From Primula veris (lineage: Eukaryota; Streptophyta; Magnoliopsida; Ericales; Primulaceae): a DNA stretch of 64,000 bases. How positions within the stretch are numbered: position 1 is the first letter of the stretch; each line of letters opens with the position of its first letter. Under the pieces are notes generated by a model that was given only the letters and a program-made list of their open reading frames with translations, had not been told where the DNA came from and searched no databases. Positions 1-64,000 of the stretch are shown one piece after another. The translations under genes and the position numbers were made by a program. Location of the stretch: the NCBI GenBank assembly GCA_963682055.1, contig OY821747.1, positions 28,332,126-28,396,125 on the forward strand, written 5' to 3'.

Positions 1-1399
1 CCATATATGTTTAACAATTGTCTCACAATCTCATACCAAAATAATGACACAATTTAAATTTGTTTCAAAATTGTTTTTATCATGGGAAAACTAAATGCTG
101 GGGCGACACTCCATAATTTATTATTATTATGATTTTTTTTTAAATTTTTAACCATTTATTTTTATTAAAATACGTTAAAAACAATGATTTGAAAACACTC
201 ATTTTTATATTCTAAATTTTGGCACCCTCATATACCATTTCTGACTTCGAACTTGATTCTTATGTTGGTATGAGAATGTATTTGAGGACATATTTTTTAT
301 ATATATTTTTGATCCCTAATATTAGATTTAGAAATAAAAAATTGTTTTGATGGCTAAAAAATCTATCTAGAGACAAAATTTGATTGTTTTCAAATAATTT
401 ATCTTGAAATCCAAATTTTCTTGCCGTGAATATGGATGTATAACTAGTTTTCGATTACACTATTAGTTGAACATAATGGATGGTCTTTTCAAGATTTTTT
501 GGGGAGATTTAAGACTTGAAGAGGTCATCAAAGCAGCTTATATAACCTTCTAGCTTTTGCAGTGCTAAATTTGCATACATCGTAAATCTTTTTGTTCTCA
601 GTTTTTTTTATGGGTAATTATAGATTTAATCATGATAAATTAAAAAAACTGGATTTACCAAAGAACAATTCTCCTTTTCTAAATTGTTAAATCTAAAAAT
701 ACCAAACACTAAAAACTCAAATAAAAATATACTAGAAATCTAGTTAAATCTAACCTAAATTTAAATATTAATTAAAAATAAAAAAATTGTTTAATCTAGT
801 ATCACTAATAGTCAAAACCCTTGATAAGGTGCATATGCCATGTAATATGAGTTGATTTTTTAGATAGAAAAAAATGTGTTAGGAAAAACATTTCCTTAAT
901 AATGCCCCGAAACTCTAGCTTGGAATGAGCTCATGGATAGGTAATGTATCACAATTATCAAATATTAATTACTCTATAAATTAATCATCTAGCTTAGTTG
1001 AAAATCTTTTATTCAACAAATTAAAAAAAAATACATAGTCGAACAAAAAGATAGTAACATATTATCAACAACATTATCTTGTAATCCATTTAATGAAACT
1101 AGTAGATTGCATACGCTATGTGAATAGATCAGATATGGCGGTCTAGCTGATCTAATGAAATTGTCAATTTTATTTATTGCATGAAAACAACAAGTTACCA
1201 AAAATGTAGCCCATATTTGACTTTTCAACATAGCGAACTTTACTAGAAGCCACACACGTGAGTGACCAAATACGCTTCCACCACAACAAATATATCCTAC
1301 GGTTGGAAAGTTCTCCACTTGCCAATACAGTTTTTATATTTTTTACAGCCACTTTTTTCGATTAAAAACAATTCTTTTATGGGTATCCATTTATATCTC

Positions 1400-1556
1400 C
1401 AACCGGTCCGACCGGTTTTGACATGTAACTAAATTGACGAAATAATTTAAAAAACAAATTTAATCATATACTTTAACATTTAAACAATGTAAAAAAAAAA
1501 TTAAAATTTTTCGTTTTGATAACTTAGTTACATGTTCAAAGCCGGTCAAAATTACG
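1400..1556. repeat. Degraded MITE-like inverted repeat
   Basis: The left arm (CCGGTTTTGACATGTAACTA, from about 1411) reappears inverted as TAGTTACATGTTCAAAGCCGG near 1524-1544, with an AT-rich loop between. A related arm (AAGCCGGTCAAAATTGCACG) occurs at about 15327, so this belongs to a dispersed family. Sequence resembling a Stowaway terminus (GGAACGGAGGGAGTA) sits next to the 15.3 kb copy and a decayed version (ACGAAGGGAGG) near 1587. Family assignment is an inference. Confidence 0.45.
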
Positions 1557-1619
1557 CGTGTTTTTGTATAGAACATATATATTGATACGAAGGGAGGAAA
1601 AAATCGATTTTTTAAAATG

Positions 1620-2440
1620 AAAATTGGTTTATCTCACCAGATAGCAGGTTTTTCAATAAAAGACGGGTTTATCAACGAAAACCAGCTTTTCTCATCCGAA
1701 AGCGGCTCTTTATGTTGTTTACCAGTATTTTGATCGTGTAGAAACTTTTTTCATGAGAAAACAGGTTTTTCTACTGTCAATATAGCTTAAAAAGTGGTTT
1801 AAACATCTTAGTGAGGTTTTTTTTCATCAAAACCGGCTATATCACATGAAAACGACTTTTTTTTTTTTATCGAGAAATAAGTTTTTTGCCATAAAGCAAA
1901 CAAATCATTGGCTAGTGTGTTATTTTACTCGAAAATGGGTTTTTTTATTTGTAAGAAAATTTTTTTACAATAAAATGAATGTTAATAAAAAATCCGACTG
2001 TTTGCATGAGAAATACCTATTGCATATAGTTATGTTGAAAGTGCTTATAGCTCAACACAAAGTCGAAAATGCAAATGCTTATATAGTTCAGTGAAAATGA
2101 AATATTGTTAAACTTTGTGCATAGTTCACTCGAAATTGGATATAATTTAACACAAATTGTGTATAGTTCAACACAAAGTCTAAATAATTCAGTCGAAAGT
2201 GTGTGTAGTTTACGATAAAATACATATAGTTTAGAGAAAATATCATATTAGTTCAATTCAAATTCCATATAGTTCAGCTTAAAATGCATATAAAATTATG
2301 CTTAAAATGCATAAAATTCAATCAAAATGGCGTATAGTTAAAGTGCATATGGTTTAGTAGAAATTGCACATAATTCACTATAAGGTCCATATAGTTTAAG
2401 ACAAAATGCATTTATATAGTTAAAGTGCATATGAATATGT
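1620..2440. repeat. Degenerate short-period tandem repeat tract
   Basis: Roughly 20-30-bp units recur across this stretch. In the right part they read like ATATAGTTCAGTCGAAATGC (examples near 2105, 2160, 2190, 2270 and 2330). In the left part they read like ATGAAAACCGGTTTTTCTC (near 1640-1850). Copies are strongly diverged, so exact period and copy number cannot be fixed by eye. The 82-codon frame inside it (1846-2094) follows the repeat and is not believed to be a gene. Confidence 0.5.
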
Positions 2441-2886
2441 TTGTATGTATAGAAAGGAGAGGGATAGAGGTACATTGAATTAACAGAGAAAAAGAGATCA
2501 CTTATCAAGGAAAACATGAAAATAGAGAATTAGATGGTGATTTTAAGAGAGATACAAATTATGATAGGGACCTCATGAAAATATTCTTTGAAATTTGAAA
2601 AGTATGAGTTTTTTTTTATAATATCTATCCTAACTAACAATATATTTTATTGTTTTCATTAACCTTTTCTCTCTGCACTTTCTTTCTTTCACATAAACAT
2701 CTTATTACTTAAAATAATGTAAAACCGTGTTCATCGCAAAGTCTATAATCAAGCAACGAGTCCTTACCTAATATTAGTAGAGAAGGATTGATATTGGAAT
2801 ATATAGTAGAGAGGTTGAATCTCCAAGACCTACACATTGATTTTTCAAAAGAAATTCAAGGTCTGAGTTCAAGTAAAGGATGATAC

Positions 2887-3434
2887 TGTTGACCAAGTTC
2901 TAAATAAACACAATAATTTCTACGAAAAAAAAATGGACAAATAAACAGAAAAAAGTTTCTTCAAATATATAATTATCAATTACAACCTTCAAAATTAAGA
3001 GTATGTAAATGATACCGAAATGGATTAAAGTCCGAGACGAAGTAACTGCAAGCAGCTTCCCTTAAATGATATTTGCCCCGCCACCTCTGCTTCTGGCTAA
3101 ATGGGGCACTTCGTTCCCAAGGTACAACGTCTATCGCATGTGACTCAACGGAAACGGCACCGAGCCACGATCGGGTCGTTGGTGGTGCGGTACTCTCTCT
3201 CTATATGTATGCATATGTGTATGTGTGTGAATGTGTGTATATGCCATGTATGAAACCTTGTCTTGAAAAAATGTTCTAAAAATGGACCAAGACCGTCATT
3301 TTTTAAACATTTTTCTATATAACTCATTTTACAATTAAATACCCACATAAATGGGGAGAATGAATGGTTTTCTAACCACTAAATTAAAATAGCATTCACT
3401 CAAATAAAAACCACTTGGTTTTTTTTTTCCAACA
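2887..3434 (-). repeat. LTR (3' LTR in element orientation)
   Basis: The sequence is nearly identical to 10213-10761 over most of its length, including a shared block GGGGCACTTCGTTCCCAAGG near 3102. It begins TGTTG and ends CCAACA on the plus strand. The first roughly 20 bp after TGTTG differ from the other copy (ACCAAGTTC here, GGTACGCTG there), which is unusual when the remainder matches so closely. Confidence 0.85.
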
Positions 3435-6400
3435 ATCCCCCACATGAATGCGATTTAAAGCATGCAATGTGCAACTAAATGCAATCGAGAGAACCACGAG
3501 AATTCACTGCATAAGGACAGGTAGCGCACACATTGAACCTGCCATAGCGAAATACCTTTCGTATATACTTGTCTTAGGTAGTGTAATGCTTTGAACCCTC
3601 AACGTTTTGTGTATAACAAAATGATACCCGCACAGTGTCTTCTCTACACCACTTACTAGGCCCTTTAGTTGTTGTCCATATTTGGCCCTGGACTGCCTTG
3701 GCAAATTCAACCGAGTGCTCTAGCGATTTAGCCCTAGATCATCACATAGCATCGGTCATACACACTCGTTATAGGTGATTTTCAAGTCAAAAGTGTCCTG
3801 ACTCACCCCACTCGACCTTCGAGATACTTGATTCATTAAGAGCCTCATGCTCACCCTTAAAATGGTACAGGTCTATCACTCTTTCATCATAGAAATGGGC
3901 TGAGAATTTATGTTCTCGAGTGCTTTGTTCGGTAACCCGCACAGTTCAGTTTTTCCATTGAACCTGAGACTGAAATTTCCAGTACAGGTCGGGTAGCTTA
4001 TGTGAAGGTTTTCAATTTATTGGGCTTCAACCCCCATTTCCCTCGATGATGCTCCGACTCCTCCACAAGTCAAGCATTTTGTATATGGATCCGCATTATT
4101 ATCCTTAGACCTTGCAAAGTCTAAGGATACCACACTGTTTGCTAGCAATTCCTTTTACGGACTTGTGTCTCCGACGACTATGTCATGACTTTGTTGGAAC
4201 TTTCCATTATACAATTACTCTGATCCCGTTCAATAAATGACTGACTTTATCAGTGCACGCTTATTGAGGAAACAAATTTTGGCCACTTGGGAATACCTCC
4301 CAAACCTTCTCAGCCAATATGCCTTTTTTCAGTGTCTACAGCATTATGAATTCTGATTTCATAGTTGATCCACGTATGCATGTCTGTTTCACAGACCTCC
4401 ATGAGACTGCAACCTCTTTAAGTACAAACATATCCACTTATAGACCTTGTACTGTTAAAGTTCGAGAAACTTGGTATCAAAATACCCTCCAAATATTTTG
4501 GACATCTCGTATAATGCAGTTCATGATTGGCAGTATACCTCATGCATCTGAGAAGCCTCATTGGCAAACCTACTCGGTATGCTCACTGAGTTGACTATAT
4601 CTGGTCTAGTGCAGTTCTTGACGCACAAGAGACTACATATGATAAGTTAGGTGTTTATTTTAGTCCATATAGTGACTTAACAAGTTTTTGAACCTTGGCT
4701 TACTTTACACGGAAACACGACCCAATGGGTTGTTCCTAATTCTCTAGATCTCCATTTATAAAACACATGTTCTCATTAATTAATGATGCGTCTTTTCATA
4801 GAGATTAGAGTATACATTAAAATTATCAAAACCGTCAGTTACTTAAAATAATTGACTTTATTTCTCACGTGCCTATCAACCTCATTGTTGATGGCATCTT
4901 CCCATATACACATTATATGGATAACATTGATTATTTCAATATCGTCGATTCACCTTCACTCATGAAGGTCAAGGGACAAAGGAAGTTTCATTACTTACCC
5001 TTTTACCATGCCCAGCACTTCATCTTCCTTACAAGATTCACTTTCCCACTTTTCCAGCACCGTTTGAGTATTCACTTGTCTTGGGTAGCATAATGCTTTG
5101 AGCCCTCAACGTATTGATCACACTTTCCAGGCGTTAGAGTTTTTGCGGAAAAACTTATCTTTTAGAAAATATGTTTCTCGGGCATAGAACAATGTTCTAC
5201 ATGCGCTTTAAAGTCACATGCCTTATGCACTAGAAACCGATCAACACTATATTTTGTGCTTATCCGATGAACACACAATCTACCGTTTTCGATCTTATCC
5301 AAGTCCTTCAAAGAACAAGAATTGAGACCTTTCTTAGGTAGCACCAAACTTTCACGAACTTATAGTCAGGCACCATGCCTTCTATAATTCTGACTGTTTG
5401 GTCCAACTTTCTAAGCGGTAGTTTGTTTAACACATAGCTTGAGGAAAGCTCACTTTCCGCACAAATTCAGAGTTTAACCCTGAATTTATCAACATGATAT
5501 TCATCGTTTAAGAACTACATTTTTGCTCGAGAGCATAATAAGTTGTTCTTCAACAATTGGTGTCATTCCAACAACACAATTGTGTGAATGACGTCTCATA
5601 TTCACCGTTTCATTTACACTGACCATGTATTAATATCCATGTGAATATACCGTTTCGGAACTAGTTAGACAATATCTAACACGTCCAAGAAAAGTCTATC
5701 ATTTAATGATTAACATTTAATCATTGGATTAAAGTTGGTAGATTAACACAACAGAACACACATGATTAAACATGTTTTCTGACAAACCTTAATTCTCAGC
5801 CTTAATTCTCAATAATAGAATTCACGTATTCATTCTTACTTGAATGAATATCTCAACTGATTTGTCTTTACTTCTCATCAAGTAGACATATCAGTGTTTA
5901 GTACAACCATCAATAAATTGAGAAAATACCTTTTAAACCATTCTTGGTTTTGCACGCATCTCAAATGCATCAAATCATTAGGTTATGTACTCCATTCAAA
6001 ACTTCGAACTGAAGACTTAGCAATACATTGCTTCAAACACAAACTCATATTTGTGTTTCAATTTAAATAATAGATTTAGAAAAATAAAAGATTTATGGTT
6101 TTATATTTTCATGACCTACTATATCATGTCAAATCAGTGACTTAGTTGAATAACTCAACATGTCATTATTGACCACAAGAGTATCGACTAAAATGTTCAT
6201 TTTGAACAAATAGTCACTCATGTGTTGCCACAAACAAGCAAACTTATGAAAATTTGATCCTAGTGTTTTGGCTACCGAAAGGCTACCGCCCTTTAGGTTT
6301 CAAAAACCACTAGTCATGATTCAGATTTATATGCTTTCACTTGTTAGTGGATTTCGAAACGTTTAAAATGTTTTCACACATTAATGCCCCCACAGTTCGT

Positions 6401-8014
6401 GCATTCCCTTTGTCCTCACTCAGGACATGCACATTTTATTGAGAAATTTAACCGCTTTCAATGTGGTAAATAAATTTTATCATTTATTTCAGACGTTTAA
6501 GGTCTATACTACTGAACCGTTAGGTATTCTCTCACTCGCCTGTAAGCTTTGGGGTACGTTTAGATTCTCGATCTACATGATCGACGGGTTACCCCCACAT
6601 TTGTGGGACCCTTGGGGTTCTCCCCCAATAATAGTAATATAATATTACTAAATTATTATTCTCAATAATAACAAACTCAACATATTCACAATATGTTTTA
6701 CTAACAAATTAATCATATGTTATTTCAACAAATTATTAAATATTTTTCCAACAAATAAATAAGATGTTAATTTCAACAAATTATTAAATGTTCTTTCAGC
6801 AAATTAATAAGATGTTATTTCAACAAATAATAAATCAGCCGATATTTGTTTATTCTTAAAATAAAACTCAACGGTTATTTATAATTTGTCTATCATCAAA
6901 TTATTTGCTCTTGGATGAACAAAATTTAGTATTAAATAATCTTTCATCCAAATATGTAACTGACTCATCATTGCAATGATTTATAACTTTTCAAATTAAA
7001 TTGCGATTGATCACAATTAATAAGAACTTATAAATAATCGTCATTAATCTCATTAATGATCACCGTTACAAATTTTGTAACCCTCCAAATTAAATTGCAA
7101 TAAATCACAATTAATAAGGATATCACTCATTATATCACCACATTAGTATCTTTAATAATGGTGATTTTGAATTTGTAACCCCCCGTCATTAATATGCACT
7201 CATGCAAAATTAATAGGAGTTACACCGGCACCCATAATGTACTGGTTAGTTCCAGCACCCACTGTGTTCCAGACATTTCTCGCAGTAAACTGTTTGTTAT
7301 CTCAAATAACAAACATGCACAATCTAATTTCGGGTAATGAAACTAAAACTTCTCTTTCGCAAACACCAAATTTCTATAACCACGCATGGTTTCAAGAAAC
7401 TGATTTTACAAGAGTATTCTAGTTCATTCCCGAAAAAAATTATCAAATTCTGAAAGATTTATTCAACCGTAAACACCAGATAAATCTGATTTTACACAGA
7501 ACAATCTCAGAATTCAAGCAGTTCTGTCGTAAGCCCCAAATTCTGAAAATCAGAAAATGGTTTACAAGAACTAGTTCGAAACCAGTTCTGTCGTAATCCC
7601 CAATTTAATGGCTTTTACTAGAACTGTTTCGAATAATCACCAATCCGCCAATTTCATGTTAGAGATCCATGTCTACACAAATACTCATTGGAAATTGTTA
7701 GTACTTTATTAACATGATAAACAATAAACATGTATAAATAAACTAACAAAATAATATAATTTAGTCTCTAACCAAATTATTTCTCATAAATAAAAATTCT
7801 AGAATATATACGGTTTCACAAAACAAATTTAAGAATTTAAAACCAACTAATTTTCATTCCATAATAAGCATCAATTAAGGCAGTTCTCCAATCTTAAATT
7901 ACTTAAGCAATAATTGATACTAACATGCCAGCATGCATGTAATGTATGAATGATTGAAAATATGCTCATATATTATTCACAATTTAAACCCATCAGTAAC
8001 TAAACCTTTAAATA
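3435..8014 (-). other. Non-coding interior of the LTR element, left part
   Basis: No retroviral-type domain is recognisable on either strand. A motif recurs inside: CTTGTCTTAGGTAGTGTAAT at about 3568 and CTTGTCTTGGGTAGCATAAT at about 5074, each followed by a CTTTGAACCCTCAACG-like stretch. This suggests internal modular duplication. The stretch from about 6640 to 8000 is very AT-rich with repeats of the CAACAAATTATTAAAT type. The longest frames (for example 4319-4594 on plus, 3504-3710 on minus) have no protein family signature that I know. Confidence 0.55.
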
Positions 8015-8022
8015 CTCACGAT

Positions 8023-9098
8023 TAGGGGTGTGCACGGGGCGGATTGGGGCGGATTGGTTTCAATCCTAACCCGTCCCGTAAAATAAATGGCGGGACGGAT
8101 TGGGGCGGATTAGTGAAATTCAAATCACAACCCAACCCAACCCATTATAATTAAAACCCCAACCCAATCCAACCCAACCCATTATCAAGCGGGGCGGATT
8201 GGGTGCCGGTTGTTTCTTGAATTTTCATTTTAGTCATTAATTTTTTATTATTTCGCATAATTTACCTAAATATTTTAAAAAAAAAAAAATCTTTCAAATA
8301 GAAATATAAACTAAAAGCCAACCAAAATACGTTTAGAATGTTCGGAACAAGTAACAAAGCTAAAACAAAACAAAACAAAACAAATTGTTCTTCATCAACA
8401 TAATCAAAATCAGAAAACTACATAACAATTGAAATCAAAATTAATAATCCACTGAGTATGACCATGAACCGGGATTATTTAGGCAGTGTCGACCAATTGT
8501 TTAAGACTTGAGGGTAGTGACATCTTTGAACTGCAAAAAATTACAATGAAAAGTTGAATTGGTATGTGACAACATATTGAAATTCCATTAAGAGTTTACA
8601 TCAATTTTATTACCTTTTACATCTCGTTTTGTTGTCTCCTAAGAAAGTGTGTTTGTACAACTCTCCACAGATAATATTTCTACATTTAATGACAAACAAA
8701 TAGTTACTATATAAAATAAGAATTTTGAGAGACCAAATTTAAAAATGAAATCCGTTCTACCTTCTTCACATTGCTCGTAAAACGTGTATGATTCGATGGA
8801 TGGTTCATCTTTTATATATGTTGTGATATGGTCGCCCTTGATCCAGTCTTGAAGACATAACAATGCCTCGACTGATTTATATTTATATTTATATATATAT
8901 ATATATATGCGGATTGAAACGGGTTAGGGTGGATTAACCCGTGGTTTGGAAACCCCAACCCTAACCCACCCCACGAATTTTTTTACGGATTGGGGCGGGG
9001 CGGATTTAACTTTTTTTGACACCCAACCCGCCCCAATCCGCCCCAATCCGTACGGATTGGGTTACGGGGCGGGTTTGCGGATTTTTTGCCCACCCCTA
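8023..9098. mobile_element. hAT-superfamily non-autonomous element
   Basis: The element starts TAGGGGTGTGCA and ends TGCCCACCCCTA, giving terminal inverted repeats TAGGGGTG/CACCCCTA. It is flanked by a perfect 8-bp target-site duplication CTCACGAT (8015-8022 and 9099-9106), the hAT hallmark. Both subterminal regions are packed with GGGGCGGATTGG-type units, in opposite orientation at the two ends; such clusters are typical transposase-binding zones. The interior is AT-rich, includes an (AT)n stretch near 8892-8908, and encodes no transposase. The short plus-strand frame 8946-9134 is simply the translated subterminal repeats. Confidence 0.9.
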
Positions 9099-9106
9099 CT
9101 CACGAT

Positions 9107-10212
9107 GATACATGGAATTGCAACGTTACCATAACAACGGTTTTAGCAGTTCAAAACATTAAAACAAGGTGTAATATAGGAACTTGCTAAAAAGAATTGG
9201 TCATGTAACTAAAACACACTTCTCTGGAACCATGCATTCAAACATGTGCATGCCAACATATTATATATCACAAACAACATGCACCCCCCTATATATATGG
9301 AATATTATTACATGTTAATTCACCTCATTACATGTACTATGTACTGACATCAACTCTTCAAAATGAATTAAGAATTAATCTTTGAGTAATAAAAGGCTAC
9401 TAGTGCCTTTCAATTACCATTAAGTATTTAACAAGTAACCAATGACTCATCTAACACAGTTTGTAAATGTAAACAAATCTTGCTGAAGCAAAAATCAACC
9501 ATGGTCTCTAGCCTTTTAACGTTAACATACAAAAGTCCATCAACATGTGAACAAATATTTGACCATATTCAAAGCATACCAATACATACATGTAAAAACA
9601 AAATACATACATGCTACCTCTGTAGCGATCCATATGCCTGTGAACAAAACATACACTACACACTTATAAAATGAGTAAATATAAGGCATGTCAATATAAT
9701 GATCTCATGTCCAAACTTCTATTTTACGGTTAAATAGACAAAACAAAATATCATTATCTAAATGTATCAATAACACCAAGAGTATATGCGATACACCAAC
9801 ATCACATATTGTACGATTTTAATTCTACACATAGAATCAAGTAACAACACACATATAACACAAAACTCAAACATGACGGTCTAAATCCGGAAAAAAGATT
9901 TTCATAAAACCCATAAGGTAAATAAAAAACAAAACGCTTTTGACAATTCAACTGGAAACATCAATTTCTTAAAACAAAAGTTTGTTAGAAAATATTTTCC
10001 AAAGAACTTTGTCAAAAAGTCATGCATAAAAATAAGAAACATGATATAACACTCCGAAACCATTACAGCCGTAAATATCAAATTCCCGAAACCAAAGATT
10101 AAGAGAAAATGATTTTACTAAGAACGATTACGGAAAAAGAAATAATTTTCTGTAAATCCATACACCGAAATTATTGTATTAACGTACGAAACATAAAAAT
10201 ATCGTTTAAGAT
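9107..10212 (-). other. Non-coding interior of the LTR element, right part
   Basis: This is AT-rich DNA between the nested hAT element and the 5' LTR. No domain, tRNA-primer complement or plausible exon is visible. The bases adjoining the LTR (minus strand ATCTTAAACGATATTT) do not match the usual TGGTATCAGAGC primer site. Confidence 0.5.
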
Positions 10213-10761
10213 TGTTGGGTACGCTGTAAATAAACACAATAATTTCTACGGAAAAGAAATGGACAAATAAATAGAAAAAAGTTTCCTCAAATATATAATT
10301 ATCAATTACAACATTCAAAATTAAGAGTATGTAAATGATACCGAAATGGACTAAAGTCCGAGACGAGTTAATTGCAAGCAGTTTCCCTTAAACGATATTT
10401 GGCCTGCCACCTCTGCTTCTGGCTAGATGGGGCACTTCGTTCCCAAGGTACAACGTCTATCGCATGTGACTCAACGGAAACGGCACCGAGTCACGGTCGG
10501 GCCGTTGGTGGTGCGGTACTCTCTCTCTATATGTATGCATATGTGTATGTGTGTGAATGTGTGTATATGTCATGTATGAAAGCTTGTCTTGAAAAAATGT
10601 TCTAAAAATGGACCAAGACCATCATTTTTTAAACATTTTTCTATGTAACTCATTTTACAATTAAAGACTCACATAAATGGGGAGAATGAATGGTTTTGTA
10701 ACCACTAAATTAAAATAGCATTCACTCAAATAAAAACCACTTGGTTTTTTTTTTTCCAACA
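10213..10761 (-). repeat. LTR (5' LTR in element orientation)
   Basis: This is the direct-repeat partner of 2887-3434, beginning TGTTG and ending CCAACA, followed at once by the GATAC duplication at 10762-10766. The 77-codon frame across 10372-10605 has a near-identical counterpart at 3073-3279 only because both lie in the LTR; it is not evidence of a gene. Confidence 0.85.
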
Positions 10762-11731
10762 GATACAACTGCTAGTAGAAAGAAATAGAAGAAGCATCCC
10801 GGTTCTGACTTCATTCATACTTCACTTCATTCCGCGGAATATAGAGAGGGTTCTCCAATTGGCGTTGCAAACAATTGTGTAGGATTCAGGGGAGGAACTA
10901 GTAATAGACTAAAAAGGATCAACATCGCTACCCATATGGAGCAATAAACAAATTTTATTACGTAATTTGAATTTTTTTTTGCGGATTTTAGCCTTTGCAC
11001 ATATAAAAAAAAGAAATATAGATTGCAAGTGTACAGATCATTTTTTCACACTTCTCGCACGTTGTTTATAGTCTTTAGACTTTATACTCGAACTATTTAA
11101 ATTGCATTGGTATTTTATTTGTCATTTGTATTCTCTGCAAGAAATCGTTTCATAATAGAATTCTGTTTTATGACTTCCTAATTTTGTACAGAGACCAAAG
11201 TTCAATGAGATTTAATTTCATATATACCTTATCGACCTATAGAGATACACTTTACAGTAAAGAAGCTTTTTTATGAAAACGGGGAATAAGAGAAAAACAA
11301 GAAATATAGTCAAACATTGGTCATTTATTGCTTTATTCATCTACTACAACTCGTGAGTTTTAAGGGCAGTAACAATATTGTTTCGATGTGGTTGATGATA
11401 CTATCTAATTATGGGTAGCTAAGTGCGTGTACTTGGAAAGTTAAGCAAGCTTAGATTCTTAAATTTATATTTAATAAAAAGAAATATTATGGGGTTCATG
11501 ATCATTATTTTCAAAGTCATAATAGTGCCTCATAAAGTCCGTTTCCAAATAAATTGTAACGCTCAAACTATCTCATTAAAATTTTCTGTATTTTCCAGTC
11601 CAGGCGGTCTTCTAAATTAGTAGTAATGTTTTTCCTTTTACCTATTCTGGACAATGAATCCGGTAGTAATAATTAGTAGTAATATTTTCCAGGCCATATA
11701 TAGACCTCGTTTGGTTGCTTGTTTGGTTACG

Positions 11732-11759
11732 GGATTTATAGTCCCGGGACTATAAATCC
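11732..11759. repeat. 28-bp perfect palindrome in a MITE-like block
   Basis: GGATTTATAGTCCC is followed directly by its reverse complement GGGACTATAAATCC with no spacer. The block is set in sequence of the CGTTTGGTTGCTTGTTTGG / GTTTGTTACC kind that often marks the ends of plant hAT or Harbinger MITEs. I could not identify matching termini or a duplication. Confidence 0.55.
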
Positions 11760-12249
11760 GGTGAGACTAAACACGGATTACAAATGAATTAACCTTTCAT
11801 TTCTAATCCTACCGGTGATTGTAACCGTGTGTTTGTTACCATATACTTATATGATTATTGTAGGTAGTATTTGTAATTTTGTATCCTGGATTAGACTAGT
11901 TCCTAATCAATTACCATTGTATCATTTAAACATTTAACAGATATATAGCTAATGCAACCAAAAATAAAATTTAACAAACATATTACATAGTATGTTTTTT
12001 TGTACCTTAAATTGCCCAGATTGAGTGCGATCACTTAAATTGCCCAGATTCCATTGTTTCTGAAACTCAAAAATAGAGCTTATTTGCCATTATCCTATTA
12101 CCTACAGCTGCAACAATAAACTAAAACATTCTTACATTTCTATTTGCAACTCAAGTAAATTTGAGCTCTAATATAAGGTGCGTAATTAAGTTTTTGGTGA
12201 ATGAAGGATGGAAATTTGTCTATTTATCTACGCATATATGTATGTATAA

Positions 12250-12990
12250 TAAGGGGGAAAAATACGTTAATGTACTGTACTATCAGTTTTTAACGATTCA
12301 GGTACTATAATATCAATTTGGAAAAAAATACGTTTAGTGTACTGTACTACCAATGTTTAACGATTTAGGTAGTGCACTATCGATTTTAACAATTGAGGTA
12401 CCAAAATATGAAATTTGTCACAATTGAGTATCTACTGTTAAACAAAATGATTAAATTGCACTCGCATTCCCGTGCCTACCACATGATTAATGCAATTCTA
12501 TCAAAATACGTTAAAAATATATCACCAAATGTGAGATATATTGATTGCAATTTCGTCGAATTATGTTATTAGTCCCTTAATGGACGAAATTTCGTAATTC
12601 GGTACCTCAATTGTTAAAATTGTTAATTCAGTAACTAAATCGTTAACCATTTGTAGTACAGTACACTAAACTTATGTTTTTCCCTACCAATTTTAATAAT
12701 GGAGGTATCAAACTATGAAATTTGCCACAATTGAGGATCTACCGTTAAACAAAATGATGAAATTGTATTCACATTCTCTTGTCTATCATATAGTGAGTGC
12801 ATTTCCATTAACATCCGTTAAAAATAGATTCTCAAATGTGAGATATATTGACTGTGATTTTGTCGATTTATATTGTTAGTCTGTTAACTGGACGAAAGTT
12901 CGTATTTTGATATCTCAATTGTTAAAATTAGTAATCGAGTAACTAAATCGTTAATGACCGATAATACAATACAATAAACATATTTTTTTA
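12250..12990. repeat. Foldback repeat present as a full and a partial tandem copy
   Basis: Unit 1 (about 12252-12687) has inverted ends: GGGGAAAAATACGTTAATGT on the left, and on the right the reverse complement of GTAGGGAAAAACATAAGTTT. Its core from about 12376 to 12670 (GAAATTTGTCACAATTGAGT, then AACAAAATGATTAAATTGCA, then GACGAAATTTCGTAATTCGG) is repeated from about 12690 to 12975 in the same order with many substitutions. The second copy lacks the left terminal section. No protein is encoded. Confidence 0.6.
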
Positions 12991-14377
12991 TGTATAGATG
13001 AGAGTGATGAAGTGTTTGGTGAAACCTGTAAAGAAAGGTATTAGTGGTCTTTTTTATTTGTGGGGGGCAAAGACAAAGTTTTTCAATACCAAACCCATGT
13101 GGTATACTCCAAATACTGTATGTATTGACATCATTTGTATCCCACTTCATTGATAGCACCGTTCTCATTTTTGTTACCAAACAATGGATATATGAGGACC
13201 ACTGGACTATTAGTCCTATACCAATAAATATATCTTTCTGTACATGTACTCTTCAATATATAATCTTATATTAGGTGAGATAGTTACATCAGTTAACATT
13301 CTGTGAGATAGTCACGAACCAATTGAAGATTGGAAATAACCAATTTGGCTAAAAATACAAGTAAGGTGATATGATGAAAATAAAAGAATAATATAATACA
13401 CTTTCTCGAAAAGATTAAATTTTCAGACGAAGTGATTGAGATTTTGTCTACTTTCCAATCTCGTATCATCAGATCCAAATATATATATGTATATATATAA
13501 TCTACCAAGGGTTGAATTCATAGTAATCGCGTATTTAATGAATATTTATAAATTACAGACCCAATGCGTATCCCGTATAGTAAAAGAGACGGTACATGAC
13601 TTGCTGAGAACGCAAAAGGTGCAGTTCTTGTAAAGTTTCGTTTCTCTATATGTTGTGCACCAGATATACGTTGAAACGACATATACTCGATGAATAGCTC
13701 TGAGTCAGGCCACCCTTTCATGTTTCATGGTAAAAACTTTGTAATAGGTGTTTGGACCTGTAGACAAATAAAATCGTTATCGGTTCTTCTTATAACAAGT
13801 TAAACGGCACCATTGTCGTGAGTGTACGTATCTAGTCAATCGTGTATCTTTTGCTTTTTAAATTTCCCAACAAGATGTACGTAACACCACTGATTTATAT
13901 ATGTTCATGTTAGCCTGATCCACTTATTTATATATATTCAGGTTAGCCTGATCCGCTAGTAATGTGTTCAACTTAATCTAATTTATCAGAAGCGGATCCA
14001 AAGATTTAGTTATTTAAAAGTGCAGTACTGTTTTTTAATGGCGATTTGTTGGGCAGCCCTAAAATTTAAGTATATATTAACAATTAAAAAAATATATTAA
14101 AACAGTGACAGTAATTGTGACAGTTTTTTTTTACGAGCTTATTAGCTACAACTTTTGTGACAGTTTGTGACGGTTTTTTGAAATAGTGACAGATTTGTGA
14201 CAGTTTTGTAACAATATTTTGAAATAATGACAGGTTTTGACTCTCACTAAATTAACATTATTTTGTAATGAATATTAGTGGTTTCCGCACATACTAAGTA
14301 AAAACTCCTATATATGAAGCACTAGACGATGCTTGGGAAATCCTTTGCTTCAACTGCTTCGAAATGCACAATCATCT

Positions 14378-14664
14378 GTCTGTGTTGAAGATTATAGTTT
14401 GATTACTTTTATGTTGTCCTTAAACTGTTACTTCTAACACTTGTAGTAGTAAAAAGATATTATACATATGCCACCTTCTCTATTTGATGCTACTGAAGTG
14501 TATTTAATTGCGTGGGTTGAAATTGCTTAGTTTGTAGTGAAATACAATTCAGTACATCAAATAGAGAAAGTGACATATATATAATGTCCATTTACTACTA
14601 CAAGTTGCTGAAACAACACTTTAAGGACAACAGAAAAGTAATCAATCTATAACCTTTAACTGCC
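14378..14664. repeat. Long imperfect hairpin (foldback element)
   Basis: The left arm from about 14378 (GTGTTGAAGATTATAGTTTG, then TTGTCCTTAAACTGTTACTT, then CACCTTCTCTATTTGATG) returns inverted up to about 14664 (CATCAAATAGAGAAAGTG, then CTTTAAGGACAACAGAAAAG, then CTATAACCTTTAACTG). Arms are about 120 bp with a loop of about 50 bp. It is probably a MITE. A small-RNA precursor is possible because the pairing is nearly continuous, but nothing in the sequence decides between the two. Confidence 0.65.
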
Positions 14665-15900
14665 TCTTCATTTTGTCTAGCCGTAACTCCTTATCAACAT
14701 TCAATGCTGAGTAGAAAATTCGAGAGCTTACCTCGGATCTATAGTTTACTTCAAAATCGCATGATAATTAAGTTCACTATGTAGCAATCGATGTCATCTT
14801 TGGCAAACTAATGATGATGACATTTGTACCCTCATAATATTTATCCTCAAACAACCGAATTCACAACCAGAATACCCTTATTTTGAGACAACGTGATTAC
14901 TTATTAGAAGTGGCTACTTTAGTTTCGGAAAATGCAGTAATTAATTTAAGGCTGTAAACAATTAAATGAAACAGATAAAAAAGATATCATAAAGAGAAAA
15001 TCAAGGTTTTAATGTTTCATTAAGGGATAAGCACCGGTGTTAAAAATGTAAGCCCTATCAAGTTTATAATAGAGATAGCGAGAGACATAGGATCTTGTAC
15101 AATTATATATTATTGTTACTGGGAGAGAAAGGGTAAAATTCGACTTACACATCTATTTTGTGTAGCTAACAAATTATAAGATGTATGGTTTTCTAGTTAA
15201 AGCAGCCTAGTTTGTATTAAAATTTTCGGAATGAAAATTTTCAAAAGTTGATTATATAGTTCAAATGTTAAATTTTATGATTATATTTAAAAAAAATTCA
15301 TTTCGACAATTTTGATACAAGTAATAAGCCGGTCAAAATTGCACGTAGTTTCGTAATGAACAATTAAATGGGAACGGAGGGAGTATAAATCAGTATGTAT
15401 TTACTATTTCATTGATTCCAGAATTTATTTTTTTGAATATCGGGACTCTTTTTTCACTTTTGAGGTTCCAAGGCGTTTAAAAGATGAATGTTGATATAGC
15501 TATCCAAATTTTCAAACCAAAATTATTATCCGCTTTATATGACGTATTAGATATACCAATTATGTATTAAATTAAAATAGTCTTTCAAAATCATAAACAA
15601 AACGTCTGATCCACGTAATCCGCCACATCAACGCAACGGGTAAGATTATTGGATTGAAAAGTTGGTCAGAAAAATCATTTTCCGTAAAAGAGTATTAACC
15701 TTGGCCTGAAACTGAGCAACCTCAACAATGGTGATAAAAACAATTATACACCCAATGAACAGTTCATTTGTAACAGCCCACAGGGACCCTACATAAGTGG
15801 TTAGAGTAGTAATAAAATGAAAGAAATATTCAGATCCTTTTCATGGGTTTTTTTGTCGAGGTGAGCTCATTGTACTATATTTTTTCTTTTAAAACGCGTG

Positions 15901-16004
15901 AACCGTAGATTAAATCTACGGTTTACAGTGATCCACTGTAAACCGTAGATTTAATCTACGGTTTGTATTCATTTAATGCAAACCGTAGATTTAATCTACG
16001 GTCT
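15901..16004. repeat. Left palindrome array of the MULE (3 units)
   Basis: Three near-identical palindromes of the form AACCGTAGATTAAATCTACG plus GTT lie at 15901-15924, 15940-15964 and 15980-16004. They are spaced about 40 bp apart and start 43 bp inside the element end. Each unit is self-complementary. The same unit forms arrays at the right end and in the middle, so it is a structural part of the element. A role as a transposase-binding site is an inference. Confidence 0.9.
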
Positions 16005-17314
16005 GTGTAATTTCTGAAAAAATTACACAGTCAGTCCCTGCTTTTCAGAATTACACAGTCAGTCCCTGCGCCAAAATTACACAGCAGGTCCCTGAAAAAC
16101 AGAAACTTACGTTTTTTTAAAAAAAAACATTTTTTATACTACATTCTCTCTCTTTCTCTCAAAAACCCCCAATTTTCAACCCAAAAAATCACTCAAATCA
16201 ATCAACCACATTAACTATCAAATTTATTAACAAAAAACCCCAAATCATCAATCAAACTTATCCATAATTGAAGGTATATCTTTTATTCTCTAATTTATTA
16301 TGTATTTTGTGTAATTTAAATTTGTAAAATAGGAAAAAATATATAAAATATGCAAATCCATAATTCACTTAGCTATATATAATTGTTTGTTGTTTGTTTA
16401 TATTAATTATAGAAATTTTAATAATTATTGATATTTGTCCCATTTTTGCATGTTTTTTTATTTTGTTTGGTTAATTTGAATTGTTGATAATGTGTTTGGT
16501 TATGATTAAAAAATTGAGTTATTATTGTTTGGTTTATGATTAAATGTGTTTGGTTATGATTAAAAAATTGAATTATTATTGTTTGGTTTATGATTAAATG
16601 TGTGTTTGGTTATCATTAAAAAATTGAATTATTATTGTTTGGTTTATGAAAAATGTGTGTTTGGTTATCATTAAAAAATTGAATTATTATTGTTTGGTTT
16701 ATGAAAAAATGTGTGTTTGGTTATCATTAAAAAATTGAATTATTATTGTTTGGTTTATGAAAAAATGTGTGTTTGGTTATCATTAAAAAATTGAATTATT
16801 ATTGTTTGGTTTATGATTAAATGTGTGTTTGGTTATCATTAAAAAATTGAATTATTATTGTTTGGTTTATGAAAAAATGTGTGTTTGGTTATCATTAAAA
16901 AATTGAATTATTATTGTTTGGTTTATGAAAAAATGTGTGTTTGGTTATGATTAAAAAATTGAATTATTATTGTTTGGTTTATGAAAAAATGTGTGTTTGG
17001 TTATCATTAAAAAATTGAATTATTATTGTTTGGTTTATGAAAAAATGTGTGTTTGGTTATCATTAAAAAATTGAATTATTATTGTTTGGTTTATGAAAAA
17101 ATGTGTGTTTGGTTATCATTGTTTTGTTATCATTAATTGGTTATAATTGAGTTATCATTGTTTTGTTATCATTAATTGGTTATAATTGAGTTATCATTGT
17201 TTGGTTATCATTAATTGGTTATCATTGAGTTATCATTGTTTGGTTATCATTAATTGGTTATGTTATCATTTTTTGGTTATCATTAATTGAGTTATATTTG
17301 GTTATCATAGTTAG
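16005..17314 (+). promoter_or_regulatory. Promoter/leader and 5'-UTR intron of the PMD gene
   Basis: Three short direct repeats of the type AATTACACAGTCAGTCCCTG occupy about 16018-16095. A pyrimidine-rich leader (around 16144-16200) is followed by a plausible donor AAG|GTATATC at 16274. The matching acceptor TTAG|GATGG lies at 17313-17314, one base before the chosen ATG. If correct, the intron is about 1.04 kb and contains the whole 53-bp minisatellite. No certain TATA box could be picked. Confidence 0.55.
16490..17290 (+). repeat. Minisatellite inside the PMD leader intron
   Basis: From about 16490 to 17115 a unit of about 53-60 bp repeats roughly a dozen times. It is built from GTGTTTGGTTATCATTAAAA, then AATTGAATTATTATTGTTTG, then GTTTATGAAAAAAT. 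Neighbouring copies are almost identical, some differing only in the A-run or in GATTAA versus GAAAAAA. From about 17115 to 17290 a shorter unit (TTATCATTGTTTTGTTATCA with TTAATTGGTTATAATTGAG) takes over. The high identity points to recent expansion. Confidence 0.9.
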
Positions 17315-17315
17315 G

Positions 17316-19699
17316 ATGGCAGACCCAGGTCCACATATTAAAGGGAGGTTGGGTATTTTACGACAGACTGGTCACATTTCTAATCAGACTTGGGATGCTG
17401 GCAGAGAAGCGGGTAGAGGAGATGCCAATAAGATTAGGGTTTATAATTATAGTTGGCAGATACCGACGCCTGAAAGGGTAGTTCAAAATATCATTAGGGC
17501 TGGTTTTTACGGTATTTACAGTATAGGTAATTATACCGTAGACCGAGGGTTGATTACAGCCTTAGTTGATAGGTGGCGTGATGAGTCGCACACGTTCCAT
17601 TTTGTCGGGGGAGAGTTGGGGATATCTTTACAGGATGTAGAGATTATGCTTGGTCTGAGGGTGGATGGTCTTGCTGTGACCCGGTCGGAGCGGAATGACA
17701 CGAAGGCGAGCAGGTTGGCTATGATGGAGAGTTTGTTGGGTGTTAGGCCGGCTGACAATCAAGTCGATCAAAACTGTCTGACAGTTAGACTTGATTGGAT
17801 GTTACAGACCTTCGGTGAATTACCCCCCAACCCTAGCGAGGAGCGTTTACTATATCAGTCTAGGGCTGCCATGCTATTATTACTGGCTGCACATGTGTTT
17901 TCGGATAAGAGCAGTGATCAGATTCCACTCTGGCCTCTGCCATTTCTGGAGGATTTTGACACATGTGCTGAGTATAGTTGGGGATCAGCTCTTCTGGCCT
18001 GGTTAGAGGCTAATCTATGCAGGGTGGTACGTTGTAAGACAACCGGAGTAAGCGGGGCGGTGATGTTTCTGGATATGTGGGCGATTACCAGACTACTGCC
18101 GGTTAGACCGTGTGAAGAGCTGCCGGAAGATGTCGAGCCACCGGAGGGCTTGCCTAGGTTCCCCCTCGGTTACAGGTATGATATTTATTTAGTTTTTGAA
18201 TTGGATTTGCTTTTTTATATTATTGTGTCATCTATCATTTACTTAGCTGCCGGTTATATTTATTGTTTATCGGTTTTTGTTTGTATATTACAGATGGAAG
18301 ATGTGGAGGCAAACTAACCTTACGCCATATGTCTACGGACATAATGTGGTCCACATACGTGACCAGTTTGACAATATGTCGCCTGAACAGGTAAATTTTA
18401 ATTGTCGTATTATATGTAACTTACGTATTATATGTTGTATATGTTTGCATTTGTCTTATGTTCGCATAATTTATTACTCGTCTATTTTTAAACCATTGTT
18501 TATATATTCTAATTTGATGATTACAGATAGTGTGGCAACCTTACGGGGATCTCAATCAGTATCCGGAATACTGCACGCGGGACCGTTATATGTGGCATTG
18601 TTCTGTGCCTCTCATTTGTAATGAGAAGATTGAGTACCACCCCGCGGACAGGTTCATGAGACAGTTCGGTTTTGTGCTGCGGGTCCCTACATATATTTGG
18701 AAACCCAGACATGGTCACGGCAAGGATAGAAGATATGGGATTGGGCAAAAACACGACTGGCCTTTACTAACCGGAGAATTTATAGCCGTGTGGAATGACC
18801 GCCACACCCGTCTTATTAACGGCGAATATGGCATGGGGACGTCACCGGATTACATGAAATGGTATAGAGAGCGGACCCGCATCTTGATAAACCCACCTGA
18901 ACTTGCCCCGCCATCTCACGGTTTCCGGGAGCATACAGGGTTGTTCAGTAAAATGGTAACAACTAATTAAAGTTCATTAATATTTGATTGTTATTTTTCT
19001 GTTTGTATATTTCAATACTTATAAAATCGTTTTTGATTGGTTTTTTTTTTTCAGAAAGCGGTATTGCGCCGAAATTTCAAATCATTCAAACAGCATAAAT
19101 TGAAAACGGAAGTGGACTTACTACGAAAGGACTTCGCTGAAATGGGATTGAATCCGTACGGGTCAGCTGATGAACAGTCGGATGGGGAGGATGACGATGA
19201 CGACGACGACGACGACGATGGTGATGACGACCTATGTTACGACCCAAGAAATTACACTAGGTCGGCAAGTTGTCGGCGTCCCGATGAAAGAGGCAGAGGG
19301 GAAGGCGAATCTAGTAGCGGCGGTAGAAGAACCAGTGGAGGTCGACCCCCGACTACAGATCAGGGTCCGGGTCCGAGTTCAAGCGGTCATGGTCGTCGTG
19401 CTTCTTTTGCTGGGTCGGGCTACGTTCAGGATGATGTCCCGTTCGATCATCATAGACAATCATTTGGGTCGTACGAGCATCATCCTAGTCATCAGTCAAC
19501 CGACAGTTGGAGTCGAGGGTTGACAGTTACATCCCACGAGCGTGCGCCGCATCCAGAATCGCAGCAGCGACAAAGACGGCGTACGGAGCTAAACGAAATC
19601 GAAGAGTCTGCTGAGCCGTCATCCGATAGATTAACATCGGCGGGAAAGATGCTCCCTATGCCCAACTTTAAAACATTTAGTCGTTACAAAAAAAAATAA
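17316..19699 (+). CDS. Plant mobile domain (PMD, MAIN-like) protein, four coding exons
   Basis: The exons I infer are 17316-18175, 18294-18390, 18527-18955 and 19055-19699. All junctions are GT-AG and in phase, giving about 676 residues. The ATG was chosen because it follows a good acceptor and starts MADPGP, as in many transposon-borne PMD proteins. The PMD covers most of exons 1-3; recognisable pieces are ERVVQNIIRAGFYGIYSIG, LITALVDRWRDESHTFHF, a VEIMLGLRVDG core and a late WYRERTRILI. Exon 4 is low complexity: a run of Asp at about 19186-19230, then Ser/Gly/Arg-rich sequence ending in KKK. Host relatives (MAIN, MAIL1 in Arabidopsis) act in nuclear genome stability and silencing; transposon copies are of unknown function. 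It precedes the transposase gene in the same orientation inside one MULE. No frame damage is visible, so it looks coding-competent. Confidence 0.88.
19186..19230 (+). other. Acidic poly-Asp tract encoded by GAC/GAT repeats
   Basis: This triplet-repeat-like stretch in the last PMD exon encodes an almost pure Asp run broken by Gly. Such acidic, disordered segments are prone to length change. Here it separates the folded PMD from the disordered tail. Confidence 0.8.
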
Positions 19700-20360
19700 A
19701 TGCACTGTTTTTGTATTTGATTTCTATGTTTGATTTGTCAGTTTTATTCTTAGCTAGGGTTGGAATATTATAAATTCGTAGGTTTAATTTGATTTCTATG
19801 TTTGATTTGTACGTTATAATTTCGTAAGTTTAATTTGATTCGTATGTTTGATTTGTATGTTTTAGGGTAAAAAATAATCTGTATTTTAATTGATAGGACC
19901 AATATTGAGTTTTTACAAACCCTAAACCCTAAACCCTAAACCCTAAACCCTAAACCCTAAACCCTAAACCATAAACCCTAAACCCTAAACCCTAAACCCT
20001 AAATTACAAACCCTAACCCCTAAACCCTAAACCCTAAAATTACAAACCGTAAACCCTAAACCCTAAACCCTAAACCCTAAATTACAAACCCTAACCCCTA
20101 AACCCTAAACCCTAAATTACAAACCGTAAACCCTAAACTCTAAACCCTAAATTCTAAACCCTAAACCCTAAACCCTAATTTACAAACCCAAACCCCTAAA
20201 CCCTAAACCCTAAATTACAAACCATAAACCATAAACCCTAAACCCTAAAATCTAAACCCTAAACCCTAAATTACAAACCCTGACCCCTAAACCCTAAATT
20301 ACAAACCCTAAACCCTAAACCCTAAACCCCTAAAAACTAAATATTCTGAAATATACATAC
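19700..20360 (+). repeat. Interstitial telomere-like (CCCTAAA)n tract inside the MULE
   Basis: After a short 3' region of the PMD gene, about 19917-20335 consists of CCCTAAA heptamers. Interruptions such as TTACAAA, CCCTAACC and CCATAAA recur in a semi-regular higher-order pattern (arrays of 3-8 heptamers split by AAATTACAAACC). The heptamer is the standard plant telomere repeat. Genes and transposon ends lie on both sides, so this is not a chromosome end. No gene lies in this interval. Confidence 0.92.
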
Positions 20361-20930
20361 AAACCGTACATTTAATGTACGGTTTGTACAGATTTCATAC
20401 AAACCGTACATTAAATGTACGGTTTGCATGTTTTATGTGCAAACCGTAAAAGTAATGTAAGGTTTGCACCCCTGATTTGAGCAGCGACGTTTTACGAATG
20501 TACTTTTTACACGGAATCACCGTTAATAACGTAAAAAAAAAATAAACTACAAACCGTAAAAGTAATATACGGTTTGTAGTGTAAATTACATTGGATACCA
20601 TATCTATCAAAATAATTCCGACAACACATTATCACTTTTGAATTATTATGACTTGACAACCCTATCCGAAAATGACTACTCAATGCATTATTAAAGTTTC
20701 GAAATGACTACTCCAAAAAAAACACTACAACCCGTAAAAGTAATATACGGTTTGTAGTGTAAATTACATTGGATACCATATCTATCAAAATAATTCCGAC
20801 AACACCTTATCACTTTTGAATTATTATGATTTGACAACCCTATCCGAAAATGACTACTCAATGCATTATTAAAGTTTCGAAATGACTACACCAAAAATTC
20901 ACTACAAACCGTAAAAGTAATCTACGGTTT
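20361..20930. repeat. Middle palindrome array of the MULE, with a duplicated 180-bp unit
   Basis: Palindromes related to the terminal ones occur at about 20361-20385 and 20401-20424 (AAACCGTACATTTAATGTAC type), then 20441-20465, 20551-20575, 20730-20755 and 20906-20930 (AAACCGTAAAAGTAATATAC type, less perfect). Between the last three, a unit of about 180 bp (20546-20725, 20726-20900) is directly duplicated with few changes. It contains TAATTCCGACAACA and TTATTAAAGTTTCGAAATGA. The array ends about 140 bp before the transposase ATG. Confidence 0.88.
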
Positions 20931-20947
20931 GTAGTGTAAACTTACCC

Positions 20948-20954
20948 TATAAAT
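20948..20954 (+). promoter_or_regulatory. Probable TATA box of the transposase gene
   Basis: TATAAAT lies about 120 bp upstream of the transposase ATG, immediately after the last middle palindrome, where a plant core promoter would be expected. There is no other support. Confidence 0.45.
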
Positions 20955-21072
20955 ATGACTCAATTTTGCCAATTCTAACAAACCATAAAATCAAACACAA
21001 ACACATTTCGGAAATCTCTAAAAAAATCCTCATTTCTCCCCAATAAAATATACAAACAAACACTTTTCGAAA

Positions 21073-23769
21073 ATGAATTACAACTATGGTTATGACAACA
21101 ACCAATGGAATAACAACAACAATGCGAATTCATCCAGTGGCTCAAACGATGAGCTAACTGATTATTCGGAGCACTTTGAAGTTGATGAATTGACTTGGGA
21201 AACAACGGATGAAATGCTTGCTGATCTTGCTGATGTGGCTGGAAATTGGGGTTTCATTCTTACGATTCGTAGGTCTGGAGGGGGTGATGGGAGCAGAACA
21301 CCGTATGTTGATATTGTGTGTGATAAATCGGGGGTTTACGAAAAAAAGAAACCATCTTCCGTAAAATCAGGTACAAAGAAAAAAGACTGTCCATTTTTCA
21401 TTAAAGGTTACGTAGTTAATGGTGAATGGATGTGTCACGTAGAAAATGGACAACATAACCACCCATCTCCAACTTACCTCCAAGGGCAAGCACGACGTGC
21501 TCGTTTAACCCAAGATGAAAAAGAAATTGTTAAAACTTTAAGGCAAAGTAGTTTTAAAGTTGGTGCAATATTAGAGGCCATTAAAAATCGAAATCCTGAC
21601 AATGTATCAAACACTAAAACGATACATAATTTTTTGGCCGGACTGAAATTTAAAGAACGAGATGGTAGAAACCCGACACAGGAACTTTTTAATTTGTTGG
21701 ATAGACATCGCTACACATTCTACTATAATATGAACCCATCAACCCATTGCCTTGAGAACTTGTTTTTTGCACACCCCGATTCTATAAGGATGTTCAAAGC
21801 TTTTCCTGATGTCTTGTTAATGGATTGTACATATAGGACAAACCGTTTTAATATGTCATTTCTAGAAGTCGTAGGAATGACATCAACGAACCAAACATAT
21901 TGTTTAGGTTTTGTTTTCATGAGTGACGAGACACAAGAAAGTTATATATGAGCATTGGAAAAATTTAAAGTTACATTGGAGGGGTGTATACTACCTAGGG
22001 TGTTTGTAACCGACAGGGAAATGGCCTTATCAAATGCTTTATCCGTTGTTTTTCCCGACTCTTATCATATTTTGTGCACTTTTCATATTGCAAAAAATGT
22101 TTTGAAAAACTGCCGTAAAAAGATCCCTGACGAGGAGTGGCAAACGTTTCTAGATGATTGGGGTTTATTGGTTGATTCTGAGTCGATAGAGGAGTACAAT
22201 TATAACCGAACTAATTTCAATACCTCTTACAAATCGTACCCTGCTGTGATTAAGTATGTAGACAAGCTTTTAAATGATTATGCTGAAAAGTTTGTTGCAT
22301 GCTATACCAACCACACAACACATCTAGGTAACAGAACTAGCAATCGAGCCGAACAACAACATGCTAAGCTGAAAAGATCCCTTTCCACAAATACTGGCAC
22401 GCTTGAAACTGTTTGGGTAGAGGTGAATAGAATTCTAGAAAAACAGTTTGAGGATATTAAGACGAAGTTGGATAAATGCAAGTCTTATTTTCCACATTCT
22501 GAAAAAACGCCTCTATTTATAAATCTTAGGTCGTATATCACACACTATGCCTTTGATTTATTATTCCAAGAACACAAAAAATGTAGTGGCCAGGCTGATG
22601 AGAATTGTTCTTGCGGTTTTAAATTGTCTCAAGGTTTACCTTGTCATCATATTATGAGTGAACATATTTTATTCGGGAAGCCTCTTCCTCTAGAATATAT
22701 TCATCCATTCTGGAAAAAATTAGACGTAATTGATGATAATGGGAACACCGATGATTATGGGGTAGAGGGTGATCTAGAAGAGTTTAAAAGTGTTTATGCT
22801 AGCAAAACGAATGTTGAAAAACGGCGTATGAAAACACAACTCCGAGAGATAACCGTACCAGCCAGAACATCCGTCAGTGACCCCGAAGTGAGAGCAAATA
22901 GGGGGAGACCTAGAAAAGGCGACAAATCTAGTAAGAGGGATAAGTCGGGATGGGAGTATGTGGAGGAACAGAGTGCTGGTGCTAGTAGGGACAAGGGTAA
23001 AGGCAAGGCGGATGAAACACCGGAGGTAAGGGTAAACCCAACTAGGAGGCCGCGAAACCAGAACCCTAAACCCACCCCCAATAGGCCAACCTTACTGTAC
23101 AGTGACCAAATATGGGTCATGTTACATAGTTACATCGAAACAGTTTATGATGTGCGTGGGGATGGTAACTGTGGGTTCCGGGTACTTGCAAATGCGACGG
23201 GTAAACAGAATGGGGAAGATGATTGGTACGCGATAAGATGTGAGTTGTTTCAAGAGCTGCAGCAAATGAAAGGTGTTTATTATGAGCTGTTTGAGAATCT
23301 TGACTTTGAAGCTTACCGGTATGATTACATTTTATCAAGTTTAAATTTTTATCATCCTACAGATCCCGCACCTATTGACAAATGGATGAGATTTCCGTCT
23401 TATGGGTTTTTAATTGCTTCTCATTACAATATGCCAATTGTATTGTTGTCCTTATGGGAAAATCAAAATGGAGGGGTAAACGTGTGGAACAGTACTTTTT
23501 TACCGCTTTATACTGGTCCGCCTCAGGGAACGACATATTACATCCCGACTGTAATGGTGTTCGTCAACAGTTGTCACTATGCTCAGGTTATTCCTAAAGA
23601 AGGGATCTTCCCAATGCCAGGAATTATAGCACGGTGGGAACAAACACGCACTGAGGCAGCTGCGCCATGGAAGGAACTTTTTCGACCAAATTTCAAATTA
23701 TATATGGCGCTGGAAAAGCAATCGGGAAAGAAAAAAGCAAATGAAGAACCTATAGACCTAAGTCCATAA
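21073..23769 (+). pseudogene. FAR1/MULE transposase fused to SWIM, AT-hook and OTU domains, one in-frame stop
   Basis: One frame of 898 codons without introns. Modules in order (residues from the ATG): an N-terminal Asn-rich stretch; a FAR1-type zinc-binding region (CPFFIKG near 106, QHNHPS near 127-131); a MULE-type DDE core with Asp about 251 (LLMDCTYRTN), Asp about 314 (VTDREMAL) and Glu about 427 (NRAEQQHAKL); a SWIM zinc finger (CSCGF...LPCHH, about 511-524); an AT-hook (RGRPRKG, about 609); and an OTU cysteine-protease domain with Cys about 700 (DGNCGF) and His about 835 (NSCHYAQV). The transposase would bind element ends and cut; OTU families hydrolyse ubiquitin-type bonds. A single TGA at 21949-21951 interrupts the frame where Trp (TGG) is expected just before ALEKF; the frame is otherwise open. 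It may be a young pseudogene, be bypassed by readthrough, or be a sequence error. Confidence 0.9.
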
Positions 23770-24467
23770 TCAGTTTTTTATTTTTAATTTTATGTAAATT
23801 ACTATTTTTTCCAATTTGTTGTAAATTTATATGATGTAAACAAATGTTTAATAAATTTGTTTTATGAAATTTAGTTCTATGAAATTTTGTTGTAAATTTT
23901 GTTTAATTTTGTTGTAAATTTTGTTTAATAAATTTATTTTATGAAATTTATAAGTTGATATTCATGTTTGCATATTGCGTTATACAAGTGTTAAATACAA
24001 ACCAAAAAAACTTCACAAAAATTGACGATTTAGTTAATGATTCAATAAATATCAACTTATACACTTGACAAAAATATAACATGAACCAAAAACATAAATT
24101 TTATCAAATCAACTTTTTTTGTGTAAATTTGTGTAAATTTTGTGTTTATTTTTACAGATTGTTAGAATATTCGTAATTTATTTTATGTAAAATTTTAAAA
24201 ATAAGTCATTTTGTTTTTAAATTTGAAAAAAACAAAATGTCTTATTTGAAAAAAATATCAACTTATACACTTGAAAAAAAATCAACTTATACACTTGAAA
24301 AAAATATCAAATTATACACTTGAAAAAAATATCAAATTTTAAACATAAGGCATTTTTATGTAAAAAAAAAATCATGTTTAATTTGAAAAAAATATTCAGT
24401 ATTTTAATTTTAATTATTAGAATTTTAATTTTAATTTTTAATTTCAAAAAATCTGTGAAAACACAGA
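23770..24467. other. AT-rich 3' tail of the MULE
   Basis: No gene is visible. Short repeats such as AAATATCAACTTATACACTT and TTTGTTGTAAATTTTGTTTAA recur. The beginning presumably contains the transposase 3' untranslated region and poly(A) site, but no specific signal stands out. Confidence 0.6.
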
Positions 24468-24611
24468 GACCGTAGATTAAATCTACGGTCTACAGTCATT
24501 GACTGTAGACCGTAGATTTAATCTACGGTTTACAGTCATTGACTGTAGACCGTAGATTTAATCTACGGTTTACAGTCAATGACTGTAGACCGTAGATTAA
24601 ATCTACGGTTT
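24468..24611. repeat. Right palindrome array of the MULE (4 units)
   Basis: Four palindromes of the ACCGTAGATTTAATCTACGG type lie at about 24468-24491, 24507-24531, 24547-24571 and 24587-24611. They are separated by 15-bp linkers that are themselves self-complementary (TACAGTCATTGACTGTA). The array ends 42 bp from the right terminus, mirroring the left end. Confidence 0.9.
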
Positions 24612-24662
24612 CAGCGTTTTTTCAGAAATTATGTAGTACAATAAGTGCACCTCTTTTTTGTC

Positions 24663-24971
24663 CCTTTAAAAATGAAAAAAAATAAAATTCAAAAGTTACA
24701 AAAACACTTTTAAAAGAGCGTCACTCTCCTACCATTCTCACGAAAAGTTTGTAGGTGAAAATATAAGTTGAACGCGTGCTTTTAACATAGTAGCAAACAA
24801 CTTAATCTACTAAATAAATAATCTTGTTTATCAAGCCAGAATCTAGGATCCTTTGCTATATATAAATGTTGCGTAAAGAACGGAAAACCTATAGTTATAC
24901 ACTTCATTTAAACATCACTTTAGTTATTAGTTACACTAAAAAAATATTAAAAATCTTTTTTTTTTTTTGCC
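24663..24971 (+). promoter_or_regulatory. Remaining DFR proximal promoter and 5' leader
   Basis: Only about 309 bp separate the right MULE duplication from the DFR start codon. TATATATAAA at 24857-24866, about 106 bp before the ATG, is the likely TATA box. A CTCCTACCATTCTC stretch near 24726 resembles an AC-rich MYB site, but this is weak. More distal promoter sequence has been moved at least 8.8 kb away by the insertion. Confidence 0.6.
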
Positions 24972-27900
24972 ATGACGGATTTTCCTTTGGCAGCCAGAGT
25001 CTGTGTTACCGGGGCCGCTGGGTTCATTGGCTCATGGCTCGTCATGAAGCTCCTTGAGCGGGGTTACTTTGTTCATGCGACTGTCCGTGATCCCGGTATG
25101 GAAATTTCTCAATAGAATTATATGGAGTAATTATTACCCCACATCTACTCGCTTAGAATATTTGTTCGAACTCAAACAGATTGTATAGCGAAAATGTCAC
25201 TTTTGTTTCACATGACGTACTAATTGAAATTGAGAATAAATACAATTTCATTGGTTTCATTTACAAAGTTCACCTCAAACTAATAATTAAGGAAAGGGAA
25301 TTATAAATTTTACTTACTAGTATATGAAAAGTTTTAATGAAAAGTTTTACAGTACATGACCATGCCATAACATGTTTGCCTGTGATACACCACCACTGAA
25401 TAGTTGGACACATTTTCATGTCTTCCTCGTTTTATTTTTAAAAAGTTAATACTCATGCATACCAATTAATTTAGTATGTAGGTTTTTTTTTGGGTAAGTT
25501 ACCTAGAAGGTATATAAACTAATTTGCTTAGTATAAAGAGACATGTCCTAAATATATAGATTTGGTATAGTTGATATAAAGTATAAACATCAGAATCGCT
25601 TGTGAAAAAGTTGAACACTCACTTGGTCAAACCACGTACTAAAACAGGTATTATCGTTTTTTTTTTTTTACCAAGCACACAAACTTTCATTGATAGAAGT
25701 GGACCTAACACAGATTACAACCAACCAAAATGAACATATTACAACCTTCCAAACTGTTAACAGAATAGTAACCTAGCCAACTTATCAGTTAGCAAAATTC
25801 TGGATATATACTGCAAAATACAATTAGATCCAGTCATCTTAGCTAGCATGCATAAACAATTAGCTAAAACTTACTACAAGTCAGCAAAACACTACTAATT
25901 ATCTGACTTTCAAGTTCCTTAATATGGCAAAAAAATCCAAAACGACTTTGGATAAAACTTGCCAAATTAAAATCAAAACATTACAGAATAGCTAGTAGAA
26001 AAAAGTACAGATTCTAGTTTGAAACCCCTCTTTGCTAGGGCCTGGATTCTTTGGGTGCAAGGTACTATCGTTTCTTAATTTTTCTGACACGTTGGTGATT
26101 ATGAATATAAAAGGTCAAGTTTGTGTTTTTATTATGTTAGAATCGTTGAATATCCTGGTACGTATTAGAGATAGTTGTTGCAGGGAATACAAAGAAGGTG
26201 ATGCACTTGCTTGAGTTGCCAAAAGCGAAGACAAACTTGACGCTGTTTAAGGCTGATTTGAACGAAGAAGGGAGCTTCGAAGAGGCAATCTGTGGTTGTT
26301 CCGGAGTTTTCCACGTGGCTACTCCCATGGATTTCGAGTCCAAAGACCCCGAGGTACATACAAGAAATTAAGAAAATATTTCGAGTGTCAAAATCATCAT
26401 GAAGAACACAAGCCGTTAATGGATTTAGAGACAAATGACAGTTTTTTATCAGGATGGTCCGTCATGCATGTGACTGCCTGACCTATAAAAAATAACCGAT
26501 TGGTCACGATTTGAATATTTATCTATTTTGTGTTAGCCCAACTCGGATAGCTTGAATAGCCGCTTATGTACATTTACTAGTTGACAGGATACATCGCGAT
26601 ATGATTATAAAAGGCTTGGCCTATGAGAAACTATTGATTTTGATACCAATAGTTTGTCACGAAATGGTAAACCTAGGCAACAAAATGCTATTTTCTTTTG
26701 TTAAAAAATCTAATTGGTAATAATCACTTTTATAGAATGGCATGTTTCTTAAAGAAAATTACATACCAACATAAAAGAATTGTATTTGTAGACTACTTCT
26801 ACTTTTTTCTAGCTCTTAAATATCAAATAAAAGGAACAACCTAAATTTAATATTTAGAGTCAAACTTCTGATCTTCTCTGAATAATTGTTTTCAAATTAA
26901 CAGTTTCTTATAGTTACAGTAGTTTTTAAATAAACAACTATCTTAAAAGATAGAAAAACTATGAACATATACATTAGTTGTAATTGAGTTTGACATCTAT
27001 TATCTCGATATTATTTTCAAATTTTTACGGGAAAAGTACTTGCAACCTTTATAATGTCATGACGCCACAAATTCCTTTTTTTTTTCCCTCCTTTAAATAG
27101 ATGATTTGTTTACAAAACTAACTAAAAAGGGCAGAAAATGACACTAATTAATAAGGAAATTATAAGCTCTAAACTTCAAGCGATCACCAAATTTTAACCC
27201 ATCGGATACTCATTAGCTTTTAGTAATAATTAATTACAGTAACAAAATTTTTAAAAAAGAGAAAAGGATGTAACTACTAGTCTACTCCCGATAGTCACAC
27301 TTGACATTTTAACAACCTAAACCATGAAATATACGTAAACGGTATACCCCTTTTTTCCCGAATTAACCATCATTCATTTATTGCACACACCATTATACAT
27401 TCATACTTACCCTATTATGATATTATCCATCCAACCCAGAAAAGGAAAAACGTATATCTTTGCACTTTTTTAGTTCTATTACATAACTGGACACGACCAA
27501 TATATACATAAAGTTTTTTAAAAAAAATTACACGAATATATACATAAAGATGCCTGCAAGTTCTGGTTGATTTTATGATGGTTAATACTAATGCAATTTC
27601 TCCTTGCAGAACGAGGTGATTAAACCAACGATCAACGGAGTATTGAGCATCATAAAATCGTGTTCAAATGCGAAAACTGTGAAGAGGCTAGTGTTCACAT
27701 CTTCTGCCGGAACAGTCACTAATCTACAGGGTGACAAGATGCTATTCGATGAGAGCGACTGGTGTGATTTAGATTTTGTTTATGCCAAAAAGATAACCGG
27801 TTGGGTTAGTACTTACTAGCATTTTGGCATCATGATCCTTAGATAAATGATATATATATACAACCATTATTTTCTAATACGTACCTGGCTGCTGGCAGAT

Positions 27901-29938
27901 GTATTTTGTTTCGAAAACACTGGCAGAAAAGGCAGCAATGACAGCTGCAAGTGAAAACAAGATTGGTTTTATAAGTATCATACCAACTTTGGTTGTTGGA
28001 CCATTCATAACACCTACATTTCCACCAAGCCTTATAACTGCCCTCTCACCAATTACAGGTAAAATTTAAAGTATTGGTTTTTATTTATATTAGTCTCGTA
28101 TGATCGGAGTTGTTATTCTTCAAGCATTTCCCAGATACGTATATCAGATAAGCTCTGCTAAATTACTGATGCCTCACACATGACACAACTTTAAAAGATA
28201 TCGATGACCGTTGATAAACTTGATATAGCTTAAATCATTTTGGATTGGTGTTTGACATATGTGAGTCTGAGAAAACAAATACAGAACATTCAGCTTACAA
28301 TAGTATAACTTTGTTATATCACGAAACCCAAAATGCTCAAGTTTCAAGTCGGTCAATTAGAGAAGAAGAAAAAATAAACTAAAGGTTGCAGGCTTGCAGC
28401 CGAACAAGTTCCTGAATGACGAAATTTAACTAAGCTCGTCTTTGTATAACTTTCTTTGTAGGAAACGAGGGCCATTACAAGATAGTGAAACAATGCCAAT
28501 ATGTTCACTTGAATGATCTTTGTGAAGCTCATATATATCTGTATGAGCACCCTGAGGCAGAGGGGAGGTATATCTGTTCCTCGCATGATGCTACCATTCA
28601 TGATTTGGCTAAAATGTTGCGAGAGAAATGGCCTGAATACAATGTGCCTACTGAGTAAGTACAAGTTTCTTCTTTTTGCAACTTGGATATTCGTAGTCTC
28701 GATTGAGACATTACTTATTCTTAAATTTTGGAAAAAAAAAACATGACGGATGCAGTGCCTCGAGTTATGTAATGGTGATAATTTTGGTTATTTTCGAGAA
28801 AGAAAAACTGATTCTTTTCGTAGAACCTCTTATATTAAGGAGTATTTTGCATCATGATAGTGTACTCTAACATGTCCCAAAACTTGGAAATGGTTTTTGG
28901 TAGGTTTGTAAACAAGGGACAAGAAAAAATCAATCTAGAACTATGAGGACCACTCTTGTAATAACCCACTACAAGAAAAGGAACAATAAGCGAAGGATTG
29001 TGTTGTTTATCGTGGTGTTGTAGTTAATTTCGCCAAATTTAGCAACATTTTTTCCACACTACGTATACCTTCTTCTTCTTATTTTTTTCCATGACCTCTA
29101 TAGGTAGGCACAACCCAGCAATACCGAAAAAACGCCTACAGAAACAAGAATGATTTATATTACCAAATAGTCTTTTATAATTTTTCTAAAATTATCCTGT
29201 CCTCTTCTTAACTTGGGAAGTATATCATTTACTAAAAAAAAGTATATAAAAAACCATTACTCTTTTGGTACTTATTAGTTGTATCTGATTCGGGTGGTTT
29301 TTATTACTGGAAAGCGCAACCATCTTCATATGCAATGATATGTCAACGTTATGAGACAACTGTTACATGTCTTCTTTTCTCACTTGCAGTGGCCGATTTA
29401 ACATCTCACGTAGTGAAAGCATCATTTTCGAATAATATGAAATATTGAGTTGAAATGACCTCATTTCAGTAATCGTGATTAGTTAAGTTTTGTGGTTAGT
29501 TACACTTCTCAAATCTTTGATTACGAATTGCAGTAACGATACAGTAAAAATTTCCCATACCCATATTTTCAAAAAGTTGGCATTCTCTACATGAACGTAA
29601 ACAAATAGGAACAAGTGTAACCAGTTCAAATGGCACACAAACGTAAACAAGAGGTCTAAACTTATAACGACACATTTTGCGGGTGTGGCAGGTTCAAGGA
29701 CATTAGTGAGAACTTGGAGATTGTGTCATTCTCTACGAAGAAGCTGCTAGGAATGGGATTTAAGTACAAGTATACCTTGGAGGATATGTTCAAAGGAGCT
29801 ATTGAAACTTGTAGAGAAAAGGGTTTGATCCCCCACTCTTATGATTTGGCTGCAAAGGACACTTTTCCAAAGGTCAGTGCTGATGTAAAGGACACTTCTT
29901 CTAAGGTCAGTGCTGATATAAAAGCTATAGAAGCTTAA
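24972..29938 (+). CDS. DFR: Dihydroflavonol 4-reductase, six exons
   Basis: Exons 24972-25095, 26184-26353, 27610-27804, 27899-28058, 28462-28654 and 29692-29938, all with GT-AG introns and correct phase, give 362 residues. DFR reduces dihydroflavonols to leucoanthocyanidins with NADPH in the cytosol, on the way to anthocyanins and proanthocyanidins. Evidence: Rossmann motif [12 protein letters not shown] (residues 12-23), [14 protein letters not shown] (85-98), SDR Tyr165/Lys169 in [15 protein letters not shown], and the DFR-typical [19 protein letters not shown]. Six exons is the usual DFR layout, and the motifs fit DFR better than cinnamoyl-CoA reductase or anthocyanidin reductase. The substrate-choice position that is usually Asn or Asp holds Thr135, followed by Asn136. 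The C-terminus carries a 33-bp tandem duplication. Intron 1 contains a retroposed insert, and a MULE lies just upstream. The frame is intact. Confidence 0.95.
25646..26073 (-). mobile_element. Truncated retroposon (LINE-like) in DFR intron 1
   Basis: A poly-T run (from about 25657) opens an insert of about 400 bp that ends near 26059. It is flanked by a direct repeat AGGTATTATCGTTT (25646-25659) and AGGTACTATCGTTT (26060-26073), 13 of 14 matching. A long duplication plus poly-A (poly-T here) indicates target-primed insertion of a reverse-transcribed RNA read on the minus strand. Its 3' part contains GCACACAAACTTTCATTGAT on the plus strand, a composition common at plant LINE 3' ends. No reading frame survives. 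Confidence 0.7.
29855..29920 (+). repeat. 33-bp tandem duplication in the last DFR exon
   Basis: AAGGACACTTTTCCAAAGGT continuing to 29887 is followed directly by a second 33-bp copy (29888-29920). Together they encode [11 protein letters not shown] and [11 protein letters not shown]. The reading frame is kept, so the protein tail is 11 residues longer. The catalytic fold ends before this point. Confidence 0.9.
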
Positions 29939-30675
29939 CAAATTCCGCCTATTTAATAGTGTTGTAACTGTTGTTTGTTCTTGATGTTGCTGTTGGTCCT
30001 TTGTTCTCATTTATGATTAAACCCATGTTGGATTCACCCAAATGTATATTTTCTTTGGCCGATATGGCATGTGTAATAAGAATCTTCAGTGCTGCCTTGC
30101 AGACGGAATGGGAAATAACCCTTCTGTTTTACTGATCTATGTTTCTGCTACCTCCTTTTGGCTTAACCACGTATAGTGAGAAGTAAAAAGATCAACTTTA
30201 CAACTGGAGAACCAAAATAAAACTGATTGGAAGCTGAAAAAAAAAAAGGCAATAATCCTACGTAGGAACTATGAGCTCTTTTCCCGTTAACGCAAAATTT
30301 CAGAAGAAAAGCGTAAATTTGCATAAAAAACGAGCTAGAATAGCGAAACGTGACTTTGAACAAATCACAATCGGAGCCTTTGAACGATTCTCACTTCATA
30401 TTAGCATATTCTGTTATCACAGAAATAAGACTCGTTTATTCCCGAGACAAACATATTCAGAGTCAAAACTCTGCAGGTACAAATATGCTTCAACTTATCC
30501 AGATAATGGGTACATCAAAAAATGTTCAACCTATAACACTGATCCTTCATCAACAAACCAAAAAAGTATCTGGTTACTCAAAAAGAAAAGTACGACCACT
30601 CAGATTCGAATGTGGCCCACAAGAATTATTAAAACTGAATATCCAAGCAACAGAAATTCAACTGGCAACAGAAAA
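29939..30675. other. Intergenic region between convergent DFR and gamma-CA genes
   Basis: Both genes end here, so the stretch should hold two 3' untranslated regions. A plausible DFR poly(A) context lies around 29990-30060 (TTATGATTAAACCC, AATGTATATTTTC). The long plus-strand frames 30271-30720 and 30350-30874 partly run antisense to the gamma-CA last exon and resemble no protein. No further gene is seen. Confidence 0.6.
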
Positions 30676-33600
30676 TTACGAAGCCTTCTGTGCTTTTTCA
30701 GCAAGGATATTATCAGGTAAGATGAGCTCAGGTGGTGTTTCTCTAACAACTCCAATCATGGAATCGTATTCCTCATCTTTACGTGCAAATTTCTTTCGAA
30801 GAACTTTCTCCATCTCAATTTCTTCGAAGCTTTTTCCATTTTCAGCCGCGTGTACCTGTGCTAAGTTTACGTAGTTGGTAGCTGACTCGGAGATGAAAGT
30901 TATTTCCTCTTCTGTGAGCTTTCTTAGAAACTTAGCTGGGTTACCTCCCCATACCTGTTTTCAAAAACAAATGCCCATCAACTTTTTCCTAAATATCTGG
31001 CCTTGTTTGCTTCCTAGATTAAAATTATTTTCTTCTCAGACTTGAGACGGAACTGGGACCAATATATCCCAAAACAAAGACTGATTAAACTATATTTCAG
31101 ATAAATACATCATCTGACTACCCAGAGTAATCATTTCTAATACAGCATACAAATTTAAAAAATGGGATCAAAAAATAAGATAAATAGTCACGCGTAATGC
31201 TCTAGCCCACAAACGAGCACCCTCTTTGAGTATGCAAGATAAACGCATAACTCTTACCGATTTAGCCTTAACGAAAGTAACTTGACGCAGTAATGAAATA
31301 TTTCTCTAGTTACTACCGTAACCTTTATGTATTTAGAATGAAACTACTCAATTACATAGATGGCCTACTTTCAAGAACAAATGCCAATCAAGTTTTCCAA
31401 AGTTCAGATTAATATATTCAAGTATATAAACTGCATCGTAAGTTTCCCATATTAGAATAGTTGCTTGAAACGGACTGGGACTTATAGTCCGGAAACAAAA
31501 ACTGGTAAGAGCGTTTAACCAAAAGTAGTAAAAACTAAACAGACATCCTTTTGCACAAGAGTTCTAGCGGTAATCAGGTCTAATTTTAGCATCATGCGTA
31601 CGGATTGTACTAAGATAACTATGAACGTGTAACAGCTTGAGCCTAGAGCTCAGACCCATCTCCGAGGCGAGTAAGTGAGACAAACAAATAATTCTTACTC
31701 CTATTTAGCCTTGATAGAAACAACTTGACTTGAATTTAATGAAACTCTAAACCTCCACTAATATATGCAAGCTTTCATCCTCTAGAAGGTAAAAATAAAA
31801 TAAAAAATATACATACCTCTCCACTTGGGATCTTAGTATTTTGTGTCACAAGGGCTCCGGCAGCAACCATGGCATGTTTTTCAACAACAGCTCCATCAAG
31901 CAAGGTCGCACCCATCCCAACAAAAGCCTCATCTTCGACTGTGCATGCATGTAATACCGCACTATGACCTGTAAAAACCAATAAGGAATTACAGTGCTAA
32001 ATTTTCAAAAGGAAAAGCATTGCAGAACTAGACAAGCTTTTTATTTTTTTTGTTATTAGAAAAGAACACCACTTGCCTACAGTCACATTGTCACCGATTA
32101 TGGTAGGCAGAACCCTCCTGGCTAGATTAGATTTGGCTACATGAACAACAGAATTGTCTTGTATATTTGTTCCAGAACCAATTTTTATGTTGTTCATATC
32201 ACCTGCAGACAGTAATAAACATCGTTATTTATTGAAATGCAAATAAGTTTTGGTATTATTTAGGAATTGCCAAAAAAATAATTATTGAGTAGGTGTTACG
32301 TTCTAATTATGAAACTCAAAGACTAGTTTGTTTCCCTACCAACAACAAAAACAAAACTGCTCCTGATTAACTAGATGACCCTTTTTTTTTTATTAACATC
32401 AAAAAAAAGAAAATGAAGACTCTCCTCTATCAACAGAATGTATGCAGGTACATACAGAAATACATACAATGACGAAAGGACCACAGTCACCACCTCTTCC
32501 CACTACCAAGCATATTGATTCAAAACCTATTTTTACACGCAATTTACTGAATTAGCTTGGAGGCAAGAATTCCATGTTATCTTAATTATACAGTAGAAAG
32601 AAATCGCTTCAACACCTCAAGAACAGAACAAATGCTAAGAATTGTGCCAACAGCAATGTAAAAATGACAATCCAACTACACCAACCATACATAGATGACG
32701 GGATCGGAATTGGTAATATAAATAGTACTGCCATTCAAATAATGGAGTAGCTTTTGACTCCAACATAGTCTGAAATAACAGTGGTGGATTTAGCAGCACG
32801 TTGAGCAGAAGAAACCAAAATGGTTGTACAAGCATTACTGCTCAATTGAGAAAGTAATACACTGCTATATTTTATGATATATAAACATGACTTAGAGTTC
32901 AAATTCACGTTAATTTTCGTAATAAGATTTTAGTATCAGAAACTACTGCACCCAAGGAACTGAAGAACCACATTAAGCTTCAGTCACCATTTGCTTCTTC
33001 ATTTATAATATTTTTTGTGAAAGTTTAAAAAAAGTGATTTATATAAATACAATAAAATAGGTCACGATTTGCTTACCTCGTAAAACACATCCATACCAGA
33101 TGGATGAACCCTTTCCAATCAGAACATCTCCAATAACAGAAGCACCAGGGGCAACAAATGCATCCTTATCAACCACAGGAGCCTTGTCGAATACGTTCAT
33201 CAATGTCCTGTGTCTAGACACTAAAGAAAAGAAAAGGCCAGAAAAGCATTAAAGGAGATGAAAGAACAGGTAAAAAAGAGTCAGATAATGTTTAATGACG
33301 AAATAGCTCATATGCACCAAACGAACACACATACCAAAAAGGCATAAAATTCCAAAATAAAGAGAAATGCTTAAAACTTGATTCCCCTTTCCATAAATTT
33401 ATCTACCAGCATTTTATTCTCATTTTCTTGTTTGGTAGCAGCTGTGTACTCTAGTTGTTTTGCCAGCTTAAAAGCTGCTCTTTTGATTTTCTTTCCTAAC
33501 AAACCAGAAGTTTCAGGCTGATGTTCAAACTTTTCATCAGCGTCAAATTAACAAGCTTATTTGCTCGGCCAAACAAGAGCTGTACACAAGGCTTTTACAA

Positions 33601-36600
33601 CCAAGAACGGTTTATGTGAGCGGAAATGCCGCCTGTTCGCTCATAAAGGGTTTAACCAGAAATTATCGTGAAAGTTAACAAAAAATATGCCATTAATCAT
33701 GCTTAAACTGAAGGGGTAGTATCCACTCAAATTATTGTGATAAAAGACATAACACTTCAAACAATATGACCTACCCCGAAATAATCGAGTGAAACTCTAG
33801 TCTCAAATTTTGATAAGCAGTTAAAATACCAATTGACAATTCACAAGGCACAATATATAAACCGAAACATTAAGTAGTTATTAGTTGCAAATTTAAAGCA
33901 AAAAAGAAAAAATCAAGCATTCTCAAGATTAAAAAAAAATGGCGCAACGTAGCTTAAACTAATAGACAACAGCAGAATAGAAAAAACTCCAGGCATACAA
34001 AACTGTAGCCAAATAACACTTTATTGTCCTGACCAGAAGATAAGTTTCATTTCCCTAATAAATCACACTCAACTATGAAGCCAAATAGAATGTTTAAAAT
34101 CAAGAAATATAGAGGTCGTTTGCCATAAAGTAGCTCATGATTGTTCAGAACAGAACATGAATCGCTTCTCACAATTTTTATTTTTTTCCGAATGTTTAGT
34201 ACTAAACCATAGAAACAAATAATCATTTGAATGGATCTGGCAAAAGAATCAGGTGTGAAAGAAGTGTCATAGTGCCCCACTTTATAGAAAAATCCTAATT
34301 GTCACCTAGTATTTAAGTCCAAATGATTAACTCAGGCTAGGGGAAACCAACTTAAGAAAATTTCCTAACTTAGGCCTGAAAGCTTGACCGATGAATGCAC
34401 GTATGCTATCCAACTTAAGAAATTAATCTCACTTAGGATTTAAAGCTCGACCAACAAATGTACGACTTAAAAGTAAAAAAAGAAAGAGAGAAAAAAACAG
34501 CAGCCGAATAAAACCTTATTGCTCTCATCAGGAAGATAAGGTTTTGTCATCTCCCAAATCACATACACCCAGAGAAGGAACTAAGTGGTGACACAAAACA
34601 GCGCCCCAAACTTTCGAGAAATTCTATCAAAAAACATGTAATTAGTCTAAAGGTTCCACTTCTAGCGTCAGCCTCTAAAGAAAAACACAATCAGAATGTT
34701 CCAATTACAGCATTCTAGAAAAGGATAATATTACATACTATATGCACTTCAGCAACTCCCCTGAGAAAATAACAGACTCTTAACCCAAAATATTTAAAAA
34801 TGGACCGATTTTGCACAGCTATGTGAGTATAAGTACATAAACCCTAGCATTTCTTAAATCATGAATTTGAATTAAAACATACATTTCCTTAACATGAAAA
34901 GTGGCGGAACCCTAAATATTTGTACATGGACCGATTTTGCGCAACTATGTGAGTATCAGTACATAAACCCTGGCATTTTCTAGGTCATGGATTTGAATCG
35001 GAACACACATTTCCTTAACATGAATATGGCGGAATCCGGATTCATTTATGAGAGGGGCGGAACTTCATCAAAAGTCTTGTTTATTTATATCATACAGGAG
35101 GTTAAAAGTATACAAACGAATATTTTCCGGCAAAATAAATGGTATAAATATTCAAATTTCTCTTGATATACGAGGGCTACTTAGGAGTAGGCTAAACTTA
35201 GACTAGCTCACCCCAATGGCAGAGCCAGGATCTCTATAATATATATACAAGGTAATAAATTCACACAATTCTTTTTGTTATCATACATGTGAAAAGGTAA
35301 AATCTTTGAATGTATACATATATAGTAAAACACCGGGGTTTTCTCTCAATATGGGGGTGTAGTAGTCAGGGACAGAATCAGAAAGCTCAAACCGAGGCGA
35401 TGATAGTCTACACATGAGCTGAAACACAAATATTTACAGATTTAATTAAAAAAAAATTGCCTTCTCCTCAAATTCTATAAAATTCAATAAAAACTTTATC
35501 AAATGTTAATCAACCCCTTCATACTTGGTTTCATGGTATAGTATTCAAAGATTTTAATCAAAATACATAGAAAGAAATTATCTTTTTCATCAGGTTCTAT
35601 AAAATTTGATAGAAACTTTATCAAATATTAATCAACCCCTTCATTTCTCATATGACGGTATCAGGAGCTGAAACGCTAATTTTCAAACATTTTAATCAAA
35701 ATACATAGAAAAACAATATCTTTTCGTCAAGTTTAATAAAATTTTATCAATTTTCAATCAACTCATAGGTTAAAAGAAAACTCCCTTTTCTAAATAAAAG
35801 TATACTATACTCCATGTGGATTTAACCTTGTGGCATAATAAGTAAATAACAAGAAAAAGATCCACATATAATTCAAACACTGATCCTAAGTCTGGTCACT
35901 GAGTCATAAAAAGATAATAATTAGAGTAAATATGTAAACATATACATACATACATAAATACATAAAAATCGATACATAATATAGATATAGATATGAATTT
36001 TAGCTTCTGATATAATAACAAGTAAAGGTGCACATAGAATTCTAACACCGATCCTAAGTTTCTTTACTGAGTCATAAAAAAAAAATGGATAATTGGATAC
36101 ATACATACATATGTATACAAACATTGTTCATGGAAGAGGTAATGGTATATGTAAAATAAAATTAATCAAAAAACCTACTTTTCTAAATAAAATTAAACTC
36201 CATATAAATATTAGCTTATAAACAACAAGAAAAAAGTCCACATAGAACTCTAACACTGAGTCAAAAATAGATATACAGATCATTGGAGTAAAGATGCAAA
36301 TAGATATATATATACATACATACATAGATATAGATATATATAGAGAGAAACAAACGTTGTTCATGAAAAAGGTAGTTTCCCTGAAGGCGGCAGCCGAGGC
36401 GATCGACGGCCTGTCTGGACTCTCGGATCCATTTTCCAACCGTGTATATTACTCTTCCCAATGCCCCCATTACACTCAGATATATATATATATATATATG
36501 TATCTAATATATATATATATATTTGGGGCAAAATGAGAAGGGATGGTAAACACAGCTACAGTAATAAAACCACTGGTAAAAATAGTATTAAGGGTCCGTT

Positions 36601-37053
36601 TGGTAACATATTTTTTGGTCAAAAAACTAATTTAAAAATCCATTGAAAATGTGGATTTTAAATTTTTTGGATATTTGAAGCGTAAAAATCTGGTTTTTAG
36701 AAGTTAAATAACCTGACTATCCAAACACCTCAGAGATAATGAAAATCAAAATATAAAAAACTGTATAGTCAAAGGTACCAATAAATCATTTAGGTTATGT
36801 TATAATTATAATAACAAAAGAAAAGCTCTGAAATAGAATTCTAAAACTGATCCCAAGTTTCGCCACTGAGTCATATATGTCAATAGATGATACATTCACA
36901 CATACATAGATATAGATATAGAGAGAGAAATAACAAACGTTGTTCATGGAAGAGGTAGTTTCCCTGAAGGCGGCAGCCGAGGCGATCGACGGCTTGTCCA
37001 GTCTCTCGGATCCATTTTCCCACTGTGTAAATTACTCTTCCCAACGTCCCCAT
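30676..37053 (-). CDS. GAMMACA: Gamma-type carbonic anhydrase of mitochondrial complex I, five exons
   Basis: Exons 37053-36939, 33220-33077, 32202-32077, 31968-31817 and 30954-30676 give 271 residues, the usual length of plant gamma-CA1/2. Plant gamma-CAs form a matrix-facing trimer on complex I and are needed for its assembly. The left-handed beta-helix repeat is plain (VIGDVLIGKGSSIWYGCVLR, GSGTNIQDNSVVHV, TIIGDNVTVG). The three zinc-ligand histidines are present at 107, 130 and 135 (VVHVA, GHSAVLH), as expected for the CA1/CA2 branch rather than the CA-like branch. The N-terminus begins MGTLGR. Intron 1 is about 3.7 kb and contains a duplicate first exon. The intron after exon 3 starts with GC. 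No frame damage is seen. Confidence 0.95.
34785..35040. repeat. Two-copy tandem repeat in gamma-CA intron 1
   Basis: A unit of about 125 bp is present twice (about 34788-34912 and 34913-35040). It contains ATGGACCGATTTTGCGCAAC, TGTGAGTATCAGTACATAAA and ACATTTCCTTAACATGAA, with scattered substitutions. Confidence 0.75.
35430..35785. repeat. Three-copy tandem repeat in gamma-CA intron 1
   Basis: A unit of about 130-150 bp with AACTTTATCAAATGTTAATC, AACCCCTTCAT and TTTTAATCAAAATACATAGA occurs three times (about 35440, 35575 and 35710 onward). The last copy is shortened. It is a non-coding repeat. Confidence 0.7.
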
Positions 37054-37235
37054 TTACACACTCAGATATTATATATATATGTATGTATCTATACGTGTGT
37101 CTATATGTATATGTATATGTATGGAAAGAGAGAGAGAGAGAGAGTGGTAAGTATTAAAGGGATTTTGGGGAAAAATGAGAAACACACAGCTACAGTAATA
37201 AAAACCACTGTTGGTAAAAATTACAGTCTCTTTAT
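35815..37235. repeat. Multiplied block around gamma-CA exon 1
   Basis: The two exon-1 copies sit in longer similar blocks (about 36205-36600 and 36800-37235). These share an upstream CACTGAGTCA, GATATA/TACATA runs, CAAACGTTGTTCATG and a downstream CACAGCTACAGTAATAAAA. A third, decayed copy (about 36005-36160) keeps only CATTGTTCATGGAAGAGGTA, corresponding to the 3' end of the exon. A fourth (about 35815-35990) keeps only the AACACTGATCCTAAGTCTGG and CACTGAGTCATAAAA part. Repeated local duplication of the promoter and exon-1 region is the simplest reading. Confidence 0.75.
36356..36470 (-). other. Duplicate (alternative) first exon of the gamma-CA gene
   Basis: This 115-bp stretch encodes the same 38 residues as the first exon at 37053-36939 except for three changes (MGALGR for MGTLGR, and RESRQ for RETGQ). 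It keeps its ATG, its open frame and the donor C|GTTTGT in the same phase, so it could splice to the common second exon at 33220. The family consensus favours RETG, so the outer copy is taken as the principal exon. It may be an alternative start or a silent relic. Confidence 0.85.
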
Positions 37236-38437
37236 TATTTCAGGGTGTTTCATAATATAATACCATACACGGACACGAGTTCTGATACGGATACGTTTTG
37301 ACGGTAAAAATTTAAATTTAAGACACGTTAAAACAGTAAAATTTTGAAATTTAGGATACGGTTCGGCAAGGATACGACATTTAATAGAGTACATAATTAT
37401 ATTTTGGCATGTACGGGTATCACATCGTTTAGTCTATGTAGCACGACGACAAGAACACGGTAAAACGATAAATTTTTATATGTATGGGTTGTTATACATT
37501 TTGTTTATAAAATCCAGAACAATTACAAATGTTTTAATTGCAACTCTGATGAATCTTTCTAAAGCAAGAAAATTAAGTTGGGAGTATAAAAGTGATTTGT
37601 TTCAAGTGACAGCTATGACCAAGTGACCAGACTAATTGATCGGGCTTATATTTGATAGGAATGTAGTACATTACTTTTTTTGAATGATTTAATGGTAAAT
37701 AATGAACCCATAATTATATGAACCACTAGTTTGCGAACTAAATTTTCAAAAACGATTTACAGGAAGAAAAAAAACTCGAATTGAGGTTTTACAAGTTCTT
37801 GTAGGTGGTCAATCAACTGTCCTCTACATAATTTTCAACATCAATTGTTCGTAGTTTCGTACAAAGGGTTGAAAATAATGTACTCCGTACGTGCTCCTGA
37901 AACGAGGAACTTTAATATTTGAAAATTTAGGCTTAAAATACAAATTCTAGTAACAAAAAACTTATTTATAAAAGGTTGTAACATTGAACTGTTTAGTTTC
38001 TTTACTAAACTTTACAACGGCAAATGTTTCACTGATTCACCACACAATTTCGACTTTCACATTCAAAATGGCACTTTCACAATGTTGACAATTATGGGCA
38101 ACCAATAAAAACACCTCAATAAATTAGACAGGTCAGATGCGACCACGACCAAACAAACAACCCTTGGAAAATAATTGAAACCCCAAAAATTTGGTTCAAT
38201 AGGTCGTCAAAAGGACAAAAGGCCTGTAAACAAGATTCTCTTTAACGAAGTAACACAGTTCAGTTAAATTTCCTCAACAAAAACATTTCATTTGTTAGAG
38301 ATGGAGACAAGGCAAGTCAGTAACATATTCAATAAAATTCAATTTATATTGAAGGAGTTTTATTTCACTGCGATCAGTTTGAACTTTGAAGAATCTGTTT
38401 CTGTTATCCGACAACCGAAACAAAAGAAAGTCAATCT
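37054..38437. other. Intergenic region, gamma-CA promoter side
   Basis: This lies upstream of the gamma-CA start and downstream of the PHD/GNAT gene. A (GA)n run occurs at about 37126-37144 and (TATATG)-like runs before it. From about 37265 a repeated GATACGG / ACACGG theme appears (CACGGACACGAGTTCTGATA), typical of a decayed repeat. No gene is evident. Confidence 0.5.
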
Positions 38438-41400
38438 TCAAGATCCCACTATAGTCTTTTGAAGCATCGGCGTCCCCTCAAAGACTACCACCTGATAATC
38501 CTTTTGGTAATTCTCCAGCTGCATCAATATAAAAAGTCACTTAATTCTTTTTCTTCTAAGGAATGTTTAGATCATCAAATAATAAGAAAATGGCACAAAC
38601 CTCCTCCTTCGAAATATTGCTAAATTCAAATTCCTCTTTTTCAGTCCAAGAGTTCACCCCATCTGCAGCCGACAACACAAGCTTCTTCACCTGAAGAGAT
38701 TGAAGCAGCAATTCTAGACAACTGAGGAGCACTTCGGAATAATCCTGCAGAATACGATTTTCAGCATGAAAAATCTTATAACAGTAAATAATTTCCGAAT
38801 ATACGCTTGAGGTGAAAAAATTATTTGCCCCCTAGATATCCAAAACATGAGAAACAACTATCCACATAATCTGAGGTCCCAACTATCCGTAGCAAGATCA
38901 ATTTTCTAGATATTCTGTTAGAAGTATGTAGTCTAAGCTGTAATATAAAAACTCATAGCATTCCAATGTATGCAACTATGCAAGCAGTGCATGCAAGCTT
39001 CAGATTTCAGAACAAAACATAATAACCCTTTTCAAAAAAAAATTGATTTGGATAATCGAGATTTTGATTATTGGATGGGACAGCTTAAAAGAAGAGAAGA
39101 ATTAAAATTACTTTTGCCAAAAAGAAGCTCCGCCATTCCCTCCCCGGAAACTATGCAATCATTACTTGCATGCTTCGAGAACAAAACATAATAGCCCATT
39201 TTATTGGATGGGACATTTTTAAAGAAGAGAAAAATTAAAATATTTCTGATATGTTCTTATATGGGAAAAGATGAATGGGAAATAACAGCTGTTTTTGTTT
39301 TTCGCTTTCAGTGCTATCTGCAATTAAAGGCAGCTTCGCCATTCCCTTCCCAAAAATTATGCAATTAGTACTTGCATCCTTCAAGAACAAAACATAATAA
39401 CCCTTTTTAGGAAGAAACTGATTCGGATTATCCATATTTGATTATTGGATGTGACAAATTAAAATTACTTCTGTCATGTTCTTATATGGAAAAGAAAGAC
39501 GTAAAATCTCACCTGTTCTTGGTGTTTGTCTGCAATCAAAGGAATCTCCGCCATCCCCACCCCAAAAACTCGAATAATACCGGCAGACACTATTTTAGAG
39601 CTATATAACGAAACAAACTTATGAGTTAAAAGAGAAAACTGAAAACAAAGGATTTCTAAAAATTAATGAAAACTACTTACTTGACTTTGAGAACTGCACA
39701 ATACATTCCTTTAAAATCCTGATCTCCCACTTCTCTTCTACAGAAACATATAAACAACATTAGAAAAAAATTCCATCCAACAAATTTCATTCTCATATAC
39801 AGGAACACGCAAATAAAATAAAAATGGAAATTTAAAGCTTACCCAAACACCATGTGAGAGATGAATTCACCAAGACCCGAGTTTAAATCCTCCACTAGAT
39901 TAAACCGATCCTAGCCAAGTAAAAAAATATAATAGCTCAGAGATGCGAGAAATTTATGAAAGAAAAAGGGAATACAAGCAGTACATAAGTCTCGATGGTC
40001 ACAGAAATTAAAGCAAGAAAAATTGTTCCAAAGGATTAACAAAATATCGTTTAATTGACTGAAGAATAAAATGTTCCCCTAAAATCAGAAGTTTCTGGAT
40101 ACCAGAAAAAATTCTACAATTTCTTCTCTAGATCTAATAAAAAATATACTGAGTTTTGCTGGAATAGGCAAAGAGGCTAAGTGAAAATAAGTTGTGAAAA
40201 TTTAAGCTGTAGAACTACCAATCTCTTTGGCCATTAAGTCGGGTGTTTATCAAGAGGTGATTTCATTTTTACCTTTTTACTTTATTTATCTTCTCCTTCC
40301 AGTTATTTGGTCAAAATGGAATTTCCCATCACATTTTTTCTTCCAAATTTAACGCCTCTTATACTGTGGTTTATAGTAGTCAAACACTACAGTATGGGTC
40401 CCTTCAACAAGATACACTTAACTCTAAAATAACATATCCACATCATGGAATAATAAGCTCTAAAACGGAGACAGAAAAAGAAATGCTCACATGGAAGATG
40501 GACTCAGCTTTCGACAGCATTGACTCTTCATTAGCTTTATGGGCACTCCTTCTCCCACTAAGAAGCCTCCATGAGATACGACCTTTTGATTTTATAGTTT
40601 TGGAAAGAAATGGAGGCAAAAAATTATCTCCCAACCGGTTCTCCAAAGCTGAATGGATCCTACTACAATCTTCGCAACAGAACCACTCCCCTTCAGGTAA
40701 TTCCTGATACAAATGTGAAGATAATTTATTTTTCAGATGCACCACCAAAACAAAAGGCTACAGCAAAGAAAAAAATCCATATTATCATGTAACCTTTAAA
40801 TCAGCCATGCCATGCTCCTTCAAGCAACTAACATGATACTCCTTCTCACACTACATAAAAAGCAAGGCACCCTCATTATTAAAGAGGTTAAATACAAAGA
40901 CGCATTAAAAGTCAAGGCTCGTGTACTAACAGAATCACAGAGTAAAGATAATGTACCTGGTCACAAAATATGATGGTTCGAGAGCCAAACTCGGAAGTGC
41001 TGAAATCATGACCTCTGAATGCAACATCAAAGTACAAAAAACAAACATCAAACCTAATTAGCAGGAAAGGGCCAATGAAAAGACAATTGGAATAGGAATG
41101 TGACACAACCTGCACAAGGCACATTGAGTACTTGTCTCTTTGCACGAACTGCACAGCATTTCCTCGCCACTGATTGAGCCTACAAACCATAAAAACACAA
41201 GTTGTAAATTTCTCTAGGAGCGAGTAATTCCAAATAAGAAACCCTATAAATAATTCTATCTGCAATATTGACATAAAATAGGCAGCAAATTTCCAATATT
41301 TAACATCAAGAAAAGGGAAATAACTTACTTGTGCAGATGGGGCAGAAGACATTTTGTTCTGCGGATGAAGACGTACAACCAATCATACCTTGTATAATTG

Positions 41401-43996
41401 ATTCCAGAGCTTCCAAAGTTGCATTTGTGCAAGCATTCAACACGGCACGTAAATTATTTCCATTTTCCAGGTAAATATAATCCGCCGGACGTTTGTTTCT
41501 ACTGTGAGCGTGCTTCTCAAACTCATTAGGTGAAATAACCTACTTTTACGAAAAACAATGCGCAGTTAATCAACATATCAGTGAATTGGTGAAGTAACAC
41601 AGTTGACTAGCTTGCATGACTTACTTTAGTTCCATGACAGTCTGGACAAGAACAAGCGATCCCACTGCCACAGACTATTCCTTTTAGACCAGATTTTCCT
41701 TTTGTCTGATTAATGAAAGGTATGGAGAAAAGGAAATCATTAGTATTTCCAAACACCTAGATTAGTAAGTTCAAAAAATACAGAGTTACTTGTTAGCTAG
41801 CTATTTTATAAATATTAGATTATTTCTTTACACGGTATAAGTTCGACCATAGTTTATTGTTGTAATATTGTTATATTGGAGTATTGGACCATATAATCCT
41901 CTCTGTACTTCTCTTGTAACTCTAGTTTTCACTTCAGAAATTTATCTCTTCTTCTCTTTAGTTTACTTATTTAATATATAATGGTACAAGGTCTTGTTTG
42001 GTTTTCTTATCAAATCCAACTCCTTGAAGTAGGAAGGAGTTTATTGTTAATTGTGCCTGCACTTTTGTTGCCTGTTCTTTTCATTAACGGAATGCGTGAT
42101 TACACTCCTTCTTTTATCTATTTTCCAAAAGTGCGCTTAAGAATTTAAATTTATGTCTTCAGAAATATTTGAGATGAAGGGTAATAAATACAAAACTCTT
42201 ACAAGTACTACAGATAATGCTGCAACCTGCAAACTTGAGAGGGAGGAGATACTAAAAGTGCATGCATATTTTCAGTCTCTCTACGTAGTTCATACTGTAA
42301 ATCTTACCTTCAAAAATTCCCAATGAATTTGAGTGGTTAAACTTAAGACAACATAAAGAAGGAAAAAACATATCAAGGCAACTTTTTCACCACTGCTTAG
42401 CAATGCATAGTTTTAGAATCCATTCTATTTGGAATTGTTAAAAGTTCAAAAACTTGATTTACTTTGCATTAAATTTTATTCAAGCAAGTAGTTGATTGTA
42501 GAGAAACTCTGGAACTTAGGTTACCCTTGAGGCATTTAAAGATCAGGCTAAATTTGGAAATAAATTTGTTAGAAAGGTGAGAGAGCCTTGGTTGACGATG
42601 CCGTTATTAGTGATGAACTTTGGCATTGAAGTGGAAAATATCAGGACCATTACTAAACCTAATTATTTGTTGATAAAGTTTAGTAATCATGGTGGTCCTA
42701 GGTTGGTGAAATATATGAAAGATGGATAACAAATTAGGTGAAATTAAAGTTTTACGATAATGCGGTCAACTATAACAATATGAATTCCCCTATTTTGAAA
42801 AGGTGGGAAATTATGCTTCTATGATTGGTTTTACACTCTCTACAATATTTTATGATCAAGTATCTAATTTGCCCAGCTCCAACAGGGACAAAAAGAAATA
42901 CCCAAAATGAAGACATAGCGGTGGTAAAAGGAGTAATGGATGTTTTTCATAGTAGATAGAGTCTTTGAAAGTGATGAGAAGCCAAAAAATTTAAGAGAAC
43001 AATTTGCGCATTGACACGTAAGCAACGGTAAGGTTTCTTTTGGATAGCTGCAGCCATACAGATACCGTAAAAATGGACATTTGATTGGTAGGCAACTTAT
43101 AGTTCAGAAACTCCTGTTTTAACAGGAGTTGCAAACAAGTATTGTCGCAAACTATTACAAGCGCATATTCCTCTACTCATCTTTTGTCTCGCTTTACCAA
43201 AGATTATAAAGATGGACCGTACAAAATATGGAACATCAAACCCGAAGACTTATATGTTGTTGATTCTACATTAGATTGGGAGACCTAGGTCGGATTCACT
43301 CAAAGGTGAGTGTATGGACCATTTGCAAAGGTAGGGCAGGGGGAATCGAAAAACCAACATCAGTTAATTTAAATGGTTTACAACTTCTAGAACCAATCAT
43401 GATCCTTAAAAGATTACACAAGCTTCTCATGGAAGCAGCCGTGGATCTCCAGTTTTACAACAAAAGGGGAATGGAAAAGAGTTGAATATTAGAACTTACT
43501 TCTTTTCTCCCCATTTAGTGTTTAATGCCTAGACTATGTTGTGTTGGAATTATAATGTTTGATAACTTTTTGTTTCCTTTAGATGTGTGTCTTATTATGT
43601 GTCTTTTTCTTTCTCTAAGTTTAGTGTTGTGAATGAAATTCCTATAATTGATAAACAATAGCTCTGTTAATTTTTAAAATTGACATATACCTGTATTGTT
43701 TCTTTCAAAACAACTATAGAAGTGAAGAAGGTCAACTCAAACCCCTTCTCTGAATACCACAAAAAGCTTGTGTACTGCATCCTAAAAGCCTGCCTATTTC
43801 GATAAAAGTAGTGTACTGCGACCCACAAGAATTTGGCAAATAAAAATATTTTTGGCTAAAATAATTTAAACTTGAGAAATTTGATGACGCAAAATCGATA
43901 AGATGTTTAAATAATTTGGTGGAGTAACATTTTTTGTAAACCGTGCCTATTAAAAATGGGTGAGGCTAACCAATTAAAACCCTACATTAAAAAATA

Positions 43997-44040
<44 letters not shown>

Positions 44041-44383
44041 CACATTCTTATTAGTTAGGCCTACAGTGTTGAGCGCTTAAAAGTTTCTCAAGTTGGTGTA
44101 GGTGCTCTTAAGTAGTAGTCAAACATACCTTTGGTCCGTATTGATACTGCACAGGTGACCCCTCAAGCAAACCAGTTTCCAGAAGCTCCTTCAACTTTCT
44201 CGGAATCTTCTTCAATGTAGTGTTTCCGGACCCACTCATTTTTAAATTCCACCCTTCCTCATCGTTCATCTCATAGCGAGACCTAGTACGCTTATCACCA
44301 GTAGGCCTTGGATGTTGAGTAGTTGACTCAAAGGCAAAATCAGAAACCTCTCTATATTCATCTCTATCAACACCGTTCACCAT
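38438..44383 (-). CDS. PHD-finger/GNAT protein of the IDM1-like family, thirteen 3' exons
   Basis: Thirteen exons join in phase with GT-AG introns: 44383-44129, 41705-41625, 41539-41389, 41358-41329, 41179-41110, 41014-40957, 40850-40794, 40703-40491, 39910-39843, 39737-39681, 39600-39513, 38744-38601, 38518-38438. Order of modules: KKIPRKLKELLETGLLEG and GLKGIVCGSGIACSCPDC with ISPNEFEKHA (the Tify-binding-like domain), Cys-rich zinc fingers (FCPIC, LCSSC, CALCRGHDF, FCDQCEKEYHVSCL, EWFCCEDC), then a GNAT-like region (GMYCAVL, VSAGIIRVFG, AEIPLIAD) ending YQVVVFEGTPML. Relatives are nuclear chromatin proteins; IDM1 acetylates histone H3 to favour DNA demethylation. The acetyl-CoA loop is degenerate here (HQEQDYSE where relatives have QGQGYF). 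The start is provisional: the gene probably has more 5' exons. Confidence 0.88.
38970..39480 (-). repeat. Decayed duplicate copies of the 39600-39513 exon in an adjacent intron
   Basis: Between the exons at 39513 and 38744 are three blocks related to one another and to the exon's 3' half: around 38990-39060, 39120-39240 and 39300-39480. Plus-strand markers are CTCCGCCATTCCCTCCCC / TTCGCCATTCCCTTCCC (compare CTCCGCCATCCCCACCCC in the real exon), GAACAAAACATAATA and GTTCTTATATGG. On the minus strand one copy still reads FGKGMAKLPLIAD, compared with FGVGMAEIPLIAD in the exon. Confidence 0.75.
41706..44128 (-). other. Large intron (2.4 kb) of the PHD/GNAT gene
   Basis: No exon of the gene is needed here, because the flanking exons join in phase. 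It includes a GTCTTGTTTGGTTTTCTTAT block near 41990 of MITE-like appearance, some weakly protein-like sequence at about 43276-43485 without known relatives, and a dinucleotide run at 44001-44038. Confidence 0.55.
44001..44038. repeat. (AT)n microsatellite
   Basis: There are about 19 uninterrupted AT units. It is intronic in the PHD/GNAT gene model. Confidence 0.95.
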
Positions 44384-46703
44384 TGCAACCAAGAGTAGCC
44401 AAATATACATCACTTAAAAAATAAACATAAAATGAAAGTTATTAATATGCTCTGCATAAATGAATAAATTGGATAAAATAGCATTCAAAGTTGTAGCTTC
44501 CTAAAATGAAGCTCAGTTTGTGCAAATTCAATAGAAGGATTAATTCAACTTCAACGAGTTAAATTTCAAAAATTAAACTTAAAATACAAATAGAGACCAC
44601 ACAATTTAAAAAAAAACGTGACGTACACATCAATGAAAAATATAAGGACATATTTTCAAATCAGTTAAACATAAGGTTGAAAAATAACACACCTAATAGG
44701 ACAACCTGCTATATCTGGGCAAGAAATGTCTAAAAAATCACCACCATTTACAAAAATGTTGCGGAAAAATTTATAGCAAAAAGATTGAATGCATTTGTCG
44801 ATATTAAATTTTTTAACCACTGTAAAATTATTACTCAAATAGTAAGATAACTAAGTAACTAACACACTAGATTCAATAAATTTGTAGAAAATGTTTAGTG
44901 ATATATTTGTTTGTGGACAGTCAAATTTTTACATTAATTTACTGATCTTTATAGCAAATAAATAAATAAAATAAATCCACTTATTTCCAGTTTATTTTTC
45001 CGAATTGGTTAGTCTAAAACTGTAGAATGAAGTTCATCAATTGAAAACAAGATTGTCTATCAATTGCAACATCATTTAGTGAAACTTACAGTAACTAAAA
45101 ATCTCGCACACAGCAACAAATACCACCAAATACGAAGTGCATAATCATTTTTTTAAATTAAGGAAAACTGATGCTAAATAATATAATAAATCTACAAACA
45201 ACATTTTATGCTTTTTAATAAGCAATAGTTAATAAAAATTCTTAAAAGCTCTAATATTACGTGCAACATCAAGATATTGTTTTGAAAACATTCAGATCAC
45301 ATAACACAAGAATATCTAATAAATTGAAAAAAAAAACCAGAAAATTCTACTAGCACTAACTAAAAACTTTTCAAAAATTTAGAACTAGTTAAATTTGTTG
45401 GCATTAACAGAAAATAGAATTTCACAAATTGTAAGAAGGAGATCTACTTACTGAAATTTCAGGAATTAGATGCACAATTACACACTTTTGGAAAAGATGT
45501 AGATGAAGTCCTTGTGATAAAAGTAACAAAGTAGTTCATTTAAAACTATATTTCTCAAGAACAGTTCTACAAAATTTTAGGAAAAATATTAAATGTACAT
45601 TTAACTTTTATCAATTTAATACATGTATTTTGAATATCAAATTTGGTGACTTTTAGTACATCCTTGATGGACTACTAATAGGCTATTATGAGATTCAAAA
45701 ATTCAAAACCAAATATAGCATAACTTTAGAAACACAATTAATTTTATATTTGAATAAGACAAATTAAGCATTTGTCCTGACAAGAACAAAAGTAAATACG
45801 ACAAGGTGCATCAATCCTAACGAGTCAAATACTATCAATATTATTCTGAACGTATGAAAATACATGAACTCTCATTTAATATTATTACGTCATTATTTGT
45901 AAATTAAATTGAATTTTAACGTATCTACTTAATTTTTTTTCTTTCGAGTTTAATCTAATATAAAACTTAAAAGTATAAAAATAATAGTTAACCTTGAGTC
46001 ACTAGTAAAATCTTGTTCTTTTCTGTGACATTAAACCCTGTCAGTTTACAGATTTATACCGTATTGTTTTCATGTGGAATGGTACCAGGGTGACAATCTG
46101 GTCAAATTTTGTCTCGTTTCAATAGCTACGACCAGCTTGATTTTAGAGCCACTATGGCCATAATTATGGAATCGTTATTCTTTGGTTATCATTTTGCAAG
46201 ATACGGTTGAACAAAAAGGTTAATTACTGATTTTGATAATAACAAGAATAACTATTTTATTGACAAAGAGTAATAATTTTAATGTGTTGAGAATTATTCC
46301 ACATTGTTTAGGCATTGATAAAGTCAAGGATTAATATATGGACGGACTTCTATAATATGTACACTATTAATCTGTTAAATAATATACTTGTTAGTTATAC
46401 AACCTGCATTAAAAGATGATCTCACAACACCCTAACCAGTAAAATATTTTTCTTTGACCACCGTGTTTGGATTTCCGATTGTAGGAAATAGGATACTTCT
46501 AAAATCGCTAAACATGTTACGTTGTAAGGCTTCAGTTCAACTTTATTGGTTTAGGATTGAGAAATTTTTATTATGGCCTATTTCTAAAGAAAGTATCAGA
46601 ACTTATTTGTCCATTCCTGGAATGGGTTGTATTTTAACACGACTACATACATTCTGACTTCCATACACCTTACAAACAATAGACACTCTAATGCAATGCT
46701 TAC

Positions 46704-46809
46704 TTGTACAGGTGCATCGACGATCAAACAACCTCCAAAGGTCTGACCATTCGCACATGCTAGAGTCCTGTTTAGCATCAGTGAACCACGACAAAAGCTC
46801 AAAGTAACC
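46704..46809 (-). CDS. Possible 5' exon of the PHD/GNAT gene
   Basis: A 106-bp open segment is bounded by an acceptor (TGTAG|GG) and a donor (CAA|GTAAGC). It encodes ELLSWFTDAKQDSSMCEW followed by SDLWRLFDRRCTCT, which looks protein-like. It ends in phase 1. An acceptor at about 44414 (TTTAAG|TG) would continue in frame into the first confident exon. I do not recognise the peptide as a known domain, so it could also be part of another gene or chance. Confidence 0.35.
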
Positions 46810-47761
46810 CTACATCAAAAATATAAATAAAGAGGAAAATAAATATTCACAGTTATGCAGTATACTTTGTCCAACAGTAATATACAACGTAACAAGTGAT
46901 GCACATTGGCACGAGTGATGCTTCATATAGTACAAGTGATACTGAATGAATGTACAATTTTCAGCTCGAGAAGTCCCCCCTCCCAACTTTTCAAAAATGA
47001 TCTATAAAATAATTGACAGAGTTTTCTTCCTGAACTCTGTTAATAAATAATACCCCTAGTGCAAGAAAAAATGTAAAGACTATTCAGGCAGCCCAAGCGA
47101 GACTTACTATATCCATGTGAATTATGTCCCCTATTTCTATGAATATGAAGGAATTTTTCTATCTGCCACACAAAAACGTACAGTCAATAAGCATTTGTCC
47201 TAAGTTGCAGGAAGCTTATAATCTATCGACGCTTCGGCATATACCTACGTTGCAGGAAGCTTATACATCGCTTCCACGCTTCCGTCATCGGAAGCTCGCG
47301 GAAACTTCCATATCACATTGTAAAAGGGGAAATAGATACATGATAATCACGACAAGTAGAACAATAGGGGATGAAAAATTATCTAGACTTATTAACAGCC
47401 AATTTGTATTTGCCTATACCAACCACATCCATATCTAACCAAACCCTACCAGATCAACCCATATACCTACGCTGACCCATTAAAGAGAATTACGTATTTG
47501 TGTTCTACTTTTCGGTATTATTATTATCGTTTAATAGTATTTTATGACATAAAATTATAAAATATAAAAATATCAATTCTCCTAGACGCTTCGGACGACG
47601 CTTCCTTACTTTTACTACCATCCGCTTCCTCGCCTGCTCCGCTTAGTGCATGCTTTATCATTGTTGTTTCATTATGGATGAATATGTTGTTCATAACAGT
47701 CACTCTGAAGCCCACATTTATTCACCTCATCAACTACAACATAAATAGATCATATACTTTA

Positions 47762-48316
47762 GAGCATTCTCAACTGTATCATAATATCTATAAGGTTATA
47801 AGGTAGTACCAACTACCAAATTCAGTGACCCAACAGTCTAGTCTCTAGATAAACCACACTATGTCTATAGAAAGTTCAAATGTTTTAGGATCGCTGTGCA
47901 CATGTAAAGAGGAATTGTAGAAAATTATAACTTCTTTTAATATTATATTATTCAACTGACAAAACCAATATCTTTCTCTTTCTTTTCTCATAAAAAAGCT
48001 TAATATTCTCTCTCTAAAAAACAAAAAACTATCAGATGAACTTTAATCCCTCTCCCCCCGTCAATTGACGTTTATCTAAGTCGATCAAGTGTACATCAGT
48101 TCTGAAAATGGGGTGAGTTGGTGGTGGTGATAGATGTTGTCTTTCCTGTACCAAGGTGGGGAAGATGAGTCAGATGACCAAAAGAAATATAATTTTTTTA
48201 ATCACCTATCTGTTACCTTATAGAGAACTGATGTGTAATGTCTATGAAAATATTATACAAGTCTCTTATAAAGCCCTTTACCTCTATATTTATATTGTGT
48301 ACTAATGAGAATGCTC
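47762..48316. mobile_element. PIF/Harbinger (Tourist-like) MITE
   Basis: Inverted ends GAGCATTCT...AGAATGCTC extend a little further as GAGCATTCTCAACTGTA / TACTAATGAGAATGCTC. They are flanked by TTA on both sides (47759-47761 and 48317-48319), the duplication of this superfamily. Length is about 555 bp with no transposase. Confidence 0.7.
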
Positions 48317-48427
48317 TTAAAGTTCCTAAAATAGTACTAAATATCACCCACGAGTATAACACATCTGCATACCCTACCAGGGCAACTAGCACATCAAGTT
48401 CTTGTACCACTTACCATTACAATCCAG

Positions 48428-48567
48428 TTTGTCCTGACAAGAAACGACAAGGTGCATCACTCGTGACGTGTCAAATGCTATCAAAGTTATTCCGAAGATA
48501 TGAAAATATATAGAAATATAGTACAAGTGATGCTTTATATATTTTCATACATTCAGAATAACTCCAA
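48428..48567. repeat. Hairpin-forming dispersed repeat
   Basis: TTTGTCCTGACAAGAAACGA and GACAAGGTGCATCACTCGTG resemble about 45773-45865. Downstream, GTTATTCCGAAGATATGAAA pairs with TTTCATACATTCAGAATAAC to form a stem. The words GTACAAGTGATGCTTTATAT also recur near 46905-46960. Probably a MITE family. Confidence 0.55.
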
Positions 48568-48593
48568 TGGGTGGGTGGTGGTGGGGGTGGGGT

Positions 48594-48624
<31 letters not shown>
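48594..48624 (+). repeat. Poly-G run of 31 bases with a G-rich lead-in
   Basis: An uninterrupted run of 31 G follows GGGTGGGTGGTGGTGGGGGT (48569 onward). G runs of this length are rare in plant DNA, can form G-quadruplexes, and are also a place where sequencing or assembly commonly fails. Confidence 0.9.
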
Positions 48625-48625
<1 letters not shown>

Positions 48626-49997
48626 TGTTAGAGCGAAAATTGTGAAGTATTTACTAGCACTGTGAATCTCCCCTGAGTGACTATTTGGAACGCGGGTCGG
48701 ATGGAGAGAGGGCATTCATTAAAAGAACTAATTTCGTTGCGTTTACTGTTTAAGAGAGAACATAGGCCAGGTGGGGTAATTTCGACGGGTCAGATGAGAA
48801 GTTTTCTTTAGCTTTGGTGTGATTAGGAAAAGAAAAACATAAAAAAACATGGAATTTCAATCTGGTTTATTAACCTGAAGCATAAAATTTACTTGCTACA
48901 ATACGAAATAAGATGTTACACAGAAATTTATGGATGAAAGATACTGTTGAAAGCCTTTACACAGAGAAATTTTAGTAGATCCTATTTAGGAGTATTTGCG
49001 AATTTGAAGAGTTAAAAAAACAATACGAATGGAGCTTCTCTACATGAATAATGATTATTACTGCATAAATGCATATGATTTTTAACAATAGAGTGTTGAT
49101 GTTCGTTCCTAAACATCAAATTAAATGCAAGAAACTACGGAAGTAGGTCGAGCTATTAATTGGATTAGTAAGACCTAAACATACAAAAAACGATGCAGAG
49201 AGAAGAGAAACAGAAATACTTGGAAATATTCCATTGAAGACGAGTGCATGAAGTGCGTTTTCCAAAGGTTAAGACTATACTACTCTGCATCAGTGTATTT
49301 TAAAACTCTCTGCAATTACTTCAAGCGCAAAACTTCTGCACCTCAATAACATTTCAGTTTTTTTGCCTTTTCTAATTTTGGGAACTATCATCAGGCTCTC
49401 ATGATGAAAATTTGGTCCCAGACAATTTAAGGCTTTGAGCGATACAAAATATTAACGGTGAATTTTATGAAAACCAGAAAATTATCTGCCGTTGTAAGTT
49501 GAATAAAAGATAGGAAGCTGTATGATGTCAAAAATCCATAACCAAATTCCATTTTCATGCATGAGGGAGTCTCAGAGAGTCACCAAAAAAGTACATTTGT
49601 TAAATAAAGAAATGCGTAACGAGTAATCACGCAAGAATGTCAAGTATAAAGCGTCCATTATTTAAGGGTAACATACAAACGATAATTCTCGATTATAAAC
49701 CAAGTTGACAACATGTAACGAGAAAACTATATCTTAGAAGTCAAATGCGCAACACAAATATTAAAGTGCAGTTTAAGAAAACCAGAACAAGAATTGCCAT
49801 TGTAAGTCAAGGAAAATGAGGACAACATGGTTTCAAAAAACCAATAACCAATTTCCATTTCTAACTAAAAAGTTTTGATGTGTATGCAAGGACGTGTTTA
49901 AACTATACAGCATCAAAACTTCAACCAATCATAACTTGAAACTTAGACTTGAACGCTTGACTAAATATTTCAGCAATTTGTAACAGTAAGAAAGCTT

Positions 49998-50203
49998 GGG
50001 ACTTGTTTGGTTGCATACTTTAAGCAATGAGCTATAATTTTTTAGCTTTTAAGAAAACCTATGCTCATCCAGCTCAACACTTCTGGATTACTCGGGACAA
50101 ACATCAAGAAAAGCCCAGATTTTAAACTTGATAACCAAAATCCAAACAAATTTTAATTAAAAAGTAAAGAAGCCGATGTTATAGGCTACAACCAAACAAA
50201 GCC
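49998..50203. repeat. hAT-like foldback MITE
   Basis: The left end GGGACTTGTTTGGTTGCAT and the right end GGCTACAACCAAACAAAGCC are inverted relatives of each other. The interior pairs loosely (AGCTATAATTTTTTAGCTTT). No certain duplication was found. Confidence 0.5.
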
Positions 50204-50690
50204 TTGGTATCTTTTTTGTAACAAGGATTAAAACTCAAGTTAATTTCATGTAATCTGGACTTCTAACAAATACCTAGTATAAAAAGACAAAAAAAATAAA
50301 TGGAAAAGTTAGCTCACCAGCTCACGTTGCAAGCTCTGTAGAGACACTTTCATTGTTTCAACTTATTCCATCAACTACAAGAGATATTCCATGGATTATC
50401 TGTGTAGTGGGCAAGAGACGGTCCTACGAGATGTAAACATGGAAATGAGACTAGTGGTTTGAGTTTGGTTCAACTCAAACCAAAAAAGCTTTGGCTCATA
50501 CTAGTTTTCAGCAATTACTGGTTTAAACTCATCTTCAGATAAGGGTGGGCGTTGTGTTCGGACTTTGATTCTGACCTTTAATTAAAAGACAAAAGTAAAA
50601 ATTAATTCATCTCCATTTTTTTATAAATGAAAGAGCTAATAGAAAGACAGAAGAAAATAATTTTGCACTTGTGCACTATAAGGTTGTGAC

Positions 50691-50836
50691 CTGCACTATC
50701 AGAACTCCACCCGTGTTTATTGATATTCATTTGTCCTGGCTTTATAGCCTCATAGATACCATGCAGTAGTTGAACAGAAAGAGTGTCAAGGGAGGACGGA
50801 TATTCCTCACATAAGCAAAGTGTGGAGCAGGTAAAC
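50691..50836 (-). CDS. Possible far-5' exon of the PHD/GNAT gene
   Basis: A 146-bp open segment lies between an acceptor (GGATAG|GT) and a donor (GTGCAG|GTCAC). It encodes CLCEEYPSSLDTLSVQLLHG and then IYEAIKPGQMNINKHGWSSD. The composition is convincingly protein-like and on the same strand as the PHD/GNAT gene. Its phase does not directly fit the 46809-46704 segment, so at least one more exon or another junction would be needed. Confidence 0.35.
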
Positions 50837-51644
50837 CTATCCAAGAATTAGAAGAAATTGTTTAATGGCAGTTTAAGCCCGTCAAATAATGCATATATTG
50901 TAAAATGGTATTCTAGGAGGGAAATCCTCTTGGAACTTCAGTTAATGTAACATTCTAGCACAACAGCACCTAAATTGATTTATGATATCATCAAGTTTAT
51001 GACACTGGGGTCTAAAAGGAAGCCACCCATACTTTCAAGTCATCATGCAAATTTTGTGGCCAGGTTAAAAAGACAAAAGGTAAGAAACAACATGAGACAG
51101 GGGGTATATATGATATGCAAATTGAAAGAAATCCAAAAAGATAAACATACAAACACGCACGCTTATCACATAAGGGGTTAAGTTGTCAATGATAATATGT
51201 AATGCATTTATGCATCTATGAAGTAATTTTTCCCAGCTTAAGGTCAGGCAATGGTTAATGTACACAGCCTTACATAGAAATATCTACCTTAGTTTCTACT
51301 GGATCACAAAAGGATGATTGTACGTTGAACACATAGACTAGTAAACTAAATTAGAGAAACAAGAAACAAAAATTAAGCCTTGTCCGTTATGCATAGGGAA
51401 AACACTGAGAGCCAAAACCCAGATGTTCCAATTAAAAAAAATAAAAAAAATATCAAAATAGCACACTTTATTACTTCTATATGACTGACTACTGAGTTAA
51501 AAAAACACACAAAATAAATAATGACCAAACAAAATAAAGGTTTTAAACTAAACTAGATAAGGAATAGACTACTCATCTCATACATACCCAAGCATTTTAC
51601 AAATAACAGTGAACTAACTGATAAACAATATTTTATAAATATCC

Positions 51645-51647
<3 letters not shown>

Positions 51648-51677
<30 letters not shown>
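51648..51677. repeat. (TA)n microsatellite
   Basis: About 15 uninterrupted TA units in AT-rich intergenic or intronic sequence. Confidence 0.95.
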
Positions 51678-51679
<2 letters not shown>

Positions 51680-53399
51680 TTGGATAACTTTTTTTTTCTG
51701 GTGATTCATGGAATTTGGATAACTTTTTCTCATGTTTTAATATATCTGGGGGGTAATTGAATTTTTCTCCTTAAGCGTATACTCGGAAATGATTTACAAT
51801 AAGGTTCTTCATGCTGAAAATCGTGCTCTGCAGTATTATTTCGAAGTGCTTTCCTCTTGTCTGGAAAGACACTTGAAGCGGAAACCCCAACTTAAATTCT
51901 CATTCAAGTGTATTTTTGTTAAACTTCTGAAACATAATGCAGAAAACCATCTATAAGAAACAGAGTTTTTTTTATCACAAATTAATAGAGAAATGCATCA
52001 GATGCTTCAAATTACTTCTTGCTTACAGGAAATGCATTGTCGGCAAGTATTAAAGACATACAAGGGACTTTACTTTTTCTCAACAGTAAAACCAATAATA
52101 ATAATAATAATTTAAAAGAGTCTTCAGTTTTGAAATCACTAAAAAGAAATTACATTCTCTACCAGACTTGGCGAGGAAATAGGCAACGTAGTCTAAAGTA
52201 AGAAAAAGAGAAAACCCACCGTCAGAAATAATCAAAGCTAAGAGCCAAAAAAAAAACTATTTTATGTAGTAACTTAATCCAAAGAGATTCTTACTATGAA
52301 AACGTATTTTCTTCTAGACTCATGTCCCCATTAGGCGTAAGACTGTTTTGAATCTTTTGCAACAATTCCACAGACAACCCACACAAAAAAGGGTAAGAAT
52401 TAGATTCGCCTTAGCGTCTTATTTACTACAATCTGTTCACAAGTTGCATTCTTATGAAAGAATTAATGTCTTGATTAGGACAAAAGGCGTCCGATCATAA
52501 TTAAGTACCTTAAAAGAGATAGTAAAAGACTATTTTTCATTAATAACCAGGTCGGGTAAAGTTAAGAGAGTGAAGAGCAAATGCCCGTACAAAGTAACTT
52601 CACTCTTTTAATACGATGGTAGTAACACAATTTTAATGTCTACGAAGTAAATGACTATATAAGCTAGAGAAAACAAACTGACGCAAAGAACCGTTACGAA
52701 AAGAAACTGTAGTATAAGTGGGATATTGAATAAATAACAATCATAGATTGCACCGCAATATGCATAAAAATACATAAAGCTTTACAGTCGGTAAAATCTT
52801 GTCCGAAGATCAAATAGGATAAAAGTAAGCTTTTACATTCTTCAATTAAACCGTTTTCTATTGCATCAAATGCACTATTCCTACCCATATCCCGCAAAAT
52901 AAACTTTCTTCTGTATAAACTGCATTCCAATACAAATTGGTTTCTCTACGTTTCAATTTAATATTATTAATATTCTTTTCCGCTATAGCTTCAACCTTCC
53001 CTTTCACAACCCTCTACATAGAATTGGCCAAAGCTCAGAAAATTTACATGAGCATAAATAGAATTAATTAATGAAAGCATTACCTTGCGAGTTGCAACCA
53101 GGCTATGTTATGAAATGCGATAAACAACAATCTTCCCAATTTGTCATTACTTAAGTAATCACGGGATCGGCGCCTTTTCTTCCAGATACTCCACATAAAT
53201 CCTGAATTTAAGTAATCGCAGTCTTTTTTTCCTATCACAAAACAATTAAAAAAATGTTAACTTTGAGTAAAAAAGCAATCTTAGCTACTTATTAACACGA
53301 TAATTAATAACAGAACGAATAATGCCTTTTATCATCCTTTCTTGCAGATTGATCATAGACGTAGTAGGGCATCTTAACTATGCAAATGGTTTTTTTTTA

Positions 53400-54010
53400 A
53401 ATAAAAAATTGCATTAATGTTAACTGGAAATTGCATGGATATACCCAAAAAAATCGACATTAAACGGTAATAAAATTATGGGTATATTAGAAAAGGCAGA
53501 AGGCATTTTTTGTCTTAAAAATTCCAAATTTCTTAGTATTTGTATCTTTATGATATGTTAATCACATACATAAGCATCTTAAATACATTTTTAAGTATAA
53601 AAAACCACACCGAGAAACTGCATGGATTGTATCCTAAGAATTCCAACTTTTTTTCAGAATTTGTATCTTTATCAAATGTTAATCGGTAAAAAATCATGGG
53701 TAAATTAAACTCCATAATTAGAATATGATAAACACAATAAAACCATTAATCATTAAGTGCATCACATAATTAGAAAAAGCATAATTAGGCATCTTAACTA
53801 TGTAAAAAAATAACCTTTTAAATTAATATTTTGTGACATTTTGAAGTATAAGAAACTACACCCAGAAACTGAATGGATATATCCTAAAAAAATTCAACTT
53901 TCTTATAATTTATATCTCTATGACATGTTAATCGGTAATAAAATCATGGGTAATATTAGAAAAAGCATAATATGATAAACACAACAAAACCCTTAATCAT
54001 TAAAGTAAAT
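53400..54010. repeat. Three diverged tandem copies of a roughly 200-bp unit
   Basis: Words such as TTGCATGGATATACCCAAAA, AATTCCAACTTTTTTTCAGA, TTGTATCTTTATCAAATGTT and AATCGGTAATAAAATCATGG recur in the same order around 53430-53610, 53610-53840 and 53860-54010. No protein is encoded. Confidence 0.65.
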
Positions 54011-54240
54011 CAAACAAAGAAAAAAAACACTAAACATATATAGATTGAGAGAGAGAGATAGAGATTGTACCAGGATATATAAAAAGCTGCATTTTTTTTA
54101 ATTTATTTTCTGAGGATGAACAAATGTGTGTGGGTTTGTATAAGCTGCTATTTTCTTATAATATATTAATATTAAACCCTATTCCATTTTTATAATAGCT
54201 GATAGAATATAGTTTGTATTTTTCCGTTTTAATAAGTTAA

Positions 54241-54708
54241 TTGCTAAAATGGCAGTGAAGCTATTAAATTTTAGCGATTTATTATCAACCTAATATTTTT
54301 TCTAATTCGGTATCCGATCTATACATTTTGCTCTAATTTGATACCGAACCTAACATTTTTTCTAATTTGGTATCCAGCCTATACGTATTCAGTCCAATTA
54401 AGAAACTCAATCTGTCTTCGATCATCGGTTTTTAAGGCATATTAAGTCTCTTTTACTATTGATTAATCTATGTGAAATCTTCGATTGTTATATTAAATAA
54501 TTTAAAGTGAAACCACTACTAAATATGGTTGAATTAATTAAGTTAAAATGATCGGATGTGCGATATATGAATTATTAATTGGAGCAAATATGTTTAGGTT
54601 AGTTATCAAATTAGAAAGTGTGTTATCTTGGGTAACAAATTAGAAAGTATGTTAGGTTGAGTTTCAAATCACTAAAAGTTAATAGATTAGGTATCATTTT
54701 AGCATTTT
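54241..54708. repeat. Foldback element
   Basis: GCTAAAATGGCAGTGAAGCT and CCTAACATTTTTTCTAATTT on the left are mirrored by ACAAATTAGAAAGTATGTTA and AGGTATCATTTTAGCA on the right. Arms exceed 100 bp with many mismatches. The superfamily is unclear. Confidence 0.5.
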
Positions 54709-56521
54709 TCCTGTTTTAATAATTAATAAGATCCTTTAGTATTTATTAATTTTGTCCGGTTAAATATTGTCACGCATCACTAAATAAAATAAATTGTGTC
54801 CTAGTTACGGTTTTTACGACCAATATATGATAATATAATCAATTTATGATATATTTCTGACAGTTTTTTAAATTAGTGACCGTGGGAATACGATCCGTCA
54901 AAATTTAATAAACTCATTTTTTTTCAAGAAGTCGATTTACTGAGACATAATTTGTAACTTGCTATCATTTTTACAAGTTTTGAATCTCACACAATCAACA
55001 TTATTTATAGTGTATGCATGGTAAATGACACGTTGTACATCCGTAAACACGACGTGTAACACTGTAATGCATTCTTATTAACGAAGTTATCTAATAATTT
55101 TTAAAAAAATAATTAATTTGGTAAAACTATTATTATTATTGTAAATAAAAAAGAATTGGAGAATATGTTATTTTTACTTTAATGCATGAGTTTGTGTCAC
55201 ATCATCTGTTAACTTTATTGTTAAATTTAATAATAACGTTAACAATGTTAAGTTTAATATGTTACTTAACAATATTATTTTGAAGTAAAAACATGTTTAT
55301 TAAATAACAATTTTACAATTGAAATAATAAACATTATTGTGGATGATCTAACTAAATTAAGCCTCCTAAAAAATATTAGCCTAAAGTTATGCATAAGCTC
55401 AAACCTTATTTTTCATTCCCCGTTTCAATTGTAAATCTTAAAAAAACATTGATTTACATATTCATTCTACTTCTCATAAATTGGTCCAAACTCTGACAAA
55501 TGAAACCTTAATAAATTGTTAAAGACAGAGAAAACTAGTAGTGATTAAGAATTAAACTAAAATACTATTGCTGCGTCCACTAGTACTTTACTCAAAACTT
55601 TCTCCTCTTTTTTAGGAGACGTTACAACTTAAACCTACTGTTAGACGACAAGCAATCATTATTTTTAATTTATGATACATTATTTGTTCATAGTGTATAC
55701 TCTTAAGATGATTTGAAAAGCCGAAGTTATATATTTTTGCCTCATTATTTATGTTGATTTAGGTTCAAATGATTATCACAAGCTAGCTATCCGATTTATT
55801 TGCTATACATGCGGCGGATGCATTGATTGTCTTCCTTCTACATTTCTTACGTGCCGAACTTGACACTACTAGAAAAGTGCGGTTTAGCGACCGAATAAAA
55901 GCGGTCGCTCATATTCCAAGCAAATAACGACCATAACGTGAAGTGGTCGCTATATGACGATTATCGGCTGTTTTTACTGACTGAATTCGGTCGGGATTTT
56001 ACGGAATGAAATAGTAGTCGGTACTGGACTAACAAATTACGACAAAAATGTAAATGGTCGCTATTTGTCGATTAGCGACTGCTTTTATTCAGAAATTTAC
56101 TGACTAAAATAATAGTCGGAATTGAATTAACAAACAACTGAAACATAATCGGTATGTGACAACTACCGACCGCTTTTACCGACTGAATTTTGTGGATGAT
56201 TTACCGACTCAAAAAGTCGTCAGAAATAGCAACCATTACATTTCTATAAATAGGAGTGCCTCCAAACTTCAAGCATCATTTCCAAACTTCAAATATTACC
56301 GCCAAATATCAATACACTATCAAAGAGTCATCTTTCTCTGTCATTTGTACATGGTTGCGCACGGAGAAAATAGATATATAAAGTCGATTATTAAACGAAA
56401 TTGCCTTCCGAGGTAATTCATACGTTTGTTTTTCACAGAAGTATGCATTTTATAGTTTACAATATCTTTCTTAATCATCTCGGTAGAATTTTATTTTAGT
56501 TTGGAACCGTCATGAAAAATA

Positions 56522-57310
56522 GTGTTTATTCAGCTTTTCAAGACAAATCCAGAGTTGGGTACCATTAAATGGTTTGATTTATCTGTTGAGGACAATGAAA
56601 TACCTAGTCAGGTTCTTGTTGATCTCGCATACGGGCCATTTAATAAGGTTAAAACATATCCGGGATACAATGTCAACAGTTTCAAATTTCAAACCAAATC
56701 ATATGGCGTAAATAAGTCCACTACAAACAATGGGGGTTGGTGTAAGGGAGATAATTATAGTGACACGACGGGCGATTATTATGGCCGCCTGATTGAAATA
56801 CTAATACTGGAGTACCTTGGGGCTCTCGATTAAGTGACCTGTTTTATTTAATTGCGACTGGATTGACCCCGTTATTAGAACATGTATTCACATGAAATAT
56901 AAACTTGTCGAGATCAATACTAAAAATCAGCTTAGGAGTTATGAACCCTTTATTATGGCCTCACAAGCTACCAACTGTATTTTGTTTCGTACCCGAGCTA
57001 AACAACCCGACGGGCCGACTGGTTAGTTGTCTGTCATACGAAAGATAGAACAATTATAGAAGTGTTTGTATCAACTAGTAATGCAACACCAAGCACGTCT
57101 ATACAACGTGATGCATTTCAAGACGATAATACGAATCTCCGTACAATCACATTGGAAAGCACTAGCAATTCTACCATGAACATTCCACTTCATGACCCAG
57201 ACAGATTGATCATAGAATTGAATTTCGAGAAACGGAATGATGAAGACTCATCTGAAGTCGATACATCATCAGAAGAAAAGTTTGATGATTATTATGATGC
57301 CTTATACTAG
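56522..57310 (+). pseudogene. TNP2-type transposase C-terminal remnant (DUF4216-like)
   Basis: The first segment reads LGTIKWFDLSV, TYPGYNVNSFKFQTKSYG and DYYGRLIEILILEYLG, the pattern seen in the C-terminal DUF4216 region of CACTA TNP2/TNPD proteins. A frame change near 56834 is followed in another frame by VLFNCDWIDPVIR and KYKLVEINTKNQLRSYEPF. A third segment (57062-57310) encodes an acidic tail ending DDYYDALY. Frameshifts and a stop break the chain. The upstream catalytic domain is absent. An undetected intron could explain one break, but not all of them. Confidence 0.75.
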
Positions 57311-57594
57311 ATATTTACCGCACAACCTATTATGGTAATTTATTATGTCATTTACTTATTAAATACGTTATTTGTTATGTATCTTATTACAGTGAATGTC
57401 GAAAAAAATGTCTAAAAAATGTAAAAAATATAAGAAAAAAATACAAAAAATAAGTGAGAAAGTATTGTTGTGTGTTGTATGTTTGTTTGAAGTCATTCTG
57501 TTCGGTAATGTACGGAAATTATTTCATTTTGTGCTTTAAGAAAGCTTTGGCTTATTTTTTTTCTTTAAAATCAATATTAATAGTTTTTAGTAGT

Positions 57595-57800
57595 GCTGGG
57601 CAAAAACCCGAAAAAATCGGATCGAGTAGGACCGAACTGAAAAAAACCGAAAACCAAAAAAACCGAAAAAAAAAAGAAACGGCAACCGAAAAAACAAACA
57701 CATATCGGTTCGGGTTCGGTTTTGGCTTACTATAAAACCAAACCAAAAAAACCCGAAAAACCGAAAAAACCCTGAACCGAATGAAAAAACCGAAAAACCT
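57595..57800. repeat. hAT-like terminal fragment nested in the CACTA element
   Basis: TAGTGCTGGGCAAAAACCCG followed by many AACCGAAAAACC-type units and their inverse (CGGTTCGGGTTCGGTTTTGG) resembles the end and subterminal zone of hAT MITEs. I see no matching right terminus or 8-bp duplication. The minus-strand Phe-rich frames here are translations of this repeat. Confidence 0.4.
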
Positions 57801-59549
57801 GAAAAAATCAATTGAGGGCTGAAAATTTGAGTTACACATGTTTTGTAACGTATATTTTAATTAGTTAACATTTTGATCATAATTTGTAACTGTCACAACT
57901 TTTAATAACTAAAAAAATCTACTAATAAATTTATACTCGATTTCGGTTTTACCATAAGACGGAATCCAGTTTTTATAATATAATTTTTTCGTATAAATCA
58001 AACATATTTCAGCTTAGTAAAACTGATACTTGTACAGTAGTTGTTCACAAGTATGAAATTTATATTACAAAATTTGGGAGATGGTTCTAATTTCATTTAG
58101 TTGGTGGAATGAAATTTTAGGCGGTGAATTAGATTTTGTTAGTTGCTGATGAGATCTGGGGCTTCCATATTTGCTAGCTTATAATTGAGAACGCATGTTT
58201 GAGGAAATTTTTGGGGTTAGCTGAGTTGTAGTTATGCATGCATGTTTGGGAGATGGTTTCGTGTCGTCTTTTTTTGGTTTGGGCTTATAAGTTCATCAAG
58301 CTTGGTTTCCTTATTGCTGTTTTGGGTAAGAAAACAAATCTTATTGTTAAAAATAAAGCTTTTATGATTAATAAGAGATTTTATGTTTCACATTTAATTA
58401 ATCTATACTGGAAAACATATTGTCTCTAGATATATTTTTAATTTGGTTATAACAAACAGATGTATTAGATTTAATAAAAAAATTGCAGTAGTTTTTGAAG
58501 GGAAAAAAGTTTACAACTTAAGTCTTACTTTAAAACATGTGTATTAGATTTAGTTAAAAAATTGCAATGTTGTGGTTCGATTCTCAAAGAGGGAGATTTT
58601 TTGTAACGAACCTGGTATTTAAAGGATGCGTTAAACTTATACCAATTGCAATAGAAAAATACTTTTTCCCCTTTGTAAGTTTGTACTACATTATGTTGTT
58701 AATCTTAAAAAGCTATGTTTTTTTTCTGTCCTTATAAGTTTGTACTGCATTAGTTTGTCAAGCTTAAAAGCGTTTTTATTTTATTTTTTGCCTTATTGAA
58801 GTTTAACTCCAAATAAGGCAACCAAACAGGCCTATACTGTATGTCTTTTTTGTTGGCATATATTGAAGTTTATTTTATTTGTTTTCTTATAAAATTAGGA
58901 TGTTTATAAAACGTAAGAGTTGTGTTTTGCGTGTAAAAATGTGAATAAAGCTCAGAATAAATACTCCACAACATACTAGAGATTATAAATATATGCTTGT
59001 TGATGTTACATTGGGATTCATTAGTTGCAGATTTAAAGTTCATTTTTTTTCCCTTAAGACTGTACTACATTAAGTTGTCAAGCTTTAAAACTCGGCCTTT
59101 TTGTTGCCATTTTTGTTGTCTTATTGAAGTTTAGTTTCAAACAGGACTATAATTTATGCATTTTGTATTGACATATATGGAAGTACTTTTTATGTGTTTT
59201 CCTATAAGATATGATGTTGCTTAAATACATTGTAACAAATAACGGCTAGATGTGACTTCTTTGTGTGATTGTATCACCTTTTATTAATCGAAGAGCAACC
59301 GTGAAGACTCATACCATACAAATCTAAAACAGTAAATACATATTTTTTACTTACATAGTTACATATGTTGGAATAAAAAAAATTAGGCTTTTAAGTCTTT
59401 GCTTGTTCTGCTGGAAATGAGGCAAGTAGATAATCTTACTGTTTGTTTTGTCGTAACATGTTTAAGTACAAGTTAATCTGGTTTTATTTGCTTGAATTAG
59501 TTATTGTTATCTTTTTTACTCATTCTCAGTTTTGATTAGGTTACCAGAC
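57801..59549. other. CACTA interior without a supported gene
   Basis: This AT-rich stretch separates the TNP2 remnant from the TNP1-like gene. Words such as AAGTTTGTACTACATTA and TTGTCAAGCTTAAAA recur near 58675-58760 and 59050-59090, suggesting internal duplication. It may contain the promoter and leader of the TNP1-like gene. Confidence 0.5.
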
Positions 59550-62109
59550 ATGTGGGGACTGTATCTTACTGATAATAATTTGGAAGAGGAGGATCACGCC
59601 ATTGAGACTCCCCCAGAGGAACTGGTCTCCTCTCCTCCTAGTGCCGCTAGTCAGCCGATGGGGAAAAACCGAAAGAGGAAGACCAAGCCACGGAAGCCAA
59701 AGTTCGACCCTACAATAATACAACCTGTTACTATCAGTAAAGTTGGCAAATTGCGTCCATCAAAGGAGTGTGCCAACAGAATACTCTATTATTTCCGTTA
59801 ATCGAATGATGCGGAAGGTGTTTGTTGGAAATCAGTAACGATGAAAACGAAGAATTTCTACTGGGGAGAGTTTCAGATTCTTATACTTGTTAGTTGCTTC
59901 AGTTTTTATGGTTGATTGTTAGTTGATGATGTATTTGTTAATATAGACTTACCTATGAATGTTTTCCTAAGTTTCAATTGCTGAATGTTTGGTGATTTGG
60001 GTATTACATGAACAAAGACCAATTAGAAAAAAATAGAACACATGGAAAAAGGCTGGACAAATGGTTGAAATACAGTAATCTATCAAAAATAAAGCATAAA
60101 AGGGTCTACCAATGTTGACTTCAATGTCTACTACCCGTTGATTATGTATCGACTCAATCTAGCGGCATAGCCTTTCAAAGTGTTATAGTTTTTCTTAAAT
60201 GTGCAGATAGTTTTTTGATTGTTTATAAATGCGACCTCCCCTGTGGAAAAGCTTTAGCTCCGCCACTGCTGCTGCTAGGCAGAATAACCTTATTTGCTAA
60301 TTGTGCTCATTTTGGTTGTCTAATGTTCTGTTTAATACATCATGGTTGTGCTAATTTTCTGACGCTTGTTATCGTACTTATTCACAAAATTATTCTGTTG
60401 ACACACTCATTTGACGTACTTGTTCACAAGATTTGTTTGTGCGTAGAGTATTTACTAAACTTTTAAATGAGAAAGAATTTTATAACTTTGAATGTTGAAT
60501 TACATATTTGATTTGTGTTACAGAGGTATATTACACATGATGGATACACGCTGGAAGAAATACATGAGGCTTGGAGAAAAAAGGCTGCCAAAAGCTATAG
60601 GGATTGGATAAGTAGATTATCTAAGCTCAAACAAAAGCCAAAGAGAGGCGTCAAACAAGCTGTTTGGGATGCATGGTGCAAGTATTGGGAAACAGACGAG
60701 TTTAAAAAGAAGAGCGAACGTGGTAGCCAAAATCGGAACCGTAACGGCAAAGGAACGGTCAACCACACAGGTGGCTCTCAAACATTCGAAGTCACGCTTG
60801 AGCGTATGGTTAGTAAGTTGATTATTTGCTAACAACGAACCATGAATATTCAGTCGTTCTACTTTAACTTTTCAGTTTTTGAGTAATTGTTTCTAATAGA
60901 GGGAAGACGGCGAAGATCCTGACTTGGCTGAGTTTCATATAGCTACACACTCTCGGCAAATTGGTGACGAGCTCGAATTCTGCGATGAAAAACAGTTCAA
61001 GTGCATGTAAGTCTAGTTAACTATATGTATTTTTATTTCTACATTTTTTTAGGAGAAAAAATGTTATTTTCTTTAGCAAACTACAGAATTGCATGTAGGT
61101 TGAGCATCTTAGTGAACCGTATTTGGTTAAATATCTTAACAGTTATATGCGTTTTTTGATTTTGAGAAGTTGGTAAAAGTAACATCTCCCATTCTTATAA
61201 AAAAAAGTAAAATTTGGCCATTGTAGTTTTGTTATTGTTTGTATATTAATTTAAAACCTAACTATTCCATCGTCTCATACAGTACATAAATTTGGGTCAA
61301 TTGTATTGCATTTTTTTCCTATTCATTTATTTCTCTGTAATAACACATACATGTATTGATGTATATGACTGAATTGTGATGAATGTGTGAACATCTGCAC
61401 TTCGATGAATATGAATTCTAGAACTAAACACTAAACTAATTAGTTTGAAATTTGTAAATGACCTTTTTGCATGATATTGGTTACCATGTATTTTATCACC
61501 AACGATGCATGATGAGATGATCTTGGCATTGAAGAGTACTTTAACACGATTTCAGATTGTGAATGATCATTGGCATAAATCGCTAATTTTGAATGAATTA
61601 TTTTTTGCTAATTAACTGTTGACTACCTTTTATTGATGATGGGCTGATAATGAGTACGTAATTTGTTAAAACTCGTAACATATTTGTTTAAAGATGATGC
61701 ATTGTGTGAGTTGCAAGCGTAGGCTGAGGCTAGTGGCTCGGAAGTGCCGACTGAACTACCCAAGTCAGTGAAGTGTGCATTGTTTAAAGAAGTGGCCAGT
61801 GGAGAAACAAAAGGAGCGATATATGGATCGGAAAGTGCAGCACCTGAATTCGACTCGGTAAAAGAGAAAGGCTCTTATTTCTTAAGTGGGTCATCAGACC
61901 CAACATCAGAGGTGCTTGAGCTGCGAAAACAGGTGGTAAATTTACAAGAGACGGTGGCATGGGGAAATGAAGAGCGTGACAAAGCAATTGCTGAGGCCGT
62001 TGCCCGAGTGGAGGAGGATCGTGACAAAGCAATTGCTGAACCTATAAAGGAAGCAGAGACTCACGCATACCTGTTGATGAAAGACATGTTTGACAGCATT
62101 CGTCGTTAG
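59550..62109 (+). CDS. TNP1-like (Ptta/En/Spm, Transposase_24-type) accessory gene, exons incomplete
   Basis: Supported pieces: 59550 to about 59800 (MWGLYLTDNNLEEED, then a Lys/Arg-rich RKRKTKPRKPKFDP); 60524-60808 (YTLEEIHEAWRKKAAKSYRD, KQAVWDAWCKYWETDEFKKK); 60900-61006 (DPDLAEFHIATHSRQIGDE); and about 61720-62109, an Ala/Glu-rich coiled coil with a repeated RDKAIAE and stop at 62107. Middle junctions are GT-AG; the first and last junctions do not close in phase, so an exon is missed or the gene is damaged. TNP1/TNPA proteins bind subterminal repeats of CACTA elements and help bring the ends together. The W..W..F KKKS motif and Asn/Arg stretch (SQNRNRNGKG) fit that family. Confidence 0.65.
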
Positions 62110-62449
62110 AGACGATGACGACGTTGTTTAGTACTTTACTTGTTTCCAGTATCGTAATATTTTGTCGCAGTTGTAAATTACATAATGCTTAAGTAATTCT
62201 CTGACAGTGTTTCGAAACTTATCCGCGGTTATTTTTTGTTTAGAAAACTATGCTAGCGACATTATGTAAACCTTATTTTTTGGTGTTCGAAATTCGGTTC
62301 TACGGATAATGTTTATTTGTGGGGTAAAATGTGTATGCCTATAATTTTTCTTAATACATTTTAGTATTCATTAGAAATTAATTTCATATTATTATATGAT
62401 TTTAAAATCATTATAAATATTATAAAAAAATATATTATAAATTTGTTAA

Positions 62450-62916
62450 TTGATTCAAAAAATACCGACCACATTTTCGGTTATAACATAATCCATGGTA
62501 TGTCTAATTGTAATGAATACCGACTATATTGTTAGTCACTACAGAAATAGACAACAATTTAGCCGCAACACAGTGACTATTATTTCAGTCAAAACATAAC
62601 GATTACGTTTTATGTCGGTGAAAATATCGACCACAATCCGGTCAGAAAAATAACGACTACATCTTATGTCAGTAAAAACAGTGACCACAGTTTTAGTCGG
62701 TAAAAATAACATCAATTTCAGTCAGTAAAAATAAGGACCACAGTTCAGCCGGTAAAAACTAACGACCACCGTTTCATTCGGTGCAAATACTGACCAGCAT
62801 TATGCCGACTATTTTTTCCGACCACCTCCGGTCAGTCGGTAAGACAACATAGCGACTGTTTTTGACGTTTATCGACTGTTTTTGACAGTCAGTATATTCA
62901 CGCTTTTTTGGTAGTG
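62450..62916. repeat. Right subterminal repeat zone of the CACTA element
   Basis: Many short copies of a CGACCACNNTTTCGGT-like motif occur in both orientations, ending in two tandem TAGCGACTGTTTTTGAC-like words just before the terminus. The left zone (55864 to about 56240) has the matching set. Confidence 0.8.
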
Positions 62917-62919
62917 TGA

Positions 62920-63468
62920 TAACCGTAAGCCAAGAAAATAAAATTATATATTGAATCATATAAAAATTCAAAACCAAGCAGTATGAAACCGTCAAAGATA
63001 ACATGTAAGAATGTCATGAGTTACTAGCATATTGGTATTCAAGAGAGAAACGAACAAAATGTATTCAAGCCATTTACTACCAAAACAATTTTTATACGTA
63101 ACAGATCAAATTATTATTTTTAAGTATTGCTATACGCACATAACAAAAGTGTACAGAGTAATAGATAGAAAAAAATAAAAGGTTCAGATTTATCCATGTC
63201 ACAATAAAATATATAATCCAACATTCATGAAATTCTTTACATTTAATTAATTCAATAATAATATTAATTTTTATTTAAAAACAAAATTATCCCTTACTCA
63301 TCCATGTTCTCTCTTCCTCTTCATGACTAATAACTCCATGGAACCATTCAAAGTCAATTTACTCCCACTATTACTTTGTCTTCACCATATTTTAGACCTC
63401 CAATTTTATATATATATAAAAAAAAAACAGTTCTTCACATGTATGATTTTATTTCACAATTTTATATC
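62920..63468. other. Intergenic stretch between the CACTA element and the LTR element
   Basis: AT-rich; no gene or known repeat is recognised. Confidence 0.5.
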
Positions 63469-63680
63469 TGTTGTAATATATTATTGGACTATTGGACTTG
63501 TACTTTATGGGCCCAAGTGGGCTTGTAACCGTACCCCTCTATCTATATAAAGAAGGTTAGGGGTCTTGTATTTCACATTCATTCATATACATTCTGATTA
63601 ATAAAAACCCTTCTGTTGTCTCTCTCTGTATTCTCTCTCTATATCTATATACATATATATGTGAGTTAATATGTCACACA
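63469..63680 (+). mobile_element. 5' LTR of a copia-like element running out of the window
   Basis: The stretch begins TGTTGTAATATATTATTGGA and ends GTCACACA. Inside are a TATA box (CTATATAAAG, about 63542-63551) and a CT-rich leader. Directly after it comes ATACGTTATCAGCACG, which resembles the primer-binding context seen in several plant Ty1/copia-type elements. The LTR is only about 212 bp. The 3' partner is outside the window, so autonomy cannot be judged. Confidence 0.65.
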
Positions 63681-64000
63681 ATACGTTATCAGCACGATGC
63701 TGGCGGAGAATAGGATATACGCTCGCGGATATTGGAGATTTTGGGTAAACGCAATGATATTGGGTATTTATAAACCTTGAGGTTTATCCGGATTTTTTTT
63801 TAGGGTGTTGCTATATCGACCTTCACCAAAATACATGGAGGACGGTACACCATAATTTTTTCTACCTTATAAACTCAAAATTGCATGCTACTGATATTCG
63901 TTTGTAAGTTGCATGTTAATACATGTATGAGTACAATGGTCCAAACCAATGCATACTATATGATTATATATGTTTATGTTACACTGACTTGTAAAAAGGA
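63681..64000 (+). other. Start of the LTR element interior
   Basis: The primer-site-like sequence is followed by about 300 bp without a recognisable gag start. The element continues past the window edge. Confidence 0.5.

What the first reader, a model, noticed from the sequence alone, without database searches (positions are those of the whole stretch)
15858..24653. Complete two-cassette MULE: PMD gene plus transposase-OTU gene, with perfect 9-bp TSD
The ends, the TTTTTTGTC duplication and both genes are directly visible. PMD genes are known passengers of plant transposons and MULE transposases are common. A single bounded element that joins a full multi-exon PMD gene, an OTU-fused transposase, palindrome arrays and telomere-like DNA is a distinctive architecture. 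The PMD gene has no frame damage, hinting that it serves the element (for example in transposition or escape from silencing) rather than being a decayed capture. That role is inference.
Basis: partly seen in the sequence, partly recalled or inferred. Interest (0 to 1): 0.88.

Follow-up and report, generated by a model that had tools for sequence, protein, structure and literature searches.

The report
Plant transposon carrying a PMD gene
This is a complete, high-copy plant jumping gene that carries, beside its own transposase, an intact gene of a protein family predicted to share the shape of a known transposon protein that lifts the host's silencing, so it may carry its own anti-silencing tool.

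The parts
15849..15857 (.). left copy of the 9-bp target-site duplication TTTTTTGTC
15858..24653 (+). whole MULE, 8,796 bp
   Evidence: ends and TSD; similar ends with other TSDs in 17 further copies
15858..15879 (.). left terminal inverted repeat (22 bp shown; looser inverted arm runs to 16004)
15900..16004 (.). left dyad array, 3 units AAACCGTAGATTWAATCTACGGTTT at 40-bp spacing (3-4 units per copy; the first core starts at base 45 of the element in 21 of 21 copies)
16491..17312 (.). 56-bp minisatellite (16491-17120) and 39-bp array (17112-17312) upstream of PMD; length varies between copies
17316..18175 (+). PMD gene exon 1
   Evidence: PF10536
18294..18390 (+). PMD gene exon 2
18527..18955 (+). 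PMD gene exon 3
19055..19699 (+). PMD gene exon 4: acidic run, then basic tail, stop at 19697-19699
19917..20334 (.). telomere-like AAACCCT array between the genes
   Evidence: 24-48 exact AAACCCTA in each of the 19 of 21 copies that could be bounded
20361..20425 (.). internal dyads AAACCGTACATTWAATGTACGGTTT, 2 units at 40-bp spacing
20537..20945 (.). 178-bp repeats upstream of the transposase, each with one dyad of the kind (A/C)CCGTAAAAGTAATNTACGGT
21073..23769 (+). transposase gene (898 aa when open): MULE core and SWIM-like motif; one in-frame stop at codon 293 (21949-21951) in this copy
   Evidence: SWIM-like motif seen in P0042
23092..23724 (+). OTU-fold domain at the transposase C-terminus (Asp and Cys at model residues 71 and 74, His at 209)
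24467..24611 (.). right dyad array, 4 units at 40-bp spacing
24632..24653 (.). right terminal inverted repeat (22 bp)
24654..24662 (.). right copy of the TSD TTTTTTGTC

Best explanation
A copy of a large, recently active MULE family that encodes two proteins: a MULE transposase with a C-terminal OTU-fold domain, and a separate four-exon PMD protein. The PMD protein is most likely the element's own sequence-specific DNA-binding anti-silencing factor and works like VANC of Arabidopsis VANDAL elements: it recognises short motifs repeated in the element's non-coding DNA (best candidate: the dyad around CGTA-N9-TACG, mostly CAAACCGTA-N9-TACGGTTTG, at both ends and upstream of the transposase) and keeps copies free of silencing in trans, so that both genes stay expressed. 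Shown: the element, its many copies, co-occurrence of the genes, selection, motif arrays, and the fold match of a homologous PMD. Inferred: DNA binding, which motif is bound, loss of silencing. The OTU domain keeps catalytic residues; a deubiquitinase role (for example protecting the transposase or acting on chromatin ubiquitin) is only a guess.
Against: No binding, expression or methylation data. The model is of a Fagus homologue (about 37% identity), not of the window protein; Foldseek TM-scores are 0.48/0.50. A profile of the PMD alignment finds no VANC in the PDB by sequence. VANC21's published motif is YAGTATTAY, arrayed in one orientation, not a dyad (passages). The second family's motif AAACGATCGGTCGTTT occurs at 10,804 exact places (control 1), some in LTR-like direct duplicates, so it is not private to that MULE. 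The transposase, or a host factor, could bind the dyads. Host PMD proteins MAIN and MAIL1 are needed for silencing of TEs (PMC5418596, PMC7156037, passages). Between the closest copies selection is not visible (window vs L019 pN/pS 1.12, 10 changes), and several transposase pairs are not significant.
Confidence: 0.58

Rival explanations
1. The dyad arrays are binding sites of the transposase (synapsis and autoregulation), not of PMD; PMD acts in another way.
For: The arrays lie next to both termini, the usual place of transposase sites (established knowledge of MULEs). In the first 50 listed sites, pairs only 482 and 764 bp apart suggest short derivatives that kept arrays. L039 has an earlier-diverged PMD but a 96-99% identical transposase and the same dyads.
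Against: Dyads also stand at 5-6 internal places in 20 of 21 copies (3 in L015), upstream of the transposase, where no end is needed; tandem arrays in non-coding DNA are the VANC-target pattern.
Confidence: 0.4
2. PMD is an accessory transposition protein (like the second gene of maize MuDR), needed for integration rather than for escape from silencing.
For: Co-occurrence with the transposase and similar pN/pS of both genes; PMC6446971 (passages) says mudrB is apparently required for integration.
Against: The fold match is to an anti-silencing factor.
Confidence: 0.2
3. The PMD protein interferes with the host MAIN/MAIL1/PP7L complex as a decoy, without binding the element's DNA.
For: Host PMD proteins act in TE silencing with PP7L (PMC7156037, passages); PMC5418596 and PMC8616336 (passages) suggest that TE-encoded PMD could serve anti-silencing.
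Against: Does not explain the dense arrays; VANC21, of the same fold, binds DNA.
Confidence: 0.15
4. The dyads are host transcription-factor sites (for example MYB-like) that drive the element's promoters; PMD is unrelated to them.
For: The second family's motif is spread over more than 10,000 places including LTR-like repeats. The half-site resembles generic MYB cores (recalled, not tested).
Against: 40-bp spacing is kept in three separate places of the element; among the first 50 listed sites 5 of 8 distant cluster pairs have the length of a full element. That the genome's 3,081 sites all belong to this family was not tested.
Confidence: 0.2
5. PMD is a passive passenger (Pack-MULE-like capture).
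For: MULEs capture genes often (established); of 21 copies, 4 have one stop in the full PMD reading frame and one lacks most of the gene.
Against: Purifying selection, multi-exon intact gene, 20 of 21 co-occurrence, second family with PMD.
Confidence: 0.03

Closest known systems
VANDAL21 (Hiun) and its anti-silencing protein VANC21, Arabidopsis
   Same: MULE with a separate gene for a protein of the fold predicted for PMD; tandem motif repeats in non-coding DNA including upstream of the transposase gene; related families with differing targets
   Different: VANDALs lack TIRs or have short degenerate ones (PMC6446971 passage); VANC is drawn with DUF1985, not PMD; the published motif is not a dyad; OTU not mentioned in the passages seen
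MULE-encoded PMD-C of grasses and Amborella (Ikeda et al. 2017, PMC5418596)
   Same: PMD carried by a MULE; anti-silencing suggested by those authors (passages)
   Different: described there as fusions with the transposase; here a stand-alone four-exon gene beside a transposase with an OTU-fold domain. The PMD clade (A, B or C) was not assigned here
Vitis proteins with PMD and MULE domains (P0026, P0033, P0035)
   Same: PMD plus MULE transposase in one predicted protein; P0026 and P0033 match both PMD and transposase of L041
   Different: PF03108 (MuDR-type) domain in P0026 and P0033; whether they are true fusions or merged gene models was not tested
MULE proteins with an OTU-like domain: Camellia (P0044), Fragaria (P0045), Puccinia striiformis (P0046-P0048, P0051)
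   Same: MULE transposase followed by a region that aligns with this OTU-fold domain and has a DG(N/H)C motif
   Different: 25-33% identity; Pfam OTU only sub-threshold, in P0046 and P0051; no PMD context known, genomes not held

Membership tests
MULE (Mutator-like element) superfamily | TSD of about 9 bp (established knowledge) | tested here: met
   18 of 18 copies with a right end in the piece, all different; 3 of 21 without a right end in the piece
MULE (Mutator-like element) superfamily | MULE transposase domain | tested here: met
   PF10551 on both sides of the stop, 41.4 and 38.7 bits, cut-off 27.6; 98.5 bits in P0042
MULE (Mutator-like element) superfamily | terminal inverted repeats (TIR-MULE) | tested here: met
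   18 of 22 terminal positions agree; looser arm of 147 nt at 82%
PMD (PF10536) | full-length profile match | tested here: met
   215.7 bits, positions 1-347 of 347
OTU cysteine protease | Pfam OTU over cut-off | tested here: not met
   no OTU hit at E<=1 in P0042, the 98% identical protein; sub-threshold in P0046, P0050, P0051
OTU cysteine protease | OTU fold with Asp/Cys/His | tested here: met
   (predicted model; rows were chosen from relatives that have the motif)
OTU cysteine protease | deubiquitinase activity | not testable with these tools
   needs an assay
FAR1/FRS-type MULE transposase | FAR1 DNA-binding domain by Pfam | tested here: not met
   no PF03101 hit at E<=1 in P0042; only relatives such as P0045 bear a FAR1-related name
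VANC anti-silencing proteins | same fold as VANC21 | tested here: met
VANC anti-silencing proteins | DUF1985 domain over the Pfam cut-off | tested here: not met
   window PMD: only PF10536 at E<=1e-3; weak matches in 9 of 36 homologues
VANC anti-silencing proteins | motif arrays in the element's non-coding DNA | tested here: met
   arrays present, no half-site in the coding exons; that PMD binds them is untested
VANC anti-silencing proteins | sequence-specific binding and loss of DNA methylation | not testable with these tools
   needs experiments
Pack-MULE | captured gene fragment without own transposase | tested here: not met
   full PMD gene and transposase gene, both under constraint between subfamilies

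The most novel reading that the evidence does not exclude
PMD and VANC are branches of one class of transposon-encoded, sequence-specific anti-silencing DNA-binding proteins. PMD-MULEs are autonomous 'transposase + anti-silencer' systems that recur in different MULE lineages, each with its own dyad arrays, and host silencing regulators such as MAIN/MAIL belong to the same fold class. In this genome, where VANC-type DUF1985 is nearly absent (39 candidates, none over cut-off), PMD-MULEs take that role.
Probability: 0.42. Interest if true: 0.9.

Novelty: new variant of a known kind. Interest (0 to 1): 0.78.

Why it matters
PMD is called a domain of unknown function (PMC8616336, passage). A fold shared with a DNA-bound anti-silencing protein gives it a testable molecular role, links silencing genes of the host (MAIN/MAIL) with transposon anti-silencing genes, and names concrete candidate target DNA in a family whose intact, near-identical copies make it a good experimental system.

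Tried and rejected
Telomere-like array as an array of dyad half-sites (AAACCGTA and AAACCCTA differ by one base): rejected, the array is almost wholly AAACCCTA, with 0-2 AAACCGTA per copy in the 19 of 21 copies that could be bounded. Hairpin formation as the reason for the palindromes: not favoured, since the 178-bp-repeat dyads keep the outer half-sites but lose symmetry in the centre. Sequence search of the PMD profile against the PDB: one meaningless hit at E 5.1. OTU-only protein search: only P0042. Assigning the PMD to clade A, B or C: not possible, no labelled Arabidopsis sequences were in hand. Tree placement is unstable: a first tree put the window PMD beside P0034 (Glycine); with own-genome PMDs added, window family, L040 and L041 group with support 0.995. 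Mosaic structure: PMD ex3-intron3-ex4 falls into two haplotypes and ex1-intron1 has another, while the transposase is more uniform, so PMD segments seem exchanged between subfamilies; cause not pursued. Co-occurrence from capped whole-genome lists: 40 of 72 transposase places have a listed PMD upstream; the lists are capped, so the other 32 are not shown to lack it. In the library searched I found no paper that links PMD with VANC by structure (searches gave none, 101 gave two papers, read in passages); the paper behind 9LNJ was not found and may say it.

Dropped before counts: pN/pS used only copies scored intact (13 of 21 for PMD, 12 of 21 for transposase). For PMD, 4 copies have one stop (L009, L013, L014, L020), 1 is deleted (L015), and 3 (L010, L012, L016) could not be scored fully because the alignment did not reach the first or last codon; of these L012 shows one stop in its first three exons and L016 lacks the AG before exon 3. 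The OTU alignment used 8 rows: the window piece and 7 of the 17 relatives, all with the motif; P0043, which also has it, and 9 relatives without it were left out.

Full report
What was checked. The window lies at G000:C8:28332126-28396125 of a 436.5-Mb genome in 34 contigs, unnamed. That it is a flowering plant is inferred from PMD, described as found only in angiosperms (PMC8616336, passage), and from the AAACCCT repeats. The stated ends, the duplication and both genes are as described.

Copies. The left 343 bp found 1,188 first-look candidates; 40 were scored, and 35 of the 40 match over the full length, the window's own included. With the window this makes 21 copies. All 20 fetched copies align with the transposase over its full length, some with indels or stops; 19 of 20 carry the PMD gene, and L015 has lost most of it by internal deletion. 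The right end was found in 18 of 21, with a perfect and different 9-bp duplication each time. Transposase open in 12 of 21; PMD scored intact in 13 of 21; both in 9. PMD exon 1 alone is present at 98-100% identity at all 136 scored places, of 1,304 candidates, and the downstream transposase piece at 98-100% at all 72 scored, of 1,728. L025-L028 are practically identical in both genes, so the family moved very recently (inference).

Selection. Pooled pN/pS is 0.313 for PMD (78 pairs of 13 copies) and 0.337 for the transposase (66 pairs of 12). Against the earlier-diverged copy L039, PMD gives 0.29-0.38 in five pairs, Fisher p from 7e-8 to 2e-14. The closest pair (window-L019) shows no constraint (1.12, ten changes), and several transposase pairs are not significant. 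The PMD gene is a mosaic of diverged segments, while the transposase is more uniform.

Candidate targets. Three sets of dyads stand in the element: left array, internal set upstream of the transposase, right array. The left array begins at base 45 of the element in 21 of 21 copies with units 40 bp (once 80 bp) apart; the strict pattern finds 5-6 internal sites in 20 of 21 copies (3 in L015) and 1-4 sites near the right end where that end was in the piece. The 242 sites share CGTA-N9-TACG because that was the search pattern; around it the outer letters are largely kept (A/T pair two bases outside the core in 219 of 242) while the centre differs by place. In the window, 19 of 21 half-sites AAACCGTA are in the element, none in its coding exons. 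Genome-wide there are 3,081 exact terminal-type palindromes against 0 for the reversed control; of the first 50 listed, in 24 clusters, 23 of 26 close distances are exactly 40 bp, and of 8 cluster pairs within 13 kb five span 8.0-9.1 kb as expected for full elements, one 2.9 kb and two 482 and 764 bp, which look like deletion derivatives. Whether all 3,081 belong to this family was not tested.

A second PMD-MULE. L041 holds a 6,260-bp element about 200 kb away, with TIR GAGTTTTTTGCC and a 9-bp duplication TTTAAAATT (it sits in a 21-bp tandem array rich in that word, so this TSD is weaker evidence). It has a PMD (36% identity) and, on the opposite strand, a MuDR-type transposase in pieces: PF03108 over cut-off, MULE domain only partial and below cut-off. 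It carries its own two dyad motifs at both ends and one of them also between the genes, and none of the window family's dyads. At least one further copy (C11:26.16 Mb) has TIRs on both sides of a PMD. Its PMD and transposase resemble Vitis proteins that hold both domains. Against a simple one-protein-one-motif picture, its motif AAACGATCGGTCGTTT occurs 10,804 times in the genome (control 1); in the first 100 listed sites four clusters recur with identical spacing 3.6-3.8 kb away on the same strand, which looks like LTRs.

Verdict. The element and its two cassettes are certain. PMD serves the element: very likely. That it does so as a VANC-like, motif-directed anti-silencing protein is the best-supported mechanism (0.58), with the identity of the bound motif open.

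Noticed in passing
L041:2094-8353 (G000:C8:28140929-28150928): A second, distinct MULE family with PMD and its own dyad motifs; short TIR pairs elsewhere suggest MITE-like derivatives.
   Followed up: partly
genome-wide, first 100 listed sites on C1: Dyad AAACGATCGGTCGTTT at 10,804 exact places; four clusters recur with identical spacing 3.6-3.8 kb apart on the same strand, like LTRs, so an LTR element may share a motif with a MULE.
   Followed up: partly
G000:C7:5.95-6.20 Mb, C12:1.04-1.08 Mb, C6:23.4-23.7 Mb; loci L029-L038: Clusters of other PMD genes (PF10536 up to 343 bits in the single C5 locus L029, 334 in the C7 cluster) that do not match the window PMD by tblastn in the four loci tested (L029, L030, L036, L037); possibly genic PMDs.
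   Followed up: no
P0043, P0046-P0048, P0051 (Puccinia striiformis): MULE transposases with an OTU-like motif in a rust fungus are among the nearest database relatives of this plant transposase.
   Followed up: no
own genome: DUF1985 (VANC domain) is nearly absent: 39 candidates, none over cut-off, two weak matches with stops.
   Followed up: no
window 17316-19699 and copies: PMD gene is a patchwork of diverged haplotypes (intron 3 only about 77-84% alike between two of them) beside a more uniform transposase, hinting at exchange between subfamilies.
   Followed up: partly
L040 (G000:C7:12900193-12910192): PMD gene 39% identical to the window PMD with no transposase match to the queries tried and no window-type dyads in 10 kb; groups with the MULE PMDs in one tree, so a possible host gene.
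   Followed up: no
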